Below, in pieces: positions 1 through 64,000 of a DNA stretch of 64,000 bases. The position numbers were made by a program, and so were the translations under genes. Within the stretch, counting starts at the first letter, position 1. Each line of letters starts with the position of its first letter. The stretch lies in contig NZ_JACDNP010000008.1 in assembly GCF_013839425.1 (NCBI RefSeq), positions 1-64,000 on the forward strand, in the 5' to 3' direction. The DNA comes from Halorhabdus salina. Its GTDB lineage: Archaea > Halobacteriota > Halobacteria > Halobacteriales > Haloarculaceae. Under the pieces are notes generated by a model, which was given only the letters and a program-made list of their open reading frames with translations, was not told the origin of the DNA and searched no databases.

Positions 1-169
1 CCATCCTAAAAATTGAAAGAACTGTCCAAGACGTGTTTCTGCGATAAGCCGTCCCATGTTTGAAAGTGTATGATTAAGAGGTTCTAGTGGTTCCTTGACG
101 TTATTTGAGTCTAACTACACTGCATATTGCATGTATAGATTATAAATACCTTATCAACTCAGAGCAGAT
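1..169. other. AT-rich flank without a recognised gene
   Basis: No open frame that looks coding is visible here. The stretch follows the stop of the Tat-exported protein and is AT-rich, so it probably holds the 3' untranslated end of that gene or an intergenic spacer reaching beyond the window. Confidence 0.5.
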
Positions 170-1366
170 TTACCTTTTTCGTCGCTGCGTTCGGTAGTAA
201 GCACTGGTCACGTGATTGAGCTCTACATTGCTGATTTCGTCGTTCTCCCAATCCGCTTTCGCTTCATCGAGCTCTTCTTCTGATATTCGTCCGTTGACAT
301 TTTTATCATAGTCTGCAGCGATGGAGTCAAAGCTGTAAATAGGTTCGAAGACAGGTGAGTTCACACGGACACCATTTTCTCCGTCAAGATACAACTCGAA
401 TTCGACACCTGCTCCTTTATCACCTTGATACCATACCGAATCCGTGAGTGCTTGTTCCCTCAGATATTGACGACCATACTCAACATCACCGGGTGGGTTG
501 CTGACTAATTCTCCAGTTCCACCAAACTCACCCTCGCCACAGGCGATGCGTACGACTGATGGGTCCGAGTCATCTGGAGATGGATCTTTCAGGCGGAAAT
601 CTTTGTAGAACCCCCATGCCTGTTCAACGCGCTCTCCATGAATGATCTCGTACTGGGTGGCATCGGTATAACTTTCGTGAATCCAGTACCCGTCAGGCTT
701 TTCGGCTCCGTTAAAGACCAAATAGTCCAAAATAATGTCTGAGCCTGCCATTAGAAATCCTGGAGCGAAACCACCTGCCGGGATCGGCGTTTTTGGGATC
801 GCAGACACACCAACAGCTGTAGCTAAGAGTTTTCCATAGCCAGGATTGTACTCGGATTCCCGATCGACTGGTCCGATCCCCTTCTTGTTCGAATCCCCTT
901 TCGGACCCAAGTGCTCTACGGACTCTGGGCAGTCAATGTGTAAGAACTGCCCGCCGATCCCGTCTGACTGGACAGTTCTGTCGTTACGAATCGAACAAAA
1001 CCCTGACCACGACATCGAAAACGTGTGCTCGTGTGTGTCAGGATCGTACCCCTCGTACTGGAGAACCGCACCCAGTTCGTAGTTTCGCGCTGTGCGCCCT
1101 CGCTTCTGGTTTCTATCGTGTTTGCCAACAGCCCAACCGGGAGTTTTTGGTTCAGTCGTTGGCGTGTCATCGGCAGCTGCGGTCGAGGCAAGTGCATTCG
1201 CAGTCACCGCCGCTGTAGAGACAGCTCCGATCCCCTTTAGAATGGTCCTCCGACTGAACTTGCTGGATTCTCCAGTCGAAGAATGAGTCTGTGTCTGGGA
1301 CGGCTTCGATACATCCGTGGTCTCTCTAATGTCTTCAGGCACGTGGGAACACCACGCTCGCAACAA
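170..1366 (-). CDS. Tat-exported hypothetical protein with a C-terminal EF-hand-like loop
   Basis: About 398 residues. After a polar N-terminus of some 37 residues comes a twin-arginine signal (SRRTILKG followed by an Ala-rich hydrophobic stretch ending near ASTAAA), so it should be exported folded by Tat. The mature part is acidic and I do not recognise a family. Near the C-terminus the loop DYDKNVNGRISEEELDEA fits a Ca-binding EF-hand (D-x-D-x-N-x-x-x-E spacing) and resembles a dockerin-like half. No ATG precedes the Tat motif in this frame: the start must be TTG (1366 or the adjacent 1363) or GTG at 1342, which I cannot settle. It is divergent from the regulator at 1550 across a 183-base AT-rich spacer. 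The gene is certain; its function is not known. Confidence 0.7.
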   Translation of the reverse strand: MLRAWCSHVPEDIRETTDVSKPSQTQTHSSTGESSKFSRRTILKGIGAVSTAAVTANALASTAAADDTPTTEPKTPGWAVGKHDRNQKRGRTARNYELGAVLQYEGYDPDTHEHTFSMSWSGFCSIRNDRTVQSDGIGGQFLHIDCPESVEHLGPKGDSNKKGIGPVDRESEYNPGYGKLLATAVGVSAIPKTPIPAGGFAPGFLMAGSDIILDYLVFNGAEKPDGYWIHESYTDATQYEIIHGERVEQAWGFYKDFRLKDPSPDDSDPSVVRIACGEGEFGGTGELVSNPPGDVEYGRQYLREQALTDSVWYQGDKGAGVEFELYLDGENGVRVNSPVFEPIYSFDSIAADYDKNVNGRISEEELDEAKADWENDEISNVELNHVTSAYYRTQRRKR

Positions 1367-1549
1367 TACCTATAGTTGCATTCACATTATTTGGTGAAAC
1401 TATTTCGAACCGGTGGGGGAGGACTTCACCATTTGAGCCCGGACTCAGGTTGTGGGGGTGCCCACCAACAAATACATAACTAAAAAATACAAATATATAA
1501 TGTATTATATTCATTAGATACTTATCCATCACAGAGACAACAGGGAGAC
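1367..1549. promoter_or_regulatory. Divergent AT-rich promoter region with inverted repeats
   Basis: This spacer separates the minus-strand Tat protein from the plus-strand regulator. It contains a near-perfect palindrome TATAATGTATTATA at 1496-1509, about 40-55 bases before the regulator ATG, and a small hairpin GTGGG-GGTG-CCCAC at 1452-1465. The 1470-1525 stretch is very AT-rich and is the likely TATA/BRE region for the regulator. The palindrome could be an autoregulatory operator; that is inference. Confidence 0.45.
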
Positions 1550-2344
1550 ATGCCCTCCAGCTGCGAACTTGACAACGTACTCTCGAAACGGTCACATCAT
1601 CTACAAGCGTTAATTGAACAGCCTCGGCCAAAATCTGAGCTCGAAGACATCGTCGAATGTTCCCGATCGACGCTAAACCGTTCACTCCGTGAACTCGCCG
1701 ATGTGGGACTCGGCAAATACGAAGACGGTATCTGGAAACCGACATTGCTCGGCCGATACAGTTACCAAGCTAGAGCAGACTATCGAGAGCGTTTGAGGAA
1801 CCTCTCAGAGGCTGCATCCTTGCTTCAAGACCAATCATATGAATGCTCTCTCAGTAGCCAGTTCCTCGAGGGGGCGGAAGTTCACACCGCCGAGTCGTCA
1901 GTTCCGGACGCAGTCCTTCAAACGCTATTTGACTTCGAAGACAGTTCGAAAAAAGTGTGTGTCGCTACACCGACTCTCACGACTGGCTTTGCCAGACAGA
2001 TTCACCATCACGTTGTCGACGGTGCGATCGAATCGCTCGAAATAGTATTCACAGAAAAACAGCTCGAAAAGATTCGTGCATCGTTTCCAGAATTCATTCC
2101 AAATTTACTGGGACACACCGGAGTGGATCTATTCCGTAGCTCGATTCCGTTTTCCTACGGTATCTGGCTCGTGGACTCGATCAAAGCAGCAGTTGTCATC
2201 TTCACCGAACAGGGGGTTCGCGGAGTCTTAGTCAATGAAAAAGAAAAATCAGTAGAATGGGCGACTACGCAATATGAGCAGGTGAAACACGGGGCCGAAG
2301 GAATTGAGAACGTCTGGGAGCGAACCGTCCCTCGCTCCCTTTGA
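1550..2344 (+). CDS. Winged-helix transcriptional regulator, FilR1-type
   Basis: 264 residues. The N-terminal ~75 residues form a winged helix-turn-helix (recognition region around RSTLNRSLRELADVGLGKYEDGIWKPT). The C-terminal half (about residues 120-250) looks like the FilR1-type ligand/effector domain that many haloarchaeal and methanogen regulators carry after the HTH, including the stretch GIWLVDSIKAAVVIFTEQG followed by GVRGVLVNE. Such proteins are DNA-binding regulators whose effector is usually unknown. It is divergent from the Tat protein and convergent with the toxin locus, so it may control either. The ATG is preceded by an AT-rich promoter region. Confidence 0.8.
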   Translation: MPSSCELDNVLSKRSHHLQALIEQPRPKSELEDIVECSRSTLNRSLRELADVGLGKYEDGIWKPTLLGRYSYQARADYRERLRNLSEAASLLQDQSYECSLSSQFLEGAEVHTAESSVPDAVLQTLFDFEDSSKKVCVATPTLTTGFARQIHHHVVDGAIESLEIVFTEKQLEKIRASFPEFIPNLLGHTGVDLFRSSIPFSYGIWLVDSIKAAVVIFTEQGVRGVLVNEKEKSVEWATTQYEQVKHGAEGIENVWERTVPRSL

Positions 2345-2399
2345 TAGTACAACTATAGATTGAGTTGGCTTTCCTGTTCGTCGTCTCGATTTGCACCCT

Positions 2400-2757
2400 T
2401 CCTGCTGCCAATTCTGGTAGGTTTCTGTCGCCGAGGACTTCGCCTCGATATCCAACTCGTCGATCTTGCGAACGGCATCGTCAATCTCATCGAACGAGTC
2501 GATGGCGTCACTGTCGGCTGCCCGGGCGACGCCTTTACGGAACCCTATCTCTTTCTCACCGTCTGCCACCAGTTCCCTTGCCGGTCCGTGACTCTTGGCC
2601 AGCACTTCGACCGCGTCGTCGCCAGTCGCTTCTATCACTTCCTCGTAGGCTCGTCGCTCGCTCGCATCCATCGCGTTGGTCCGTCGCAGGGCCGTCGAGA
2701 GTTGCCCATCCGACAGCTCACCGCGTTTCCAGGCTCTGAGTTGTCCGCCTGTTACGT
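2400..2757 (-). pseudogene. Remnant of a third polymorphic-toxin C-terminal cassette
   Basis: Translation on the minus strand gives QLRAWKRGELSDGQLSTALR, then DDAVEVLAKSHGPARE and DSFDEIDDAVRKIDELD. These match the orphan cassette at 3564-4760 (ILRAWENGDLSTEHLTTALR, DDAVEVMAKSDGPARR, DSFDEIDDAVRKIDDLD) nearly residue for residue. Upstream the frame is closed by TAG just before 2757, with no plausible start. Downstream of about 2430 the similarity stops, and the open frame merely runs on antisense to the regulator's end (to 2249). It therefore has the shared linker but neither a promoter nor a recognisable toxin tip, and I treat it as a decayed cassette. Confidence 0.65.
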
Positions 2758-2820
2758 CGTCGAACTACACTAACGCGATGCTGCTTCTCGAAAGTAGGTC
2801 AAGAGAGTCAAAGAGAAGCG

Positions 2821-3558
2821 TCAGTGATAGCGTTTTGTCTTCGCCAGCGAGAGACCTAACTGCTCGGCAACCTCCTCACACGGCTGGTCTTCGTGTCCAC
2901 ATTGCTTGGGTGGCTCGGTCACTGCCATGAAGACACCCCCTGAATCGAGTTCCTCGACGTAGTACGCCGGTGCCGAGAGGACTTGCTCCCGACCGATCGC
3001 TTCGACCGTTTCCTCCCGGAAAACGTTGTACTCGTGCAGTGGCGGACGCGTTCGATCGGCAAGTTCTTCGACCGTCTCGTCATCTCCGATTGCGAGGCCA
3101 CCGCGGCGGCCAAAGCCCCATTTTGGGTCGAAGATATTCGCTGCAAACTGATGGATCTTGGCGAAATTGTTCCGATATTCTTCAACTTTTTCTTGGTGCT
3201 CTTTGATATCAGTGTCCTTGAGTGCATAGATCCACGTTGTGAAAGTCAGATATGGTGTTAATTCGTATTTGGGGAACCCAAGACCATCCTTATCAAATGA
3301 GGCTGTTACATTATCCCATTCTGTCGATATTTTCACGCGAAACGATGGTTCCTCGGTTGCCAATTGTGCAGCTTCTTCAGCTATTTCACCGCAGCTGCTC
3401 TTTTTTTCTTCACACTCCAAATCTAATCCAATACTATTGAATTCATCCGATATTTTCAGATATCTCTCCACTTCTCTAAAGAATGATTTGTAGGTGTCAT
3501 ACGATGGTTCTGTATCGAATATATATGCAATTTGTATCCAGTCGTAATCTCTCATCAT
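2821..3558 (-). CDS. Putative immunity protein for the orphan toxin cassette
   Basis: 245 residues, acidic, no signal peptide or membrane segment, so cytoplasmic. It begins with tandem ATG codons (3558 and 3555) only five bases after the orphan cassette's stop, the tight toxin-then-immunity spacing typical of polymorphic toxin loci. I do not recognise the fold. Visible features are an aromatic N-terminus (DYDWIQIAYIF), a Cys pair in LECEEKKSSCGE, a central FDPKWGFGRRGG motif and a C-terminal CGHEDQPC pair that could bind a metal. The DNA (about 3200-3560) is clearly more AT-rich than the neighbouring housekeeping genes, as expected for an exchanged cassette. The immunity role is inferred from position only. 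Confidence 0.6.
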   Translation of the reverse strand: MMRDYDWIQIAYIFDTEPSYDTYKSFFREVERYLKISDEFNSIGLDLECEEKKSSCGEIAEEAAQLATEEPSFRVKISTEWDNVTASFDKDGLGFPKYELTPYLTFTTWIYALKDTDIKEHQEKVEEYRNNFAKIHQFAANIFDPKWGFGRRGGLAIGDDETVEELADRTRPPLHEYNVFREETVEAIGREQVLSAPAYYVEELDSGGVFMAVTEPPKQCGHEDQPCEEVAEQLGLSLAKTKRYH

Positions 3559-3563
3559 TTATC

Positions 3564-4760
3564 CTATCTGGTTATGATCGTGTTCGCACTTTCATCTATA
3601 ACCTGAATCGACACGTCGGCGTTACTCCATTCGCTGGAAGTCGCAATTTTATTTTCCCATTTCTCGATCTGAGACTTTACTAGGCTTTTATCGCCTATCT
3701 TGTTTGCCCGGATCTCGAGAGTATTTCCATCGAGCTTCACATCTGAATGAGACCGCATGGCACTTAACTTTCCTTCAAATTGGCTGGCTATCTCATCCTT
3801 CTGATAGCCAAACGAACCCTTAGATTCGACGATTTTGCCGGACTTAACCTGAATATCTAGCTCTCCAACTTGGTCCTTCCCGTCGTAGACTTCAAGATTC
3901 ATCCGCTGGATATTCCCAGCCCCGATTTCGTCGGCCCGGCGCACTTCGTCGAGGGCACCACGGATGTTCCCAGAGACTCCAGCATTCACAAAGTCATCGA
4001 CAGGACCGCTTTTCAGGCCGTCGATCCCGTCGAGATTGTCGGCATGTTTGGCGAATTCGGCGACCTCGTCAGCGTCGGCGTACCCCGCATCGACGTGTCG
4101 CGCGGCGGCCGTGCGGAACGCATCGGCCGCGTCGATGTCGAGGTTGAAAACGTGCTGAAGTCCGTCGTCGTCTAACTCGTTGACGAGCTTGACCCCGGCC
4201 CCGTCAGTCTCGTCGACTAACTCTCTGGCCCGGACGTTCGCCTCGCCATCCAGATCATCTATCTTGCGAACTGCATCGTCGATCTCATCGAACGAGTCGG
4301 TCGCGTCACTGTCGGCTGCTCGGGCTATCGACTCCCGGAAGTCCATGTCCACACCGCCGTCAGTCATCACGCGCCGCGCCGGCCCGTCACTCTTGGCCAT
4401 CACTTCTACTGCATCGTCGCCGGACACGCGCGCCATCTGTTTGTAGATCCGGCGCTCGGTGACACTCATCTCCTCGACGCGTCGCAACGCGGTAGTGAGA
4501 TGCTCCGTTGAGAGATCGCCGTTCTCCCACGCCCGCAGGATTGCCCGCTCGGTCTCAATATCGTCAGAGAGTCGCAACAGCGCCGCCCGGCCGTCGGTGC
4601 CGAGTTCCTGTAGCGCCCGCTTGCCCGTCTGGCCGGTCGCCCGCACGACGCGGGTGGCCTTCGAGGCGGGCTTGTAGACGATCCCGTTGTCGTTGATCCA
4701 CCGCCAGGTGTTGTCATCCAGATCGCGCAACTGTCTGGTCGTCCGCTGGCGGACGGCCAA
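3564..4760 (-). CDS. Orphan toxin C-terminal cassette, PD-(D/E)XK nuclease-like tip
   Basis: 398-codon open frame. Residues 4-90 match the connector of the giant toxin (RQRTTRQL, WINDNGIVYK, KATRVVRATGQTGKRALQEL, GTDGRAALL), then diverge. There is no ATG at the front: the frame opens with TTG directly after an in-frame TGA (4761-4763), and the first ATG is inside the linker, so it is probably not translated from its own start. The middle is helical and acidic. The last ~130 residues form a distinct domain with GELDIQVKSGKIVESKG (near residues 297-313), a D...ExK arrangement like restriction-endonuclease-fold toxins. It lacks any signal, stalk or vWA domain. Best read as a silent cassette that becomes a toxin when recombined onto the giant gene; its putative immunity gene follows immediately. 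Confidence 0.65.
   Translation of the reverse strand: MAVRQRTTRQLRDLDDNTWRWINDNGIVYKPASKATRVVRATGQTGKRALQELGTDGRAALLRLSDDIETERAILRAWENGDLSTEHLTTALRRVEEMSVTERRIYKQMARVSGDDAVEVMAKSDGPARRVMTDGGVDMDFRESIARAADSDATDSFDEIDDAVRKIDDLDGEANVRARELVDETDGAGVKLVNELDDDGLQHVFNLDIDAADAFRTAAARHVDAGYADADEVAEFAKHADNLDGIDGLKSGPVDDFVNAGVSGNIRGALDEVRRADEIGAGNIQRMNLEVYDGKDQVGELDIQVKSGKIVESKGSFGYQKDEIASQFEGKLSAMRSHSDVKLDGNTLEIRANKIGDKSLVKSQIEKWENKIATSSEWSNADVSIQVIDESANTIITR
4578..4753. repeat. Connector repeat, orphan-cassette copy
   Basis: This stretch aligns without gaps to 6385-6560 in the giant gene, offset by exactly 1,807 bases. I count about 10 mismatches in 176 positions by hand. Weaker similarity continues to about 4480. 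The match ends abruptly at GCTGGCGGA on the upstream side. It is a direct repeat in the same reading frame and strand, suited to homologous recombination. Confidence 0.85.
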
Positions 4761-4798
4761 TCAGTCGCGAAATTCGCCAAAAGTTGGGTGCCAATCAG

Positions 4799-5311
4799 TT
4801 ACTTCCCGATGCTGTCGATCCGATCACATAACTCATCTAACAGCGGTTCGACGTAATCGGAACCAGCATCGGAATCGTATTCGCGGATAGTATCGAGATA
4901 TGTCTGAGCTCCGTCAGCGATAGCCACAGCGAGCTCTCGAGTCGGCGCGACAGCTTCCGGTTCGGGGAGTTTTGGCGATTGTTCGCCACGGTAATCCGGG
5001 TTCTCGACAGCCTCTTCGCTGTAACAGAACGCCAGATTTGTCCGGCCCTCGTCCACCGGTTCGAACACGAGATACATTGCGTCGATGTAATAGTCAAATA
5101 CGTATCTCTCTTCGTCAAGGGCGGCTATGGCACCTTCAAGAAGCCCGATCACGTAGGGTTCGATGAAATCTCTGGTGTAAGCGTCGGAACTACCAAGGAT
5201 GTATGTTTCCCCGACTTGCAGTCTAACACCGACCGAGACGTTGAAATTTCCTTTCTCAAACCCTCTTTGTGCCCGTTCGTCAAAGTCAATCACCAGTGAA
5301 ACCTCGTTCAT
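4799..5311 (-). CDS. Putative immunity protein for the giant toxin
   Basis: 170 residues from ATG at 5311, which overlaps the giant toxin's TGA as ATGA (5308-5311), implying translational coupling. An upstream in-frame TTG at 5317 is a less likely start. The protein is acidic and soluble, with no signal. I do not recognise a family. It has a beta-rich N-terminal half (VSLVIDFDERAQRGFEKG, VGVRLQVGETYILGSS) and a helical C-terminus. Its position directly after the nuclease-like tip, before the next cassette, is the standard immunity-gene position in CdiA, Rhs and other polymorphic toxin loci. The function is inferred from that arrangement; the gene itself is well supported. Confidence 0.65.
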   Translation of the reverse strand: MNEVSLVIDFDERAQRGFEKGNFNVSVGVRLQVGETYILGSSDAYTRDFIEPYVIGLLEGAIAALDEERYVFDYYIDAMYLVFEPVDEGRTNLAFCYSEEAVENPDYRGEQSPKLPEPEAVAPTRELAVAIADGAQTYLDTIREYDSDAGSDYVEPLLDELCDRIDSIGK

Positions 5312-8300
5312 ACCCAATCATCGGCCGGGAAAGACCATTTTTCTACTGCACTTCCAGACTTTGGATAACCTGTATGTATCGACCCATCGCCATTTACGAT
5401 TACTTTCATACGCTCAACACCGTAGTCGTATCCATTATCTGATGGCTTGAGCGTGTACTGGATTCTATCTCCACGTCCGGGATCTCTTGATCCTTCTTCG
5501 ACCGTTTCGTATATTAGCTCTTGTACGTCTTGGTCACTCATCTTGTCAGGCAACTCTTTCGTCTTCCCGTCAACTTCGATTTTGCGACCAGTCGGGAAGA
5601 ACGAGGCGGCACCGGTGTCTTTTCCATTGGCCTGCTGTCGACGGACGATGTTTCCATTGACATGGCGACCCTCGATATGTTCTAAGCCACTTTCAATGTC
5701 TCCTGACTGTAATCGAATGACTTCTCCATCTCGCTTGGTCAACAGTCGAGTCTCGCCCAATTTGTCCTTCTGAGCAACATCCAACAGATCATCAGCCTCG
5801 ATCGAATCATCGATCAACGCATCACTATCGCGCTGCTCAAGCATCTCGGAGAATCGACGGACATCCGCCGAATCCATGTCCCCGGCGTCGACCAACTCGT
5901 CCAGCCGACGGACGTGACTCGCGTCGAGATCACCCGCGGCATATGCCCGCCCGAGACTCCTTCCGACGTTCGGGTTCTCGGTGAACAGATCCGTGACGTC
6001 CCTGCCGTTGCTTGCCAAAGAGTCGATATCCCCGATCAACTCCTCCGCGTCGTCGAGCGATACCTCGCCGTCGGTAACCTCTCTTGACAGGACCGCGCCC
6101 ACCTCCTCAACGTCGTCCTGGGAAATCGTCATCGAGGCGTCGTCGATGTCGTCCAGCACTTCATCGATCTTTCTGCAGGGACTGTTACAGACCTCGCCAC
6201 GTCGGAGAAGTTCCAGCCCTTCGTCGTCGCTCCGTCTGACGATCCCGTTTGCGATCGAAAACTCGTCATCGGCCATCCCGTCGAATCGCCGCAACGTCGA
6301 GGCGAGTTCCCCCGTGTCGATCTCGCCGCGTTCCCACGCTCGCAGGATCGCCCGCTCGGTCTTGATCTGATCGGAAAGTTCTAACAGTGCCGCCCGGCCG
6401 TCGGTCCCGAGTTCCTGTAGCGCTCGCTTCCCCGTCTGGCCGGTCGCCCGCACGACGCGGGTGGCCTTCGACGCGGACTTGTAGACGATCCCGTTGTCGT
6501 TGATCCACTGCCAGGTGTCGTCATCCAGATCGTGTAACTGTCTGGTCGTCCGCTGGCGGATCGGTTGGGAGACCTCGCTCAAGCGGTTGGCTATCTGGCC
6601 GGTATCGACATCCACGTCGGGGAGTCGGCCATTGATTCGACCCGCAAGCGCCATCGTCCTCGTCGAGACGCCTGCCTTCAGCGACGCCCTCGCGCTCTTC
6701 AACGCCCGCATCGCCCGGCCGATGCGCGTGCTCGATTGGGAAAGGCGACCGACGATGGCGCTCGATCCTTTGTCGCCGATGGCCATCGAGATGCCGGACC
6801 CCGTCACGTAGCCCGTATACCAGCTCTTCCGGAAAGTGTCGTACTCGCTGTTACCCTTCAGGAACGGGTTGCGCGTCCGCTGTTTGTCTTCGATCTGTTC
6901 GGCCATCATCTCCGGAATCCGCGACACCACGCCCGGATTGTTCGTGATATAGCCGGCGAACTCCTTCATCTGGTTCGCGTTCTCGACGGGATGGAGCACG
7001 AGTTCGACAAGTTCGACGACCGCCTGCTTCCCGGAGGTCGTCACACCCGAGGAGAAACTCATGAGCGTGATGCCCTCGCGTTTTCCGACATCCCCCGGCA
7101 GCGGTGCGTTGCCGATCAATTTCGCGGTCTGTCCGAACGAATCCGCCCCGTGGAACGTCTGGACCTTCTTGTTGCCGTGGATGTCGTACGATTCGATCGT
7201 TACCGACGTGCCCGTGACGAAGCCACCGAGTCCGACCTGGATCTTCTCCAGCAAGCCTCGTTCGACATCGAACGAGACCTCATAGCTAAACTCATCCCGA
7301 CCATCCCCTTCGATAATATATTGTTCCTCGCCTTTCTTTCGAAGGTAGGTACCAGCGAGTCCACTTGCATCAGCCGCTCGTAACGAGACATCGTAGGATG
7401 TCCGTCCGACGTCCTCCGCAACGATCGAGCGGACGATGACTGTCGGTGGCTCACTGTCGAATATCGCCGGCGCAAACTCGGTTGATTCGCCCTTCGAGAC
7501 GTGCTCCGCTTCGTCGGAGAGCGTATCCCCGTCACTGTCGGCTTTGCGTGGGTGTAATTTGTTTATCCGCTCAGTCAGATCGTCGAGACCGTCGCCGTCG
7601 GTGTCCTCGGTGAATGGATCGGACGTGACTGTCTCCTGATCGAGGACGTCAGCGGCCGAAGATGGGTTCTCTTTGATTGCTTCGGCGTAGGAGTTCGCCT
7701 GGTCTACTGAGGACGCTATCGCGGTTTCCCACCCGTCACGCTCTTCGCGATCGGTCAACCCGTCGCCGTCGCTGTCGACCTTCGTCGGATCGCTGTCGAG
7801 TTTCCGGTACTCGACGTGAACCTGTGTCGTCGACCCGTAACTGACGTGTCCGCCGCCGCTGGTCACTGTCGAGACCGTTACGTTCTGGGAGATGAGCGGG
7901 CCGACCTCCGCCAGGTCGTCGATTCCGTCGCCGTCCGTGTCCGGGTCGTTGGGATCCGTCTCGATCGTCTGGTATTCCTCGTGAGCGTGTCCGATCGGAA
8001 TTCCTTCCGTCTCGGCGACGTCCGGCAGCCCGTCTCCGTCCGAGTCCTCCGGGAGTTCCCCGGCGACCCGGGAGAAGACCTCCGGGAGGTCCGACGCGCT
8101 GTCGACGTAGTGGTACGTGCCGTTGGTTATTCCAGCGATATCGGAGAGTTTCGCCCCGTTGGCGCCGCCGAACCCGATGGCGTGGATCGTGATGTTCCAG
8201 TCGGCCGCCGTTCGGGCCTGAGACCGTCCGCCCGATCCCCGTCCGTCAGTCAACAGGATCGCTACCTTCGCCCGCGAGTCGTTACTTGCGCTTGCGAAAT

Positions 8301-11300
8301 GCTGGTTCGCCTGAGAGATGCCGTTCCCGATGTTCGTTCCACCGTTGGCGTCCAGGCTCCGAACGCTCGCGTTGACCGTCTCGAAGTCGGTCGTGAGTGA
8401 TTGGTCGACGTGTGCGGAATTATCGAAGTCCACGACACCGGCTCGATCCCCCTCGATGAGCCCGCCGACGAACTCGGTCCCAGCCCGCTTCCGGAAGCCA
8501 TTGGGATCGTTGTCACCCATCGATCCCGACGAATCGATGGCGAACACGACGTCCACCGGCTGGGCAACACCGGCGTCACCGCGTTCCGGAGACTCGTGGG
8601 CTGTGACATCATCGATCCAATTCGAGACTGAGAACACGGCAAACGTCGAGAAGTGCTCGGTTTCGGCGCTGACAGTGTTGTTCTCGGGATCAACCGTCGA
8701 GTTCAACGGAACGTACAACTGTTTCTCGGGGTCGTACGTCATCACCGCGAGGTCCGACTCGTTTTCCGCCGCCCGCAACGTTTCGTCGTACTCGATCGTA
8801 ACGGTCGCCGACTCGAAATCCCGGTCGGACTCGATCTCGACGATCTCCGAGACGCTCATGTTCGCGACGCGATCGCCTCGGGCGAACGGTTCGGTCTGCT
8901 CGCCGACCGTCACCCCATCTGCCAGATTCCCCTGTCCGGTCAGGTCGACGCGGACGCCGACGCTCTCGTTTTTCGTCGTGCTCGTATAAGTTTCGTTACC
9001 ATCAACAGTCCCGTCGTCGTCCGTATCCGGATCGGTCGGATCCGCCGGAAGTGCGAGTTCGTCACCGTCGGCAAGCCCGTCCTCGTCGGTATCGGCGACT
9101 GTTGGGTCCGTGCCGTGCGTCACGATTTCCGCACGATCCGAGAGACGGTCCCGATCCGTATCGTTTGTCATCGGGGAGGTCCCGTTTTCGATCTCTGCGG
9201 CGATCGGAAGTCCGTCGTCGTCGACATCTTCGTTCGGATCCGAGACTCCGTCCCAGTCAGTGTCGGCGAGCACAGGATTGGCCCACTTGTAGAGCCGTTC
9301 CTCGACGTCAGTGAGGCCGTCCTCGTCCGTGTCGACGCTCGTCGGGTCGCTGATGGCCCCGACGACCTGCATCGACTGGCTCCGCGCCGAACCGTTCGCC
9401 GGGAGGAAGTAGACCTCCCGGTGATCCACGACGCCGTCGCCGTCGGTGTCGTTGCTCGTCGGATCCAGGGATACTTCCCTGCCTTGCCCGATCGGCAATT
9501 TGAACGACGCGTGTTCGACGTAGTTCGGCAGCCTGTCGTCGTCGGCGTGTCTGAGCAGACGGACGTCGGCCATCTCGGCCTGGGCACCTTCCGAACCCCG
9601 GACGCTCAACGTAATCTCCTCGCCGGCGAACTCGGTCGCAGGGAACCGGAGGGTCGTCCAGGTGCTCCGATTGAACGTCGTCCGGCGAGTTCGATTGTTG
9701 TCGTCGTTGTATGCGACGAACGTCCCTGTCGCGTTGTCGGCCCCAGTCACTCGGACCGCTGCCGCGATCTGCGTCCGGTTGTCCGCCGGCACGTCGATCG
9801 ACCAGATCGGTGTCGTCTCCCCCTCGGGGTTTGTCTCCGGCCCGACGCCGGTCGTCTCCGCGAGCGCGGTGACGCCGGCGTCAGTTTCGTGTTGCCACTT
9901 TACGGATCCGTTCGGCGCGATCGCCGTGACCGTTCCCTTCGGATCAATGAATTCGGACTTGTTTCCGACTGAGGCGCGCTTCGTGACAGTGTACTCGTTA
10001 CCGCCACCGAAGGAATCGACGATCGTGACGTTGACCTCGTATTCGCCCGGTTCGGTGTATGTGTGGGACGTCTGTGCCCCTTCGACGGTTTCGACCGTTC
10101 CGTCACCGAAGTCCCACGTGGTCTCGACGATCGAGTCACTCCGCCCGGACTCGTTGGTCATCGAGGCGAACGTGATAGACTCGCCAGGCCGAGCGATCGA
10201 CGGCTGTACCGAGACCTGCGGATTGACGACGCGGATCGTGACCGGATCAGTTTTCGCCGTCAGGTTGGCGTCCTGTGCACGGACGGTCACGACGTAGGTA
10301 CCCGCCGGAACGCTACCCAATCGGAACGTCAATTCGCCACCCGGAAGTGACAGCGTGCCGTTGTGGACGGATTCACCGTCCGTCGTCGTGACGTCGAACG
10401 TCACGTTGCGCTGGGCGTTCGACTCGATTTGTAACTCGATCGGTTCACTCCGGGTGAATTCGTTCGGCGGCGCACTGACGTTTAGCATTGGATCGCCGAC
10501 CGACTCGATCGTGATCCGTTCCGTTTTGGCAGTCAGATCACCTTCCCGGGTGCTTAGCGTCGCGACGTACTCGCCAGCACCCAGACCGGGGATCGTCAGT
10601 CGCGTGGTCTGTTCTTTGACGCTGACGGACGTATTCACGACTGTCTGGCCACGAGCGGTCGCGACTCGCAGCTGTCCGTCGGCTGTCCCGTCAGCGCTAT
10701 AGTCCAGCGTCAGGTTCTGCTCGGTCGTGAGTTCCGTCTGGAGCGCCTGGATCGAAAGCCCCGTCGGCGCGGATCCGTCAGACTGGCTGACGGTAATCTG
10801 CTCGGTTGTGTCACGCTCGTCGCCCTCGAGCGCCTCGAGAACCACCACGTATTCGCCGGCGGTCACGTCCTCGATCGAGAGCCGCGTCGATTGGTTGCTG
10901 GCGGTGACCTCCTGCTGGAGAACCGTCTGATCGTTGGTCGTTCGAACAGTGAGAGCAGCCTCAGTCGGCTGACTGGCAGAGTATCGGATCACGAGTCCCT
11001 CGGCGGTCGTGACGTCGCGGTCGACAGCCTGCACCGAGAGGTCGGTGTTGTTCCCGTCCTCGATACCGGTAACCGAGATCTCTTCCGTCGAGTCACTCGC
11101 GTTGCCCGACTTTGCCTCGATGGTAGCGACGTACGTCTCGGCGCTCAGGTTCGGCACAGAAAGCTGTGACGTCTGCGTTGTCGCCGTTACGGACCGTTCG
11201 AGCAACATTGAGCCGTCAGTTTCGCTGAGACGTAGCGTCGCGTCTACCGCTTCCTCCGCGGAGAGCTCTAAGATGAGTGTCTCCCCCGCCGTAATATTTC

Positions 11301-13317
11301 GATCGGCAGCCTGCACCGAGATCTCGATCGTTCCCGTCGAGGTCGAATCCTCAACCGTGATCGTCCCCGTCGAGTCGTTGGAAACGCTTCCCTCCGCTTC
11401 GATCGTCGCGACGTATTCTCCAGGCTGGAGCCCCGAAACAGAGAGTTGCTTCGGCTGTGTGATGGCTGTCACCGATCGCTGCAACAGCACTTGCCCGCTC
11501 GTGGTCTCGAGCTCTATCGTCCCAGCGGTTTCACCCTCCGCGGAGAACTGGAGAGTCAGACCGTCGTCCGGGGTAATGTGCTGTTCGATCGCCTGAATCG
11601 AGACTGTGGTTTGATTGGCAGACTCGTTGCGAAGTGCGTTCCCAGTGCCGGCACTGAGTTTGGAAAGAGGCGGTTGGTCAGACGATGTGGATCTTTCCCG
11701 GACAGCAGGGCGAACCTGGGTCTGTGACGTCGACGTATCGGTCTCAATCTTCTCGGCTGTATCGTTCCGTTCGGCGTTCGGATCGTACACTGCCCCGGTT
11801 TCCGATCCGACGTAGACCGTTCCGTCAGTCCCGACCGTCAGATCGCTGACCGTCGTCTGCGCGTTCAACGGTAGCGTCGTTCGGGTGCGGACCGATCCCG
11901 TTTCGGGATCCAACCGGATCAGATCTGGTCTCACTCCTTCGTCAGTCACATCGGTGGCGTACACCGTCCCGTTCGGTCCGAACGCGATCCGGGACACACC
12001 CCCGTCAATCGGTGTCGACCACAACGTCGTGCCGTTCTCGGTACCGACGCTCCAAACGCCGGTCGACGTTCCGACGAAGAGACGGTCGCCTCGCTGCTGG
12101 AGAGCATTAATGTAGCGGGCCTCGAGCCTCGTCTCCCAACGGGTGAGTATACTGTCGTTTTCCCCAACCTGGGTCGGCGTTTCGAGTGCTGTCCTGTTCA
12201 ATCGAACAAGCCGCGTCGGTTCGCGTCGGCTTTCGAAGTAGAGCCCGGCGTAGATCCCACCGTCAGTGCCCTCCGTGACAGTGTCGATGTTGTAGTCGGA
12301 CACGTGCTTGCTGAAGTGAATCAGTGTCCAGGGACGGTACCCGCGTTCGGCGTCGACCAGGGTGACATTCCCCCCTCGATCCCCGGTGGCCGCCGCGACG
12401 ACACTCCCGGAATGTGCGGTTGTGAGAGTGTGAATATGTCGCTGGAATTCGACGCGTTCACTCCGTGACCCGTCTACCCAATCGAACTGGGAGACGACGG
12501 ACGTCTCGTCTGTCGCTGCGTATACCGTCCCGTTAGGATCGGCAGCGATAGCGGTCTCCCCGTCACTGGCGAGCGAGCGATTCCAGACTGTCTCGCCGCT
12601 GTCGGTCGTGACTTTCCGGAACGTCCCGTTGTCGGTACCGACGTAGACACCTTCGGGGTTCTCAGGTGCGATCGTGTCGGGTCGTGGTATCCGGATAGAC
12701 TCGTTCCAGGTTGTCTCGTTCAGGACGGTGAAAACGCCGAGTGAGGATACTGTCGCGTTCGCACGCAGAGACTGCTCGTCGACGGTCGTCCCGACACGTT
12801 GCCAGCCGCTGGCCATCCCGTTCGCGTTCCAGTGATAGATCGCCAAGTCGTCGAAATCAGACGCGTTCACCGAACTGGAAAGCGGCAGCGAAACCGTCGG
12901 ATCCCCGGACGGCTGGTTTTCGGTCGAGATCCGGACGGTCGGGCTCACACTGGGAAGGTCGTGACCTCCGTCGCTTGGATACGGAGAGATCGTGACGTTC
13001 TCGTCGCCGAACTCGGATCCAGGGAACGACACGAAGGTCCCGGCCTCTCCGCGGACGACGGTTTTCGGATGTCTGTCACGCACTCCGCTGTGCGATCCTA
13101 CCGGCCGTTGATCGAGTACTCTGTTCGTGGAAGTCCCCTCTCGCGGTGACTCATCCCCACCCAGTTGTGAACCGACGACGCTGGATGCACGGCCCTCAAC
13201 TGGAACGGATGAGTCAGATCCGTCTGGTGAACTAGCAGTATACGCACCGAACACCGGAGTCGTCACGAGCGACAGTGTGATCAGTACGACCAGTAGCCGG
13301 TAGCAGCCCTGCCTCAT
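5308..13317 (-). CDS. Giant secreted polymorphic toxin-like protein, vWA/TSP3 stalk, EndoU-like tip
   Basis: 2,669 residues from ATG at 13317. Approximate order: Sec signal peptide 1-25; beta-propeller repeats (VYVGTDNGT, VYAATDE, VYATDV, VYVGSETG) 210-520; five Ig-like repeats of about 90 residues 570-1030; PKD domain (TTWDFGDGTVETV, YTEPGEYEV) 1030-1115; a beta-sandwich region; calcium-binding TSP3 repeats (DTDGDGVVDHREV type) 1290-1440; vWA domain from about 1585 with MIDAS DSSGS, a GGTN threonine and LLTDG; a second TSP3 cluster 1755-1940; pretoxin region 1990-2250; connector shared with the orphan cassette 2250-2345; helical segment; tip 2530-2669. The tip carries LEHIEGRHV, SFFPTG and a closing KVIVNGDGSIHTGYP, reminiscent of EndoU/BECR-fold RNase toxins. 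I see no C-terminal sorting anchor. Likely role: cell-surface effector that delivers its tip to neighbouring cells. The immunity gene overlaps its stop. Confidence 0.8.
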   Translation of the reverse strand: MRQGCYRLLVVLITLSLVTTPVFGAYTASSPDGSDSSVPVEGRASSVVGSQLGGDESPREGTSTNRVLDQRPVGSHSGVRDRHPKTVVRGEAGTFVSFPGSEFGDENVTISPYPSDGGHDLPSVSPTVRISTENQPSGDPTVSLPLSSSVNASDFDDLAIYHWNANGMASGWQRVGTTVDEQSLRANATVSSLGVFTVLNETTWNESIRIPRPDTIAPENPEGVYVGTDNGTFRKVTTDSGETVWNRSLASDGETAIAADPNGTVYAATDETSVVSQFDWVDGSRSERVEFQRHIHTLTTAHSGSVVAAATGDRGGNVTLVDAERGYRPWTLIHFSKHVSDYNIDTVTEGTDGGIYAGLYFESRREPTRLVRLNRTALETPTQVGENDSILTRWETRLEARYINALQQRGDRLFVGTSTGVWSVGTENGTTLWSTPIDGGVSRIAFGPNGTVYATDVTDEGVRPDLIRLDPETGSVRTRTTLPLNAQTTVSDLTVGTDGTVYVGSETGAVYDPNAERNDTAEKIETDTSTSQTQVRPAVRERSTSSDQPPLSKLSAGTGNALRNESANQTTVSIQAIEQHITPDDGLTLQFSAEGETAGTIELETTSGQVLLQRSVTAITQPKQLSVSGLQPGEYVATIEAEGSVSNDSTGTITVEDSTSTGTIEISVQAADRNITAGETLILELSAEEAVDATLRLSETDGSMLLERSVTATTQTSQLSVPNLSAETYVATIEAKSGNASDSTEEISVTGIEDGNNTDLSVQAVDRDVTTAEGLVIRYSASQPTEAALTVRTTNDQTVLQQEVTASNQSTRLSIEDVTAGEYVVVLEALEGDERDTTEQITVSQSDGSAPTGLSIQALQTELTTEQNLTLDYSADGTADGQLRVATARGQTVVNTSVSVKEQTTRLTIPGLGAGEYVATLSTREGDLTAKTERITIESVGDPMLNVSAPPNEFTRSEPIELQIESNAQRNVTFDVTTTDGESVHNGTLSLPGGELTFRLGSVPAGTYVVTVRAQDANLTAKTDPVTIRVVNPQVSVQPSIARPGESITFASMTNESGRSDSIVETTWDFGDGTVETVEGAQTSHTYTEPGEYEVNVTIVDSFGGGNEYTVTKRASVGNKSEFIDPKGTVTAIAPNGSVKWQHETDAGVTALAETTGVGPETNPEGETTPIWSIDVPADNRTQIAAAVRVTGADNATGTFVAYNDDNNRTRRTTFNRSTWTTLRFPATEFAGEEITLSVRGSEGAQAEMADVRLLRHADDDRLPNYVEHASFKLPIGQGREVSLDPTSNDTDGDGVVDHREVYFLPANGSARSQSMQVVGAISDPTSVDTDEDGLTDVEERLYKWANPVLADTDWDGVSDPNEDVDDDGLPIAAEIENGTSPMTNDTDRDRLSDRAEIVTHGTDPTVADTDEDGLADGDELALPADPTDPDTDDDGTVDGNETYTSTTKNESVGVRVDLTGQGNLADGVTVGEQTEPFARGDRVANMSVSEIVEIESDRDFESATVTIEYDETLRAAENESDLAVMTYDPEKQLYVPLNSTVDPENNTVSAETEHFSTFAVFSVSNWIDDVTAHESPERGDAGVAQPVDVVFAIDSSGSMGDNDPNGFRKRAGTEFVGGLIEGDRAGVVDFDNSAHVDQSLTTDFETVNASVRSLDANGGTNIGNGISQANQHFASASNDSRAKVAILLTDGRGSGGRSQARTAADWNITIHAIGFGGANGAKLSDIAGITNGTYHYVDSASDLPEVFSRVAGELPEDSDGDGLPDVAETEGIPIGHAHEEYQTIETDPNDPDTDGDGIDDLAEVGPLISQNVTVSTVTSGGGHVSYGSTTQVHVEYRKLDSDPTKVDSDGDGLTDREERDGWETAIASSVDQANSYAEAIKENPSSAADVLDQETVTSDPFTEDTDGDGLDDLTERINKLHPRKADSDGDTLSDEAEHVSKGESTEFAPAIFDSEPPTVIVRSIVAEDVGRTSYDVSLRAADASGLAGTYLRKKGEEQYIIEGDGRDEFSYEVSFDVERGLLEKIQVGLGGFVTGTSVTIESYDIHGNKKVQTFHGADSFGQTAKLIGNAPLPGDVGKREGITLMSFSSGVTTSGKQAVVELVELVLHPVENANQMKEFAGYITNNPGVVSRIPEMMAEQIEDKQRTRNPFLKGNSEYDTFRKSWYTGYVTGSGISMAIGDKGSSAIVGRLSQSSTRIGRAMRALKSARASLKAGVSTRTMALAGRINGRLPDVDVDTGQIANRLSEVSQPIRQRTTRQLHDLDDDTWQWINDNGIVYKSASKATRVVRATGQTGKRALQELGTDGRAALLELSDQIKTERAILRAWERGEIDTGELASTLRRFDGMADDEFSIANGIVRRSDDEGLELLRRGEVCNSPCRKIDEVLDDIDDASMTISQDDVEEVGAVLSREVTDGEVSLDDAEELIGDIDSLASNGRDVTDLFTENPNVGRSLGRAYAAGDLDASHVRRLDELVDAGDMDSADVRRFSEMLEQRDSDALIDDSIEADDLLDVAQKDKLGETRLLTKRDGEVIRLQSGDIESGLEHIEGRHVNGNIVRRQQANGKDTGAASFFPTGRKIEVDGKTKELPDKMSDQDVQELIYETVEEGSRDPGRGDRIQYTLKPSDNGYDYGVERMKVIVNGDGSIHTGYPKSGSAVEKWSFPADDWV
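6385..6560. repeat. Connector repeat, giant-toxin copy
   Basis: Partner of the repeat at 4578-4753 (about 10 mismatches in 176). It encodes the connector beginning RQRTTRQLHDLDD and ending within GTDGRAALLEL. It marks the boundary between the constant stalk and the variable C-terminal portion. Confidence 0.85.
10225..11610 (-). repeat. Five tandem Ig-like repeat units inside the giant toxin gene
   Basis: Five successive units of roughly 88-92 codons. Each has a start like SIQAIEQHITP or SVQAADRNITA, a middle core TVLQQ or VLLQR, and an end like GEYVATIEA. The fifth unit (from MLNVSAPPNEF) is the most divergent. They form the probable extended stalk. The copies differ enough that recent duplication is unlikely. 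Confidence 0.7.
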
Positions 13318-13400
13318 AAATATTCATCCAATGACCATTCCACAAATATATTTTGATATTGGCTAACAGCTATAACCTTATATTTATATACGCGTCTCTT
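13318..13400 (-). promoter_or_regulatory. Promoter region of the giant toxin gene
   Basis: Very AT-rich compared with its surroundings. On the minus strand there are two TATA-like elements: CAAAATATATTTG at about 13344-13356, some 30 bases before the ATG (fits a leaderless transcript), and TATATAAATATAAGG at about 13377-13391. No Shine-Dalgarno-like sequence is obvious. Confidence 0.5.
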
Positions 13401-13682
13401 GCCAGATCCCGGCCTGGCCCTGGCGGACGGACGTGAGTACCAAGATGATCGAGAGACTCTGGTCGTGTATACCCGACGATCAGATCGTCGACGTTCGAGG
13501 GCCCCCAACTATACGAAGAATCAGGATTGAGAGTAGAACACGTGAGGCCGAGGACCTCCGAAATGAGCCAGTAGAACGTCTTCCACCTGTCGACAGTGCC
13601 ATCATTCTGTCAAACGATGCCCCCACTTCAGTCCCCGAAGTTCAGGGCCCGGTTTTAGTAGGGGGCCGCCACAGGTCGAGAT
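13401..13682. other. Intergenic spacer with a perfect 8-bp inverted repeat
   Basis: Spacer between the giant toxin promoter and the YbjQ-family gene. Open frames crossing it (13433-13729 plus, 13314-13508 minus) have no recognisable product and overlap real starts. It contains CGACGATC-A-GATCGTCG at 13474-13490, a perfect inverted repeat with a one-base spacer. The YbjQ-family gene probably uses the TTTTAG-like element at about 13653. Confidence 0.5.
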
Positions 13683-13997
13683 ATGGAGTTCGTTACGACA
13701 GAGACGGTCCCAGGCGAAGAGATCGATGAATCGCTCGGTATCGCCCGCGGCAACACGGTCAAGGCCCGCAACGTCGGGCGGGACATCACCCAGAGCATCC
13801 GCAACATCACCGGCGGCGAACTGAAGGCCTACTCCGAACTGCTGACCGACGCTCGCGACGAAGCCATGGAGCGGATGGCAGAGGACGCCCGTTCGATGAA
13901 TGCCGATGCCATCGTCAACATCCGCCTGGAGAGTTCCGAGATCGCAAACGGCGGCTCAGAGGTCATCGCGTACGGCACCGCGGTCACGCTCAAGTAA
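13683..13997 (+). CDS. YbjQ/UPF0145 family protein
   Basis: 104 residues, the normal length for the family. The start MEFVTTETVPG, the segment GIARGNTVKARNVGRDI and the C-terminal NADAIVNIRLESSEI...GSEVIAYGTAVTL are the conserved family landmarks. Members form small soluble oligomers and have been labelled heavy-metal-binding domain proteins, but the function is not established. It is followed 19 bases later by a small membrane-protein gene in the same direction, so the two are probably cotranscribed. Confidence 0.9.
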   Translation: MEFVTTETVPGEEIDESLGIARGNTVKARNVGRDITQSIRNITGGELKAYSELLTDARDEAMERMAEDARSMNADAIVNIRLESSEIANGGSEVIAYGTAVTLK

Positions 13998-14016
13998 CGC
14001 GGAACGCAGCCGACGA

Positions 14017-14478
14017 ATGGTCGAACGAACTGATCCCGGCAGCGTTGGCGTCGTCGCCGGTCGCGTCGTCGGCGCCCTGACGGTCGTCCTCACGGTCGCC
14101 GTCATGCTAACCCACGAAGAGGGGTTCTACCGGGCGGTGCGACTGCTGCTGGCCGGTCTGGAGAGTGACTTCGAGGTCCCGGTCTGGGTCCTGTTCTGGG
14201 GGAACGTCGCGCTCGTTGCGATCGGCCGATACGCGTTCTGTTACGTGCTGGGATCGCTACTGGGCGTCGCCTACGACTGGCTCGACCGGCCTGCGATTAG
14301 CACCCTGGTCGTGGTCGTAGCGCTGATCGGGATCGTCGACGGCATCTACGGCGGCTTTGGTGCGAAAAGCGTCCTCGTCGGTGCGGGGTATCTGCTGGCC
14401 TGGCTCGCGTACGTGCCCGTCTTCGCCTGGTTGCTCGAAGAAGCCCCGGACGAGGAAGGGCCGGTTCGACTTGAGTGA
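14017..14478 (+). CDS. Small polytopic membrane protein, function unknown
   Basis: 153 residues from ATG at 14017; an open frame reaching back to 13900 would overlap the YbjQ-family gene and is not needed. Hydrophobic segments near residues 10-30, 50-75, 85-108 and 113-138 suggest four membrane helices. The short acidic tail is EEAPDEEGPVRLE. It lies 19 bases after the YbjQ-family stop, and its own stop abuts the stop of the convergent htpX-like gene with no spacer. I do not recognise a family. Confidence 0.75.
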   Translation: MVERTDPGSVGVVAGRVVGALTVVLTVAVMLTHEEGFYRAVRLLLAGLESDFEVPVWVLFWGNVALVAIGRYAFCYVLGSLLGVAYDWLDRPAISTLVVVVALIGIVDGIYGGFGAKSVLVGAGYLLAWLAYVPVFAWLLEEAPDEEGPVRLE

Positions 14479-15312
14479 TCAGGACCGCAAGCGTCGAATC
14501 CGCTCCTCGGTCGGCGGGTGCGTCGAGAAGATCTTCGACAGCAGGCTGCGTTCCTCACTTTTGATACAGAGGGCGCTGGCCTGTTCGTCGACCCGACTCT
14601 GGGAGTGATCGGCGGAGTTGATCTTCTCTAGTGCGCGTGCGAGCGGTTCGCCGCCCGTAATCTCGGAGGCGTCACTGTCGGCGACGTACTCGCGGTACCG
14701 CGAGATCGCCATCACGAAGATCGTTACGATGAACTGGACGATGTTGCCGACGACCATTGCCATGATGAAGTCGCCGAAGTCGTTGTCACCGGCGAAGAGG
14801 ACGGCGAACTGTGCGACCAGGGCGACGATCGAGGCGATGCCCTGGCCGATCACCATCATCACGACGTCGCGATTCCGGATGTGGGCGAGTTCGTGGGCGA
14901 GCACGCCTTCGAGCTCCTCGTGGTCGAGCATGTGGATGAGTTCCGACGAGACGACGACGACGCCGGCTTTCTTTCGACCGACGGCGAAGGCGTTGGGCAC
15001 GCCCATTTCGGCGACCATCACCCGGGGCTTGTCGATGCCCATTCGGTCGCTCATCCGCTCGATCGAGCGGTGGATCTCGCGGAAGCGAGGGTCATCTTCG
15101 GGCATGTCTTCGGCCCCGACGCTCCGGAGGGCGGCCCACTTACCGATCTTGTACTGGACGCCGACGAAGGCGACGCTGCCGAGCAGGATTACGCCGAGGA
15201 TGGTGGTCCCGCCACCGAAGGCGGCATAGAGAGCGAGCGCCACCACGGCGTAGAAGCCAAACAGGATCGACCCGACGACGGCCATCCTGAACTTCAGGCC
15301 TGGATGTTTCAT
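14479..15312 (-). CDS. htpX: HtpX-like M48 zinc metalloprotease
   Basis: 277 residues from ATG at 15312 (MKHPGLKFRM); an alternative ATG at 15342 would add ten residues. Two N-terminal membrane helices (about 10-55) are followed by the cytosol-facing protease domain. The zinc site HELAHIRNRD (HExxH) is present, with the downstream glutamate probably in RYREYVADSDA. Further hydrophobic segments lie between. The C-terminal THPPTEERIRRL is a hallmark of HtpX. The family degrades misfolded membrane proteins. It is convergent with the preceding gene. Confidence 0.92.
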   Translation of the reverse strand: MKHPGLKFRMAVVGSILFGFYAVVALALYAAFGGGTTILGVILLGSVAFVGVQYKIGKWAALRSVGAEDMPEDDPRFREIHRSIERMSDRMGIDKPRVMVAEMGVPNAFAVGRKKAGVVVVSSELIHMLDHEELEGVLAHELAHIRNRDVVMMVIGQGIASIVALVAQFAVLFAGDNDFGDFIMAMVVGNIVQFIVTIFVMAISRYREYVADSDASEITGGEPLARALEKINSADHSQSRVDEQASALCIKSEERSLLSKIFSTHPPTEERIRRLRS

Positions 15313-15434
15313 GGTAGCCCTCGATAGCCCGTGAACACTCATAAACTTCCTGGCATCGAGAGACGAAGTCCGAAGGGCGTCCGGAGTCTACGAGGACGAG
15401 TCACGGACTGGAAACCGAGAGAAGTGAACGCGAT

Positions 15435-16952
15435 CTATTCCAGCAGCGACTCGCCGGTCATCTCGGCAGGTGCGTCGAGGGCCAGCAGTTCCAGCAACGT
15501 CGGCGCGATGTCACACAGCGAGCCACCCGACCGGACCGTGTGGCCGCCATCGTCGCCCGCAGCGGTCAGGTAGACGATCGGCACGTCGTTGAGTGTGTGG
15601 GCGGTGTGGGGATCGTCCTCGGTTCCGAGGTCGTCGGCGTTGCCGTGGTCGGCGGTGATGAGAATGTCCGCCCCCGCCGCCTGGACTGCCTCGACCAGTC
15701 GGCCAAATTGTTCGTCGACAGCCTCGACCGCGGTTACCGTCGCGTCGAAGTCGCCGGTGTGGCCGACCATATCGGGGTTGGCGTAGTTGAGCACCATCAG
15801 ATCGGGATCGTCACTCTCGATATACTCGATGGCTGTGTCGGTGACCCCTTCGGCGCTCATCTCCGGCTGTTCGTCGTAGGTGGGGACGTCCGGACTCTCG
15901 ACGATTTCCCGTAGTTCCCCCTCGAACTTGACCTCGCGACCGCCGTTGAGGAAGTACGTCACGTGGGGGTACTTCTCGGACTCGGCGAGCCGGAGTTGCG
16001 TGCCGCCAGCCTCAGAGACAACCTCGCCCAGCGTGTTCTCGGGCTGGTTGGGCGGGTAGGCCACCGGGAGATCGAACGTCTCGTCGTACTGCGTCATCGT
16101 CACGTAGTGAGTCTCCGGTGGCGAGGTTTCGAAGTCCCAGTCCGGGTCGATCGAGTTGAGCATCCGCGTCAGCTGGCGGGCCCGATCCGACCGGAAGTTG
16201 AAGAAGATGACTGCGTCGCCGTCTTCGAGTGTTGCGCCGTCCTCGATCAGCGTCGGCTCGATAAACTCGTCGGTCGTGTCACGGTCGTAGGATTCCTCTG
16301 TCGCCGTGACAGGATCAGGTGCCGAGAACTCGGCTTCGCGGTGGACGATCGCGTCGTAGGCCTTCTTCGTGCGCTCCCAGTTCTGGTCGCGGTCCATCGC
16401 GTGATACCGGCCCGTCACGGTCGCGACGTCGCCGGTGCCGTTCTCGGCGATGACGTCCCGCAGTTCCCGCAGGTAGTCCGCGCCGCCGGTCGGCGAGGTG
16501 TCCCGGCCGTCCATGAACGCGTGCGTGACGGCCTCGACGCCGTTGTCGGCGGCCATCTCGATCAGCGCGTGGAGGTGCGTCTGTCGCGAGTGGACTCCGC
16601 CATCGCTGACCAGGCCCATGAAGTGGACCTGCCCGTCGTTGTCCTTGGCGTACTCCATCGCCGCCAGTAGGTTCTCGTTCTCGAAGAACGCGCCGTCCTC
16701 GATATCGTCGGTGATTCGCGTGGTGTCCTGCTTGACGACGCGACCGCCGCCGATGTTGAGGTGGCCGACCTCGCTGTTACCCATCTGCCCTTCAGGCAGG
16801 CCGACACGCCGGCCTGATGCGTCAAGGCGATTGTGCGAACCGCTGTCCCAGTATTCGTCGAAGTTCGGCGTGTCCGCGGCCTTGACCGCGTCGCGGGCGT
16901 TTTCGTCGTCGTTGAGACCCCAGCCGTCGAGGATAATCAGTCCTGCGTCCAT
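15435..16952 (-). CDS. gpmI: 2,3-bisphosphoglycerate-independent phosphoglycerate mutase
   Basis: 505 residues from ATG at 16952 (MDAGLIILDGWG), the usual length. It interconverts 3- and 2-phosphoglycerate in glycolysis and gluconeogenesis. Visible landmarks are the metal-binding LILDGWG, the phosphoserine motif GQMGNSEVGH with its active serine, RVVKQDTTRI, the HVHALIE-type region (THLHALIEMA) and the second metal site ITADHGNADD near the C-terminus. An upstream extension to 17006 has no family match. It stands alone, divergent from nurA across about 170 bases. Confidence 0.96.
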   Translation of the reverse strand: MDAGLIILDGWGLNDDENARDAVKAADTPNFDEYWDSGSHNRLDASGRRVGLPEGQMGNSEVGHLNIGGGRVVKQDTTRITDDIEDGAFFENENLLAAMEYAKDNDGQVHFMGLVSDGGVHSRQTHLHALIEMAADNGVEAVTHAFMDGRDTSPTGGADYLRELRDVIAENGTGDVATVTGRYHAMDRDQNWERTKKAYDAIVHREAEFSAPDPVTATEESYDRDTTDEFIEPTLIEDGATLEDGDAVIFFNFRSDRARQLTRMLNSIDPDWDFETSPPETHYVTMTQYDETFDLPVAYPPNQPENTLGEVVSEAGGTQLRLAESEKYPHVTYFLNGGREVKFEGELREIVESPDVPTYDEQPEMSAEGVTDTAIEYIESDDPDLMVLNYANPDMVGHTGDFDATVTAVEAVDEQFGRLVEAVQAAGADILITADHGNADDLGTEDDPHTAHTLNDVPIVYLTAAGDDGGHTVRSGGSLCDIAPTLLELLALDAPAEMTGESLLE

Positions 16953-17122
16953 ATCCGGGAGAAGAGTCCCGAGCGTAATACCTTTTGATATTTGCCGGGA
17001 AATCACTCCACGTTCCCACGCACGTCCACTGATTAAGCATTATAATTCAGGAGATGATCCGCCTCGGGGAACGTCTCGTGGTACCCGACCGATTTTTGTT
17101 TGCGTGCCCGAAAGGGCGCCCA

Positions 17123-18391
17123 ATGACGCTGGACCCAGTGCACGTCGAGGGGATAGCCCGCCTGGCGGGTCGGCTCGGCGATCGCGTCGAAGATGCTGAC
17201 CACCAGGACCTCGCCGAGACGGCCTGGAGTGACTTTCTGGACCCGCTCTATCGGGACGGCGACGCCGTCATCGAACCACTCGATGGCCAGTTTCGCCGCG
17301 CAGCGCCACTCCCCGACGTAGCGTTAGCGGAGCGCCCCTTCGAGACCCAACATGGACTTGACTCGGGGACGATCAACCCGACGACGTTCAAAAACGGGCT
17401 GGTACTGGATGTCGCCCAGGCCGCCATGGCCGGCGTGCCCTCGGATCTCGATCTCCATCGCGAGCGGACCGTTGTCGTCAGTGCCCACACCAACGACCAG
17501 CGTGAGTCCCTCGGCCAGGACGAATGGGGAGAGGACGATGATGGGTATACGCACACCCGCCTGCTCGAAGTCCCGCGCGTCGACCGGTACGCCCAGACCG
17601 TCGTCCACGCCCTGGCGCTGTACCTCGCCGAGAGTCATCACGCACTCGAACACGCCAGCAAGGTCGAGGATCTGCTGATTCTCGACGGGCCGATCTACCC
17701 GACTGGCCTGCTCGCCTGGGCCGACCGCCACCCCGAACTCGCCGATCTACTCGAAGGGGACAAACAGCCGCGGGATGTCGTCGAAAACTACGTCCGACTG
17801 GTCGAACGCTTCGTCGATCGGGACATTCCACTGGTGGGATTCGTCAAGAACAGCGCCGCGAACGGCCTGATCCGGGCGATCAGGGAACAGGCAACCGCCC
17901 CCTGGGCCAACGACAACGCCTTCTTCGAACACGTCCTCTCGCGGATCGAATCGGGCGACCTCCAGACCGACGCGATCACCTACACCAACTGGTTTCATTC
18001 GCGAGTCGGGACCGATCGGCCACTCTCGACGGCCGGTGACGCACTCGGGATCGACCGCAACCTCGACCCGGACGCCTACGAAGTGACGTTCTTCGCCCTG
18101 TTCGACCCACGCGACGAACTGGTCTACCGGGTTGAGGCACCGTACGCCGTGACGCGGGAGCCAGACCGCCGGGAGCGACTGGCCCGACAGATCGTCGCGG
18201 ACGTGGCCGCCGAGCGTGGGCCACCCCTCGCAGTCGCCAAGGCCGACGAACTCGCCAGGATCGGCGTGACGGGCAAAGAACAGTTGCGCGAACGCATCGG
18301 GCAGGAGTTCGACAGCGACCGGCAGCGTTCCTATAACGACCGCCGCTGGGGGGCTGAATACGAGACGGACGGGCCAGTTACCGAATCCTGA
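17123..18391 (+). CDS. nurA: NurA-type 5'-3' nuclease for DNA end resection
   Basis: 422 residues from ATG at 17123 (MTLDPVHVEGIARLAG); the in-frame start at 17054 adds a tail without similarity. Family features are an early acidic metal site (the ID/LDG type, here VIEPLDGQF), the central LLILDGPIYPTGLL block, VGFVKNSAANGL and the C-terminal AKADELARI. In archaea NurA works with the HerA translocase, Mre11 and Rad50 to resect double-strand breaks. herA is not adjacent here. The C-terminus is extended and polar. Confidence 0.85.
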   Translation: MTLDPVHVEGIARLAGRLGDRVEDADHQDLAETAWSDFLDPLYRDGDAVIEPLDGQFRRAAPLPDVALAERPFETQHGLDSGTINPTTFKNGLVLDVAQAAMAGVPSDLDLHRERTVVVSAHTNDQRESLGQDEWGEDDDGYTHTRLLEVPRVDRYAQTVVHALALYLAESHHALEHASKVEDLLILDGPIYPTGLLAWADRHPELADLLEGDKQPRDVVENYVRLVERFVDRDIPLVGFVKNSAANGLIRAIREQATAPWANDNAFFEHVLSRIESGDLQTDAITYTNWFHSRVGTDRPLSTAGDALGIDRNLDPDAYEVTFFALFDPRDELVYRVEAPYAVTREPDRRERLARQIVADVAAERGPPLAVAKADELARIGVTGKEQLRERIGQEFDSDRQRSYNDRRWGAEYETDGPVTES

Positions 18392-18592
18392 AGCGGACGA
18401 CCAGGACAACCGAGTCCGAAGAAATACAGACACAGCAGCGCGAAGCCGAACGGACAGGTTCTCCGGCATTGCTATCAGATTACTGTCCCGTAGCGGGTCG
18501 AAACGACTGCAGTTCAGCTATAATATCCGTCAGTTCGATTATGAAATCTTCGTGAAGAAAGATTGAATACACAGCAAAAACAACTATTAACC

Positions 18593-18760
18593 ATGACAAA
18601 AGAGTGGAAGTGCACCCAGTGTGGCAACTTACAAACCCGGACGATCGTCACCCACGTTAGTGAGGGCGCCCCCGAGGAGTGTGAGATCTGTGGAAACGAC
18701 GAGTTCGAGGAGACGACGATGGGGGGGACGCACTCGATGTTGGATACTGTCTTGCCCTGA
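18593..18760 (+). CDS. Small rubredoxin-like zinc-ribbon protein
   Basis: 55 residues from ATG at 18593. Two CxxC knuckles (KCTQCGNL and ECEICGND) separated by 24 residues form a rubredoxin/zinc-ribbon fold that should bind Zn or Fe. The rest is short and acidic, ending in SMLDTVLP. Similar tiny proteins are common in haloarchaea and have no assigned role. It sits alone between nurA and the phosphate operon, after an AT-rich leader that probably holds its promoter. Confidence 0.8.
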   Translation: MTKEWKCTQCGNLQTRTIVTHVSEGAPEECEICGNDEFEETTMGGTHSMLDTVLP

Positions 18761-18922
18761 AACGTGAGAAGGGAAGCCTGATCGAAGCACAGGCCGCCTC
18801 CAAACGTGGCGCATCCATTCGGAGAGTGATTGCTCTCGTTTCCGAGTCGCTATATACTGATCAATATCACTCACGAGTGAACCGAGCCGTCGGTATCGTT
18901 CGGGAGAACATCGGAGGATACG

Positions 18923-18950
18923 ATACCCGGGTATACCCCTATTATAAACC
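18923..18950 (+). promoter_or_regulatory. pst operon promoter with adjacent palindrome
   Basis: A perfect 12-bp palindrome ATACCCGGGTAT (18923-18934) is followed by the TATA-like ATTATAAACC (18941-18950), about 35 bases before the pstS ATG at 18982. The palindrome covers the expected BRE/upstream position, so a regulator bound there could block or recruit TFB. A role in phosphate control is inference. Confidence 0.5.
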
Positions 18951-18981
18951 TCTTTAGTCAAATCTGCCTCCTTCTACGTTG

Positions 18982-20163
18982 ATGACGCGAGATTCGACGC
19001 GTCCGGACCGTGCATCACGACGGAAATTCCTCATCGCCGCTGGTTCGCTCGGCGTCGGCGTACTGGCAGGATGTAGTGGCGGGGGAAACACGACGACGGC
19101 CCAGCCAGCGGCCGACGACCAGCCGACGTCGACGCCCACCGAGACGGCGACGGCCACGGAAACGACGACCGAACAGCAGGCGGCGACCACCGAGGCACAG
19201 CAGAGCACGACGGCCCAGAAACAGGACACGACCACGTTGGAGGCTGGTGGCTCCTCGACGGTCTACCCAGTCGCCGAAGACGCGGCGGCCTACTGGAACG
19301 CCAACCGGCCGGCCGACGACACCGAGTACTGGCCACACGGCGAGTACGGCATCGACACGGATCTGAATCTCGCGGACTACTGGGCGAGCCTCTACGGGTT
19401 CGAACCCGACGATAATAACGCGCCACCGTTCCGATGGACTGTCGGTCTTTCCCACTCGGGGACCGGCGTCCGAAACGTCCGGGACGAGGTCTACGACATC
19501 GGCAACTCCTCGGGCAACGTCGAGGACGAGCTCCCCGAGCGGGACTCCTACGATCAGTTCGTCGATCACGTCGTCGCCGTCGACGGTCAGCCGCTCGTGG
19601 TCTCCGCTGAGATCAAAGCAGCCGGCGTCACGGGGATCACCGGCCAGGAGCTGAAGGATCTCTATAAGGGCCGGATCACAAACTGGAGCGAACTCGGTGG
19701 CCCCAACAAGGAGATCCGCGTGCTCGGACGCGTCCGTGACTCCGGGACCCGAACCGCGTTCGTCAGCAACGTCTTCGACAACCCGACCGAGGACACGCAG
19801 GTCGCCAACCGCTACGGCCAGAACCAGCGCCTCGCCCAGGCGGTCGCCCAGGCCGACAACGCTATCAGCTACCTCGCGCTGGCGTTCCTCGGTACCCAGA
19901 ACGTCGAACCTATCTCCTTAGCGTGGGATGGCACGACTTACTCCTACCAGGACCCGGAGAACGGGCTGGACTCCCGTGAGTACCCACTCTCGCGGGACCT
20001 CCACATGTACACCTGGGAAGGGACCTCGATGAAGGAGGCCGCAGTCATCAATATGATGCTGCACCCCTTTGGCCAGGAGACGTTCGTCGCGCCGAACAAC
20101 TACTTCACGCTGGGCGAGCGCCGCCTCGAAGAGGAGCGCGAGAAGCTCCCCGATCAGACCTGA
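18982..20163 (+). CDS. pstS: Phosphate ABC transporter substrate-binding lipoprotein
   Basis: 393 residues from ATG at 18982 (a TTG three bases earlier is less likely). A Tat signal with lipobox (RRKFLIAAGSLGVGVLAGCSG) makes it a membrane-anchored extracellular lipoprotein. A Thr/Gln/Glu-rich linker of about 65 residues follows, then the PBP-like domain beginning LEAGGSSTVYPVAE, the canonical PstS start whose serines contact phosphate. Later landmarks are LKDLYKGRITNWSELGG and RVRDSGTRTAFVSNVF. It captures phosphate for PstCAB and is the first gene of the operon. Confidence 0.95.
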   Translation: MTRDSTRPDRASRRKFLIAAGSLGVGVLAGCSGGGNTTTAQPAADDQPTSTPTETATATETTTEQQAATTEAQQSTTAQKQDTTTLEAGGSSTVYPVAEDAAAYWNANRPADDTEYWPHGEYGIDTDLNLADYWASLYGFEPDDNNAPPFRWTVGLSHSGTGVRNVRDEVYDIGNSSGNVEDELPERDSYDQFVDHVVAVDGQPLVVSAEIKAAGVTGITGQELKDLYKGRITNWSELGGPNKEIRVLGRVRDSGTRTAFVSNVFDNPTEDTQVANRYGQNQRLAQAVAQADNAISYLALAFLGTQNVEPISLAWDGTTYSYQDPENGLDSREYPLSRDLHMYTWEGTSMKEAAVINMMLHPFGQETFVAPNNYFTLGERRLEEEREKLPDQT

Positions 20164-20232
20164 GACCGCCCACCGTCATTGTCCACCACCGCAGTGAGCA
20201 CGTCCAGAACTCGGTGTTTTCAGTCCATCACG

Positions 20233-21549
20233 ATGGGAGACAGTTTGATACGAACGGTTCGGCGGAGTATCGATCGATTTACGAGAGCGACGTGGGCTCT
20301 CGTCGTCGGAACGGTAAGTCACATCCTCGGGAGCCTAGTGACCCTCCCCTGCCGGGTCGGGCAATGGCTCGTGGCCTTGCCAGGCCGGATTGGAGCAGGA
20401 CTGATCGGTCTGCCTGGGCGTATCTGGCGATGGCTCGTGGGTGCCCGACGGGTATTCGTCGGCACTGACCCGACACCTGGCGAGGCACTCGTCGGGCTCT
20501 CGAGTTTCGTCACTATCGTCGGCGTCGGCTACACCTTTCTCGGACCGAACGAGCTGGTCGTCTACCCGCTCGTGGGATTCATGCTGACGGTGACCGTCGG
20601 GTGGTGGACCCACCAGGCGAGAGTCGCGAAGATACTGACCGCGGTCGCGACCGTCGGGACGGTCCTGACCGTCGGATTCATCACGTACTTCCTCTTCCAG
20701 AGTGCCTGGCCGGCCGTCGAAGCACACGGCCTGGCGCTGGCAGCCCTGCCACAGGCACCGAACGGGGCGGTTCGGTGGTTCTTCTGGCTCGACGCCGTCC
20801 TGCCGGTGACCGGCGGCGAGACGGCCTGGGACCCGCGTTCGGGCGTCGTGTCGTTGTTGCCGGCCATCTGGGCGACGGTACTCGTGACGATCATCGCGGG
20901 GCTGGTCGCGGCCCCGCTGGGGCTGGCCGGTGCGCTGTTCATCGCCGAGATCGCCAGCGAGAGCGTCCGCGAGATCGTCAAACCCGCCGTCGAGATCCTG
21001 GCGGGGATCCCCTCGATCGTCTATGGATTCATCGGCTTCCAAGTGCTCAACGGCTTCGTGCAAGATGCCTTCCTGGATGCCGGGGCGAGTTTCTTCATCG
21101 CCGGGGCGGTCGTCGGCCTGATGGCGCTGCCGACGGTCGTCTCCGTCTCCGAGGACGCCCTTTCGAGTGTTCCCGACTCGATGAGTGACGGGGCCATCGC
21201 CATGGGGGCCACGGAGTGGCAGACGATGAAGAGCATCTCGATTCCCGCGGCCTTCTCGGGCATCTCGGCGGCGGTCATCCTCGGGCTCGGCCGGGCAATC
21301 GGGGAGACGATGGCCGTCGCGGCGATCATGAGCGCGGGCACCGGCTTCGCTCGACCCCTGTACGACGTCTTCGACCAAGGCGTCACGCTGACCAGTCGGA
21401 TCGCCACCTCCTATGGCAGCGCGTCGGCTGGGACCATCGACGTCCTGTTCGTCGCTGGCGTCATGTTGTTCGTGATCGTCGCGGCCATCTCGGTGCTCGC
21501 CCAGTACATCGAACGACGGATGGAACGGAAACTCACGGGTGAACGATGA
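20233..21549 (+). CDS. pstC: Phosphate ABC transporter permease PstC
   Basis: 438 residues from ATG at 20233. The C-terminal ~240 residues are a standard PstC permease with the EAA-type cytoplasmic loop (MGATEWQTMKSISIPAAFSGI), GIPSIVYGFIG and GRAIGETMAVA. The N-terminus is longer than in bacteria (about 180 extra residues). It carries an odd triple repeat LPCRVGQWLVA-LPGRIGAGLIG-LPGRIWRWLVG at residues 38-70, followed by additional membrane helices. It lies 69 bases after pstS and overlaps pstA by ATGA (21546-21549), which suggests coupled translation. Confidence 0.93.
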   Translation: MGDSLIRTVRRSIDRFTRATWALVVGTVSHILGSLVTLPCRVGQWLVALPGRIGAGLIGLPGRIWRWLVGARRVFVGTDPTPGEALVGLSSFVTIVGVGYTFLGPNELVVYPLVGFMLTVTVGWWTHQARVAKILTAVATVGTVLTVGFITYFLFQSAWPAVEAHGLALAALPQAPNGAVRWFFWLDAVLPVTGGETAWDPRSGVVSLLPAIWATVLVTIIAGLVAAPLGLAGALFIAEIASESVREIVKPAVEILAGIPSIVYGFIGFQVLNGFVQDAFLDAGASFFIAGAVVGLMALPTVVSVSEDALSSVPDSMSDGAIAMGATEWQTMKSISIPAAFSGISAAVILGLGRAIGETMAVAAIMSAGTGFARPLYDVFDQGVTLTSRIATSYGSASAGTIDVLFVAGVMLFVIVAAISVLAQYIERRMERKLTGER

Positions 21550-24215
21550 GCGAGGCCTACGTGCACGATCGAGAAACAGCACTGGTCAGCGACGAACTCG
21601 GCGCGTACGACCGGGCGCTTGACGGCGCTATCGCTGTCGCGGCCCTCAATTTCGTCCTGGGGCTGGCGACGCTGGTCGGGGCGCTCGGACCCGAAACGAG
21701 CGGTGTCGCCCTGACCGACGTCATGCTTGCGGTATCGGCCGCCGGGGTCGGCGGCGTTGGGCTCGTCGCCGCCTGTGCTGTCCTGAACGTCGTCGAAATT
21801 CCCTCACGGCGCATCCGTGGACTCGGTGTCGGACTGGTCGGCGGAGTGATCCTGTTGACCGTCTTCTCGACCGTTCCCGGCGTCGACATGCAGACGCTGA
21901 TGGGCGTTGTTCTCCTGTTTGACGGCCTCGCGGTCGGCTTCGCGGGGATCGCCTCGCGGGCCGGGCTCGTCGACACGGAACCGAACGCGAGTGCAGGCGC
22001 GCTTGCAGGACTGCTGTTCGGTGCGATCGGGTTCGTCTTGGGGATCGCACTGAACGGGATCGTCTTCGGCGGAACGCTCCCGGTCGTCGTGGTTGGCACG
22101 GGACTGGCCGTGATGCTGGCGGCCGCGACCGTTCTCCCCCGCGAGGACCTCGGGTCGACACTACCGGTGGCCCTGGTCGTCTCCTTGCTGGGGCTGGTCG
22201 TCGCCAGCTCGGTGGTCGACCCCGGCTGGTCGTCTATCCCGGCGGAGCCGATGAACGGCGGGCTCACTGGCAGCGTGGTCGTCTCGCTGTTCGTCATGCT
22301 CGGGTCGCTGCTCGCGGGCTGGGCGGCCGCGAAGTCCCGCGCGCGCTACGGTGCTCGCGGTCGCCAGTACGGCTCGTTCCTCGTCATCTACCTGAACGCG
22401 GCCATGACGGTCGTCGTCATGGTCTCGATCGTGGCCTTCGTGACCGTCCGAGGCCTGGATTACACCGTCCACGGCTTCACGATCGGTGCGCTGTCCGGAC
22501 TGGTCGTCCTCTCGCCGTTTCTGGTCGCAGCTCTCGCGTACGCCCGTCGACCGGCGGGGGCTGCCGACTGGCACGGCGGCGTCAGGGAGACTGTCCGCGT
22601 TCTCCCGCTGGCCGTCGTGGGCGCCGTCGCGGCCCTCCTCGTCTCACTGGTCGTCCGGGGCGAGCCGTTCGTCCACCAGTTCACCTACACGATCATGGAG
22701 AATCGGCAAGAGCGGACGCTGGAGACGGCCCTCACTGTCACCCCGGAGTTGACTGTCGGGACACTAGTCGTCGCCACCCCCAGTGTGGTCCTGTTCGCGT
22801 ACTTCTTCCGGAAGTACGGGAGCCTCGCCGGTGTCGGCCGGACCTTCGATCGGCAACCGACTGTCCAGCGGGCCCTCGGGGGAAGCGTCGCCGCCACGGT
22901 CGTGCTCGCAGTCGTCCTCCTGCTGGGCGGATCGCAGCCATTCGGCCTAGGGCTCGGAGGAACGCTCGGGTTCGGGGCCGTCGTCATCACGAGCGCCGCC
23001 GCCTGCGTCCTGTCCCTGGTCGCCGTCAGTGGTCTCCTGGCCGGCAACGGAAGTCGGGCCAGGCGCGCGCGACACAACGCACAGTTCGTGAAAGTCGGGC
23101 TGTTCGGCGCATTGGGCTTGCTCGCAGGCGCAGTCGTCCTGCAACCGACGACCGGGACGACGCCCTCGATCGCGGGCCTCGACCTGCTACCGGCTTCGGC
23201 GATCCTCGCCACGGTGGCCGGACTCAGCGTCGCCGCGCTGGCGACAATGGCCCGGCGGGCGACGGGGACGAGTGACGCCGAGCAGCGCTTGACCCGGCGA
23301 TTACTGGCCGAGGAGATTCGGCTCGGTCTGGCTGGGGCGACCGGCTTCGTCGTGCTGCTCGCGGGTCACGTCGCGACGACGGATGCACCGTTCTCGGTGG
23401 CAGGACTGACCCTCAGCGACGGCGGGACGCTCTCCTGGCCGATGGTGCTGTTCTCGTCGATCCCGCTGGGGGCCGAGCCGGGCGGGATCCTGCCTGCCGT
23501 CGTCGGGACGGTCTGGATCGTCGTGGGGGCGTCGCTGTTCGCGATCCCGCTTGGCGTCGGCGCGGCGGTGTTCCTGACGGAGTACGCCGAGCGGGGGCGG
23601 TTCACCGCCCTCGTCGAGATTACGACCAACGCTCTCTGGAGCACGCCCAGCGTCGTCTTTGGCCTGTTCGGGGCCGCGTTCTTGCTCCCGCGGCTCGGTG
23701 ACACGCCCAGCCTCATGGCGGCCATGATCACCCTCGGGTTCATGCTCTTGCCGCTGGTGTTGATCACCGCTCGCGAGGCGATCAAGTCGGTCCCCAACGA
23801 GTACCGGGACGCCAGCGCGGCGCTGGGCGTCAACAAGTGGGAGACCGTTCGCAGCGTCGTGCTCCCGGCGGCGGTGCCTGGCGTCATCACCGGCGTCATC
23901 CTTGGGGTCGGCCGGATCGCGGGCGAGACTGCGCCACTGATCCTCGTGCTTGGCGTCGGCGACGCCGGCCAACCGGTCGATGTCCTCGGTGGCTTCCGGT
24001 TGATGGCTAGTCCACCGTTCGTCTACAATGAGGCCCTGCTCGAAGCGTCGAAGGCCCTTCCCAAACAGGTATGGGCGGTCATCGCAGCCGGCGTCAGCGG
24101 GTCTCCCTCGAAAGGCTGGTCGACCGCACTGTTGCTGTTGACCGTCGTGCTGTCCTTTTACCTGATCGGGATACTCACGCGACGGCACTTCAGGAGGAAA
24201 CTCGACTATGAGTAA
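21546..24215 (+). CDS. pstA: Phosphate ABC transporter permease PstA with very long N-terminal membrane extension
   Basis: 889 residues, roughly three times a bacterial PstA. Only the last ~300 residues (from about 595) are the PstA permease: [26 protein letters not shown], the EAA loop [21 protein letters not shown] and [15 protein letters not shown]. The first ~590 residues are almost entirely hydrophobic helices (a dozen or more by eye) with short charged loops and no family I recognise. Translation starts in a 4-base overlap with pstC and ends overlapping pstB by 8 bases. The extension may be a sensor or a degenerate transporter; the frame is open throughout, so I see no sign of a frameshift. 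Confidence 0.9.
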
Positions 24216-25119
24216 CGCTATCAGCGAAATCGAAACGGCAGGTACCGACGAAACGGGCGGTCTGACTACGAGTGGCGAACGTGCAGAGGAAATCCAGTCC
24301 GAGTGGACGGACTACCGGTTGTCGGCAGATCCGAAGCTCTCCGTCGAGAACCTGAACGTCTACTACGGCGACGAACGGGCGATCAGGGATGTCTCAATGG
24401 ACATCCCCGAGAACAGTGTTACGGCACTGATTGGACCGTCGGGCTGTGGGAAGTCAACCTTCCTGCGATCGCTTAACCGCATGAATGACCGTATCTCGTC
24501 GGCCCGCGTCGAGGGGTCCGTGAAACTCGACGGGACCGAGGTCTACGGTCCAAACACGAATCTCGTCGAACTCCGAAAACGCGTCGGGATGGTGTTCCAG
24601 GCGCCCAACCCCTTTCCCAAACCGATTCGGGATAACGTCGCCTACGGTCCCCGGAAACACGGCGAGCTCAATCGTGGATTGGTGGCCCGCCTGCTCGGTC
24701 GCGACGACAGCGAGGCCGAGCGGGAACTCGTCGAGCGCTCGCTCAAACAGGCGGCCCTCTTCGAGGAGGTCAAGGACCGCCTGGACGACAACGCCCTCGG
24801 GCTCTCTGGGGGCCAACAACAGCGCCTCTGTATCGCGCGGTGTCTCGCAGTCGACCCCGAGGTGATCCTGATGGACGAACCGGCGAGCGCCTTGGACCCC
24901 ATCGCCACCGCCAAGATCGAGGATCTCATCGAGGAACTCGCCGAGGAGTATACCGTCGTCGTCGTCACCCACAACATGCAACAGGCCGCTCGCATCTCCG
25001 ACCAGACGGCCGTCTTCCTCACCGGCGGGGAACTCGTCGAGTACGACGACACCGAGACGATCTTCGAGAACCCGGCGAGTCAACGCGTCGAGGACTACGT
25101 GACCGGAAAATTCGGGTAA
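24208..25119 (+). CDS. pstB: Phosphate ABC transporter ATP-binding protein
   Basis: 303 residues. After a polar leader of about 45 residues, unusual for PstB, comes the ATPase: [14 protein letters not shown], Walker [10 protein letters not shown], the Q-loop [13 protein letters not shown] typical of PstB, signature [16 protein letters not shown], Walker [14 protein letters not shown] and the switch histidine in VVTHNMQQA. It energises phosphate import through PstCA. Its start lies inside the end of pstA. phoU follows after four bases, so the five genes form one operon. Confidence 0.96.
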
Positions 25120-25123
25120 TTCA

Positions 25124-25798
25124 ATGGCACGAGAGGCCTACCGTGAGGCACTTGCCGATCTCAGGGCGGCCGTCGTCGAGATGGGCGAGATCGTACTCGC
25201 CCGACTTGAGACGGCACTGCGTGGGCTCACGGCAGGTGACGAAGAGTTGGCCCGTGAGGTGATCGACGGCGACGACGAGATCAACCGCCGGTACCTCGCG
25301 ATCGAAACGGACTGCATCGACCTCTTCGCCCTCGAACAGCCGGTCGCGAGCGATCTCCGGTTCGTCGCCGCGTCGTTCAAGATCACGACCGATCTCGAAC
25401 GCGTTGGCGATCTGGCGACTAACCTCGGTCGCTACACGCTGTCGAGTCGCCGCCAACACCTCCCCGACCTCGATATCGACGCGATCGGGGAGCGCGCCCG
25501 CGATCTCCTCGCCGACGCACTCGCGGCGTACGACTCTGAGGACGCCCCAGCGTGTCGGGTCATCGCTCACCGTGACGACGACGTCGACGCGCTGTGTCAG
25601 CAGGCCAGCGAGCGCCTGGTGCGGGAGCTACTCGAACGCGACCCGAAAATCGACGCCTGGACGCTCGAAGCGCTCATAGACGAGATTGCGAGCGTCTTGC
25701 TGATGATCCGTGATCTCGAACGCATCGGCGATCACGCCGTCAACGTCGCCGCCCGAACGCTATACGTCCTGGAAGGCGATCCGGAGTTGATCTACTGA
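25124..25798 (+). CDS. phoU: PhoU phosphate-signalling protein
   Basis: 224 residues, with two PhoU three-helix repeats. Each carries the E/DxxxD metal motif: DLERVGDLATNLGR in the first and DLERIGDHAVNVAAR in the second. PhoU normally restrains PstSCAB and relays phosphate status. It starts four bases after pstB and is the last gene of the operon. Its stop overlaps by a few bases the stop of the convergent CNNM-family gene. Confidence 0.94.
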   Translation: MAREAYREALADLRAAVVEMGEIVLARLETALRGLTAGDEELAREVIDGDDEINRRYLAIETDCIDLFALEQPVASDLRFVAASFKITTDLERVGDLATNLGRYTLSSRRQHLPDLDIDAIGERARDLLADALAAYDSEDAPACRVIAHRDDDVDALCQQASERLVRELLERDPKIDAWTLEALIDEIASVLLMIRDLERIGDHAVNVAARTLYVLEGDPELIY

Positions 25799-26907
25799 TC
25801 CCCGGAATCCGAGTGGGCGACCTCGCTATCCTCGAACTCGTCGAGATACCGCGTGTCGATCGGATCTTCGACGTCTCCCATCACCGATTCCAGCAGGTCG
25901 GTCACCGTGACCATGCCCACAACATCGCCGTCTTCGATGACGAGGGCAAGTTCCTGATTTTCGGCCTGAAACTGGTCGATCGCGTCGCTAACGTCGACGT
26001 CCGGCGAGAGCGTCATCGGCGGGGCGGCCAGATCCGGAAAGTCTACCTCACCCGCAGCGAGCTCCTCGCGATGGCGCGTCAGGACCGGGACGTAGACTAT
26101 TCCCTCGAAGTCGGTCAACTCCTCGCCGACGAGGGGATATCGCGTGTGTGGATGCTCCCCTAGCCGTTGGAAATTTTCTGCCGGATCGACTGCCGTCGAG
26201 AGCGCGACGATGTCTTCGGCATCGACCATAACCTCACGGACGGGTTGTTCGCCGATTGCCAGGGCGTTCATCACTTCTTCGCGGCGTTCCTCGGAGAGGC
26301 CACCTTCTTCGAGGGCCGAACCCACGCGATTGCGGAGGTCGGCCCGGGACTCGATGACGTCCTGCTCGGCTTCCAGCCACGCGCCGGTCATCTCGACGCC
26401 GAACAGCTTCAGCGTAAGTTTCGCGATGCCGTCACCCAGCGCGATGATCGGCGAGATGAGATAGTGGAACCAGTACAGCGGTTGGGCACCGTATTTCGAG
26501 ACCCAGCGGGATCGCTCGACGCCGAGGTATGTCGGCGTCTGTTCGCCGTGGGTCAGGTGGACGAGGTTGATGATCAGGAAGGCGATGATCCCGCCAGCAC
26601 CGATCGATGCGAGGGCCGTATTGTGGAAGATCGGCTCGAAGATCTCCGCCAGCGCGGGTTCGGCGACGATCCCGACAGCGATACTGGAAGCGGTAATGCC
26701 GACCTGACAGGTCGTCAGGTACAGTTCGAGGTCTTGGGTCATCTCCCAGGCGCGCCGGAGTCCTCGGTTGGAGCCGTCGCCGACGAACTCCGCTTCGCTG
26801 TACTGGCGAGCACGGGTCAGTGCAAACTCGATCGCAACGAAAAATCCGTTGGTCAGGATGAGAACGAGACCTGCCAGTAATCGGACGGAGAGTTCGAGGG
26901 AATCCAT
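25792..26907 (-). CDS. CNNM/CorC-type membrane protein with CBS pair
   Basis: 371 residues from ATG at 26907. The N-terminal DUF21/CNNM domain has about four hydrophobic segments (residues 5-30, 55-85, 92-115, 130-160), including TCQVGITASSIAVGIVAEPALA, here abbreviated by its opening TCQVGITASSIAVGI. Two CBS domains follow (about 205-340), with MVDAEDIVALS at the start and VVGMVTVTDLLESVMGD at the end. The C-terminal transporter-associated domain found in longer homologues is missing. Relatives handle Mg or Co efflux or were misnamed haemolysins. It is convergent with phoU. Confidence 0.88.
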   Translation of the reverse strand: MDSLELSVRLLAGLVLILTNGFFVAIEFALTRARQYSEAEFVGDGSNRGLRRAWEMTQDLELYLTTCQVGITASSIAVGIVAEPALAEIFEPIFHNTALASIGAGGIIAFLIINLVHLTHGEQTPTYLGVERSRWVSKYGAQPLYWFHYLISPIIALGDGIAKLTLKLFGVEMTGAWLEAEQDVIESRADLRNRVGSALEEGGLSEERREEVMNALAIGEQPVREVMVDAEDIVALSTAVDPAENFQRLGEHPHTRYPLVGEELTDFEGIVYVPVLTRHREELAAGEVDFPDLAAPPMTLSPDVDVSDAIDQFQAENQELALVIEDGDVVGMVTVTDLLESVMGDVEDPIDTRYLDEFEDSEVAHSDSGDQ

Positions 26908-27368
26908 CAGCCGACAGTTATATCACCGGGAAGTTATATCTGGTGTTCGGGAGGATTGGTTTGCCCCCACACGAGGGCTGTGCTGATTCTCGGTCGTGTC
27001 GAACTGTCCCGTTGTCTTCTATTTCTCGAAAACCAGATCGGCCGGACAGCGGCGACGGACTGTGGCCCAAATGATATCGATATAGTCACAGTTTGGCCCG
27101 CTCACGCAGGTTTGGTCGGACTCAATCGAGACGGTCCAGATCGATCGTAATGACGACAGTTCACTGGCTCCCCGTGATCGACGTCCCTCACAGATTCTGT
27201 CCCGATGTGATGGGCCGTACTTCCGTCTCTTCCAGGCAGCAATCGGCAGGTGGGTTGGAATTTGGCGATGGCGAAAAGCCCCTCTCGAAAGACTGTCGTC
27301 GACGGGCCGACGAGCGCATTTGCCAGCAACGATCACGTTTAACAGCGCGCCTGCCGTACTCGTATTAC
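26908..27368. other. Intergenic region without a recognised gene
   Basis: 461 bases. Close to the CNNM gene start are two exact direct copies of AGTTATATC (26916-26924 and 26932-26940), 16 bases apart. The outer copy is placed as a minus-strand TATA box (GATATAACT, 25-33 bases before the ATG). Near 27333 a GTTTAACA element probably promotes the plus-strand winged-helix gene. Open frames in between show no protein-like features I can support. Confidence 0.5.
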
Positions 27369-27686
27369 ATGGGTCAAGAAAAGCGATCCGGCGCTGGCTG
27401 GACGTTTGTCGCGTCTAGCGAATCCGCGGCGGCATTGCTCGATGCGGCACTGGATCTAGCACCGGACGAACCAATGACGCGATCTGAATTGGCCAACGAG
27501 GCCGACGTTACGTTGAAGCAACTGTATTTGGACGAGACGATCGCCGATCTTGCCGCTGCCGGCGTCTTCGAATCGGTCGACCCAAAGCAGGACGGCGAGG
27601 CAACTTACGTCCTCAACGCGGACAGCGAAGTGTTGGCGGCTGCTGAACAGTTTGACCGAGCGCTTGGCGACCGCCTGGACGATTGA
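27369..27686 (+). CDS. Small winged-helix DNA-binding protein
   Basis: 105 residues from ATG at 27369 (MGQEKRSGAGWTFVASSES); a longer frame back to 27093 has no support. The core LAPDEPMTRSELANEADVTLKQLYLDETIADLAAAGVFE, described here by its parts MTRSELANEADVTLKQLY and DLAAAGVFE, fits a winged helix-turn-helix with a C-terminal wing (EATYVLNADSE). It is probably a transcription regulator. It has no close operon partner; the thioredoxin-like gene follows about 105 bases later. Confidence 0.7.
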   Translation: MGQEKRSGAGWTFVASSESAAALLDAALDLAPDEPMTRSELANEADVTLKQLYLDETIADLAAAGVFESVDPKQDGEATYVLNADSEVLAAAEQFDRALGDRLDD

Positions 27687-27792
27687 GCCGATTGCTGGAC
27701 GGTCCCAGCGCGTGGTCGCTGGCTTGATACCCAACGGCTCGGTTTCGCTGGCTTAACGTCTTTGTGTGACGAGCGCGTACCCCTCCAGCGTA

Positions 27793-28374
27793 ATGACTGC
27801 ACTCGATTCCGAACGGGACGCGATCGAACGCGGCGAGGTCGCACCGGAGTTCGAACTGCCCGGGACCGATGGCGAGACACACGCACTGGCGGACTTGTCC
27901 GATCACGAGGCTGTCCTGGTCGTGTTCACTTGCAATCATTGTCCGTACGCGATAGCGAAGTTCGACCCGCTGAACGAACTCGCCGCCCAATTCGACGATT
28001 TGGCGGTCGTCGGCATCAATTCCAACGACGCCGAGGAGTATCCCGACGACTCCTTCGAGAAGATGGTCGAACTCGTCGAGGACGGGACGATCGCTTTCGA
28101 TTCGTATCTCCGTGACGAGTCCCAGGACGTGGCCCGCGACTACGGCGCGGTCTGTACCCCCGACCCCTTCTTGCTCGAAAACGACGGCGGCGAGTTCCGC
28201 CTGGCTTATCACGGCCGCATCGACGACGCGATGAGTCCCGACGACGAACCCGAAACCTTCGAGATGCGCAACATCGTCGAAGACCTGCTGGCCGGCGAGG
28301 AAATCACCGCGGAGTTTCGCCCCTCGCGTGGCTGTAACATCAAGTGGAAAGACGGCAGCGTCCGGCAGGAGTAG
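27793..28374 (+). CDS. Thioredoxin-fold redoxin with CxxC site
   Basis: 193 residues from ATG at 27793. It is an AhpC/TSA/redoxin-type thioredoxin fold: GEVAPEFELPGTDGETHAL at the front, then the active site FTCNHCPYAIAKFD (CxxC), and the cis-Pro region AVCTPDPFLLEN. A C-terminal SRGCNIKWKDG is typical of this thioredoxin-family subgroup, seen also in bacteria. It has no signal peptide, so it is a cytoplasmic disulphide reductase or peroxidase-like protein; the substrate is unknown. An upstream in-frame start at 27766 is possible but less likely. Confidence 0.88.
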   Translation: MTALDSERDAIERGEVAPEFELPGTDGETHALADLSDHEAVLVVFTCNHCPYAIAKFDPLNELAAQFDDLAVVGINSNDAEEYPDDSFEKMVELVEDGTIAFDSYLRDESQDVARDYGAVCTPDPFLLENDGGEFRLAYHGRIDDAMSPDDEPETFEMRNIVEDLLAGEEITAEFRPSRGCNIKWKDGSVRQE

Positions 28375-28389
28375 AAATCGTATCTTGTC

Positions 28390-29199
28390 TCAGACTGTTT
28401 CGACGAAATAGTCGGTGAGTGGAGCGTGCGGCTGTCTTTCGACGCGCCAGTACACGAGATCCATCGCCAGGGCGTGGCCCAGTCCGAGGATAGCGGTCCC
28501 GAGGACTGTCGACAGAACGAGTCCCAGGAACGGGTCAGACGGAACGGTGCTGAGTCGTGCGGCGAAGTGACCGAGTACTCCCAGCAGGCCGACTGCGGGT
28601 GCTGTCCAGCGTGTTAAGCCGTGATGGCCGATCTGCTCGTTGCTCCATCGAATCGCTGCCAGCGGACCTCGACCGTCTCGAACGATGGTTACTGGCGCCA
28701 CGAACAACCGCCCGAGGACCACGAGTACCGCTACCAGGGCGATCCATCCGACGATTCCTGTCCCAGCGATTTCCCACGAGAACAGATCGGTGAGCGCTGT
28801 CAGGACTACCCCGTACAGACAAAGGTATCCGAACCGAGTGAGCGGGAATCTTCGGGCAGTCTGCGTTTGTGCTAGCCACCACCAGACGAGTCCGGCCGCG
28901 ACCGTGATCGAGAGTACAGCACCGCTCCAGAGTCCGAGCGTCCCCAGCAGAACCAACGGGCCCAAACCGCCTATCGCGGCAGGATCGAGCGTGGCGGGAC
29001 CGACCAACTGTGGCATCCCAGGGACTTTGACGAGCGAAAGCGGCGACAGGCGCGTCAGGTCGGCAAGCGGGATCGAGAGCTGTCGGTACCCGGTCACTGA
29101 TGCGACCGCGACCGTCCCGGCGATCCCAAATACTCCGGGATAGATCATGAACCCGAGTACCCTGCCCAGCCACGTCCGACGCCGCGTATCTTTCGTCAT
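28390..29199 (-). CDS. Polytopic membrane protein, second copy of the propeller/membrane module
   Basis: 269 residues with about six hydrophobic segments. The block RLFVAPVTIVRDGRGPLAAI followed by RWS is almost the same as RLFVVPVTIVRDGRGLPAAI-RWS in the membrane protein at 30707-31501. The overall layout also matches, so the two are paralogues. I do not recognise a named family; YIP1/DUF4013-like helical bundles are a possibility. Its ATG overlaps the stop of the preceding lipoprotein gene as ATGA (29196-29199), so the pair is translationally coupled. Confidence 0.8.
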   Translation of the reverse strand: MTKDTRRRTWLGRVLGFMIYPGVFGIAGTVAVASVTGYRQLSIPLADLTRLSPLSLVKVPGMPQLVGPATLDPAAIGGLGPLVLLGTLGLWSGAVLSITVAAGLVWWWLAQTQTARRFPLTRFGYLCLYGVVLTALTDLFSWEIAGTGIVGWIALVAVLVVLGRLFVAPVTIVRDGRGPLAAIRWSNEQIGHHGLTRWTAPAVGLLGVLGHFAARLSTVPSDPFLGLVLSTVLGTAILGLGHALAMDLVYWRVERQPHAPLTDYFVETV

Positions 29200-30566
29200 G
29201 GTGCCTCCAGTGCGACGAGATGCTTCCCGTACGGAAAGAGGAGTTTGTCATTCCCGACAACGGGGCGACCGGGATCAGCGTTGGCGGATGCCGAGAGTCG
29301 GTCGTACGTCCACAATCGATCACCACTCGACGGTTCCAGCGCGACTGCCCGGCCGTCGGCACGGTGCAGGTACAGCGCGTCGTCCGTCCCGGTGATTCGA
29401 GTGGTCGTGGGGAGTCGGCGCTGCCATTCGATGGCTTGGTCGTCCCGGTTCACTGCCAGACAGACGTCGCTGTCCGTCCCTTTGGTGTTCACCACCGTGT
29501 AGAGTCGCTCTGGACCAACGACGATGTCTCCGATCCCGGCGGTCGATCCAGCCAGTTGGTCGTCGAGTGCTGACGGTGCGTCGATGAGCGGTCGCCATTC
29601 TCCGGTTTCGCTGTCCAATGCGACGATCGAGGCAGTCGAATTCCCGGACTGTGACTCCCGAAGGTAGGCGATACCGTCCCGGACGGCAACGAGGGTGGTT
29701 TCTGCCCCGGTTTCTACAGTCCTGCTGATTCCTGTGTCGTCGAGTACTGATAGTTTCCCACCCGTCTCGGAACTGGTGGCGGCGAACACACGTCCGTCCT
29801 CGACACGGAGGCGGTCGACGGGGTGTGACACTGTCGTCTCCCACTCGGCACGCCTGTCGTCTGCGTCGATCGCAACGACGCTGAACGGACCTGTTTCACC
29901 CGGAACGACCGTCACTACAACGCCGTCTTCAATCCGTCCTGCGGCGGCGGTCGCATCGAAACCCCGACGCGAACCCGCCGTCCAACGTTTCGTCGTCCCG
30001 CACCAACCGTCGGCGTCGACCGACGGTGGTGGCCTGAGTCCTTCGAGGATGTCCCCTGCACTGCCCCGGTGGTCACGCATTCCGCGGCGGCGAGTGGCTA
30101 CCAGCGTGCCGTCTCGATAGGCGTTCGTCCGTGCGAATTCGATCAAGGCGTAGGTGTGATGACACTCCGTGTCGCGTCTTTTCCCTTCACCGGTCGTCGT
30201 GGCGTCATCCCGGACACGCCCGTCCGCCATATCGACGATCGTGCCGTCGATGCAGTAGGCCCGATCGTCGACGATCAATAGCGGCGTCCGAATTTCCCAC
30301 GTCCCTGGATCAGTCAGTGTTGCGTCGGACTGCATATCAGTTGCCCAGACGGATGCGTCCCACGCGAGTTGGGGCTCCTCGACCGGCGGGGAGCCGGCGG
30401 ACTTGAAGTACGTGGCTCCGGAATCGTAGCCAGCCTGGGGCCAATCCGTGGGGTTCGGGTTCGGCAGGGTTCCACTGCCCAGACAGCCTGCCATGACTGG
30501 GACTGACGCGCCGATCGAACCGAGAACGCGCCGTCTGGTAACTCCCGCTTCTGGGAACCAATCCAT
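29196..30566 (-). CDS. Tat lipoprotein with PQQ-like beta-propeller, copy B
   Basis: 456 residues from ATG at 30566 (MDWFPEAGVTRRRVLG). A Tat signal with lipobox (RRRVLGSIGASVPVMAGC) gives an anchored extracellular protein. The mature part starts with WPQAGYDSGATYFKSAG, the usual opening of haloarchaeal PQQ-like propellers. Repeats of the type VVAIDADDRRAEWETTV, IVALDSETGEWRP and AVALEPSSGDRLWTYD follow. The open frame extends to 31139 antisense to the preceding gene, but that part is a shadow. It is probably a surface binding or scaffold protein rather than an enzyme; no PQQ-dehydrogenase catalytic motif is seen. Confidence 0.85.
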   Translation of the reverse strand: MDWFPEAGVTRRRVLGSIGASVPVMAGCLGSGTLPNPNPTDWPQAGYDSGATYFKSAGSPPVEEPQLAWDASVWATDMQSDATLTDPGTWEIRTPLLIVDDRAYCIDGTIVDMADGRVRDDATTTGEGKRRDTECHHTYALIEFARTNAYRDGTLVATRRRGMRDHRGSAGDILEGLRPPPSVDADGWCGTTKRWTAGSRRGFDATAAAGRIEDGVVVTVVPGETGPFSVVAIDADDRRAEWETTVSHPVDRLRVEDGRVFAATSSETGGKLSVLDDTGISRTVETGAETTLVAVRDGIAYLRESQSGNSTASIVALDSETGEWRPLIDAPSALDDQLAGSTAGIGDIVVGPERLYTVVNTKGTDSDVCLAVNRDDQAIEWQRRLPTTTRITGTDDALYLHRADGRAVALEPSSGDRLWTYDRLSASANADPGRPVVGNDKLLFPYGKHLVALEAP

Positions 30567-30706
30567 GGGGGCGTATTGACAAAGATATCTTAAATATTCA
30601 ACGAGTCTTTCGGAAACAGGTGGGCTCTTTCGGGTCGGCTGATTGCCGACCGTCATAGCTTCGTTGTCGACGCCATCGAAAGCGGCCACGTCGCTCGTCG
30701 GTTGTC

Positions 30707-31501
30707 TCACTCCCGGAACGCAGCCGGGACCAGATCGTAGGTCGCACACATCATCGCTGTATACGCGGCCCCGAGGACCGTCGTTCCAAACACAGTGGCG
30801 AGGATTAGCCTCGTCGACTCGTTGGTCACGACGATCCAGGGCATCCCGGAAAACCAGTACTGCAAGAGCGCGAAACCGAGAATTGCGATCGTCACGAGTA
30901 CGTTTCGACAGACCGTCCAACTCCACCGGATCGCGGCCGGCAACCCTCGCCCGTCCCGGACGATCGTCACCGGCACAACGAACAGGCGCGTGACGAGATA
31001 TGCCACGACGAGTGTCACTGCAATCGGCGCTAGCCAGCCGGAGACCGGGGCGTTTGCGACCAATCCCGGAACCGAAGCGACGGCCGCTACGGCGACGTAG
31101 ACACCGAGCCATAGTAAGCGACGGCCAGGCGGGAGCCACCCGTCTGTCTCGGGTGCACTTCGCCAGATTGCCGTGGCGAGTGCGAGCGTGATCGCCACAA
31201 TTGCCAGCATGGCGCTCACAACGTAGACGGTAATCAGCGCGGGATTGAGCCCGAAAAACGTCCCCAGGAGGGGATGTGCGACGAGTGGACCGTTCGGCAC
31301 GAGCGATAGCATCGGATAGATCGGTCCCTGCCTCGGGAACGCGAAGGTAATCAGCGGCATCTCGACACCAATCAACAGGCCCAACACCAGACCTTGGACG
31401 ACTCCCAGGAACGCGAACGCGAGCACGAACGTTCGATTCTCGCGAAGGTATTGGCCGGTATATTCGAGCAGCCAGTGCAGTTTGAATGATCTGTCGGTCA
31501 T
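30707..31501 (-). CDS. Polytopic membrane protein, first copy of the module
   Basis: 264 residues from ATG at 31501 (MTDRSFKLHWLLEYTGQYL); the frame's extension to 31747 is a shadow of the upstream gene. It has about six hydrophobic segments and the signature RLFVVPVTIVRDGRGLPAAI, then RWSWTVCRN, shared with the paralogue at 28390. Its ATG overlaps the upstream lipoprotein stop by ATGA (31498-31501). About 140 bases separate it from copy B's start, room for a separate promoter. Role unknown; pairing with a propeller lipoprotein suggests a membrane anchor or transport partner. Confidence 0.8.
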   Translation of the reverse strand: MTDRSFKLHWLLEYTGQYLRENRTFVLAFAFLGVVQGLVLGLLIGVEMPLITFAFPRQGPIYPMLSLVPNGPLVAHPLLGTFFGLNPALITVYVVSAMLAIVAITLALATAIWRSAPETDGWLPPGRRLLWLGVYVAVAAVASVPGLVANAPVSGWLAPIAVTLVVAYLVTRLFVVPVTIVRDGRGLPAAIRWSWTVCRNVLVTIAILGFALLQYWFSGMPWIVVTNESTRLILATVFGTTVLGAAYTAMMCATYDLVPAAFRE

Positions 31502-32802
31502 GGTTCCCCTAGGGCAACTATCCCTTTCCGCTGGACGAACAGATACAACCGCCCGTCGCCGATTACTGGTTGGCTGATGGCCCCACCACCGTCTATGTTG
31601 ATCTGCCATCGGATGGCCCCATCTTCCATCGAGACGGCGAAAACATCTCCACCCTCGGTAGCGACGTAGCCAGTCCGGTCTCCGATGGATACGGAAACGT
31701 CCGAACTGGAGAGATAGATCGAACCAAACGCAACGGTTTGCTCCCAACGCTGTTTGCCACTGTGCCGATCGAACGCCTGGACCTGTATCAGGTCAGACGT
31801 ATTGTCGTCGGCACCTTCGGCCAATCCGACCGCTACCAGTGCAAGGTCTAGTCCGACGGCACTCCCCAGACGGACCCAATCCGCTGTAGAAACCTGTGCC
31901 TCCCACAGTTGTTCGAGTTGTTCCACGTCATATGCGCTGATCGTCGAGGCTGTTGCATTCTGCCTCGTTTCGACGTAGACAGTGCTGTCTCTTCCCATCA
32001 CCTGTTGGACTCCGCTGACGGATCGCTTCTGCTGGGTGTGGCCGCCGTCTGGATCGAGGACGTGAATCGTCGATTCGTCATCTTTCTCGACAGCTACATC
32101 GTCCCGCTCGACAGCGAGTACGATTCGGCCGTCAATCGCGGCTATCGATGGTGATTCTCGTCTTTCGAACCGTCGACGCCACGTTCGCCGCCCATCGTCG
32201 ACATCGACAGCGACGACTTCAACGGGATCATGACCGTGACAATAATACCAGGTTCCGTCGACGACTGTCTGGGTGAGGGCTGGCGAATATATTCTCGTAG
32301 ACGGTGTCGGGGCTGTACTCGCCCACCGACGTGGGACGGGGCTGCCGTCCGGATTGATTCCGAACGTATCCCAGCCGTACGGACTCCAGCCGCCTCCAAG
32401 GACGATGCCGTTGTCGTAGATTCGTGTCTCCGCTACCGCGAACAACCGACCGACGTTCGGGACGCGAAATTGAGTCTTGCCGGTGTCACAATCGATGCCG
32501 TGTAGCGAGAATTGCTCTGAAAACGATTCTCCGTCTCCGTCTGCGACGAGTGCGTACAGCGTCCCATCAGCGAGCAATAGTGTTCTTCCGGATCTCATTG
32601 GAACTGATCGGGACCACGCTATTTCGGCTGTCTCGACCGGACCGGCTGTCGGCGAGTAACTCGTTTGTCCCGGGTCGGATCGGGGTAGTGGCCAGTCAGC
32701 GGGACTGAACTCGGAACGGTTGGCAAGTCCCAGACAGCCCGAGGTTGCACCGAGGAGTGCTCCGACGCTGCCGAGAAGAGCTCTGCGGGACAGGCGGACC
32801 AT
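31498..32802 (-). CDS. Tat lipoprotein with PQQ-like beta-propeller, copy A
   Basis: 434 residues from ATG at 32802 (MVRLSRRALLGSVGALLG). Tat motif SRRALLG with lipobox ATSGC. The mature chain opens DWPLPRSDPGQTSYSPTAGP, parallel to copy B, followed by propeller strands such as VVAVDVDDGRRTWRRRF, VQAFDRHSGKQRWEQTV and GDVFAVSMEDGAIRWQI, ending RLYLFVQRKGIVALG. Homologous to copy B but well diverged, so the duplication is old. It is first in a run of four minus-strand genes. Confidence 0.85.
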   Translation of the reverse strand: MVRLSRRALLGSVGALLGATSGCLGLANRSEFSPADWPLPRSDPGQTSYSPTAGPVETAEIAWSRSVPMRSGRTLLLADGTLYALVADGDGESFSEQFSLHGIDCDTGKTQFRVPNVGRLFAVAETRIYDNGIVLGGGWSPYGWDTFGINPDGSPVPRRWASTAPTPSTRIYSPALTQTVVDGTWYYCHGHDPVEVVAVDVDDGRRTWRRRFERRESPSIAAIDGRIVLAVERDDVAVEKDDESTIHVLDPDGGHTQQKRSVSGVQQVMGRDSTVYVETRQNATASTISAYDVEQLEQLWEAQVSTADWVRLGSAVGLDLALVAVGLAEGADDNTSDLIQVQAFDRHSGKQRWEQTVAFGSIYLSSSDVSVSIGDRTGYVATEGGDVFAVSMEDGAIRWQINIDGGGAISQPVIGDGRLYLFVQRKGIVALGEP

Positions 32803-32989
32803 AGTATCTGTCCAGAAACTATCCCAAAGAATGTTCCGGATCGTTGTCCTGTCGCTGTCAGATGCCCGCCGAACAGGTGCCGTTTTCAGATCGATCTGAA
32901 CCCGCAGTAGTGCATTCAGGGCTTCTACTGAGAAGGCAATACCACTGCTCGACACAACCGTTGTCAGTCGGCCCCGTGACCGTGGAGGC

Positions 32990-33537
32990 ATGACTCGCCG
33001 GGTCGCAGACGCACTCGTCTTCCTTGCGCTGGTGAGTGCGAGTGGTGCCCTCGCCGTCGGACACGTCGGCGTCCCCTGGCTGGGGGCAGACGGCGAGGCG
33101 GTGTTCGTGGAAGCGCTGACGATCGTCGCGATCCTGGCAGGGGCGATCGGGGCCTATAGACTCGTACTCCGCTACGTCACTACGCACGCGGTGGACAAGC
33201 GCCGCCGTCACGACGCCCGGAACGTCCTCCGATTGGGTTTCGGAATCGTCGCCACCGTCGCTACGCTGGGCGCGCTGACCGACCAGTGGCTCGGGATGCT
33301 GGTCTCGCTTGGCGTCGTCGGCTTCGCCGTCACCTTCGCGCTCCAGCAGCCCCTGTTCTCGTTGATCGGCTGGTTTTACATCCTGCTCAACCGATCCTAC
33401 CAGGTCGGCGACCGGATCGCCATCGAGGACACCCGCGGCGGGGGAGACGCGCCCGCAACGCCATGTATGAGGCGATTCTCGAACGGTTCAACGACAATCC
33501 GGATCGCGTGGCGTTCCCGGTCAGTCGAAGTCGGTGA
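32990..33537 (+). pseudogene. MscS mechanosensitive channel gene broken by internal deletion and frameshift
   Basis: The first ~145 codons are a normal MscS start: two to three membrane helices, the pore-lining helix MLVSLGVVGFAVTFALQQPL and the beta-domain opening LNRSYQVGDRIAIEDTRG. The frame then jumps. Just after DTRG, another frame reads RARNAMYEAILERFNDNPDR then VAFPVSRSR and a stop at 33537, which looks like the natural C-terminal end of a MscS protein. The middle and C-terminal cytoplasmic domain (roughly 150 residues or more) is gone, and in the original frame translation runs out at 33550 with unrelated residues. No functional channel cage could form. It is probably a recent loss, since both ends are well preserved. 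Confidence 0.75.
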
Positions 33538-33598
33538 GTCCTCGTCTTGACACCCACACGACCGACGCTGTTTTGTCTTGTTCGCCCCTCCTGCCGGT

Positions 33599-34261
33599 AT
33601 GCCCACGGTACCGGAGTGGATCGAAGACTACGCGACTGTCGTCGGCCCGGAACCAGACGACGTTATCGAGGAGATGGACGAGTACGCCGACCGCGAGGGA
33701 TTCCCGACGGTCGGCCCCGCGGTCGGCGGCTGGCTCGAACTCCTCGCCCGGATGGTCGGCGCCGAGCGCGTCTTCGAGTTCGGCTCGGGCTATGGCTATT
33801 CGGCCTACTGGTTCGCTCGCGCGCTCCCGGCCGACGGCGAGATCGTCCTCACCGAGGTCGATCGGGACGAACTCGATCTCGCTCGAGAGTACCTTGATCG
33901 CGGCGACTTCGAGGCGACGATCCAGTACGAACACGGCGATGCCCTCGACATCGTCGACACGTACGACGGCCTCTTCGACGTCGCCCTGATCGACAACGAG
34001 AAGACCCGCTATCGTGAGGCCTTCGAAGCGATCCGGGAGAACATCTCACCCGGTGGGATCGTCGTCGCAGACAATGCGATCGCCGGCGGCTCGATCGACG
34101 CTGACGCCGTCACGGACCTGTTGACCGGCGACAGCGAGAGCGCCGACGAGATGTCAGAAGGGATCGCGACCTTCATCGAGGCACTACACGAAGAGTCGGA
34201 CTTCGAGGCGTCACTCTTGCCTGTCGGTGAAGGTGTCGCAGTCGGGCATCGCACCGAGTGA
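33599..34261 (+). CDS. SAM-dependent O-methyltransferase
   Basis: 220 residues from ATG at 33599 (MPTVPEWIEDYATVVGPEP). It is a class I Rossmann methyltransferase of the COMT-like group: motif I VFEFGSGYGYSAYWFA, the acidic end of strand two LTEVDRDELDLAREYL, then YDGLFDVALIDNEKTRY and SPGGIVVADNAIAGGS, where catechol-type relatives bind the metal. The substrate is unknown. It lies just downstream of the broken channel gene; nothing suggests a shared pathway. Confidence 0.88.
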   Translation: MPTVPEWIEDYATVVGPEPDDVIEEMDEYADREGFPTVGPAVGGWLELLARMVGAERVFEFGSGYGYSAYWFARALPADGEIVLTEVDRDELDLAREYLDRGDFEATIQYEHGDALDIVDTYDGLFDVALIDNEKTRYREAFEAIRENISPGGIVVADNAIAGGSIDADAVTDLLTGDSESADEMSEGIATFIEALHEESDFEASLLPVGEGVAVGHRTE

Positions 34262-34347
34262 CTGCCACCGCTGTCATTCTCGCCGCTGAGAACTGCAAGT
34301 CCATGACTTATTAGGGCGGGCTTGGAACAGACGCATAACGTCCACCT

Positions 34348-34950
34348 ATGAGTTTGATGATCGACATCCGGAAACTCGCACTGTTCAACAAGATGGCAAA
34401 GGAGGGTGGCAATACAGTCGCCGACCACCTCAGCCAGATGACGGATATGGAGACGGAGATGGAGATTACCAAGATCAACTTCATCGACATCCCCGACATC
34501 AAGACCCACGTCGGCGACGACAAACAGATCGGCATCAGCATCCAACTCGAGGAACCGCCCCACGGGCACATTCTCTTTCTGTTGAACGCAGAGAGCGCAA
34601 AGGATCTCGCTCGCGGGATGATCGGTGATATGGGCGGAGCTGACCCGGACCAGGACGGATTTACCGAGATGGAGCGGTCGGCGATCCAAGAGATCGGTAA
34701 CATCATGACCTCTGGGTTCATCGACGGCTGGGCGAACGTCCTGGACACCACGATCGACATGTCCACGCCGACGTTCACTTATGGACCGGGCAGCGGGATG
34801 ATCGACGAACTCGTGGGCGATCGAGACTCGGAGATGGCGTTGATGTTCGACTCACGCGTCCAGGCGCTAGATTCGAATGTCGACGTCAAGGTGTACACGT
34901 TCCCGCAACTCGACGAACTCGTCGAGTTGATGCAGGCGATCGAAGCGTGA
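34348..34950 (+). CDS. cheC: CheC-family chemotaxis phosphatase
   Basis: 200 residues. Both CheC active-site motifs (ExxN) are visible: KEGGNTVADHLSQMT at about residues 15-30 and IQEIGNIMTSGFIDGWAN at about 112-130. CheC dephosphorylates CheY-P and, in archaea and Bacillus, works with CheD. No other che gene is adjacent, so it is an orphan copy. A TATA-like CTTATTAG at about 34307 lies 35-40 bases before the ATG. Confidence 0.9.
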   Translation: MSLMIDIRKLALFNKMAKEGGNTVADHLSQMTDMETEMEITKINFIDIPDIKTHVGDDKQIGISIQLEEPPHGHILFLLNAESAKDLARGMIGDMGGADPDQDGFTEMERSAIQEIGNIMTSGFIDGWANVLDTTIDMSTPTFTYGPGSGMIDELVGDRDSEMALMFDSRVQALDSNVDVKVYTFPQLDELVELMQAIEA

Positions 34951-34962
34951 GAATCAGTCGAG

Positions 34963-35376
34963 TCAGGCGGTAAGTGGTCGCTTCGTGGCACCGATCTTCT
35001 CGCTGTCGAGGCCATGGCGGCGAAGTTGCTTCGGGCTGACGTCTTCCAGACAGGGAAGTACCATATCGACCCCCAGTTCTGTCGCCACGTCTACGATCTC
35101 GCTGGTTGGGTCGCCCCGCCGGAAGTGCCCTTCGACCTGTATCCCCCGGCTATCGCCGTCTTCGACGAGCGACTGCAGGTATTGCTTGCCTTCGTCTTCG
35201 AACTGATCGATGACCATTTCGACGCTGCTCAACGCCGGCTCGCTGTACCGTTGCGTGTCCACGACGTACAGTGCGTGGACTGTCGCGTCCATTCGTTCGG
35301 CCAGTTCGAGCGCTCGATTTGTCACGGATTCGGCCCGTTCGCTCCCGTCAGTCGGCACCAGTATCTCTGTAGCCAT
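34963..35376 (-). CDS. Universal stress protein, UspA family
   Basis: 137 residues, single Usp domain. It begins MATEILVPTDGSERAESV with the ATP-site aspartate (PTDGS) and helix one. The usual C-terminal G-x2-G-x9-GS nucleotide loop is altered: the end reads LPCLEDVSPKQLRRHGLDSE, so ATP binding may be lost. Its start is preceded on the minus strand by GTGAAGGGGA (a Shine-Dalgarno-like stretch) and an AT-rich promoter near 35410-35435. It is convergent with cheC. Confidence 0.88.
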   Translation of the reverse strand: MATEILVPTDGSERAESVTNRALELAERMDATVHALYVVDTQRYSEPALSSVEMVIDQFEDEGKQYLQSLVEDGDSRGIQVEGHFRRGDPTSEIVDVATELGVDMVLPCLEDVSPKQLRRHGLDSEKIGATKRPLTA

Positions 35377-35518
35377 TCCCCTTCACATCGTGAGATATGC
35401 AGTCCGTGATCAAATACTTTGCGATTATTAATAATGAAGGTTTTCACAACGGATACCCACGTCGACTATACGCCGGCCACAATCTACGTGCTCGACTTCC
35501 TGAACTCAGGACGTCCGA

Positions 35519-36550
35519 CTACGCGGCGGGCAGTCTGATCGTGACAGTTGTCCCGTCGTCGGTATCGAATGTGAGCGTCCCCCGGTAGGCATCGACAATC
35601 GTGTACAGCACCCACAGTCCGACGCCCGTTCCGTGTTCGAGTTGCGTGATTTCTGTATCCTCTTCGAGGGGAGTCAGTTCGTGGTCGGGGATGCCGGGGC
35701 CATTGTCCGCGACGGCGATTTCGACGTGACCGTCGCTCTGGGAGCCAGTGATATGCACGTTTGTTCCACCGTGAACGACCGCGTTCTCGACGGCTTCGTG
35801 TATCGCGACGGCGAGTTTGTCATCGGCCTGGACGAGACAGTCCTCGGAGATATCGACGTCAATCGCAGCTTCCGGGTACTCCTCTCGTAGCTCCTTGTGG
35901 ACGGACGTGACTGTCTCTTCGAGGTCGACGGCACGCTCGTCCGATGGATCGTGATCGATGGCTGCCTGGAACTGGCCGAGTTTGTCGTTCATCGTTGCCA
36001 GTCCTTCGGCCGTTTCAGCGACGACTGTTGCCATTTTCGCCTGTCGCTCGTCCTCGAGTTCGACAGCCAGACTCTCAGCGTTGCCCAGCAGGATCTGGGC
36101 GTCGTTCCGGAGATTGTGTCTGACGATCCGGTTCAGGACTGCCAGCTTCTGGCGTTCTCGGGCCAGTTCCCCGACTCTGATCCGGCGGACGTCGTTGACA
36201 CCGATCAAGACGTGGGCAACGGCACTGACGCCCAGGACGTCGGCGATGACGGCCGCTGGGAGTGTGACCGACGGACTGGCGAGGACGAGTCCGAGCACGA
36301 GGGCCAGGACCACGACGCCTAGGGCGTTCCAGCCCGCCACCCGGATGACGTGGGATGTCTCTAATTCCTCGAAGGCGAATAGGCCAGCACCGGTCGCGAC
36401 CAACAGCAAGCCGACCACGATTCCTAGCCCAGCCAATCCGAGGTCATAGATGGTCGGAAGCCCGGCCGCGGCGGCTGTCAGTGCAATGAGAAAGACACCC
36501 ATCCCGGTCGCACTCACTGACGCGCCCGCCAGGACTCGTTTGATATCCAT
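35519..36550 (-). CDS. Membrane-bound sensor histidine kinase
   Basis: 343 residues. Four to five N-terminal membrane helices (to about residue 115) replace a periplasmic sensor. The dimerisation helix contains the H-box LNRIVRHNLRNDAQIL with the phosphoacceptor histidine. The catalytic domain has N-box HEAVENAVVHGG, G1 DNGPGIPDHEL and G2 GTGVGLWVLYTIVDAY. The HNLRND form is characteristic of haloarchaeal kinases. No PAS domain or neighbouring response regulator is present, so its partner is unknown. The input probably comes through the membrane segment. Confidence 0.9.
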   Translation of the reverse strand: MDIKRVLAGASVSATGMGVFLIALTAAAAGLPTIYDLGLAGLGIVVGLLLVATGAGLFAFEELETSHVIRVAGWNALGVVVLALVLGLVLASPSVTLPAAVIADVLGVSAVAHVLIGVNDVRRIRVGELARERQKLAVLNRIVRHNLRNDAQILLGNAESLAVELEDERQAKMATVVAETAEGLATMNDKLGQFQAAIDHDPSDERAVDLEETVTSVHKELREEYPEAAIDVDISEDCLVQADDKLAVAIHEAVENAVVHGGTNVHITGSQSDGHVEIAVADNGPGIPDHELTPLEEDTEITQLEHGTGVGLWVLYTIVDAYRGTLTFDTDDGTTVTIRLPAA

Positions 36551-36908
36551 ACTGATACGTGGGAGAGCCGAAAGTTAACGCTGGCGTCGGCCAATGACAG
36601 TGTCTCTCTGTCGGTCAACACTGCCAGTCCCGGTCGGACGAACAGTCCTATCGACATGTGATACTAGCTCTGATTCCACCCGGATACCGATCCGAGAGAT
36701 CACTCAGTGAGTACTCGATCTGTGCGCCTCAACTGTCGAGTTGGCTACTATACAGTGGCTTTCTCCCCGACTCGAAGATCCACCGACAGCCCGCAATAAA
36801 TTCTCACGTGGGTATTATCATAATCATTCGACAATTGACACAAGCCAAACCCTTTTGGTCGGTCCGTTCGTCTTCTTCGTACGGCACCATCGGGGCCGAT
36901 GATATTCA
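36551..36908. other. Intergenic region before porA
   Basis: 358 bases between the divergent histidine kinase and porA genes. The short open frames here look non-coding. AT-rich patches near 36795-36830 (AATAAATTCTC, TATTATCATAATC) could be TATA elements. I see no clear repeat or RNA structure. Confidence 0.4.
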
Positions 36909-38807
36909 ATGACAGCACACGAACTCATCTGGCGAATCGCAGGCGGTTCCGGTGACGGAATCGACTCAACGAGCCAGAACTTCGCGAAAGCCTTGATGCG
37001 GGCAGGGCTGAACGTTTTCACCCATCGACACTATCCATCCCGTATTCGTGGCGGCCACACGTACGTCGAAGTACGAGCGAAAGACGAGGAAGTTACGTCC
37101 CGAGGCGACGGGTACAACTTCCTGCTATCGCTCGGTGATAGTTTCGCTCGCAACCCCTCTGAGGATGCCTATTATGGCAACGAGGAACTGAAGCCACTCG
37201 CGGAGAACCTGGACGAACTCCGTGAGGGCGGCATCATCGTCTACGACACAGGGTTGTTTGACGAGGAAGACGTCGCCGAACTCAACTTAGAGGAGCGTGC
37301 CGAGGAGAACGACTGGCACGTCTATCCGGTTAACCTCCGGGAAATCGCACGGGAACACGGTCGGGACGTCATGCGCAATACCGCTGGCGTCGGCGTCACG
37401 GCCGCCCTGTTGGACATGGACGTTTCGTTCTTCGAGGAACTGATCCGTCAGAACATGTCCGGGGACATTCAGGAAGACAACCTGAACGTCCTCGAAGATG
37501 CTTTCGAGCGTGCCGAGGAGTTCGAGCACACTCACGACCTGACTGTGCCGACCGGCGAGAACGAACAGGAACTGGGGCTGATGAACGGCTCGAACGCCAT
37601 CGCGTATGGCGCCCTGGACGCCGGGTGTCGGTTCATCGCCGGCTATCCGATGACCCCGTGGACGGAAGTGTTCACGATCATGTCCCAGCACATGTCCGAG
37701 TTCGGCGGCATCGCCGAACAGGTCGAAGACGAAATCGCCGCCGCGGCGCTGGCGCTGGGCGCGAGCCACACTGGTGTCAAGGCGATGTCTGGCTCTTCGG
37801 GCGGCGGGTTCGCACTGATGTCCGAACCGCTCGGCCTTGCCGAGATGACTGAGACGCCGATCGTCCTGATTGAAGCGATGCGGGCCGGCCCGTCGACAGG
37901 CATGCCGACCAAGCCCGAACAGGGCGACCTCGAGCACGTCTTGTATACGAGCCAGGGTGACTCCAACCGCGTTGTCTTTGCCCCTGCGGGTATCAAGGAG
38001 GCCTACGAGCAGACGCGCCTGGCCTTCGAACTCGCCTACGATTATCAGCTCCCGGCGATCGTCGTGTACGACCAGAAAATCGAGGGCGAACTCCGGTCGA
38101 TCCCCATCGATTTCTTCGATCGGGAACCCGACCCGGACGTCGGGCAGGTCCTCTCTGAGGAAGAGATCACGGAGGCAGCCCACCACGAATCGGGCACCTT
38201 CAAGCGCTTCGACGCCGAGGCCGAGGGCGGCGTGAGCCCGCGGACGGTCCCCGGCCAGAAAGGAGGCCGCCACCTCACGTCGGGCAACGAGACCAACGCC
38301 TACGGCCACATCGACGAGGATCCGGACAACCGGGTCGCACAGATGGCCCGCCGGATGGGCAAACTCGACAGCATTCGCGAGGACCTCGACGAGAAAGAGT
38401 CCTCGAACCAGGCCTATCGCGGTCCCGAGGACGCCCAGTACGGGATCATCACCTGGGGTAGTCAGCAGGGCACGGTCTTCGAGGCCGTCGACCGACTCAA
38501 CGAGAACGGCCAGGCGGTCAAGGCTCTCGGCGTCAGCGACCTGATGCCCTACCCCGAGGCCGAAGTCACGGCGTTCTTAGAGAGCGTCGAGGAGGCCGTC
38601 GTCGTCGAGATGAACGCCAGCGGCCAGTTCAAGGGGCTTACCCAGAAGGAACTGGGTCGCTTTGGCGACAAACTGTCGAGCCTCTTGAAGTACAACGGCA
38701 ACCCCTTCGAACCCGCCGAGATCGTCGACGGGTTCGAGGCGATCGTCGGGGACGACGACGCCGTTCCAGGGGATTCGACTACGTTCGTCCCAGCGGCAGG
38801 TGACTAA
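36909..38807 (+). CDS. porA: Pyruvate:ferredoxin oxidoreductase alpha subunit (gamma-alpha fusion)
   Basis: 632 residues. The N-terminal ~200 residues are the gamma domain (WRIAGGSGDGIDSTSQNFAK, HYPSRIRGGHTYVEVR). The alpha domain follows with NAIAYGALDAGCRFIAGYPM-TPWTE, MSGSSGGGFALMSE and GPSTGMPTKPEQGDL, the substrate/TPP-facing motifs. The C-terminal domain II has YGIITWGSQQGTVFEAVDRL. The fused order and length match the haloarchaeal pyruvate enzyme rather than the shorter 2-oxoglutarate KorA (about 585), so pyruvate is my choice; substrate cannot be proven from sequence. It oxidises the 2-oxoacid to acyl-CoA, reducing ferredoxin. porB starts two bases after its stop. Confidence 0.9.
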   Translation: MTAHELIWRIAGGSGDGIDSTSQNFAKALMRAGLNVFTHRHYPSRIRGGHTYVEVRAKDEEVTSRGDGYNFLLSLGDSFARNPSEDAYYGNEELKPLAENLDELREGGIIVYDTGLFDEEDVAELNLEERAEENDWHVYPVNLREIAREHGRDVMRNTAGVGVTAALLDMDVSFFEELIRQNMSGDIQEDNLNVLEDAFERAEEFEHTHDLTVPTGENEQELGLMNGSNAIAYGALDAGCRFIAGYPMTPWTEVFTIMSQHMSEFGGIAEQVEDEIAAAALALGASHTGVKAMSGSSGGGFALMSEPLGLAEMTETPIVLIEAMRAGPSTGMPTKPEQGDLEHVLYTSQGDSNRVVFAPAGIKEAYEQTRLAFELAYDYQLPAIVVYDQKIEGELRSIPIDFFDREPDPDVGQVLSEEEITEAAHHESGTFKRFDAEAEGGVSPRTVPGQKGGRHLTSGNETNAYGHIDEDPDNRVAQMARRMGKLDSIREDLDEKESSNQAYRGPEDAQYGIITWGSQQGTVFEAVDRLNENGQAVKALGVSDLMPYPEAEVTAFLESVEEAVVVEMNASGQFKGLTQKELGRFGDKLSSLLKYNGNPFEPAEIVDGFEAIVGDDDAVPGDSTTFVPAAGD

Positions 38808-38809
38808 TC

Positions 38810-39745
38810 ATGAGTGCATTCAGTGCCATCGACGAGGATCGCGAGATCGACCCCGAAGAGTATACGCCCGGAATCGAACCGCAGGCGACCTGGTGTCCGG
38901 GCTGTGGTGACTTTAGCGTCCTCAAGGCGCTCAAGCAAGCGATGCCCGAAGTTGGCCGGACACCCGAAGAAGTGCTGACGGTGACCGGGATTGGCTGTTC
39001 GAGCAAACTCAACTCCTACTTCGAGTCCTACGGGTTCCACTCGATTCACGGCCGGTCGCTGCCGATCGCCCGGGCGGCCAAGCTCGCCAACCCCGACCTC
39101 GAAGTGATCGCCGCCGGCGGTGACGGCGACGGGTATGGCATCGGTGGCAACCACTTCATCCACACGGCCCGGGAGAACCACGATATGACGTATATCGTGT
39201 TCAACAACGAGATCTTCGGGCTGACGAAGGGCCAGACGTCACCGACCAGTCCCAAGGGCCACAAGTCAAAGACCCAGCCTCACGGCTCGGCGAAGGACCC
39301 GATCCGCCCGCTGAGTCTGGGCCTGACTGCGGGAGCGTCGTACGTTGCGCGAACGGCTGCAACCAACCCGAACCAGGCAGCCGAGATCCTGGCGGAAGCG
39401 ATCGAACACGACGGGTTCGCCCACGTCGACTTCCTGACCCAGTGTCCGACCTGGAACAAGGACGCCAAATCCTACGTTCCCTACACGGACGTCCAGGAAT
39501 CCGACGAGTTCGACTTCGACGTCACGGACCGCAAAGAGGCCGCGGAGATGATGTACGAGGTCGAGTCCAAACTCTACGAAGGCGAAGTGCTGACCGGTCG
39601 GTTCTACGTCGACGAGGACCGGCCGTCCTACACTGAGGAGAAGCAGGCCACCGGTGAGATGCCCGAGGAACCGCTGGCAGAGAAGTACTTCGACGAGGAT
39701 AGCGAGTGGAAGCGGAGCTACGACCTGCTTGAACACCACACGTAA
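38810..39745 (+). CDS. porB: Pyruvate:ferredoxin oxidoreductase beta subunit
   Basis: 311 residues. Carries the TPP/Mg and iron-sulphur parts of the enzyme: TWCPGCGDFSVLKAL with two of the cluster cysteines, GIGCSSKLNSYF with a third, the TPP-Mg loop GDGDGYGIGGNHF and NNEIFGLTKGQTSPTS. The fourth cysteine is in FLTQCPTWN. There is no separate delta ferredoxin gene, as usual in haloarchaea, so a single 4Fe-4S cluster is expected. It is transcribed with porA; the two ORFs are separated by two bases. Confidence 0.93.
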   Translation: MSAFSAIDEDREIDPEEYTPGIEPQATWCPGCGDFSVLKALKQAMPEVGRTPEEVLTVTGIGCSSKLNSYFESYGFHSIHGRSLPIARAAKLANPDLEVIAAGGDGDGYGIGGNHFIHTARENHDMTYIVFNNEIFGLTKGQTSPTSPKGHKSKTQPHGSAKDPIRPLSLGLTAGASYVARTAATNPNQAAEILAEAIEHDGFAHVDFLTQCPTWNKDAKSYVPYTDVQESDEFDFDVTDRKEAAEMMYEVESKLYEGEVLTGRFYVDEDRPSYTEEKQATGEMPEEPLAEKYFDEDSEWKRSYDLLEHHT

Positions 39746-39779
39746 TCGGATCGACCGGTCTCGTGTCGTGAGGCGTTCC

Positions 39780-39798
39780 GCCGGCTGCAAAAGCCGGC
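39780..39798 (+). terminator. Hairpin after porB
   Basis: GCCGGC-TGCAAAA-GCCGGC: a six-base GC stem with a seven-base loop, 35 bases after the porB stop and followed by a pyrimidine-rich TATCCCTTTC. It could slow or end transcription before the Lrp gene, whose own TATA-like GATATTTTTCC lies at about 39818-39828, roughly 28 bases before its ATG. Confidence 0.35.
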
Positions 39799-39850
39799 TA
39801 TCCCTTTCACGTTCGGAAGATATTTTTCCACGTATAACAAAAGAAGGTTC

Positions 39851-40279
39851 ATGAGCGCTGAAGCGACGGCCGAGCGTATCCTGGGCGTCTTGGAGGATGA
39901 CGCCCAGGCGTCCTACGCCGAGATCGCAGACCGGGTTGGTGTCTCGAAGCCGACAGTCCGGAAGTACATACAACAACTCGAAGATGACGGCGTTATCGTC
40001 GGGTATTCGGCGGATGTCGATCCCAAGAAACTCCCGAGTGAATCCATTGCCATCGTCGGCGTGGATGTCGAGAGTGAGGCTTACGTCGAAGTATCCCGGG
40101 CGCTACAGGATGTTGGGGCGATCGAGGCGTTGTACACTTCGAGTGGCGACCACACGCTGATGGCTGAAGTCCGTGCGACCGACGGTGACGCGCTCGGGGA
40201 CGTCATCAACGACCAGATCGAAGCCTTAGACGGTGTCGCAGCCGTCCATCCCTCGTTTTTGCAGGAACGTCTGAAGTAA
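39851..40279 (+). CDS. Lrp/AsnC-family transcriptional regulator
   Basis: 142 residues, standard length. The N-terminal winged HTH is SYAEIADRVGVSKPTVRKYI. The C-terminal RAM/effector domain begins near ESIAIVGVDVES and has the glycine-rich turn SSGDHTLMAEVRA where amino-acid ligands bind in Lrp proteins. Its placement after porAB suggests control of amino-acid or pyruvate metabolism, possibly of porAB; this is inference. It has its own TATA-like element. Confidence 0.92.
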   Translation: MSAEATAERILGVLEDDAQASYAEIADRVGVSKPTVRKYIQQLEDDGVIVGYSADVDPKKLPSESIAIVGVDVESEAYVEVSRALQDVGAIEALYTSSGDHTLMAEVRATDGDALGDVINDQIEALDGVAAVHPSFLQERLK

Positions 40280-40343
40280 TCGATCGGCGCGTGCCGGAGC
40301 CAGGAGAGAGGGTTTTAGGTGCTGTAGGTCCCACGGTCGGGAC

Positions 40344-41909
40344 ATGCGCACCCGGTTGGTGGTGGGCTGTGGGGCACTCGGGACGACGCTGGTCGAAACC
40401 CTGAGCGAACGACCAGGGCGGGTCGTGGTCATCGTGCCAGGCGAGCGCGCCGAGACGCTCCGTGAACGACTGCCGTCCGTCGACGTGATGGTCGGCGATC
40501 CGACGGAGTCAAGCGTCTTCGAAACGGTCCCCGACGCCGACAGTGTGGTTGTCGCCGGGGACGATCCATCACGCAATCTACAGACAGCTACAGCCGCCGC
40601 CCAATCATTGCCAGACGCGTTTCTCCTGGCGTACACTGGCCGGGAACCACCAGCTGATGTCCGGCAATCACTGGCCGGTCTGGCCGATCGGCTCGTGGAT
40701 CCTGGTACCGTCTTCGAGACGTTCCTGTCCGAACGTGTCGAGACCGGCGGGACGTCGATGCACGAGTTGCGGTCCGTCCTGACCGATATCGATGGCCCGC
40801 TCGCGGTTGTGATGCACGACAATCCGGATCCTGACGCCATCGCCAGCGCCGTCGCGCTTCAGCGTATCGCTGAATACGTGGGCTGTTCGGCTCAGGCGTG
40901 TTATTTTGGGTCGATCAATCACCAGGAGAACCGGGCGATGGTCAATCTCCTCGAGTACGACCTCCGCAACCTCGATGCCGAATCGGATCTCACCGAATTC
41001 GGTGGGTTCGCCTTGGTCGATCACGCTCGGCCCGGCGTCAACGATGGCCTGCCCGAGGACACCACAGTCGATGTGGTGATCGACCACCATCCGCCACGTG
41101 GTCCCGTCAGTGCTCGGTTCGCGGATCTCCGGAGCGATGCCGGCGCGACGAGTACGCTACTGGTCGATTATTCTCGCCGACTCGGGATCGAAATCGAGTC
41201 GGACGTGGCGACCGGGCTGTTGTTCGGTATCCGCGTCGATACCGACGAGTTCAGTCGGGAAGTCTCGGTCGCGGACTTCGAGGCTGGCGCCGAACTCCTT
41301 CCCAAGGCTGACCTAGGCGCGCTGGAACGTATCGAGAATCCGAGTGTCAGCTCCGACACGTTGGAGACGATCGCTGCGGCAATTAGGCGTCGGCAATCAC
41401 ACGGCTCGGTACTGTTGAGCGGCGTTGGGGCGATCAACGATCGCGACACGCTGGCACAGGCCGCCGATCGACTTCTCAACCTCGAGGACATCACGACGAC
41501 GCTCGTGTACGGAATCCAAGAGGGGATCATCTATATTTCGGCACGGTCCCGCGGGACGGATCTCGATCTCGGCGAGACGCTTCGCGCTGCATTCGGCCAG
41601 ATCGGGAGTGCCGGTGGCCACGCGGATATGGCGGGCGCACAGATCGAACTGGGGGTCCTGGAATCGATCGACGGAGACGATCCTTCTCTTCTGAATATTG
41701 TCGACAATCTCGTCGCCGATCAGTTTCTGAATGTTCTGGACCTGCATCCCTCGCAGGTTTCTCTTGGGACCTACGGGCAGAGCGACGAATCGACAGTCGA
41801 TGTTCCCGAGAGCGATGGCTGGGTGACCAGCGAGACCGACCAGGATCGCCGCGATGGGGCCCCCGGTGACTGGCGTGACCGGGGTTCGACAGCTCGCAAC
41901 GGCGAGTAG
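40344..41909 (+). CDS. RCK/TrkA-N domain fused to DHH-DHHA1 phosphoesterase
   Basis: 521 residues. Residues 1-130 form a Rossmann TrkA-N-like domain (VVGCGALGTTLVETL, acidic strand VVIVPGERAET, VVVAGDDPSRN). From about 150 there is a DHH phosphoesterase: VVMHDNPDPDAIASA, ALVDHARPG, VIDHHPPRGP, and DHHA1 with GSAGGHADMAGAQI. Metal-binding Asp/His sets are intact. The architecture is common in haloarchaea; proposed roles are cyclic-dinucleotide or nanoRNA hydrolysis under nucleotide or ion control, but the substrate is unproven. The next gene starts 62 bases later in the same direction. Confidence 0.88.
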   Translation: MRTRLVVGCGALGTTLVETLSERPGRVVVIVPGERAETLRERLPSVDVMVGDPTESSVFETVPDADSVVVAGDDPSRNLQTATAAAQSLPDAFLLAYTGREPPADVRQSLAGLADRLVDPGTVFETFLSERVETGGTSMHELRSVLTDIDGPLAVVMHDNPDPDAIASAVALQRIAEYVGCSAQACYFGSINHQENRAMVNLLEYDLRNLDAESDLTEFGGFALVDHARPGVNDGLPEDTTVDVVIDHHPPRGPVSARFADLRSDAGATSTLLVDYSRRLGIEIESDVATGLLFGIRVDTDEFSREVSVADFEAGAELLPKADLGALERIENPSVSSDTLETIAAAIRRRQSHGSVLLSGVGAINDRDTLAQAADRLLNLEDITTTLVYGIQEGIIYISARSRGTDLDLGETLRAAFGQIGSAGGHADMAGAQIELGVLESIDGDDPSLLNIVDNLVADQFLNVLDLHPSQVSLGTYGQSDESTVDVPESDGWVTSETDQDRRDGAPGDWRDRGSTARNGE

Positions 41910-41971
41910 GCGACCCGAATTTCCGCGCGCTGGCGAGGGATTTTTCAACCGAGACACCATCAGTGACGACG

Positions 41972-42772
41972 ATGGCCAGTGCTGATGATTCGCCGACTGT
42001 CGAGGAATACATGACCCACGAGGTCGCGACAGTCGCTCCGGACGAGACGGTAGGTGAGGTAGCACGTCGGATCGCCCAGAGTAGCGATCACAGCGGATTC
42101 CCGGTTTGTACCGGACGACACGTGCAGGGATTTGTGAGTGCAAGCGATCTCCTTCTCGCCGATGAGTCGGCCGCAATCGAGACGGTAATGTCGACCGATC
42201 TGATGGTCGGCCACCCCGAGATGGACGTCGACGACGCGGCCCGCGTCATTCTTCGATCGGGTATCCAACGCCTCCCGGTCGTTGACGACGACGGCGATCT
42301 GGTCGGGATTATCACGAACACCGACGTACTTCGGAGCCAGATCGAGCGGGCGACGCCCGGGAAGGTCGATGAGTTACGCGAGACGATCGAGGACGTTCAC
42401 GACACCGAGACCGACCAGGAACGTCGCGTTGTCCCGCTGTCTCAACTCAGACCGACACAGACGAAAGTCTACGGAGACGAACTCGAAGGCCGGATGTACG
42501 AAATAGAGCGTGGATTGGCCGAACCACTCGTGGTTATCGACAACGCCGGTGACCTGTTGTTGGCAGATGGCCACCACCGGACCACCGCTGCTGCCGAACT
42601 CGGCACCGAGGAAATGGACGCCTACGTGATCGCCATTGAGGAATCGGTTGATCTGGAGATGGCCAAGACCGCCAAGGAGGAAGGCCTGACGTCTATCGAG
42701 GACATCTCGATTGTCGACTACGCCCGCCACCCGCTCGTCGAACAGACCGAACGGTATCAGGACGAGGAGTGA
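41972..42772 (+). CDS. CBS-domain pair fused to a ParB-like nuclease domain
   Basis: 266 residues from ATG at 41972 (a GTG at 41963 is possible). Two CBS domains (VEEYMTHEVATVAPDETV, ASDLLLADES, MVGHPEMDVDDAARVILRSG, GIITNTDVLRSQIE) occupy residues 8-125. A ParB/Srx-type domain follows: VVPLSQLRPTQTKVYG, then EPLVVIDNAGDLLLADGHHR with the conserved DGHHR box. ParB-like domains here can hydrolyse NTPs or act as nucleases or kinases; CBS pairs bind adenine nucleotides. The combination suggests a nucleotide-gated enzyme. Probably cotranscribed with the RCK-DHH gene. Confidence 0.88.
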   Translation: MASADDSPTVEEYMTHEVATVAPDETVGEVARRIAQSSDHSGFPVCTGRHVQGFVSASDLLLADESAAIETVMSTDLMVGHPEMDVDDAARVILRSGIQRLPVVDDDGDLVGIITNTDVLRSQIERATPGKVDELRETIEDVHDTETDQERRVVPLSQLRPTQTKVYGDELEGRMYEIERGLAEPLVVIDNAGDLLLADGHHRTTAAAELGTEEMDAYVIAIEESVDLEMAKTAKEEGLTSIEDISIVDYARHPLVEQTERYQDEE

Positions 42773-42944
42773 CGCTCCTGGGCGTTTCGTCTGGGCTACT
42801 GCGACTCGGGTCAGGTCGTGGAGTTCTCGATTCTGGGCGTACTTTCGTTCTGTAACTGCTAGCCCGGTCCCGGATACCAGGTAATGTCGCCGCTTTGCGG
42901 ACGCTCATGTAGTCGAACGTGCAGGTCACTGTCGTGAGTTACTA

Positions 42945-44957
42945 ATGAACGATAGTGATGAATTGGGGTTAGAAGCAAGGCTATCGGATCGGGACTATCA
43001 CCGACCGCCGCCACAGTTCGTTGGACAGGCAAATATCAGTGATCCAGCTGTCTACGACAGCTTCGAGGATTTCCCTGCCGGGTTTGAGGCATATGCCGAC
43101 CTGCTGACGTGGGAAACGCGGTGGGACGAGACGTTCGACGGGAGCGACCCCCCCTTCTTCGAGTGGTTCTCCGGCGGGTCGCTGAACGCGTCGGTGAACT
43201 GCATCGATCGACACCTCGCCGACCGGAAGAACCAGGCCGCACTGATTTGGGAGGGCGAAGGCGGCGAACAACGGACCGTGACGTACCAGGATCTCCACCG
43301 GCGGGTCAACGAAGTTTCGGCGACCCTGCGGGAGGTCGGTGTGTCCGAAGACGATGTCGTCACGCTCCATCTTCCGATGGTGCCGGCACTGCCGATTACC
43401 ATGCTCGCGTGTGCCCGGATCGGGGCCGTCCACTCAGTGGTGTTCGCCGGCTTCTCGGCGAACGCCTTGGCCGACCGGCTGGCCGACGCCGACAGCGACG
43501 TACTCGTGACGATCGACGGCTACTATCGCCGTGGGGAGTGGCTCGATCACAAGGCCAAGGCGGACACGGCACTTGCGGATCCGGATACCGATGTCGAGAC
43601 GGCTCTGCTGTGGTCTCGTCACGATGACCTCAACGCGGAGATCGAACTCACCGGCGAGGACCCCTACGTGCTGGTCGACGACGTCCTCGCAGAGAAGGAG
43701 GGTGCCCACGTCGAACCGGTTGCCCGGGACGCCGAAGATCCACTGTTCCTGATGTATACCTCAGGAACGACGGGCAAGCCCAAGGGCTGTCAACACCGGA
43801 CTGGTGGCTACCTGGCTTACGCCGCGGGCACCTCGAAATACGTGCTGGACATCAAGCCGACGGACACCTACTGGTGTGCCGCAGACATCGGGTGGATCAC
43901 CGGGCACTCCTACATCGTCTATGGCCCGCTGGCACTCGGGACGACCAGCGTCATGTACGAAGGCACCCCTGATCATCCCGATCGATCACGCATCTGGGAG
44001 ATCGCCGAACGCTACGACGTCGACATCTTCCACACCTCACCGACGGCGATCCGACAGTTCATGAAGTGGGGCAGTGAACATCTCGCCGGCCACGACTTCG
44101 ACTTCCGGCACCTCACGACCGTCGGCGAACCGATCCAGCCAGAAGCCTGGGAGTGGTACTACGAGCACGTCGGCGACGGCGACGCGGTCGTCGTCGACAC
44201 GTGGTGGCAGACCGAGACCGGTGGCCATTTGATCACGAATCTGCCGGCCCTCGCCGACATGAAGCCGGGCAGTGCGGGCCGTCCATGCCCGGGCATCCAG
44301 CCCGCGCTCTACGAGGACGACGGCACACGAATTAAATCTGAGAGTGGTCGGGCCGGGAACCTGGTGATCGAGCGCCCCTGGCCGGGGATGCTCCAGACGG
44401 TCTACGGCGACGATGAGCGCTTCATCGCCGAGTACTGGCAGCGGTTCTCGGATACTGACAGTGACGATTGGCGCGATTGGGTCTACGAAACCGGCGATGG
44501 CGCGGTCCACGGCCAGGACGGCTATTACCGGATTCTCGGCCGACTCGACGATGTGATGAACGTTTCCGGCCACCGCCTCGGGACGATGGAACTCGAAAGT
44601 GCCGTCGCGGAAGTCCAGTCTGTCGCCGAGGCCGCTGTCGTCGCTCGCGAGGATGCCGAGCGCGGCCATGTTCCCGATGTCTACGTCGTCCTCCGGGACG
44701 GCGTCGAGCAGAGCGAGGACGTCCGCAAACAGGTCATCGCGTCCGTCGAAGACCAGATCGGTGCCTTTGCCCGCCCCGATCGCGTCCTGTTCGTCTCGGA
44801 TCTGCCAAAAACTCGCTCGGGGAAGATCATGCGACGTGTGCTGGAGAACATCTCCAACAGCGAGGACCTCGGCGACACGACGACGCTTCGGGACCCAACT
44901 GTCCCCGAGCAGATCCGGAAACAGGTCCAGACTGGCGGGGAACCGCCACGAACCTAG
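42945..44957 (+). CDS. acs: Acetyl-CoA synthetase, AMP-forming
   Basis: 670 residues. It activates acetate to acetyl-CoA through acetyl-AMP. Landmarks: P-loop-like MYTSGTTGKPKGCQHR, TYWCAADIGWITGHSYIVYG, DTWWQTETGGHLITN, the hinge YRILGRLDDVMNVSGHRLGT and the catalytic lysine of motif A10, PKTRSGKIMRRVLENI. All acyl-CoA synthetase motifs are intact. An ATG start at 42945 fits the family. It is a single gene preceded by a 170-base spacer; no partner is visible. Confidence 0.95.
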   Translation: MNDSDELGLEARLSDRDYHRPPPQFVGQANISDPAVYDSFEDFPAGFEAYADLLTWETRWDETFDGSDPPFFEWFSGGSLNASVNCIDRHLADRKNQAALIWEGEGGEQRTVTYQDLHRRVNEVSATLREVGVSEDDVVTLHLPMVPALPITMLACARIGAVHSVVFAGFSANALADRLADADSDVLVTIDGYYRRGEWLDHKAKADTALADPDTDVETALLWSRHDDLNAEIELTGEDPYVLVDDVLAEKEGAHVEPVARDAEDPLFLMYTSGTTGKPKGCQHRTGGYLAYAAGTSKYVLDIKPTDTYWCAADIGWITGHSYIVYGPLALGTTSVMYEGTPDHPDRSRIWEIAERYDVDIFHTSPTAIRQFMKWGSEHLAGHDFDFRHLTTVGEPIQPEAWEWYYEHVGDGDAVVVDTWWQTETGGHLITNLPALADMKPGSAGRPCPGIQPALYEDDGTRIKSESGRAGNLVIERPWPGMLQTVYGDDERFIAEYWQRFSDTDSDDWRDWVYETGDGAVHGQDGYYRILGRLDDVMNVSGHRLGTMELESAVAEVQSVAEAAVVAREDAERGHVPDVYVVLRDGVEQSEDVRKQVIASVEDQIGAFARPDRVLFVSDLPKTRSGKIMRRVLENISNSEDLGDTTTLRDPTVPEQIRKQVQTGGEPPRT

Positions 44958-44972
44958 CCCGATTGGCTAGCC

Positions 44973-45245
44973 TCACTCGCCCCCGGGTTCGTGCGTGTCG
45001 AACCGTGCGGCGACGTACGCGACGGCACCTAAGAGGACGCCGATAGCGATACCAACCGTGATCATTCCGTAGGCGGCCATGCCCAGCGGAGACGCGGGGA
45101 GTTGCACCACCCCGAAGAGGACCGGATCGACAATGTCTGGTCGCGTTGCCCCGAGGATCGCGCCCATCAGTCCGGCGATGGCGATCACCACGAGGTAGAC
45201 GACCAGCACGACCCGGCGGCCCCTGTTGACAGTCCTGACTGACAC
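44973..45245 (-). CDS. Small two-helix membrane protein near cytochrome oxidase gene
   Basis: 90 residues with two hydrophobic segments (VVLVVYLVVIAIAGLMGAIL and MAAYGMITVGIAIGVLLGAV) and an acidic tail. Haloarchaea often carry such a small protein beside cytochrome oxidase genes (I believe the DUF7520 family, from memory). Its role is unknown; it may be an oxidase assembly factor. It is convergent with acs and reads away from the microprotein at 45303. Confidence 0.75.
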   Translation of the reverse strand: MSVRTVNRGRRVVLVVYLVVIAIAGLMGAILGATRPDIVDPVLFGVVQLPASPLGMAAYGMITVGIAIGVLLGAVAYVAARFDTHEPGGE

Positions 45246-45302
45246 ACACTCGCTACGTGCCGGAGCCGATTAGGCTTTTCACGTGCCGACCGAAGAGCTG
45301 GT

Positions 45303-45389
45303 ATGGAAGAGAAAGAACTCCTGCTGGCAGCACTGGTCGCGATCGCGCTGATGATGGGGATCGCCGCGTTCGTCCTCGTTATCGGGTAA
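45303..45389 (+). CDS. 28-residue single-helix membrane microprotein
   Basis: ATG at 45303, stop TAA at 45387-45389. The chain is MEEKELLLAALVAIALMMGI then AAFVLVIG: a charged four-residue start and one continuous hydrophobic helix, which looks like a real small membrane protein. It lies in the 168-base gap between coxA's stop and the divergent small membrane-protein gene. It may be an accessory of the oxidase. Too short for database evidence, so expression is unproven. Confidence 0.45.
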   Translation: MEEKELLLAALVAIALMMGIAAFVLVIG

Positions 45390-45413
45390 CAAAATCCGGC
45401 AGTATCGACTCGC

Positions 45414-47210
45414 TTACGCCTCGGTGTCGCCAGGCTGTGGACTGTCAGTTGCTTCGTGCTTCTCGCCGCCGTCAGTGACGGTCTGCTGTTCGCCCCCATC
45501 GGCCGCAGTCAGCCGGTCGGCGTGCCAGCCGAACTCACGGGTGAACAGGCCGGACTGCTTGAGATCCCAGGGGTCGGTGTCGGTCACCTTCGGGGCGTCG
45601 AGCCATGAGGAGACGACGTTCCAGACGAAGATCACCTGGCCGACGAGGAGGATCACCGCGCCGACGGTCGCAGCCTGGTGGAGCAGTGTTTGGGCCTCGA
45701 GTGGGCCGACTGTGACCATATCGTAGCTCGCGTAGCGGCGCGGCATCTCCATGTAGCCGAGCAACAGCATCGCGAAGAAGGTCACGTTGGTGCCGATCAT
45801 CGACAGCCAGAAGTGCCACTTTGCCAAGGTCCGCTGGTACATCTTCCCGGTGAAGATGGGGAACCAGTAGTAGATGCCCGCGAAGACGGCAAAGGCGATC
45901 GCCCCCATGACGATGTAGTGGAAGTGCCCGACGACGTAGTAGGTATCCGTCAGGATCAAATCAATGGGGATGGCAGCCAGGAAGACGCCGGTGACGCCAC
46001 CGATGATGAAGTTCGAGATGAACCCGATCGAGAACAGCATCGGTGCTGCCAGTCGAATCCGGCCGTTCCACATCGTCGTGATCCAGTTGAACGTCTTCAC
46101 GGCGCTCGGTATCGCGATAGCTAAGGACACCGCCATGAACGAGGCTCGCAGGCGTGGGTCGATCCCGGTCGCGAACATGTGGTGGGCCCAGACGCCAAAG
46201 GAGAGCACGCCGATGGCAAGCGTCGAGTAGACAACGAACTTGAACCCGAACAGTTTCCGGCCTGAAAAGCGCGGAATGATGTAACTGATCAGTCCCATCG
46301 GCGGGAGGACGAGGATGTACACCTCCGGATGGCCGAAGAACCAGAACAGGTGTTGCCAGAGGATCGGGCCGCCGCCTTCTCCGACCGCGTAGAACAGCGT
46401 CCCGAGGTTCCGATCGAGCAACAGCATGACGATCGCACTGCCAAGCAGCGGGAACGCGAAGAGGATCAGTCCCGATTGGGTGAGCATCGTCCAGGAGAAG
46501 ATATCCAGATTCGCCCAGTTGACGTCCTCTCCCCGTTCGGTGAAGATTGTCACGATGAAGTTGATCGCCCCCATCGTCGCCGAGACGCCGGTCAGGTGCA
46601 ACCCCAGTAGCATCAGGTCCGCGCCGACGTGGGCTTGTTCGACCGACAGCGGCGTGTACATCGTCCAGCTGGTCTGTGCGGGCGCGATTCCAGGGACGAG
46701 GAAACCACCCCAGATGAGGAGCGCACCAGGGGGCAACAACCAGAATGCGATGGCGTTGATCCGCGGGAAGGCCATGTCGTCGGCCCCGATCAACAGCGGC
46801 ACGAAGTAGTTCCCGAAGGCAGCGATGATCGGCGTCCCGAACAAAAACAGCATCGTGATGCCATGACTCGTCAGCAACGCGTTGTAGAATTGTGCGCTGA
46901 CCACGTCTGAGGCCGGCGTAATCAGTTCGAACCGCATGACCATCACCATCAGTCCGCCGATCGCCAGCGCGAGGAGTGCAAAGACGCCGTAGAGAATCCC
47001 GATGTCCTTGTGATCGACGGTCGTGAGCCACCTGATCACGCCCGAGGGCTTCTCGCGGTGGCCGTACCCGGTGTCCTCGCCGACGGCGACGGCGCTGCCA
47101 CCGGCCAGGGGTGTATACTGCCGCCAGTCCTCGATGCGCGTGAGGAGTGCAGCGACCCCGACCAGGACGAGCCCCATCAGCACCGTCAGCGCGAGCTGCT
47201 GTCCTGCCAT
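45414..47210 (-). CDS. coxA: Haem-copper terminal oxidase subunit I
   Basis: 598 residues with about 12-14 membrane helices. Haem and CuB ligands are visible: SHGITMLFLFGTP (low-spin haem His), FFGHPEVYILVLPPMG (CuB His with the adjacent Tyr-Glu set), WAHHMFATG (two CuB His) and VVGHFHYIVMG (high-spin and low-spin haem His). It reduces O2 to water at the cell membrane and pumps protons. The hydrophilic C-terminal tail is acidic. Subunit II and III genes are not in this window, so the enzyme is encoded in pieces or fused elsewhere. An N-terminal extra helix precedes the core. Confidence 0.95.
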   Translation of the reverse strand: MAGQQLALTVLMGLVLVGVAALLTRIEDWRQYTPLAGGSAVAVGEDTGYGHREKPSGVIRWLTTVDHKDIGILYGVFALLALAIGGLMVMVMRFELITPASDVVSAQFYNALLTSHGITMLFLFGTPIIAAFGNYFVPLLIGADDMAFPRINAIAFWLLPPGALLIWGGFLVPGIAPAQTSWTMYTPLSVEQAHVGADLMLLGLHLTGVSATMGAINFIVTIFTERGEDVNWANLDIFSWTMLTQSGLILFAFPLLGSAIVMLLLDRNLGTLFYAVGEGGGPILWQHLFWFFGHPEVYILVLPPMGLISYIIPRFSGRKLFGFKFVVYSTLAIGVLSFGVWAHHMFATGIDPRLRASFMAVSLAIAIPSAVKTFNWITTMWNGRIRLAAPMLFSIGFISNFIIGGVTGVFLAAIPIDLILTDTYYVVGHFHYIVMGAIAFAVFAGIYYWFPIFTGKMYQRTLAKWHFWLSMIGTNVTFFAMLLLGYMEMPRRYASYDMVTVGPLEAQTLLHQAATVGAVILLVGQVIFVWNVVSSWLDAPKVTDTDPWDLKQSGLFTREFGWHADRLTAADGGEQQTVTDGGEKHEATDSPQPGDTEA

Positions 47211-47364
47211 ACTCGTCAGTCAGCGTGGGCCGTACAAAAAGTGTGTGTTGGCGGCACCATTCCCTTATGTAGTCGTCCCCTGCTATTGGGGGCTTTTTAT
47301 GTACTGGCTCGGCATAATAGAAATACTTTAGTTGGAGGATTCGCCGTCACCACACTACAGTCCG

Positions 47365-47637
47365 TCACTCCCGTGTTTCGGGTAGTACGCCCGGGGGCTC
47401 CTCCGGTTCGCCGTCGCGTTCAGCGTTGGCGATCGCTCGGCCGGAATAGTACGTCAGGACCGTGAGCAGGACGATCATCGTGCCGACGATCGCCAGTTGC
47501 AGGCCGGAGGCGACGGTGTTCCACCCGAAGGGGCTGGCGACGATGAACGCGACGAAGAAGAACACGAGAATGCCTAACGGAATGATATTGACGGTCAGAT
47601 CGAGTAGGGTTTCGTGATCGAGCGGACCGATTTCCAT
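47365..47637 (-). CDS. Small two-helix membrane protein of the oxidase cluster
   Basis: 90 residues. Two hydrophobic segments (IIPLGILVFFFVAFIVASPF and LQLAIVGTMIVLLTVLTYYSG) are joined by a short loop GWNTVASG; the tail is acidic and proline-rich. This matches my memory of the haloarchaeal DUF6684 family, found upstream of coxA. Role unknown, perhaps an oxidase accessory. It is about 155 bases from coxA's start and on the same strand. Confidence 0.78.
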   Translation of the reverse strand: MEIGPLDHETLLDLTVNIIPLGILVFFFVAFIVASPFGWNTVASGLQLAIVGTMIVLLTVLTYYSGRAIANAERDGEPEEPPGVLPETRE

Positions 47638-47719
47638 GGTCGGTCGTTCGGCAGTACGGATAAATAGGCTGTTGGAACCGGAAATCGGGCCGCGCCGGAA
47701 GCGCGCTCAATCGGTTCGG

Positions 47720-48109
47720 TTACTCCAGGAGGAAGCCAGTGACGCCGACGGCGACGAGAATCGCGCCGCTTCCGACGATTGCGAGGCCACGCCCGACGAT
47801 GCCGTTCGGGTCGGTCACGACAGAGAGGGCGTCCAGGGTGGCCGGGTCGACCTGGCTTGCCACCAGTGCGACGCCAAGGAGGCCGAATGCAATGCCGAGG
47901 CCGGCAAGGGGACGCCAGACACTACTCGCGTAGCCCGATTCGACGAGAATACCGGCGACACTCCCACCCAGCAACAGCAGGCCGCCGACGGCGACCGCGA
48001 AGTACCCGACGAAGATGCCCAGTTCCGCGAGTGCGAACCCGAGCGCGATGAACACCGGCCAGGGGCTCGCGCGGCGAAAATCCCCCGTCACCTTCGCCTG
48101 TTCACTCAT
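47720..48109 (-). CDS. Small four-helix membrane protein of the oxidase cluster
   Basis: 129 residues from ATG at 48109 (MSEQAKVTGDFRRASPWPVF); the open frame reaching 48205 is not needed. Four hydrophobic segments by eye. I believe it belongs to the haloarchaeal DUF7541 family (from memory). It is upstream of the other small protein and coxA on the same strand, consistent with a cox cluster transcript. It is divergent from the large protein at 48223 across about 110 bases. Confidence 0.75.
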   Translation of the reverse strand: MSEQAKVTGDFRRASPWPVFIALGFALAELGIFVGYFAVAVGGLLLLGGSVAGILVESGYASSVWRPLAGLGIAFGLLGVALVASQVDPATLDALSVVTDPNGIVGRGLAIVGSGAILVAVGVTGFLLE

Positions 48110-48222
48110 GGCTACGTCTTGGCTTGCCGACCGGAAAGGTCCGTCGGAGGCGGCCGGTCTGTCGGGGACCGTACAGCACGCGGGCGCAAAGTATATGGCC
48201 CGCATGGGACTTGTTCGTCACA

Positions 48223-50802
48223 ATGACCACACAAGCCATCGAGCGAGTCGAGCAGTGGGAGACGCGCTCGTTCGAGGGAGGCTATCGTGGGCTCCAGACG
48301 CTTGCTGACCGGGAGTTCTCCGGCGTCGTTCGCGCCACCGGTGGCACGCTCTGTATGCTCAACGGCACTGTTGTCGGCATCGTCGGTGGGACCATCGACG
48401 ATTTCGAAGACGCCGACGGGACCGCCTACGCTTCTCCGACGCCCGCGCTCTCCCTGCTGATCGTCATGCAAGCGCGCAGCGACGAGGTTCGAGCGAAGTA
48501 TTACACCGAGGATACACCGCTGTCGAAGGTCGATTCGACGCTTTCGGACGGCGGATTCACGGGCTTCATCCAACTGTCCGAAAACGTTCTCAGCGGGGAT
48601 TACTACATCGTCTATCACGGCGGCCGATCGATGAGCGTCGCCTTCGTCGGCGAGAGTTCCCAGCTCCTCGTCGAAGACGAAGCCTTCCAGCGGGCCGACG
48701 ACGAAGTCGGGATCTACGAGGTCCGGCCGGTCGATATCGAACCGATCGAGATTCCCGAGCCGGAGACTCAGTCCGAGTCCACGGGTGGGGCTGCTGCCGG
48801 GTCGTCGGACGCATCGGCGACCGATCCCGAGGAAGTGTCTGATCCTGTCTCCAGTGAGACTGACGCCGAGGCGGCCAACGATACCGCACCCAACGATTCC
48901 GACGCGATACCGGCTGATCAGGAATCATCAGCACAGACCCCAACCGACGAGACAGCGACGCCGTCGACAGTCGGGGAACCCAATACCAGTGCTGAGCAGC
49001 CCGAATCCGACGTATCAGATGGGGATGTCTCGACCGAACCAGCTCCGGCGGACGAATCGACCAGTGAATCGAGTGTCGAGCCGACGGCCGAGACGAGAGC
49101 GGACTCGAACGCTGAGGCGAGTACGGAACCAACTGCACATGCCAGTGAGTCGCCGTCGAACGAACCGGCCCCTACCGAGACATCGGCGGCGGAATCATCC
49201 ACGACGGACACGAACTCCGAATCGACGACGCCTGCCGGAGCGGCCACCCAAGAGCGTGTCGACCGGGCGGACCGACATGCCCAATCACCCACAGAGTCCG
49301 CCGAATCGACGCGACATCCGGGGGAAGACGACACGGACACACCGACAGCGGGGGGAACGACGGCTGATCGCCCGTCGGAGGCTCGCGAACAATCGGCGGA
49401 CCCGACCACCGAGGGGCCTACTTCGTCCGGCCAGTCGTCGACGGCCGATCAGCGACGCGAGACTGGGACAAATGGAGTCGACCGCCCGGCCGAGCGATCT
49501 TCGTCCCGTCCAGGGGAATCGCCATCGTCTGGAGGCCCTGTCGAATTGGAAACGCGAACGCTTCCCTCACTGGATCCGGAACGCTCTTGGAACGGGGACA
49601 AGCGCGAACGCCAGCCCGAGGTCCCGACTGGTGAGTCAGCCAAACCACTGTCCTCCAGCGAGCCCGACCAAGCGAGTGAACGCTCTTCGACTGCCCAGAG
49701 CGACGTCACCGATACGGGCCACTCCACGGACACAGCCCCGACTGCCCAGCCAGAGAACCAGCGACGTAACGCGCAAGTCGCCCCATCCAGTGACCCCGAA
49801 CCAGCCTCCGAACCGGAGCCCGAACCACAGGTGGATGCCGAGACGGTCGCGACGCTCCGGGAGACCATCGAGGACCGTGAACACCGCATCGAAACCCTCG
49901 AATCGAATCTCGAAACGGCTCGACGAGAACGTGACGAACTCGAAACCGAGCGTGATGACCTGCAGGCAGAACTCGAGCGATTGGAGGGGGAACTGTCTGA
50001 CCTCCGTGATGAACGGGAGATGCTGAAATCCCGACTGGATGCTCATGACGACGCCGACGCCGATACCCCTGAACGACGACTCGGACAGCAGGAGGCCTTA
50101 GATGGGACCGACCTGTTCGTCAGATACGCCTCGAAGGGGGAGCCGACGCTGAAATCAGCCTACGAGAACGGCGCGACCCGGGCAGACGTCAACCAAAATC
50201 TCGACGTCGAATCTCATACCCAATTCGAGTCGGAGGGGACGGTTGTTTCCGGAGAGTCCTTCGAGACGCACCTGCACAGTACCGTCGAGCACCGCTACGT
50301 CTCCTGGATCGTGCGGCAACTGCTCTTCGAGATCCGCGATACAGGCCATCAAGACGCGCTTGCAGACCTCTACGACGCGCTCCCCCGGATCGATCGGATC
50401 GAACTCAACGGCACGATATCTGTCGAATATACAGAAGACGGTCAGACGAAACGCTCACAGGAGTCCTTCGACGTGGTATTGCGCGATCGGATGGGAAACC
50501 CGCTGGTCGTCGCAAACATCAACGATTCTCGACAGGCGGCCACCGAGGACCAGATGTCCTCGCTGGTCACGGCCGCTACTCGCATCGGCGAATCGAACGC
50601 GAGCCTCGCCGCTGCGATGTTCGTCACGTCGAGTTTCTTCGAACCCGGTGCCTTGGAGACGGCCGCCGATGCGACTGGCGGTGGCCTCCTGAGCCGGGAC
50701 AAGCGGGAGAGTTACGTCAAGATTTCCCGAAAACAGGGCTTTCATCTCTGTCTGGTCGAAGCACGCGAAGAACAGTTCCACATGGCTGTCCCCGAACTGT
50801 GA
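48223..50802 (+). CDS. Large multi-domain cytoplasmic protein with long disordered linker and coiled coil
   Basis: 859 residues from ATG at 48223 (MTTQAIERVEQWETRSFEGG). Residues 1-175 are a globular domain (GLQTLADREFSGVVRATGGT, VVGIVGGTIDDFEDADG). About 176-535 is a Ser/Thr/Glu/Asp/Pro-rich linker with no hydrophobic pattern. About 535-607 is a heptad coiled coil (ETIEDREHRIETLESNLETA and following). About 620-859 is a second domain: LFVRYASKGEPTLKSAYENG, VEHRYVSWIVRQLLFEI, FDVVLRDRMGNPLVVANIND. It corresponds, I believe, to the haloarchaeal DUF7527 type; the function is not known. The C-terminal domain could be a nuclease-fold relative, but no catalytic set is convincing. Confidence 0.8.
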   Translation: MTTQAIERVEQWETRSFEGGYRGLQTLADREFSGVVRATGGTLCMLNGTVVGIVGGTIDDFEDADGTAYASPTPALSLLIVMQARSDEVRAKYYTEDTPLSKVDSTLSDGGFTGFIQLSENVLSGDYYIVYHGGRSMSVAFVGESSQLLVEDEAFQRADDEVGIYEVRPVDIEPIEIPEPETQSESTGGAAAGSSDASATDPEEVSDPVSSETDAEAANDTAPNDSDAIPADQESSAQTPTDETATPSTVGEPNTSAEQPESDVSDGDVSTEPAPADESTSESSVEPTAETRADSNAEASTEPTAHASESPSNEPAPTETSAAESSTTDTNSESTTPAGAATQERVDRADRHAQSPTESAESTRHPGEDDTDTPTAGGTTADRPSEAREQSADPTTEGPTSSGQSSTADQRRETGTNGVDRPAERSSSRPGESPSSGGPVELETRTLPSLDPERSWNGDKRERQPEVPTGESAKPLSSSEPDQASERSSTAQSDVTDTGHSTDTAPTAQPENQRRNAQVAPSSDPEPASEPEPEPQVDAETVATLRETIEDREHRIETLESNLETARRERDELETERDDLQAELERLEGELSDLRDEREMLKSRLDAHDDADADTPERRLGQQEALDGTDLFVRYASKGEPTLKSAYENGATRADVNQNLDVESHTQFESEGTVVSGESFETHLHSTVEHRYVSWIVRQLLFEIRDTGHQDALADLYDALPRIDRIELNGTISVEYTEDGQTKRSQESFDVVLRDRMGNPLVVANINDSRQAATEDQMSSLVTAATRIGESNASLAAAMFVTSSFFEPGALETAADATGGGLLSRDKRESYVKISRKQGFHLCLVEAREEQFHMAVPEL

Positions 50803-50825
50803 CTTAACGGGTAGAAACGACCCGA

Positions 50826-51131
50826 TTAACTCTCGACTTCGGCTGCGTCGTCGATCTTCATGCCTTCCAGCTTTTCGATGGTCTGGTCGACTTTCTCGTC
50901 GAGATCGTCGACGAACTCCTGGGTCTGTTCGGTTGTGATTGCACCCTGGCTGGACGGCTCGATGAGGTTCTCCTCTTCGAGAACGCGAAGCGAGTACCGT
51001 ACCTTGTGATGGGGATATCCCGTCTCGTTGGACATCTTCACGATGCCAATCGGTTCGTTCTCGATGACCATCCGCAGAACCTGCAGATGTCGCTCCAGCA
51101 TGTCCACTTCTTTCTCAAGCCTATCTATCAT
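50826..51131 (-). CDS. Winged-helix regulator, small haloarchaeal type
   Basis: 101 residues from ATG at 51131 (MIDRLEKEVDMLERHLQVLR). A short N-terminal helix precedes a winged HTH (IGIVKMSNETGYPHHKVRYSLRVLEEENLIE); described in parts: IGIVKMSNETGYPHHKVRYS then RVLEEENLIE. A helical C-terminus (EFVDDLDEKVDQTIEKLEG) probably dimerises. It is likely a conserved housekeeping transcription factor; the target is unknown. It is convergent with the preceding large protein and divergent from purA. An open frame to 51239 is a non-coding extension. Confidence 0.78.
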   Translation of the reverse strand: MIDRLEKEVDMLERHLQVLRMVIENEPIGIVKMSNETGYPHHKVRYSLRVLEEENLIEPSSQGAITTEQTQEFVDDLDEKVDQTIEKLEGMKIDDAAEVES

Positions 51132-51261
51132 GGCACATGTTAACTTGTGTTCGGAGGTTTTAAAGGTTGTTGTCCGTCTACGAAAATTTCCTCGCGTCAC
51201 GTAGAGTGGCCGGGAGTATAATCCTTGTGATAGAGTCACTATCAGAGGTACGGGACCGAAA

Positions 51262-51294
51262 TCGGTTTATCGGGAGGGAAAAAACCCGGAGTTA
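51262..51294 (+). promoter_or_regulatory. purA promoter and start region
   Basis: A TATA-like GGTTTATC (51263-51270) lies about 28 bases before the ATG at 51295, the spacing expected for a leaderless or nearly leaderless transcript. A GGAG three bases before the ATG could assist as a Shine-Dalgarno element. Confidence 0.45.
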
Positions 51295-52674
51295 ATGACT
51301 GTCACGATCGTCGGGTCGCAGTTAGGAGATGAAGGGAAGGGTCGAGTTGTCGACCTTTACAGCGACGGAGCCGACGTAGTCGTCCGCTATCAGGGCGGGG
51401 ACAACGCCGGCCACACCGTGTGTCACGCCGGCGAGGAGTACAAACTTTCACTCGTTCCAAGTGGCGCGATCCGGGGTAAAGTGGGCGTTCTCGGCAACGG
51501 CTGTGTCATCAATCCACGGACGTTGTTCGACGAACTCGAAATGCTCGCCGATCGTGGCCTCGACCCGGACGTTCGGGTCGCCGAGCGGGCACACGTGATT
51601 ATGCCGTTCCATCGCGTCCTCGACGGGATCGAGGAAGACGTCAAAAGCGAGGACGACCAGGAAGTCGGGACGACCGGCCGCGGCATCGGACCGACCTACG
51701 AGGACAAAGCTGGGCGACGCGGGGTTCGGGTCGGCGATCTGCTCGATCCCGCGGTACTCAAAGAGCGCCTGGAATACGTCGTCCCACAAAAACGGGCGGT
51801 CGTCGAGGACGTCTACGGCCTCGATCCCGACGGCTTCGAGGAGTACCCCAACGCCTTCGACATCGACGCACTGTTCGAGGAGTTCAGCGAATACGGCCGC
51901 CGCATCGAACGTGCGGGTATGGCCGTCAACGCTGGCGCGTATCTCAGTGACGCCCACGAGTCGGGCGAGGCCCTCATGCTCGAAGGGGCCCAAGGGACGA
52001 TTATCGACATCGATCACGGCAACTACCCCTTCGTTACCTCCTCGAATCCGACCGCTGGCGGGGCGACGGTCGGAACCGGTCTATCGCCGGGCGTCATCGG
52101 CGACGGTGAGGTCATCGGGATCGTCAAAGCCTATCTCTCACGGGTCGGTAGCGGTCCGTTGCCGACGGAACTTGGGGGCGTCGTCGGTGACACGCCCGGC
52201 TACGACGAGCAGGGCGACGGCGAAAACGAAGATATGGCGACGTACATTCGCGAGGCCGGCGACGAATACGGGACCGTGACTGGCCGTCCGCGCCGGGTCG
52301 GCTGGCTCGATCTGCCGATGTTGCGTCACTCGACTAGAGCAAGCGGGTTCACCGGGCTGGCGATCAACCACATCGACACGCTCGCCGGCTTGGACGAACT
52401 GCAGGTCGCGACTGCCTACGAACTCGATGGCGAACGACTGGAGACGATTCCGCCAACCACCGAACGGTGGGCGGACTGTGAGCCCGTCTACCGGACCTTC
52501 GAGGGCTGGGAGAACCAGGAGTGGGCGGACATCGTCGAGGACGGCTACGATGCGCTGCCCGAGAACGCTCGCGCCTATCTGGAGTTCATCAGCGACGATC
52601 TCGACGTCCCGATTTACGCGATCGGTGTCGGCCCCTCGCGTGAAGACACGATCGTTCGCCAGCACCCGTACTAA
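51295..52674 (+). CDS. purA: Adenylosuccinate synthetase
   Basis: 459 residues, usual length for the haloarchaeal enzyme. It joins IMP and aspartate using GTP, the first step from IMP to AMP. Landmarks: the N-terminal VGSQLGDEGKGRVVDL with the catalytic Asp and P-loop, GGDNAGHTV, the GTP-binding TTGRGIGPTYEDKA, LLEGAQGT-type motif (MLEGAQGTIIDIDHG), PFVTSSNPTAGG and the C-terminal IGVGPSREDTI. It stands alone with its own TATA element; its neighbours are functionally unrelated. Confidence 0.95.
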   Translation: MTVTIVGSQLGDEGKGRVVDLYSDGADVVVRYQGGDNAGHTVCHAGEEYKLSLVPSGAIRGKVGVLGNGCVINPRTLFDELEMLADRGLDPDVRVAERAHVIMPFHRVLDGIEEDVKSEDDQEVGTTGRGIGPTYEDKAGRRGVRVGDLLDPAVLKERLEYVVPQKRAVVEDVYGLDPDGFEEYPNAFDIDALFEEFSEYGRRIERAGMAVNAGAYLSDAHESGEALMLEGAQGTIIDIDHGNYPFVTSSNPTAGGATVGTGLSPGVIGDGEVIGIVKAYLSRVGSGPLPTELGGVVGDTPGYDEQGDGENEDMATYIREAGDEYGTVTGRPRRVGWLDLPMLRHSTRASGFTGLAINHIDTLAGLDELQVATAYELDGERLETIPPTTERWADCEPVYRTFEGWENQEWADIVEDGYDALPENARAYLEFISDDLDVPIYAIGVGPSREDTIVRQHPY

Positions 52675-52834
52675 GTGGGCTCGATACCTGCGTTTTGCTT
52701 TCTTCTGACGGTTCGTGGATTGGGGCGTCAGTGAGATCTGTTGCGCCATTGCTGGTCCGGTGATACGTGGCTGTCCCGTTCCAGTCGTCACGTCGAGCGG
52801 CACGCTTTTGGCTCGCGGGAGCCAGACATGTGGT

Positions 52835-53029
52835 ATGCAGGAAGAGCTGTTAGACATCATCTGCTGTCCGCTGGACAAACAGGACCTCGAACTCGACGTC
52901 GCAGAACGCGAGGACGGCGATATCGTCGCCGGCACGTTGACCTGTAGCGAGTGTGGCGAGGCCTATCCTATCGAAGACGGTATCCCGAACCTCCTCCCGC
53001 CGGACATGCGGGAAGATGCTCCGGCCTGA
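52835..53029 (+). CDS. Trm112-like methyltransferase partner
   Basis: 64 residues from ATG at 52835 (MQEELLDIICCPLDKQDLEL); an open frame to 52715 is not coding. The sequence has the zinc-binding ribbon pattern of Trm112/YcaR proteins: ICCPLDKQDLEL at the front and TCSECGEAYPIEDGIPNLLP at the end. In archaea and eukaryotes Trm112 is the activating subunit of several RNA and protein methyltransferases. It is soluble. The next gene starts about 33 bases later in the same direction. Confidence 0.88.
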   Translation: MQEELLDIICCPLDKQDLELDVAEREDGDIVAGTLTCSECGEAYPIEDGIPNLLPPDMREDAPA

Positions 53030-53062
53030 AGCTTTTTCAACAGTCCCTGCGGATTGTCACGT

Positions 53063-53620
53063 GTGGCCGATCCGCTGGTAGTCCACGTCAACCGTGAGCA
53101 ACTCCACGAGTTAGCGGTGCCCGCGTCCTACGAGACGACTGGCACGTTCGATGTCCGACTGGTCAATCACGGGGAAGCCTCACACGTCCATTTACGCCTC
53201 GACGATGCCCTCTCTGACATCGCGAGACTCGACGCGAACAATCACTACGTCGATGAGAACCACGAACGCTTCGTGACTGTTTCCGTCCGAGACGGTGTTG
53301 CCCAACGAGGGAAACTCAAGGTCGTTAGCGGGTACGGGGCGACGACGAGATACGTCGATATTATCCTCACTGAACCCGACGAGCCGAACGGATCAGTCAC
53401 GGTCGACGAGTCGTTGGCCCACCCCCAGCCCACTGAGACAGAGCCCACAGACAGTGTCTTCGAAGCGGACCCAACACTCCCAGTGATTGGTCTGGCCGGT
53501 GTGGCGCTGGTGCTCGCCCTCGCTGTCGCCGTCCTCGTCAAGCAGTTTGTCGTCGCGCTGGGTGCGCTTGCCGTCTTGCTCGGTGTGCTCGTGGCCGGAT
53601 ACGTTCTCGTCGCCGAGTGA
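53063..53620 (+). CDS. Hypothetical protein with C-terminal membrane anchor
   Basis: 185 residues from GTG at 53063 (ADPLVVHVNREQLHELAVPA after the start); a TTG at 53054 would add three residues. The N-terminal ~115 residues form a beta-rich soluble domain (FDVRLVNHGEASHVHLRLDD, VTVSVRDGV). A short Pro/Thr-rich linker and two C-terminal hydrophobic segments (PVIGLAGVALVLALAVAVLV, FVVALGALAVLLGVLVAGYV) follow. I believe it is the haloarchaeal DUF7524 type. The function is unknown; the fold resembles a beta-sandwich binding domain held at the membrane. Confidence 0.72.
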   Translation: MADPLVVHVNREQLHELAVPASYETTGTFDVRLVNHGEASHVHLRLDDALSDIARLDANNHYVDENHERFVTVSVRDGVAQRGKLKVVSGYGATTRYVDIILTEPDEPNGSVTVDESLAHPQPTETEPTDSVFEADPTLPVIGLAGVALVLALAVAVLVKQFVVALGALAVLLGVLVAGYVLVAE

Positions 53621-53626
53621 CTGTCC

Positions 53627-54733
53627 TCAGTCCGACGTGTCTTCTTCGCTGCCGTGGGTCCGATCAGTTTCCTGGAAGGCTGGCGATTCCACGTCCCCGA
53701 ACCGCTTGGCTCGAAGATACCGCGCTCGATAGCGATTGGCTCCGTCTCCGAGGTCGGCTTCACGGATCTCGTCGACCCGACCGTCGGCGACAGCGTCGAC
53801 GATTGCTTCGAGCTGGTCGCGTTCGCTGGGTGTGAGTTCGATCTCGTAGGTCCGCGTCGCTTCGTCTTCGAGGCTCGTCCACTCCTTGGCGGCGGCGACG
53901 AACAGCGAACACGGCTCTCGGCAGGGGAACGGTCCGTCGCCTCGCGGCACGTCGAGGGGCTCGTCCGCAGTTTCGTCCCACTCCCGGCGCTTGAGACACT
54001 GTGAGTCGACACAACAGGCGTCGGCGGCCCACTCGAGGGCTTCGGATGGGAGTTCCGAGACCGACCGGTATCGGCCAGTCTGGCGCTCGGCGGCCTCGCG
54101 GTAGTGGGTCACGTCCAGCGTCCCCTCGCGCTCCCGAAACCAGTTCTCGATCGTGGCCGGATAGAATTCGCTCACGACCGAGAGCACTTCGTCGGGGCCG
54201 AGGTCGGGGAACAGCCAGCCGGAACGCAACGTCGGCGCGGTCTTCAGCGGTCGATAGCGATCACGGTCGTCGTGTCTGGCGATCGTCTCTGCGTCGTTCG
54301 GACCCCCGTGGACCTGAAGGTCACCGGCGGGAACATCCCGGTCGTCGACGTGGCGAAGCTCGTATCGACGCCGCCCCCCCTCGGACAGTCTCGCTGTAAG
54401 CAACAGTTGCCCCCAGGTCCGGGTCACGCCGGTTTCGAGGGCGTCGTAGCGTTCCGGGACCGCTGATGGTTCGCCGTCGTTCGCCCGTTCGAGCCACCGG
54501 AGGAACGCCCGAAAAGCCGGCCGCTGGGGGGCGGTCTCGTGCCAGTAAACCCAGTTCCTGACGTAGGGAACGAACGGCTCGGGTAGGTCGTCGAGACGTC
54601 TGTCGTCGACAGTCGTTGTCGAGTCCTCGACGGCGACTTGGAGCGTTTCACCGTCCAGACTGGCCGACAGTCCGTCGTACTCGACGCCTGCGGCTGCCGC
54701 CTCGCGAAGGGCCTCGACCGGCTCGCGGTCCAT
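53627..54733 (-). CDS. DR2241-family iron-sulphur protein paired with CbiX
   Basis: 368 residues from ATG at 54733 (MDREPVEALREAAAAGVEYD); the longer frame is a shadow of cbiX. The centre resembles DR2241 proteins, stabilising partners of sirohydrochlorin chelatase. A cluster of cysteines, ADACCVDSQCLKRREWDE then FPCREPCSLF, fits a 4Fe-4S cluster site. The C-terminal region is acidic and helical. Its gene lies downstream of cbiX on the same strand with about 100 bases between, so a joint role in corrin/siroheme metallation is likely. Confidence 0.8.
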   Translation of the reverse strand: MDREPVEALREAAAAGVEYDGLSASLDGETLQVAVEDSTTTVDDRRLDDLPEPFVPYVRNWVYWHETAPQRPAFRAFLRWLERANDGEPSAVPERYDALETGVTRTWGQLLLTARLSEGGRRRYELRHVDDRDVPAGDLQVHGGPNDAETIARHDDRDRYRPLKTAPTLRSGWLFPDLGPDEVLSVVSEFYPATIENWFREREGTLDVTHYREAAERQTGRYRSVSELPSEALEWAADACCVDSQCLKRREWDETADEPLDVPRGDGPFPCREPCSLFVAAAKEWTSLEDEATRTYEIELTPSERDQLEAIVDAVADGRVDEIREADLGDGANRYRARYLRAKRFGDVESPAFQETDRTHGSEEDTSD

Positions 54734-54833
54734 ATGCGTCTGTAGATTCTCGGCGGATAAAACGCTCCGCCACCGGCAGGTCACGTCAGGGATGCAACGA
54801 CGCGGCTCTCGTCCGATTTCGTGTGTCACCCTC

Positions 54834-55697
54834 TCAGGCCGATCGAACTGGGGCGTCACCCGCTCGTAGACGGTCGAGACTGTCGCCGACAGTGGCACCG
54901 GCGTCGGCTGCCCGCTCGGCGACGACCTCCGCGAGCAACGGCTCCGTTCCGACGGCACCGGCATACCAGATCCGGTGGCCCTCGACCGTCGCTGGCGTCT
55001 CCCACCCCTCGCGGTAATCCTCGGTCAGCCCCATGTCCTCCGGAATGTCCTCCTGGGTGTGGTACCCGTCGGCGATGAACAGGGGCACGACAACTACGTC
55101 GGTACTGGTGAAATAGTCTGTCACGTCGTCGACCTCCGGTTCCTCGTCCATGAAGAGGGCCTGTACTTCATCGAAGCGGCCACGAGCACGGATCCGATCG
55201 GCGTGATACGTCACGGCTTTTGCGGAGTTCTCGTTGCGTTCGGTGCCGTGCCCGACCACGGCGAGGCCAACCCCATCGCCGACGTCGGGGTCGCCCGTGA
55301 CTGACTCCGCGCGCCGGACGATGACGTCGCTCATCGCGTCGTGGGTCCCCACGGGGCCACAGTAGTGGACCGTCTGGCCGGTGTCTTCGGCCGAGAGCGT
55401 GGCGGTGACGGCGCTGGTCCCATTCGAATCCCAGCCGGTCCAGCCCTCAAGACGGAACTCCCGGGGGATCACCTGCTCGGTGAAATACCCCTCGCTGATG
55501 AACAGCGGCACCAGATAGACCTCATCGCTGGGGACGGTCCGGAGGGCCTCCCGGAAGTGGGGTTCTTCCTTCCAGAACGCCGTTTGGACGGTGTCGAACG
55601 CGCCGGTCGCGCGGATGCGGCGGGCGTGCTCGTGAGCCGGCCGGCTCGACTCGGGATTGAGGTGGGAGCCGTGGGCGGCGATCACCAGCGCTGACAT
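54834..55697 (-). CDS. cbiX: Sirohydrochlorin cobaltochelatase CbiX
   Basis: 287 residues, with two halves of the chelatase fold: ALVIAAHGSHLNPESSRPAH at the front and LAVVGHGTERNENSAKAV in the middle, each with the metal-handling His. Further motifs are VYLVPLFISEGYFTEQVIP and VVVVPLFIADGYHTQEDIP, repeated because the protein is a tandem duplication. It inserts Co into sirohydrochlorin (or Fe or Ni in related enzymes). It is followed by the DR2241-family gene. No other cobalamin genes are in this window. Confidence 0.93.
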   Translation of the reverse strand: MSALVIAAHGSHLNPESSRPAHEHARRIRATGAFDTVQTAFWKEEPHFREALRTVPSDEVYLVPLFISEGYFTEQVIPREFRLEGWTGWDSNGTSAVTATLSAEDTGQTVHYCGPVGTHDAMSDVIVRRAESVTGDPDVGDGVGLAVVGHGTERNENSAKAVTYHADRIRARGRFDEVQALFMDEEPEVDDVTDYFTSTDVVVVPLFIADGYHTQEDIPEDMGLTEDYREGWETPATVEGHRIWYAGAVGTEPLLAEVVAERAADAGATVGDSLDRLRAGDAPVRSA

Positions 55698-55774
55698 GGC
55701 CAGGCGTTGGCCGAGGACGGCCTTAGCCGTTGGCCTACTGGGGATTTATGCGACTACCGGCCCCACCCAGCGGT

Positions 55775-56242
55775 ATGACACTCGCAGAGCAGGCCCGGGA
55801 GGCTGTCCGGGCCCGGCCGTTCATCCACGAGGCGTTACGGGCCGGAGTGATCAACTACTCCGCGGCCGCTCGGCTGCTTGACGTCGGCGAGGTGGACGCC
55901 GTTGCCGCCGCCCTCCGCCGGTACGGCGAGGAACTTCCAGCACGCGACGAATCGGCCCGGTCGGCGCGGGTCACGATGCAGAGTGGGGTTGGCCGTGTTG
56001 GGGATCCTGCTGAAGGCCTCCTGGTGGTCGGCGATGGGGCGTTCGCTCCGGGAGAAGGGTCCCTGACGGCAGTCCTGGTCGCCGGGGATGTCGACCCGTG
56101 GCTGTTGACTCGCGCCCTCGCTCGGCTGGACGCCGAAGACGTCAGCGTGACGGCGGCAGGTGTCGCGGACGAATCGCTCGTTGTACTCGTCGAACGTCGG
56201 GACGGTCCCCGGACGGTCCAGTTCCTCGAAGGGCTGGTGTAA
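55775..56242 (+). CDS. Small hypothetical protein, ACT-like
   Basis: 155 residues from ATG at 55775 (MTLAEQAREAVRARPFIHEA); an ATG at 55748 would add nine residues. A helical N-terminal part reads LRAGVINYSAAARLLDVGEV, then RYGEELP. The C-terminal half is beta-rich (DPWLLTRALARLDAEDVSVT, then ADESLVVLVERRDGPRTVQF) and looks like an ACT/regulatory domain. I believe it is the haloarchaeal DUF7523 type, but the function is unknown. It is divergent from cbiX and 112 bases before cysS on the same strand. Confidence 0.72.
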   Translation: MTLAEQAREAVRARPFIHEALRAGVINYSAAARLLDVGEVDAVAAALRRYGEELPARDESARSARVTMQSGVGRVGDPAEGLLVVGDGAFAPGEGSLTAVLVAGDVDPWLLTRALARLDAEDVSVTAAGVADESLVVLVERRDGPRTVQFLEGLV

Positions 56243-56354
56243 GGGTCCCAGCAGACAGCACTGCCGGAGGCGCGGGGGGCTCGACTGCCCGCCACTGACG
56301 TGATTCGTCACCCGATCCGACGGATTGAAACGCTCGCCGCCGAACCTTCAGCCA

Positions 56355-57845
56355 ATGACCCTTCGTGTGACGAACACGCTTTCGGGCGAAAAAGAGGGCT
56401 TCGAGCCACGCGATTCCGACTCCGTCCTGCTGTATTACTGTGGCCTGACGACCTCCGATCCGCCCCATCTGGGCCACGCCCGTGGGTGGGTCCACGTCGA
56501 CGTTATGCACCGCTGGCTCGACTGGCTTGGATACGACGTCCACCACGTCGAGAACTTCACCGACGTCAACGAGAAGATCGTCGCCCGCGTCGGCGAGGTC
56601 GGCGACAGCGAGGCTGACGTGGCCCGCAACTACATTCAGGACGTCATTCGGGACATGCGATCGCTGAACCTCAAGCGGGCCGACGTTTATCCCCGGGTCT
56701 CAGAGCACGTCCCCGAGATCATCGACCTCGTCGAGACGCTGATTGACCGGGGCTACGCCTACGAAGCCAACGGCTCGGTGTACTTCGACGTCACTGAGTT
56801 CGAGAAGTACGGCGACCTCTCGAACCAGACCGTCGAGGAGCTGGACGCCCAGGGCGATCCCGAGGAGCGCGGCGAGAAACGCCACCCGCAGGACTTCGCG
56901 CTCTGGAAGGCTGACGGCGTCGCTCCCGCGGACATCGCCGAGCACCGCCATGACGGGGCTGCACCAGCCGAATCGGCCTGCGAGACCGCCCAGACCTGGG
57001 ACTCGCCGTGGGGCGAAGGGCGACCGGGCTGGCACGTCGAGTGCTCGGCGATGAGCATGACCCATCTCGATGAGACGCTTGATATTCACGTCGGCGGCCA
57101 GGACCTCGTCTTCCCCCATCACGAGAACGAGGTCGCCCAGAGCGAGGCGGCGACCGGCCAACAGTTCGCCAACTACTGGCTACACGTTGGCCTGCTGGAA
57201 ACGAAAGCGGAGAAGATGTCCTCCTCGCTTGGCAACTTCGCCACGGTCGAGGAGGCCATCGCCGAGCACGGCCTCGGCGTCGTTCGGACCTTCCTGCTGT
57301 CGACGGCCTATCACAGCCGGGCGACCTACAGCGAGGGAACGATGGCCGAAGCCGCCGATCGCTTCGAGACGCTCCGGCGGGGCTACGAGCGCGCCGTCGA
57401 GGCCGCCGACAGCGTCGACGCGGGGACGAAGGTCGAGGATGACGACCTGCGGGAAGCCGTCGAGGCCGTCCGCGAGGACGTCCCCCGAGCGATGAACGAC
57501 GACTTCAACACTCGCGAGGCGCTGGCCGCGCTGCTGGAGTTGACGAACGCGGTCAACCGCCACGTCGACGGCCACGACACCTACGACTACCGGGGTCTTC
57601 GAGGGGCGATCGAGGCCTTCGAGGAGTTCGGCGTCGACGTGCTCGGGTTGCCGCTGGCGGAAGATGAGGGCGACGGCGGTGACGTCCGTTTGGCCGAGGA
57701 TCTCGTGGAACTCGTGCTGGACGTTCGGGAGAGTGAACGTGAGGCTGGCAACTACGAGCGCGCCGACGACCTTCGAGACGAACTCGCCGCGCTGGGCGTC
57801 GAGGTCCAGGACAGTGACGACGGGCCGACGTATCGACTGCCCTGA
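56355..57845 (+). CDS. cysS: Cysteinyl-tRNA synthetase
   Basis: 496 residues from ATG at 56355 (MTLRVTNTLSGEKEGFEPRD). Class I synthetase: the zinc-binding LLYYCGLTTSDPPHLGHARG (HIGH motif as HLGH) is followed by the Rossmann core, LKRADVYPRVSEHVPEI, then GWHVECSAMSM and HHENEVAQSEAATGQ with zinc-ligand residues. The KMSKS motif is KMSSSLGNF. The anticodon-binding helical domain is at the C-terminus. Charges Cys-tRNA in translation. The usual VCGPTVYD has been replaced by YCGLTTSD, a common variation in this clade. Confidence 0.95.
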   Translation: MTLRVTNTLSGEKEGFEPRDSDSVLLYYCGLTTSDPPHLGHARGWVHVDVMHRWLDWLGYDVHHVENFTDVNEKIVARVGEVGDSEADVARNYIQDVIRDMRSLNLKRADVYPRVSEHVPEIIDLVETLIDRGYAYEANGSVYFDVTEFEKYGDLSNQTVEELDAQGDPEERGEKRHPQDFALWKADGVAPADIAEHRHDGAAPAESACETAQTWDSPWGEGRPGWHVECSAMSMTHLDETLDIHVGGQDLVFPHHENEVAQSEAATGQQFANYWLHVGLLETKAEKMSSSLGNFATVEEAIAEHGLGVVRTFLLSTAYHSRATYSEGTMAEAADRFETLRRGYERAVEAADSVDAGTKVEDDDLREAVEAVREDVPRAMNDDFNTREALAALLELTNAVNRHVDGHDTYDYRGLRGAIEAFEEFGVDVLGLPLAEDEGDGGDVRLAEDLVELVLDVRESEREAGNYERADDLRDELAALGVEVQDSDDGPTYRLP

Positions 57846-58021
57846 AAAGTCTGCACTGGCGTCTTTCGTCGCCGATCAGGATCCCAACCGCGCGAGTCTT
57901 TCGACACCTCAACGACGATTGGCAAGTCCCTCTCCCTGGTGTGGATCGCCACAGCGTCGAGCAGTCAAATACACCATCGTCCGCAGTACACTTTTCAAAA
58001 GTCTCCGAGTAGCCCCCACAC

Positions 58022-58792
58022 ATGGACAAGTACATCGGCCTCGACTGGGCCGGAAAGGGGTGGTTCGGCGTCGTCCTGTACGACACTGACTGGGAGACCG
58101 ACTTCTTCCCGACGATCTGGAGCGTCTGGAAGCGCCATAGCGACGCGACGCGGATCTTCATCGACATCCCGATCGGCCTCCCGTCGAGCGGGCGTCGAGC
58201 CTGCGACGTCGAAGCCAAGGGAACCCTCGGCCAGCGGGGCTCCAGCGTCTTCTATACACCTGTCCGGCAGGCGGTCTATCAGCAAAATCTCGCCGCCGCC
58301 AAGGAGACCAACGAGGCGGCCGGCTACAGTATCCAGAACCAGGCGTGGGCGATCGTCCCGCGCATTCGGGAGGTCGACGAGTTCATCGACATGAACCCGG
58401 GTGCCAGGGATCGCCTCGTCGAGACCCACCCCGAACTCTGTTTCTACGCACTCAACGGTCACAGTACGGTCCCACCGAAGACAACGACCGAGGGAATCGA
58501 TCGGCGACGGGCACTCCTCGCCGAGGAGTACCCCGCGGCGACGACAATCTACGAGGACAGTTGCGAGCGCTACCTCGAACCCGACTACGCGCCGCTGGCC
58601 GGCGGCGAGGACGACGTGCTGGACGCGATGGTCGCAGCACTCGCGGCCCGCCGCCCCGACGACGAGTTGTCCCGACTCCCCACCGATTCGGAACCCCCGC
58701 GTGACGCCCGCGGCCTCCCGATGCAGATCGTGTATCCGGGCGACGTGAATCAAACGCGGTTACCTTCGATCGCCGAAAACCACAGCGAGTGA
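58022..58792 (+). CDS. DUF429-family RNase H-like protein
   Basis: 256 residues. It starts MDKYIGLDWAGKGWFGVVLY, with the first acidic residue of an RNase H-like core. RIFIDIPIGLPSSGRRACDVE carries the second, and the C-terminal GGEDDVLDAMVAALAAR a third; the order matches DUF429 proteins. Also seen: SVFYTPVRQAVYQQN, and a HPELCFYALNG segment typical of the family. Function is not established; nuclease activity is plausible. No obvious operon partner. Confidence 0.85.
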   Translation: MDKYIGLDWAGKGWFGVVLYDTDWETDFFPTIWSVWKRHSDATRIFIDIPIGLPSSGRRACDVEAKGTLGQRGSSVFYTPVRQAVYQQNLAAAKETNEAAGYSIQNQAWAIVPRIREVDEFIDMNPGARDRLVETHPELCFYALNGHSTVPPKTTTEGIDRRRALLAEEYPAATTIYEDSCERYLEPDYAPLAGGEDDVLDAMVAALAARRPDDELSRLPTDSEPPRDARGLPMQIVYPGDVNQTRLPSIAENHSE

Positions 58793-58828
58793 TCGTGAAC
58801 CCGGTCAAGCGAGGGCGGCCGTCCCCAC

Positions 58829-59260
58829 TCACCTGACGATCGTCACTGGAACGGTTACTTTGTCGATGACGCTCTTAGCGACGCTTCCGACGACCTGTTG
58901 GCGTTCCTCGGAGAGACCCCGGTGCCCGACGTAGATCGTGTCGGCCTCGGTCTCCCGGGCGCGGTCGGCGATCTCGGCGGCCGGTCGGCCGGTCAGCAGT
59001 TCCGTCTGAATGGCGAGGCCGTCCGCCGAATCCTCGACAGTTCGGGCTGCCAGTTGCCGAGCGTCTTCGAGGAGCTGGTTGGCGTGTTCGGTAGCTTTGC
59101 TCCCGCCCGGAAGGATGATCTCGCCGTTTTTCAACTCTGGATCGGGCTGAAGGACGTGCAAGATCTCCAGGGTCGCGTCGAATGCGAGTGCGTGTTGGGA
59201 TGCGAACCGGACAGCTTCGTTGGACTCTTCGGAGCCATCCGTGCCGACGAGATATCGCAT
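58829..59260 (-). CDS. Universal stress protein, UspA family
   Basis: 143 residues, single Usp domain. MRYLVGTDGSEESNEAVRFA gives the front ATP contacts. The C-terminal loop VGHRGLSEERQQVVGSVAKS has the G-x2-G-x9-GS arrangement, so unlike the UspA at 34963 this copy should bind ATP. It is convergent with the DUF429 gene and divergent from the AIM24-family gene. Confidence 0.92.
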   Translation of the reverse strand: MRYLVGTDGSEESNEAVRFASQHALAFDATLEILHVLQPDPELKNGEIILPGGSKATEHANQLLEDARQLAARTVEDSADGLAIQTELLTGRPAAEIADRARETEADTIYVGHRGLSEERQQVVGSVAKSVIDKVTVPVTIVR

Positions 59261-59422
59261 ATCCGGACGTTGGCTGCCGCTGAAAAAAGTCTATTCCCGC
59301 GAATCGGCTGTTTTCGTTGCCGGCACGATGGTAGCGTTCGGCCACATGTGCGTCGCCGTAACGCTATTACCGTCACTCTTGGATACTTTTAACCCGCTCT
59401 GCTGAGAGGGTGCTCATGGAAT

Positions 59423-60097
59423 ATGAACTTCGAGTACACGCACCGACCGTCCTACACGCATCTCATCGTTGAACTGGAGCACGGAGAGTCGATCATGGCC
59501 GAACCCGGGGCCATGGTCGGCCACTCCCCGACGATATCCGTCGAGACAGAATCGAGCGGTGACGGAATTCTGGGCTCGGCAAAGGCGATGCTCGGCGGGG
59601 AGTCGGCGTTCGTGAACAACTTCGTCGCCGAGGACGGCCCCGGGCAGATCACCTTCGCACCGCCCTCGCCCGGTGACGTGATGGAACATCAACTCGAGGG
59701 GGAGACGCTCTACACTATCGATGGCGCGTTCCTCGCGGCGGAGGGGACCGTCGAGATCGATTCCGAACTCGGCGGCCTCAAATCCATGCTGGGCGAGGCA
59801 TCGCTCACTCCACTCGCGCTGAAGGGGACCGGGTCGGCGTTCATCGACGCGTACGGCGGTCTCGAGCGGCTCGACCTCAGCCCTGGTGAGTCCTACGTCC
59901 TTGACAACGAACATCTCGTCGCCTGGGACGATACGATCGACTTCGAAACGCGGCGCGTCGGTGGCCTCAAGTCGACGCTGCTGAGCGGTGAAGGCGTCGT
60001 CTTCGAGTTCAGCGGCCCGGGGACGGCCTGGTACCAGACGCGGGACATGGATGCGCTGGTGTCGATACTCGCCCCGCGGATGCCGAGTGACAGCTGA
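59423..60097 (+). CDS. AIM24/TIGR00266-family protein
   Basis: 224 residues. AIM24-type beta-rich fold: HGESIMAEPGAMVGHSPTIS at the front, then glycine-rich ILGSAKAMLGGESAFVNNF and a second half LSPGESYVLDNEHLVAWDDT, with KSTLLSGEGVVFEFSGPGTA at the end. Family members form cytosolic trimers; the fungal mitochondrial protein affects cristae, and the prokaryotic role is not known. It has no signal peptide. A TATA-like ATACTTTTAAC lies near 59380-59392. Confidence 0.9.
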   Translation: MNFEYTHRPSYTHLIVELEHGESIMAEPGAMVGHSPTISVETESSGDGILGSAKAMLGGESAFVNNFVAEDGPGQITFAPPSPGDVMEHQLEGETLYTIDGAFLAAEGTVEIDSELGGLKSMLGEASLTPLALKGTGSAFIDAYGGLERLDLSPGESYVLDNEHLVAWDDTIDFETRRVGGLKSTLLSGEGVVFEFSGPGTAWYQTRDMDALVSILAPRMPSDS

Positions 60098-60265
60098 CGG
60101 GACCGCTCACACTATGCGTCCTGATCGGGTGCCTCTCCCTGCCACCAGCCCACTGTCGACCGATCGGAGTGGCGCTGGCAGCGTGTAACTGTCTCTCCAC
60201 GGGGTATCGAATCCTGCCATCCACACGGGCGAACGCTTTTCTATCAGCCTGCCGAGACAGCGGGT

Positions 60266-60427
60266 ATGCGTCTGCTAACTGTCGGGATCGTCTTTTCCGT
60301 ACTCGGACTCGGCGCGTATCTCGCGGGCCTGTTCGTGGCCTATCCTGGCCGGTCATTCTCGCTGACTGGGGTGATGACCGGCCTGACGTTGCTGGCGATC
60401 GATCGCTCAACGGAGGGGGGAGTGTGA
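60266..60427 (+). CDS. 53-residue membrane protein coupled to corA
   Basis: ATG at 60266, stop TGA at 60425-60427. The chain starts MRLLTVGIVFSVLGLGAYLA, followed by GLFVAYPGRS and a second hydrophobic segment LTGVMTGLTLLAI, so one or two short helices. Its stop overlaps the GTG start of corA (60424) as GTGA, implying coupled translation. It might assist CorA. It is too short to show a known family; the overlap and hydrophobic pattern are the support. Confidence 0.55.
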   Translation: MRLLTVGIVFSVLGLGAYLAGLFVAYPGRSFSLTGVMTGLTLLAIDRSTEGGV

Positions 60428-61401
60428 TCGAGGCGCTTGCCTACGACGGCACCGGCGTCGAGTCCGAGTCGGACATCGACGCGGCGCGGTCGGCTGCTGG
60501 CACCACTTGGGTCCACGTCAGCGACGCGACGACCGCTGAGATCGACACTGTCGCCGACGCGTTCGATCTCCACGCGCTGGCAGTCGAAGACGTCACGAAC
60601 AACGTCCGCGCGAAGGCGGAGGAATTCAGTGCGTACACGTTCGCCTTAGTGAAGACCGCCCGGCTGACTCGCGGCGAGACCACCTTCGAGGAGGAGATCG
60701 ACGACGAACCGGTCGGTGTCTTCATCGGCGAGGACTGGCTGGTGACCGTCGCAACCGGGAGCGCCGACGTTATCGGGCGGGTACAGACGGCTGTTCGCCA
60801 GGGTGACGAGCGATTGCTCGAACGTGGACCGGACTTCACCGCCTATCGGGTCTTGGACGTCATCGTCGACGAGTACTTCGAGATCCTCGAACACCTCGAG
60901 ACACAGATCGAAGCGATCGAGGACGAGGTCGTCGAATCCCCGGACGCCGACCTGCTCGAATCGATCAATAGCGTCCGGCGTGAACTGCTCTCCTTCAGGA
61001 AAGTCGTCTGGCCGGTTCGCGAAACGCTGGCCGTCCTCGCTCGTGGCGATGTCCAGGCGATACAGGGGGACACCGAGAAGTACTACCGCGACGTCTACGA
61101 TCACCTGATCCAGTTGGTCGATCTCATCGAAACCTACCGCGATCTGGTCGTCGGCACGCGGGACATCTATCTCAACGCACTCAGCCAGTCCACCAACGAG
61201 GTGATGAAGGTGTTGACCGTCGTCGCGACGATCTTTATCCCGCTGACGTTCGTCGTCGGCGTCTATGGGATGAACTTCGCCGACAGTCCCTACAACATGC
61301 CCGAGCTGTCCTGGCAGTTCGGCTATCCAGCCGTCCTGCTCGGGATGGCCATCGTCGCGGGCCTGATGGTCATGTACTTCCGGCGACAGTCCTATCTCTG
61401 A
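60424..61401 (+). CDS. corA: CorA-type magnesium/cobalt channel
   Basis: 325 residues from GTG at 60424 (IEALAYDGTGVESESDIDAA after the start). An upstream extension to 60169 is a shadow. The long cytoplasmic N-domain contains TWVHVSDATTAEIDTVADAF and VTNNVRAKAEEFSAYTFALV. Two C-terminal helices flank the signature YGMNFADSPYNMPEL (GMN), which forms the selectivity entrance. The terminal MYFRRQSYL is typical. It imports Mg2+. Translation is probably coupled to the small membrane protein before it. Confidence 0.93.
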   Translation: MIEALAYDGTGVESESDIDAARSAAGTTWVHVSDATTAEIDTVADAFDLHALAVEDVTNNVRAKAEEFSAYTFALVKTARLTRGETTFEEEIDDEPVGVFIGEDWLVTVATGSADVIGRVQTAVRQGDERLLERGPDFTAYRVLDVIVDEYFEILEHLETQIEAIEDEVVESPDADLLESINSVRRELLSFRKVVWPVRETLAVLARGDVQAIQGDTEKYYRDVYDHLIQLVDLIETYRDLVVGTRDIYLNALSQSTNEVMKVLTVVATIFIPLTFVVGVYGMNFADSPYNMPELSWQFGYPAVLLGMAIVAGLMVMYFRRQSYL

Positions 61402-61427
61402 GTTGTCCCGGTGTGGGTACGTCACGC

Positions 61428-62696
61428 TCAGACGCCCAGTATTAACGGGCCGAGCAACACGCCCATCAGCGAGACGCGCCGTGCGCCAAGGCGTGCCGGA
61501 ATCAGTCCGATTGCGGTACTCACAACGAAGACAGCGACCCCGATTGGTCCGGCAAAGAGCCCCGAGAGGCCGACCAACACCCCGAGGACGGCAATCGAGA
61601 GGCGGGCGTGATTCAATCCCTGGACGGTCCGGAGATACCAGTCCCCGACAACGAGTACGAGTACGAAGCCGATCGCTGCCGCGATCAACACCGCAGCCAG
61701 CAGGAGCGGCCAGGCAAGCGGGGAACCGGATCGATCGAGTGCGACCAGGACGCCGGTGCGGGGATTTCCAAACGCGATCAGCGCACAGAGGGCAAACAAT
61801 GTGTTCGAGGTGTTCACGCCGCTGGTGGTGACGACGAACCCGCGAGTGCCCTGGTTCGTTGGCGTACTCACCAGCGCAAGCGTCGCCGCGACGGCACTGG
61901 AGACGCCGGGGAGATAGCCCACAATTGCGCCTGAGACGGTCCCGAGGAAGGCGAGCCCGCCCACCGAGCGTTGTGTCGTCCGGACCGTCGGGTCGTCTTG
62001 CGGTGGGATCCCCGACCCGCGCATGGCGTCGAGTAACACCGGCGCGCCGAACAGCCCGGCGAACAGTGGGGCGAGCATACTGCCGACTGGTAAGACACCC
62101 GCCGCGGGGACGTCAAGCGTCAGGACGCCGAGAAGTGCGCTGACGGTGAACGAGAGCAGCGCGGCCCGTCTGGCGTGGGTCGTCGGTTCTGTGGCGATCA
62201 CTGCCGCGGCAATCACCGTCAGGACGACCGGCAGATTCGCAGCGAGTGTGGGATAGATCCGTAACATAGCGAGCGTCACCGGAACCGCGAGCGGCAGTGC
62301 AAAGACGACCGCGAGCCCGCTGCCGAGTGCCGACAGCCGGAGCGCTTCGCGCCCACGACCGGCGAGTACCAGTCGGTGGCTCGGGAGCGCGCTTGCGGCC
62401 ATCGCCGGGTCGGGGACGCCAAGGGCCAGTGCGGGCACGAAATCGAGGAACGTGTGGGTCACGCCCGCAGCGAGCATCGCCGCCCCGACCAGGCGCGGTG
62501 GAGCGGGAATGCTTGGGGCGACCGCTGCGAGCAACAGTGCGAAGTTGTTGGCGTGCAAGCCGGGCGTCAGCCCGCTGATCGTCCCGAGACAGATTCCACC
62601 GGCGATTGCGCCAACGGCGAGGAGTGTCGCTTCGGGGGCGAACGCGACTCTGACGCCGAGATCGAACACGAAGGCATTGGTTTCGTTGTCAGTCAT
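61428..62696 (-). CDS. TctA-like (DUF112) permease
   Basis: 422 residues from ATG at 62696 (MTDNETNAFVFDLGVRVAFA). It has about 10-12 hydrophobic segments. GICLGTISGLTPGLHANNFA near the N-terminus and GAIVGYLPGVSSAVAATLAL in the middle correspond to the two conserved glycine/proline blocks of TctA-type permeases. In bacteria these are parts of tripartite tricarboxylate transporters, but there is no TctB or TctC gene nearby; archaeal versions stand alone. The substrate is unknown. Convergent with corA. Confidence 0.85.
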   Translation of the reverse strand: MTDNETNAFVFDLGVRVAFAPEATLLAVGAIAGGICLGTISGLTPGLHANNFALLLAAVAPSIPAPPRLVGAAMLAAGVTHTFLDFVPALALGVPDPAMAASALPSHRLVLAGRGREALRLSALGSGLAVVFALPLAVPVTLAMLRIYPTLAANLPVVLTVIAAAVIATEPTTHARRAALLSFTVSALLGVLTLDVPAAGVLPVGSMLAPLFAGLFGAPVLLDAMRGSGIPPQDDPTVRTTQRSVGGLAFLGTVSGAIVGYLPGVSSAVAATLALVSTPTNQGTRGFVVTTSGVNTSNTLFALCALIAFGNPRTGVLVALDRSGSPLAWPLLLAAVLIAAAIGFVLVLVVGDWYLRTVQGLNHARLSIAVLGVLVGLSGLFAGPIGVAVFVVSTAIGLIPARLGARRVSLMGVLLGPLILGV

Positions 62697-62770
62697 AAAG
62701 TCGCGGCTCGAGCGGCGGGGACCGACCAAATGAAAAACTTCATTAACATAGTGGAAAAGAACATATACAC

Positions 62771-63352
62771 ATGGACCGGGACAAATGGGTGATGATCGGA
62801 TTGTTCCTAACTGGAGTATCCCTCATTGGGGTTGGAGACACAATCATCGTCGACGTGGGCACCTGGATAAATCCAGGAACAGCCCTGTCGATCGCAGGTG
62901 GTGCCGTACTGGGGCTAGCTGGGATAATCGCGTTCCGGTGGCAGACAGGATCAGTCTCACGGCGGCGTGCGGGAGCGCTCGTCGGGAGTTTTCTCGTCGT
63001 CGGGGTCGGGAGTGTCGTCAGCTCGAGACTGATTGGCGGAGAAATCAACGAAGGATTCCCCCTCGTCTTCGTCATCGTGTTCATATACTGGCTCGATACC
63101 CTACAGTCAGAGACGCCAGGTCGGACTGAACGCATGGGCCTCCTGGGTCGGACTGACGAACGTATGCGCTTGTTGGCGTACAAGGCGGCCTACGGAGTGC
63201 TTGTCGCACTCATCGTCGTGGCAGGGCTGTGGCTCTGGCTGCGGGAGGTCGGTATCGTCGTCGTGTCGGCTGAGACAATGATCGCCGTCGTCGGCGCGAT
63301 CGCGCTATTCGGCTGGCTCGGCGCGTATCGCTACCTACAGACGCACAATTGA
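62771..63352 (+). CDS. DUF2178-like membrane protein, first copy
   Basis: 193 residues with about five hydrophobic segments. The block GRTDERMRLLAYKAAYGV and the C-terminal GWLGAYRYLQTHN recur in the next gene (RTDERMRLLTYKSAF and GWYGTYLYVQSHN), so the two are paralogues. I think the family is DUF2178, which is often linked to a small XRE regulator. A CATTAACATA element lies 25-30 bases before the ATG. Function unknown. Confidence 0.78.
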   Translation: MDRDKWVMIGLFLTGVSLIGVGDTIIVDVGTWINPGTALSIAGGAVLGLAGIIAFRWQTGSVSRRRAGALVGSFLVVGVGSVVSSRLIGGEINEGFPLVFVIVFIYWLDTLQSETPGRTERMGLLGRTDERMRLLAYKAAYGVLVALIVVAGLWLWLREVGIVVVSAETMIAVVGAIALFGWLGAYRYLQTHN

Positions 63353-63365
63353 TGGGTGTGAAAGA

Positions 63366-63932
63366 ATGCTCGATACCAAAAGAGTCGGTGTGATCGCCCT
63401 GTTCACACTGGCGATTGCACTCTTTGGCGGCGGCTACGCGATGGTGCTCGAATCTGGCGTCGAATATCTCCCGGGCGTCGGCCTGACGATCGCTGGGAGT
63501 TTCGTCCTCGGGTTGTCGTGGGTCGTCGAGTTCCGCCGCCGGAGTGGCCAGGTTTCGCGTCGTCGGACGCTGGCGCTCGTCGCTAGCTTCCTCGGCGTGG
63601 GTCTCGGGTCGGTCGCAATCACGCCGTTCGTCGGATCGGGTGACGTCGCCAATCTAGCGTTTCTGGTGGTTTTCATCCCCGCTATCGTCTACTGGATCCA
63701 CAAACGGGAAACCGGGACGAAAGTGACCCGGACCGACGAACGGATGCGATTGCTGACGTACAAGTCGGCCTTCTGGATGCTTGCCATCATCGTCCTGGTG
63801 AGTGGGGGGCTCCTGTGGGCCGAACTACTTCTCTCCTACACGGTCTCCGCGAAAACGATACTGACGCTGAACATCGGGATCGGCCTGTTCGGCTGGTATG
63901 GCACGTATCTCTACGTCCAATCGCACAACTGA
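63366..63932 (+). CDS. DUF2178-like membrane protein, second copy
   Basis: 188 residues, paralogue of the previous gene, 13 bases downstream and surely in the same operon. It has about five hydrophobic segments: VGVIALFTLAIALFGGGYAM first, and the shared RTDERMRLLTYKSAFWMLAI. The arginine-rich loop RRSGQVSRRRTLALVASFLG is also shared (RWQTGSVSRRRAGALVGSFL in the first copy). Function unknown; the duplication and the XRE partner suggest a sensing or regulatory role. Confidence 0.78.
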   Translation: MLDTKRVGVIALFTLAIALFGGGYAMVLESGVEYLPGVGLTIAGSFVLGLSWVVEFRRRSGQVSRRRTLALVASFLGVGLGSVAITPFVGSGDVANLAFLVVFIPAIVYWIHKRETGTKVTRTDERMRLLTYKSAFWMLAIIVLVSGGLLWAELLLSYTVSAKTILTLNIGIGLFGWYGTYLYVQSHN

Positions 63933-63943
63933 ATGACAGAAGC

Positions 63944-64000
63944 ATGGAAAACGATATCGAACTTCGACGGGTCAAGCACGATCTCACCCAGGAGGACCTG
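63944..64000 (+). CDS. XRE-type HTH regulator, cut by window edge
   Basis: Only 19 codons are inside the window: MENDIELRRVKHDLTQEDL. This is the start of a Cro/XRE helix-turn-helix of the small YozG-like type (R-x-x-x-D-x-T-Q-E-D-L). It begins 11 bases after the DUF2178-like stop, so it belongs to that operon. The rest lies beyond position 64000. Confidence 0.65.
   Translation, partial: MENDIELRRVKHDLTQEDL

Follow-up and report, generated by a model that had tools for sequence, protein, structure and literature searches.

A recent internal deletion probably inactivated one of six MscS-type channel genes in a Halorhabdus species

We analysed a 64,000-nucleotide stretch of Halorhabdus salina DNA (hereafter the window) and found that one of the six MscS-type genes of this Halorhabdus species has, with a probability of about 0.86, been inactivated by a genuine and recent loss of 397 nt from its interior. 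The 186-aa ORF at 32990-33550 (+) starts as an MscS channel and, according to its translation, runs into unrelated sequence past ...IAIEDTRG; the C-terminus RARNAMYEAILERFNDNPDRVAFPVSRSR is encoded just downstream in another frame, with its stop at 33535-33537. This arrangement, first described in a sequence-only reading of the region, was recovered with the intact 314-aa orthologue of H. amylolytica (G001), which matches the window in two frames. Positions 32990-33442 matched its residues 1-151 (72%, E 1.5e-67) and positions 33418-33534, in the other frame, its residues 276-314 (87%, E 4.7e-15), and the two matches overlap at the junction. From start to stop the intact gene measures 945 nt and that of the window 548, leaving 397 nt missing; codons 1-149 and about the last 31 were retained, and codons 150 to about 282 were absent. 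As 397 is not a multiple of three, the end of mscS is shifted out of frame and the ORF terminates at 186 aa (Table 1).

Table 1. Features of the truncated mscS locus and of its neighbours in the window
Feature	Position	Strand	Basis
N-terminal mscS remnant, codons 1-149 (membrane helices, pore helix, first beta-domain residues)	32990..33437	+	72-81% identity to five congeners; PF00924 positions 5-31 of 68
Deletion junction, ambiguous position, one short direct repeat copy kept	33429..33437	+	Breakpoint scoring against five congeners
C-terminal mscS remnant, about the last 31 codons and stop, in the frame of ORF 33286-33537	33438..33537	+	87% identity to G001 residues 276-314
Unrelated 37-residue tail of the 186-aa ORF, frame-shift product	33438..33550	+	ORF translation
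O-methyltransferase, conserved downstream neighbour	33599..34261	+	PF01596, E 2.6e-25
CheC-like gene, used in divergence estimates	34348..34950	+	PF04509
PQQ/BamB-like beta-propeller gene, divergent upstream neighbour	31498..32802	-	PF13360; also upstream of mscS in G004

The window genome (G000), a 2.86-Mb draft in 25 contigs, was compared with six other genomes of the genus (G001-G006). The N-terminal piece found a match at E <= 0.001 in 38 of 59 genomes, its own and those of relatives, and was matched over all 149 residues in five of the six congeners. In four of these (G001, G003, G005 and G006) both pieces belong to a single frame of an intact 314-codon gene located at the same place. This comparison with intact relatives, which the sequence-only reading had recommended, bore out the out-of-frame internal deletion of the cytoplasmic part that it had favoured, and a frame disrupted here with intact orthologues in relatives is the mark of a pseudogene. 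When the full-length G001 protein was used to look for the missing piece elsewhere in G000, it recovered the two known pieces and, beyond these, just three weak matches to paralogues. A sequencing slip in a run of G was considered and rejected, since it would not restore the about 132 missing codons; the downstream part aligns to the congeners without indels.

An O-methyltransferase orthologue is present in all seven genus genomes, directly after mscS in each of the five congeners that carry the latter. Downstream of it, four of these five carry genes for CheC, UspA and a histidine kinase; in G005 the stretch examined ended before CheC, which lies about 4.7 kb farther along. A scan of 32780-33620 for promoters and terminators found none, using a bacterial consensus that says little for an archaeal host. 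We also observed CCGTTTT/CCGTTGT-like motifs at window 32958-32965 and 33567-33575, about 25-35 bases ahead of the start codons of mscS and the O-methyltransferase; they recur in congeners and are possibly a promoter element. On the upstream side, the PQQ/BamB-like protein of G002 (L162 3575-4930) starts like the window gene at 32802 (-) and its remainder resembles the gene at 29196-31139 (82%). Neither the second PQQ gene of the window nor the membrane protein lying between its two PQQ genes was found in G002 at L162; recombination between two paralogues appears to have fused them into the G002 gene.

The best-fitting breakpoint was 33429-33431 or 33429-33432 against G004, G005 and G006, and 33429-33437 against G001 and G003. 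The junction had previously been placed near 33433-33470; a junction is indeed present, but its scored position is at the left edge of that span. The ambiguity arises from the likeness of the two deletion edges. In G001 these read CACCCGCGGCG on the left and CATCCGCGGCG on the right, with an exact run of 8 nt and 10 of 11 positions alike overall; elsewhere the likeness amounts to 6 nt (G005), only 3 exact nt (G004 and G006) or an imperfect 7 of 9 positions (G003). Direct repeats at both edges in an undeleted relative, with one copy left in the window, are the pattern of a repeat-mediated deletion, the repeats here being those of other species. Two short direct repeats would have been joined by a replication or repair event, with loss of the DNA between them. 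Since such repeats are frequent, with 23-42 exact 8-nt pairs in each intact mscS copy, the edge repeat fits this mechanism but is weak proof of it.

The loss appears to be recent. Over the last 31 codons, pN between the window and five congeners was 0.028-0.064 and pS 0.41-0.60, values comparable with those among the congeners themselves (0.014-0.079 and 0.35-0.66). In the first 149 codons, dN/dS was 0.16-0.25 between the window and its congeners and 0.14-0.34 among the latter once the near-identical pair G005/G006 was set aside. We examined 28 sites at which conservation reached at least 95% among the other sequences, and the window deviates at one of them (P136S); among 103 sequences including the window, 71 showed no departure, 21 a single one and 11 two to four. 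Compared with any single congener, the C-terminal remnant of 31 codons shows 1 to 4 residue differences, of which a T to R change alone is unique to the window. As both remnants are still patterned like a gene under purifying selection, these measurements agree with the earlier impression of well-kept remnants and a recent loss, and, judging from the sequences, decay has hardly begun. In codons 76-149, pN was somewhat higher for the window than for the others (0.037-0.062 vs 0.012-0.043, the pair G005/G006 again left out), a difference that may reflect chance or the onset of relaxation.

Translation is predicted to end 37 residues past the junction, giving a product without most of the beta-domain and the cytoplasmic cage. 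In the window ORF only positions 5-31 of the 68 of PF00924 were matched, at 20.0 bits against a cut-off of 20.2; the match in the intact G001 protein spans positions 5-66. The pore helix and membrane helices of MscS are present, residues 1-149 aligning to intact orthologues and to solved MscS chains; the complete beta-domain of a functional channel is absent, and the remainder of the alpha/beta cage sits in another frame. The 186-aa protein should thus form no working channel. The idea, put forward with the original description, that a short pore might still insert in membranes fared poorly, because an ORF that ends at the start of the beta-domain is unlikely to give a working pore. We consider it very improbable that the ORF persists as a short membrane protein or pore with a function, even though its N-terminal part has been well preserved and short proteins of MscS type are known from this genome (L004 and L005) and from the PDB (171-residue chains). 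These short proteins keep most of the beta-domain: L005 covers profile positions 1-57 and L004 7-61 of 68, vs 5-31 here, and the PDB chains align to profile position 177. Moreover, the two remnants are equally well preserved although the C-terminal one is no longer translated in frame, which implies that conservation reflects recency. Remnants free of decay would also be expected of an assembly or sequencing artefact, in which the cell holds the full gene and 397 nt were dropped from a draft of 25 contigs; a gap with N and adapter-like sequence in another genome (G218) indicates that such artefacts do occur in these data. However, the window contains neither N nor any match to adapter sequence at up to 3 mismatches, and the junction is interior to a contig of 130,726 bases. 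In addition, assembly collapse is not usually caused by repeats as short as 3-11 nt. An artefact is therefore unlikely in our view and, as assembled, the window mscS is an ordinary, recent pseudogene, so that annotation should label the 186-aa ORF a pseudogene rather than a small channel.

Close relatives have lost or disrupted this gene by different routes. In G004, TAG replaces tryptophan codon 163 and the remainder stays in frame. G002 has no orthologue of the gene: its flanks match the window up to about 32849 and again from about 33563, separated by 6 nt. Judged by CheC (98.5%), the histidine kinase (83%) and UspA (74%), G002 is the nearest relative of the window; the O-methyltransferase places it only slightly nearer (84%) than G001 (82%), and dS there is slightly lower to G001 (0.51 vs 0.61). 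The nearness at CheC and the histidine kinase, together with a whole-gene deletion that covers the place of the window deletion, would suit a gene already dead in the common ancestor, whose removal G002 merely completed. Against this, three neighbouring genes gave dS of 0.61-0.70 between the window genome and G002, and a neutral branch of 0.3 would lead one to expect about 21 amino-acid-changing substitutions in the 31-codon remnant, the Poisson chance of 2 or fewer being about 1.5e-7; only one change is unique to the window. We find an ancestral death scarcely credible: the remnant is too well kept for death since the split from G002, which implies that the gene was alive after the split and that the two losses are separate. 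The window, G002 and G004 look like three separate losses in seven Halorhabdus genomes, the window and G004 being one assembly each. That selection drove a parallel loss of this haloarchaeal MscS lineage seems to us quite unlikely; if it did, the valve would be costly in some habitats, for example as an ion leak or a virus entry point, and osmotic shock would be covered by the other MscS genes. The only mildly interesting point is the repeated loss within the genus.

A wider survey applied the orthologue profile at E <= 1e-40 to 391 genomes of the class, an even sample of a larger group. The profile matched in 161 of the 391, with internal stops not visible in six of these (G107, G115, G181, G267, G284 and G324), and nine genomes with partial or interrupted matches were re-examined. 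The orthologues of G348 and G299 contain TAG and, near the C-terminus, TGA, respectively; in G196 a disruption is suggested; the 5' part is missing in G027 and, along with a TGA, in G319. These five would be disrupted copies outside the genus. In G031, a genome 77% complete and below the cut-off, three in-frame gaps were found, and in Natrinema zhouii (L069) a stop lies in a divergent N-terminus. The matches of G151 and G376 begin at profile positions 53 and 69, which we took as different N-termini. A candidate for a like internal deletion in G218 (L174, G218:C4, about 2091) was rejected, given that an N and then adapter-like sequence stand at the join inside the orthologue; it is probably an assembly artefact. 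A CheC control matched in 316 of the 391 genomes with no internal stop among the matches listed; as that listing covers part of the matches and CheC has paralogues, this control is weak.

The search for other mscS genes, also recommended at the outset, led us to identify five further PF00924 genes in the window genome. Three (L001, L002 and L003) also match the C-terminal domain PF21082, and L002 lies at C24:67813, just past the window end; L004 and L005 are short and match the beta-domain and a helix family only. L005 (G000:C19:282968-286135, 1465-2007, -) encodes a naturally short protein of 181 aa counted from its first ATG; its beta-domain is nearly complete, no match to the C-terminal domain was seen, and matches with its profile range of 1-57 also occur in G003, G005 and G006. 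MscL was rejected as a back-up, with no match in the seven genus genomes (the control was found in 10 of 14 genomes). In a haloarchaeal model published in PMC4230888, MscS releases ions on downshock. The weight that the sequence-only reading gave to the loss for osmotic shock survival is smaller with five others kept. The presence of these five suggests that the loss is probably tolerated and that osmotic protection has probably not been lost, and thus that one MscS copy may be dispensable in a salt-in archaeon having several.

With respect to known systems, the N-terminal 149 residues align to the MscS family (PF00924), the window ORF reaching the solved chain 4hw9 at E 1e-4 and the profile of the intact orthologues reaching E. 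coli MscS 6rld at E 2.1e-16 (2oau is another E. coli MscS structure). In contrast to the family, the window gene lacks residues 150 to about 282 and ends in another frame. According to PMC4440785, overexpressed E. coli MscS still gives cells protection when residues 266-286 are deleted, so that channel function can survive a short C-terminal loss; far more is missing here. As for the mechanism, PMC3119063 describes, in Haloquadratum walsbyi and in Halobacterium strains, losses between direct repeats of 4-20 bp with one copy left. The window deletion is alike in that a stretch was lost between short direct repeats, one copy was left and the gene was truncated. The difference is that the comparison there was between two strains of one species, whereas here the undeleted state comes only from other species, so that the parental repeat is a presumed one.
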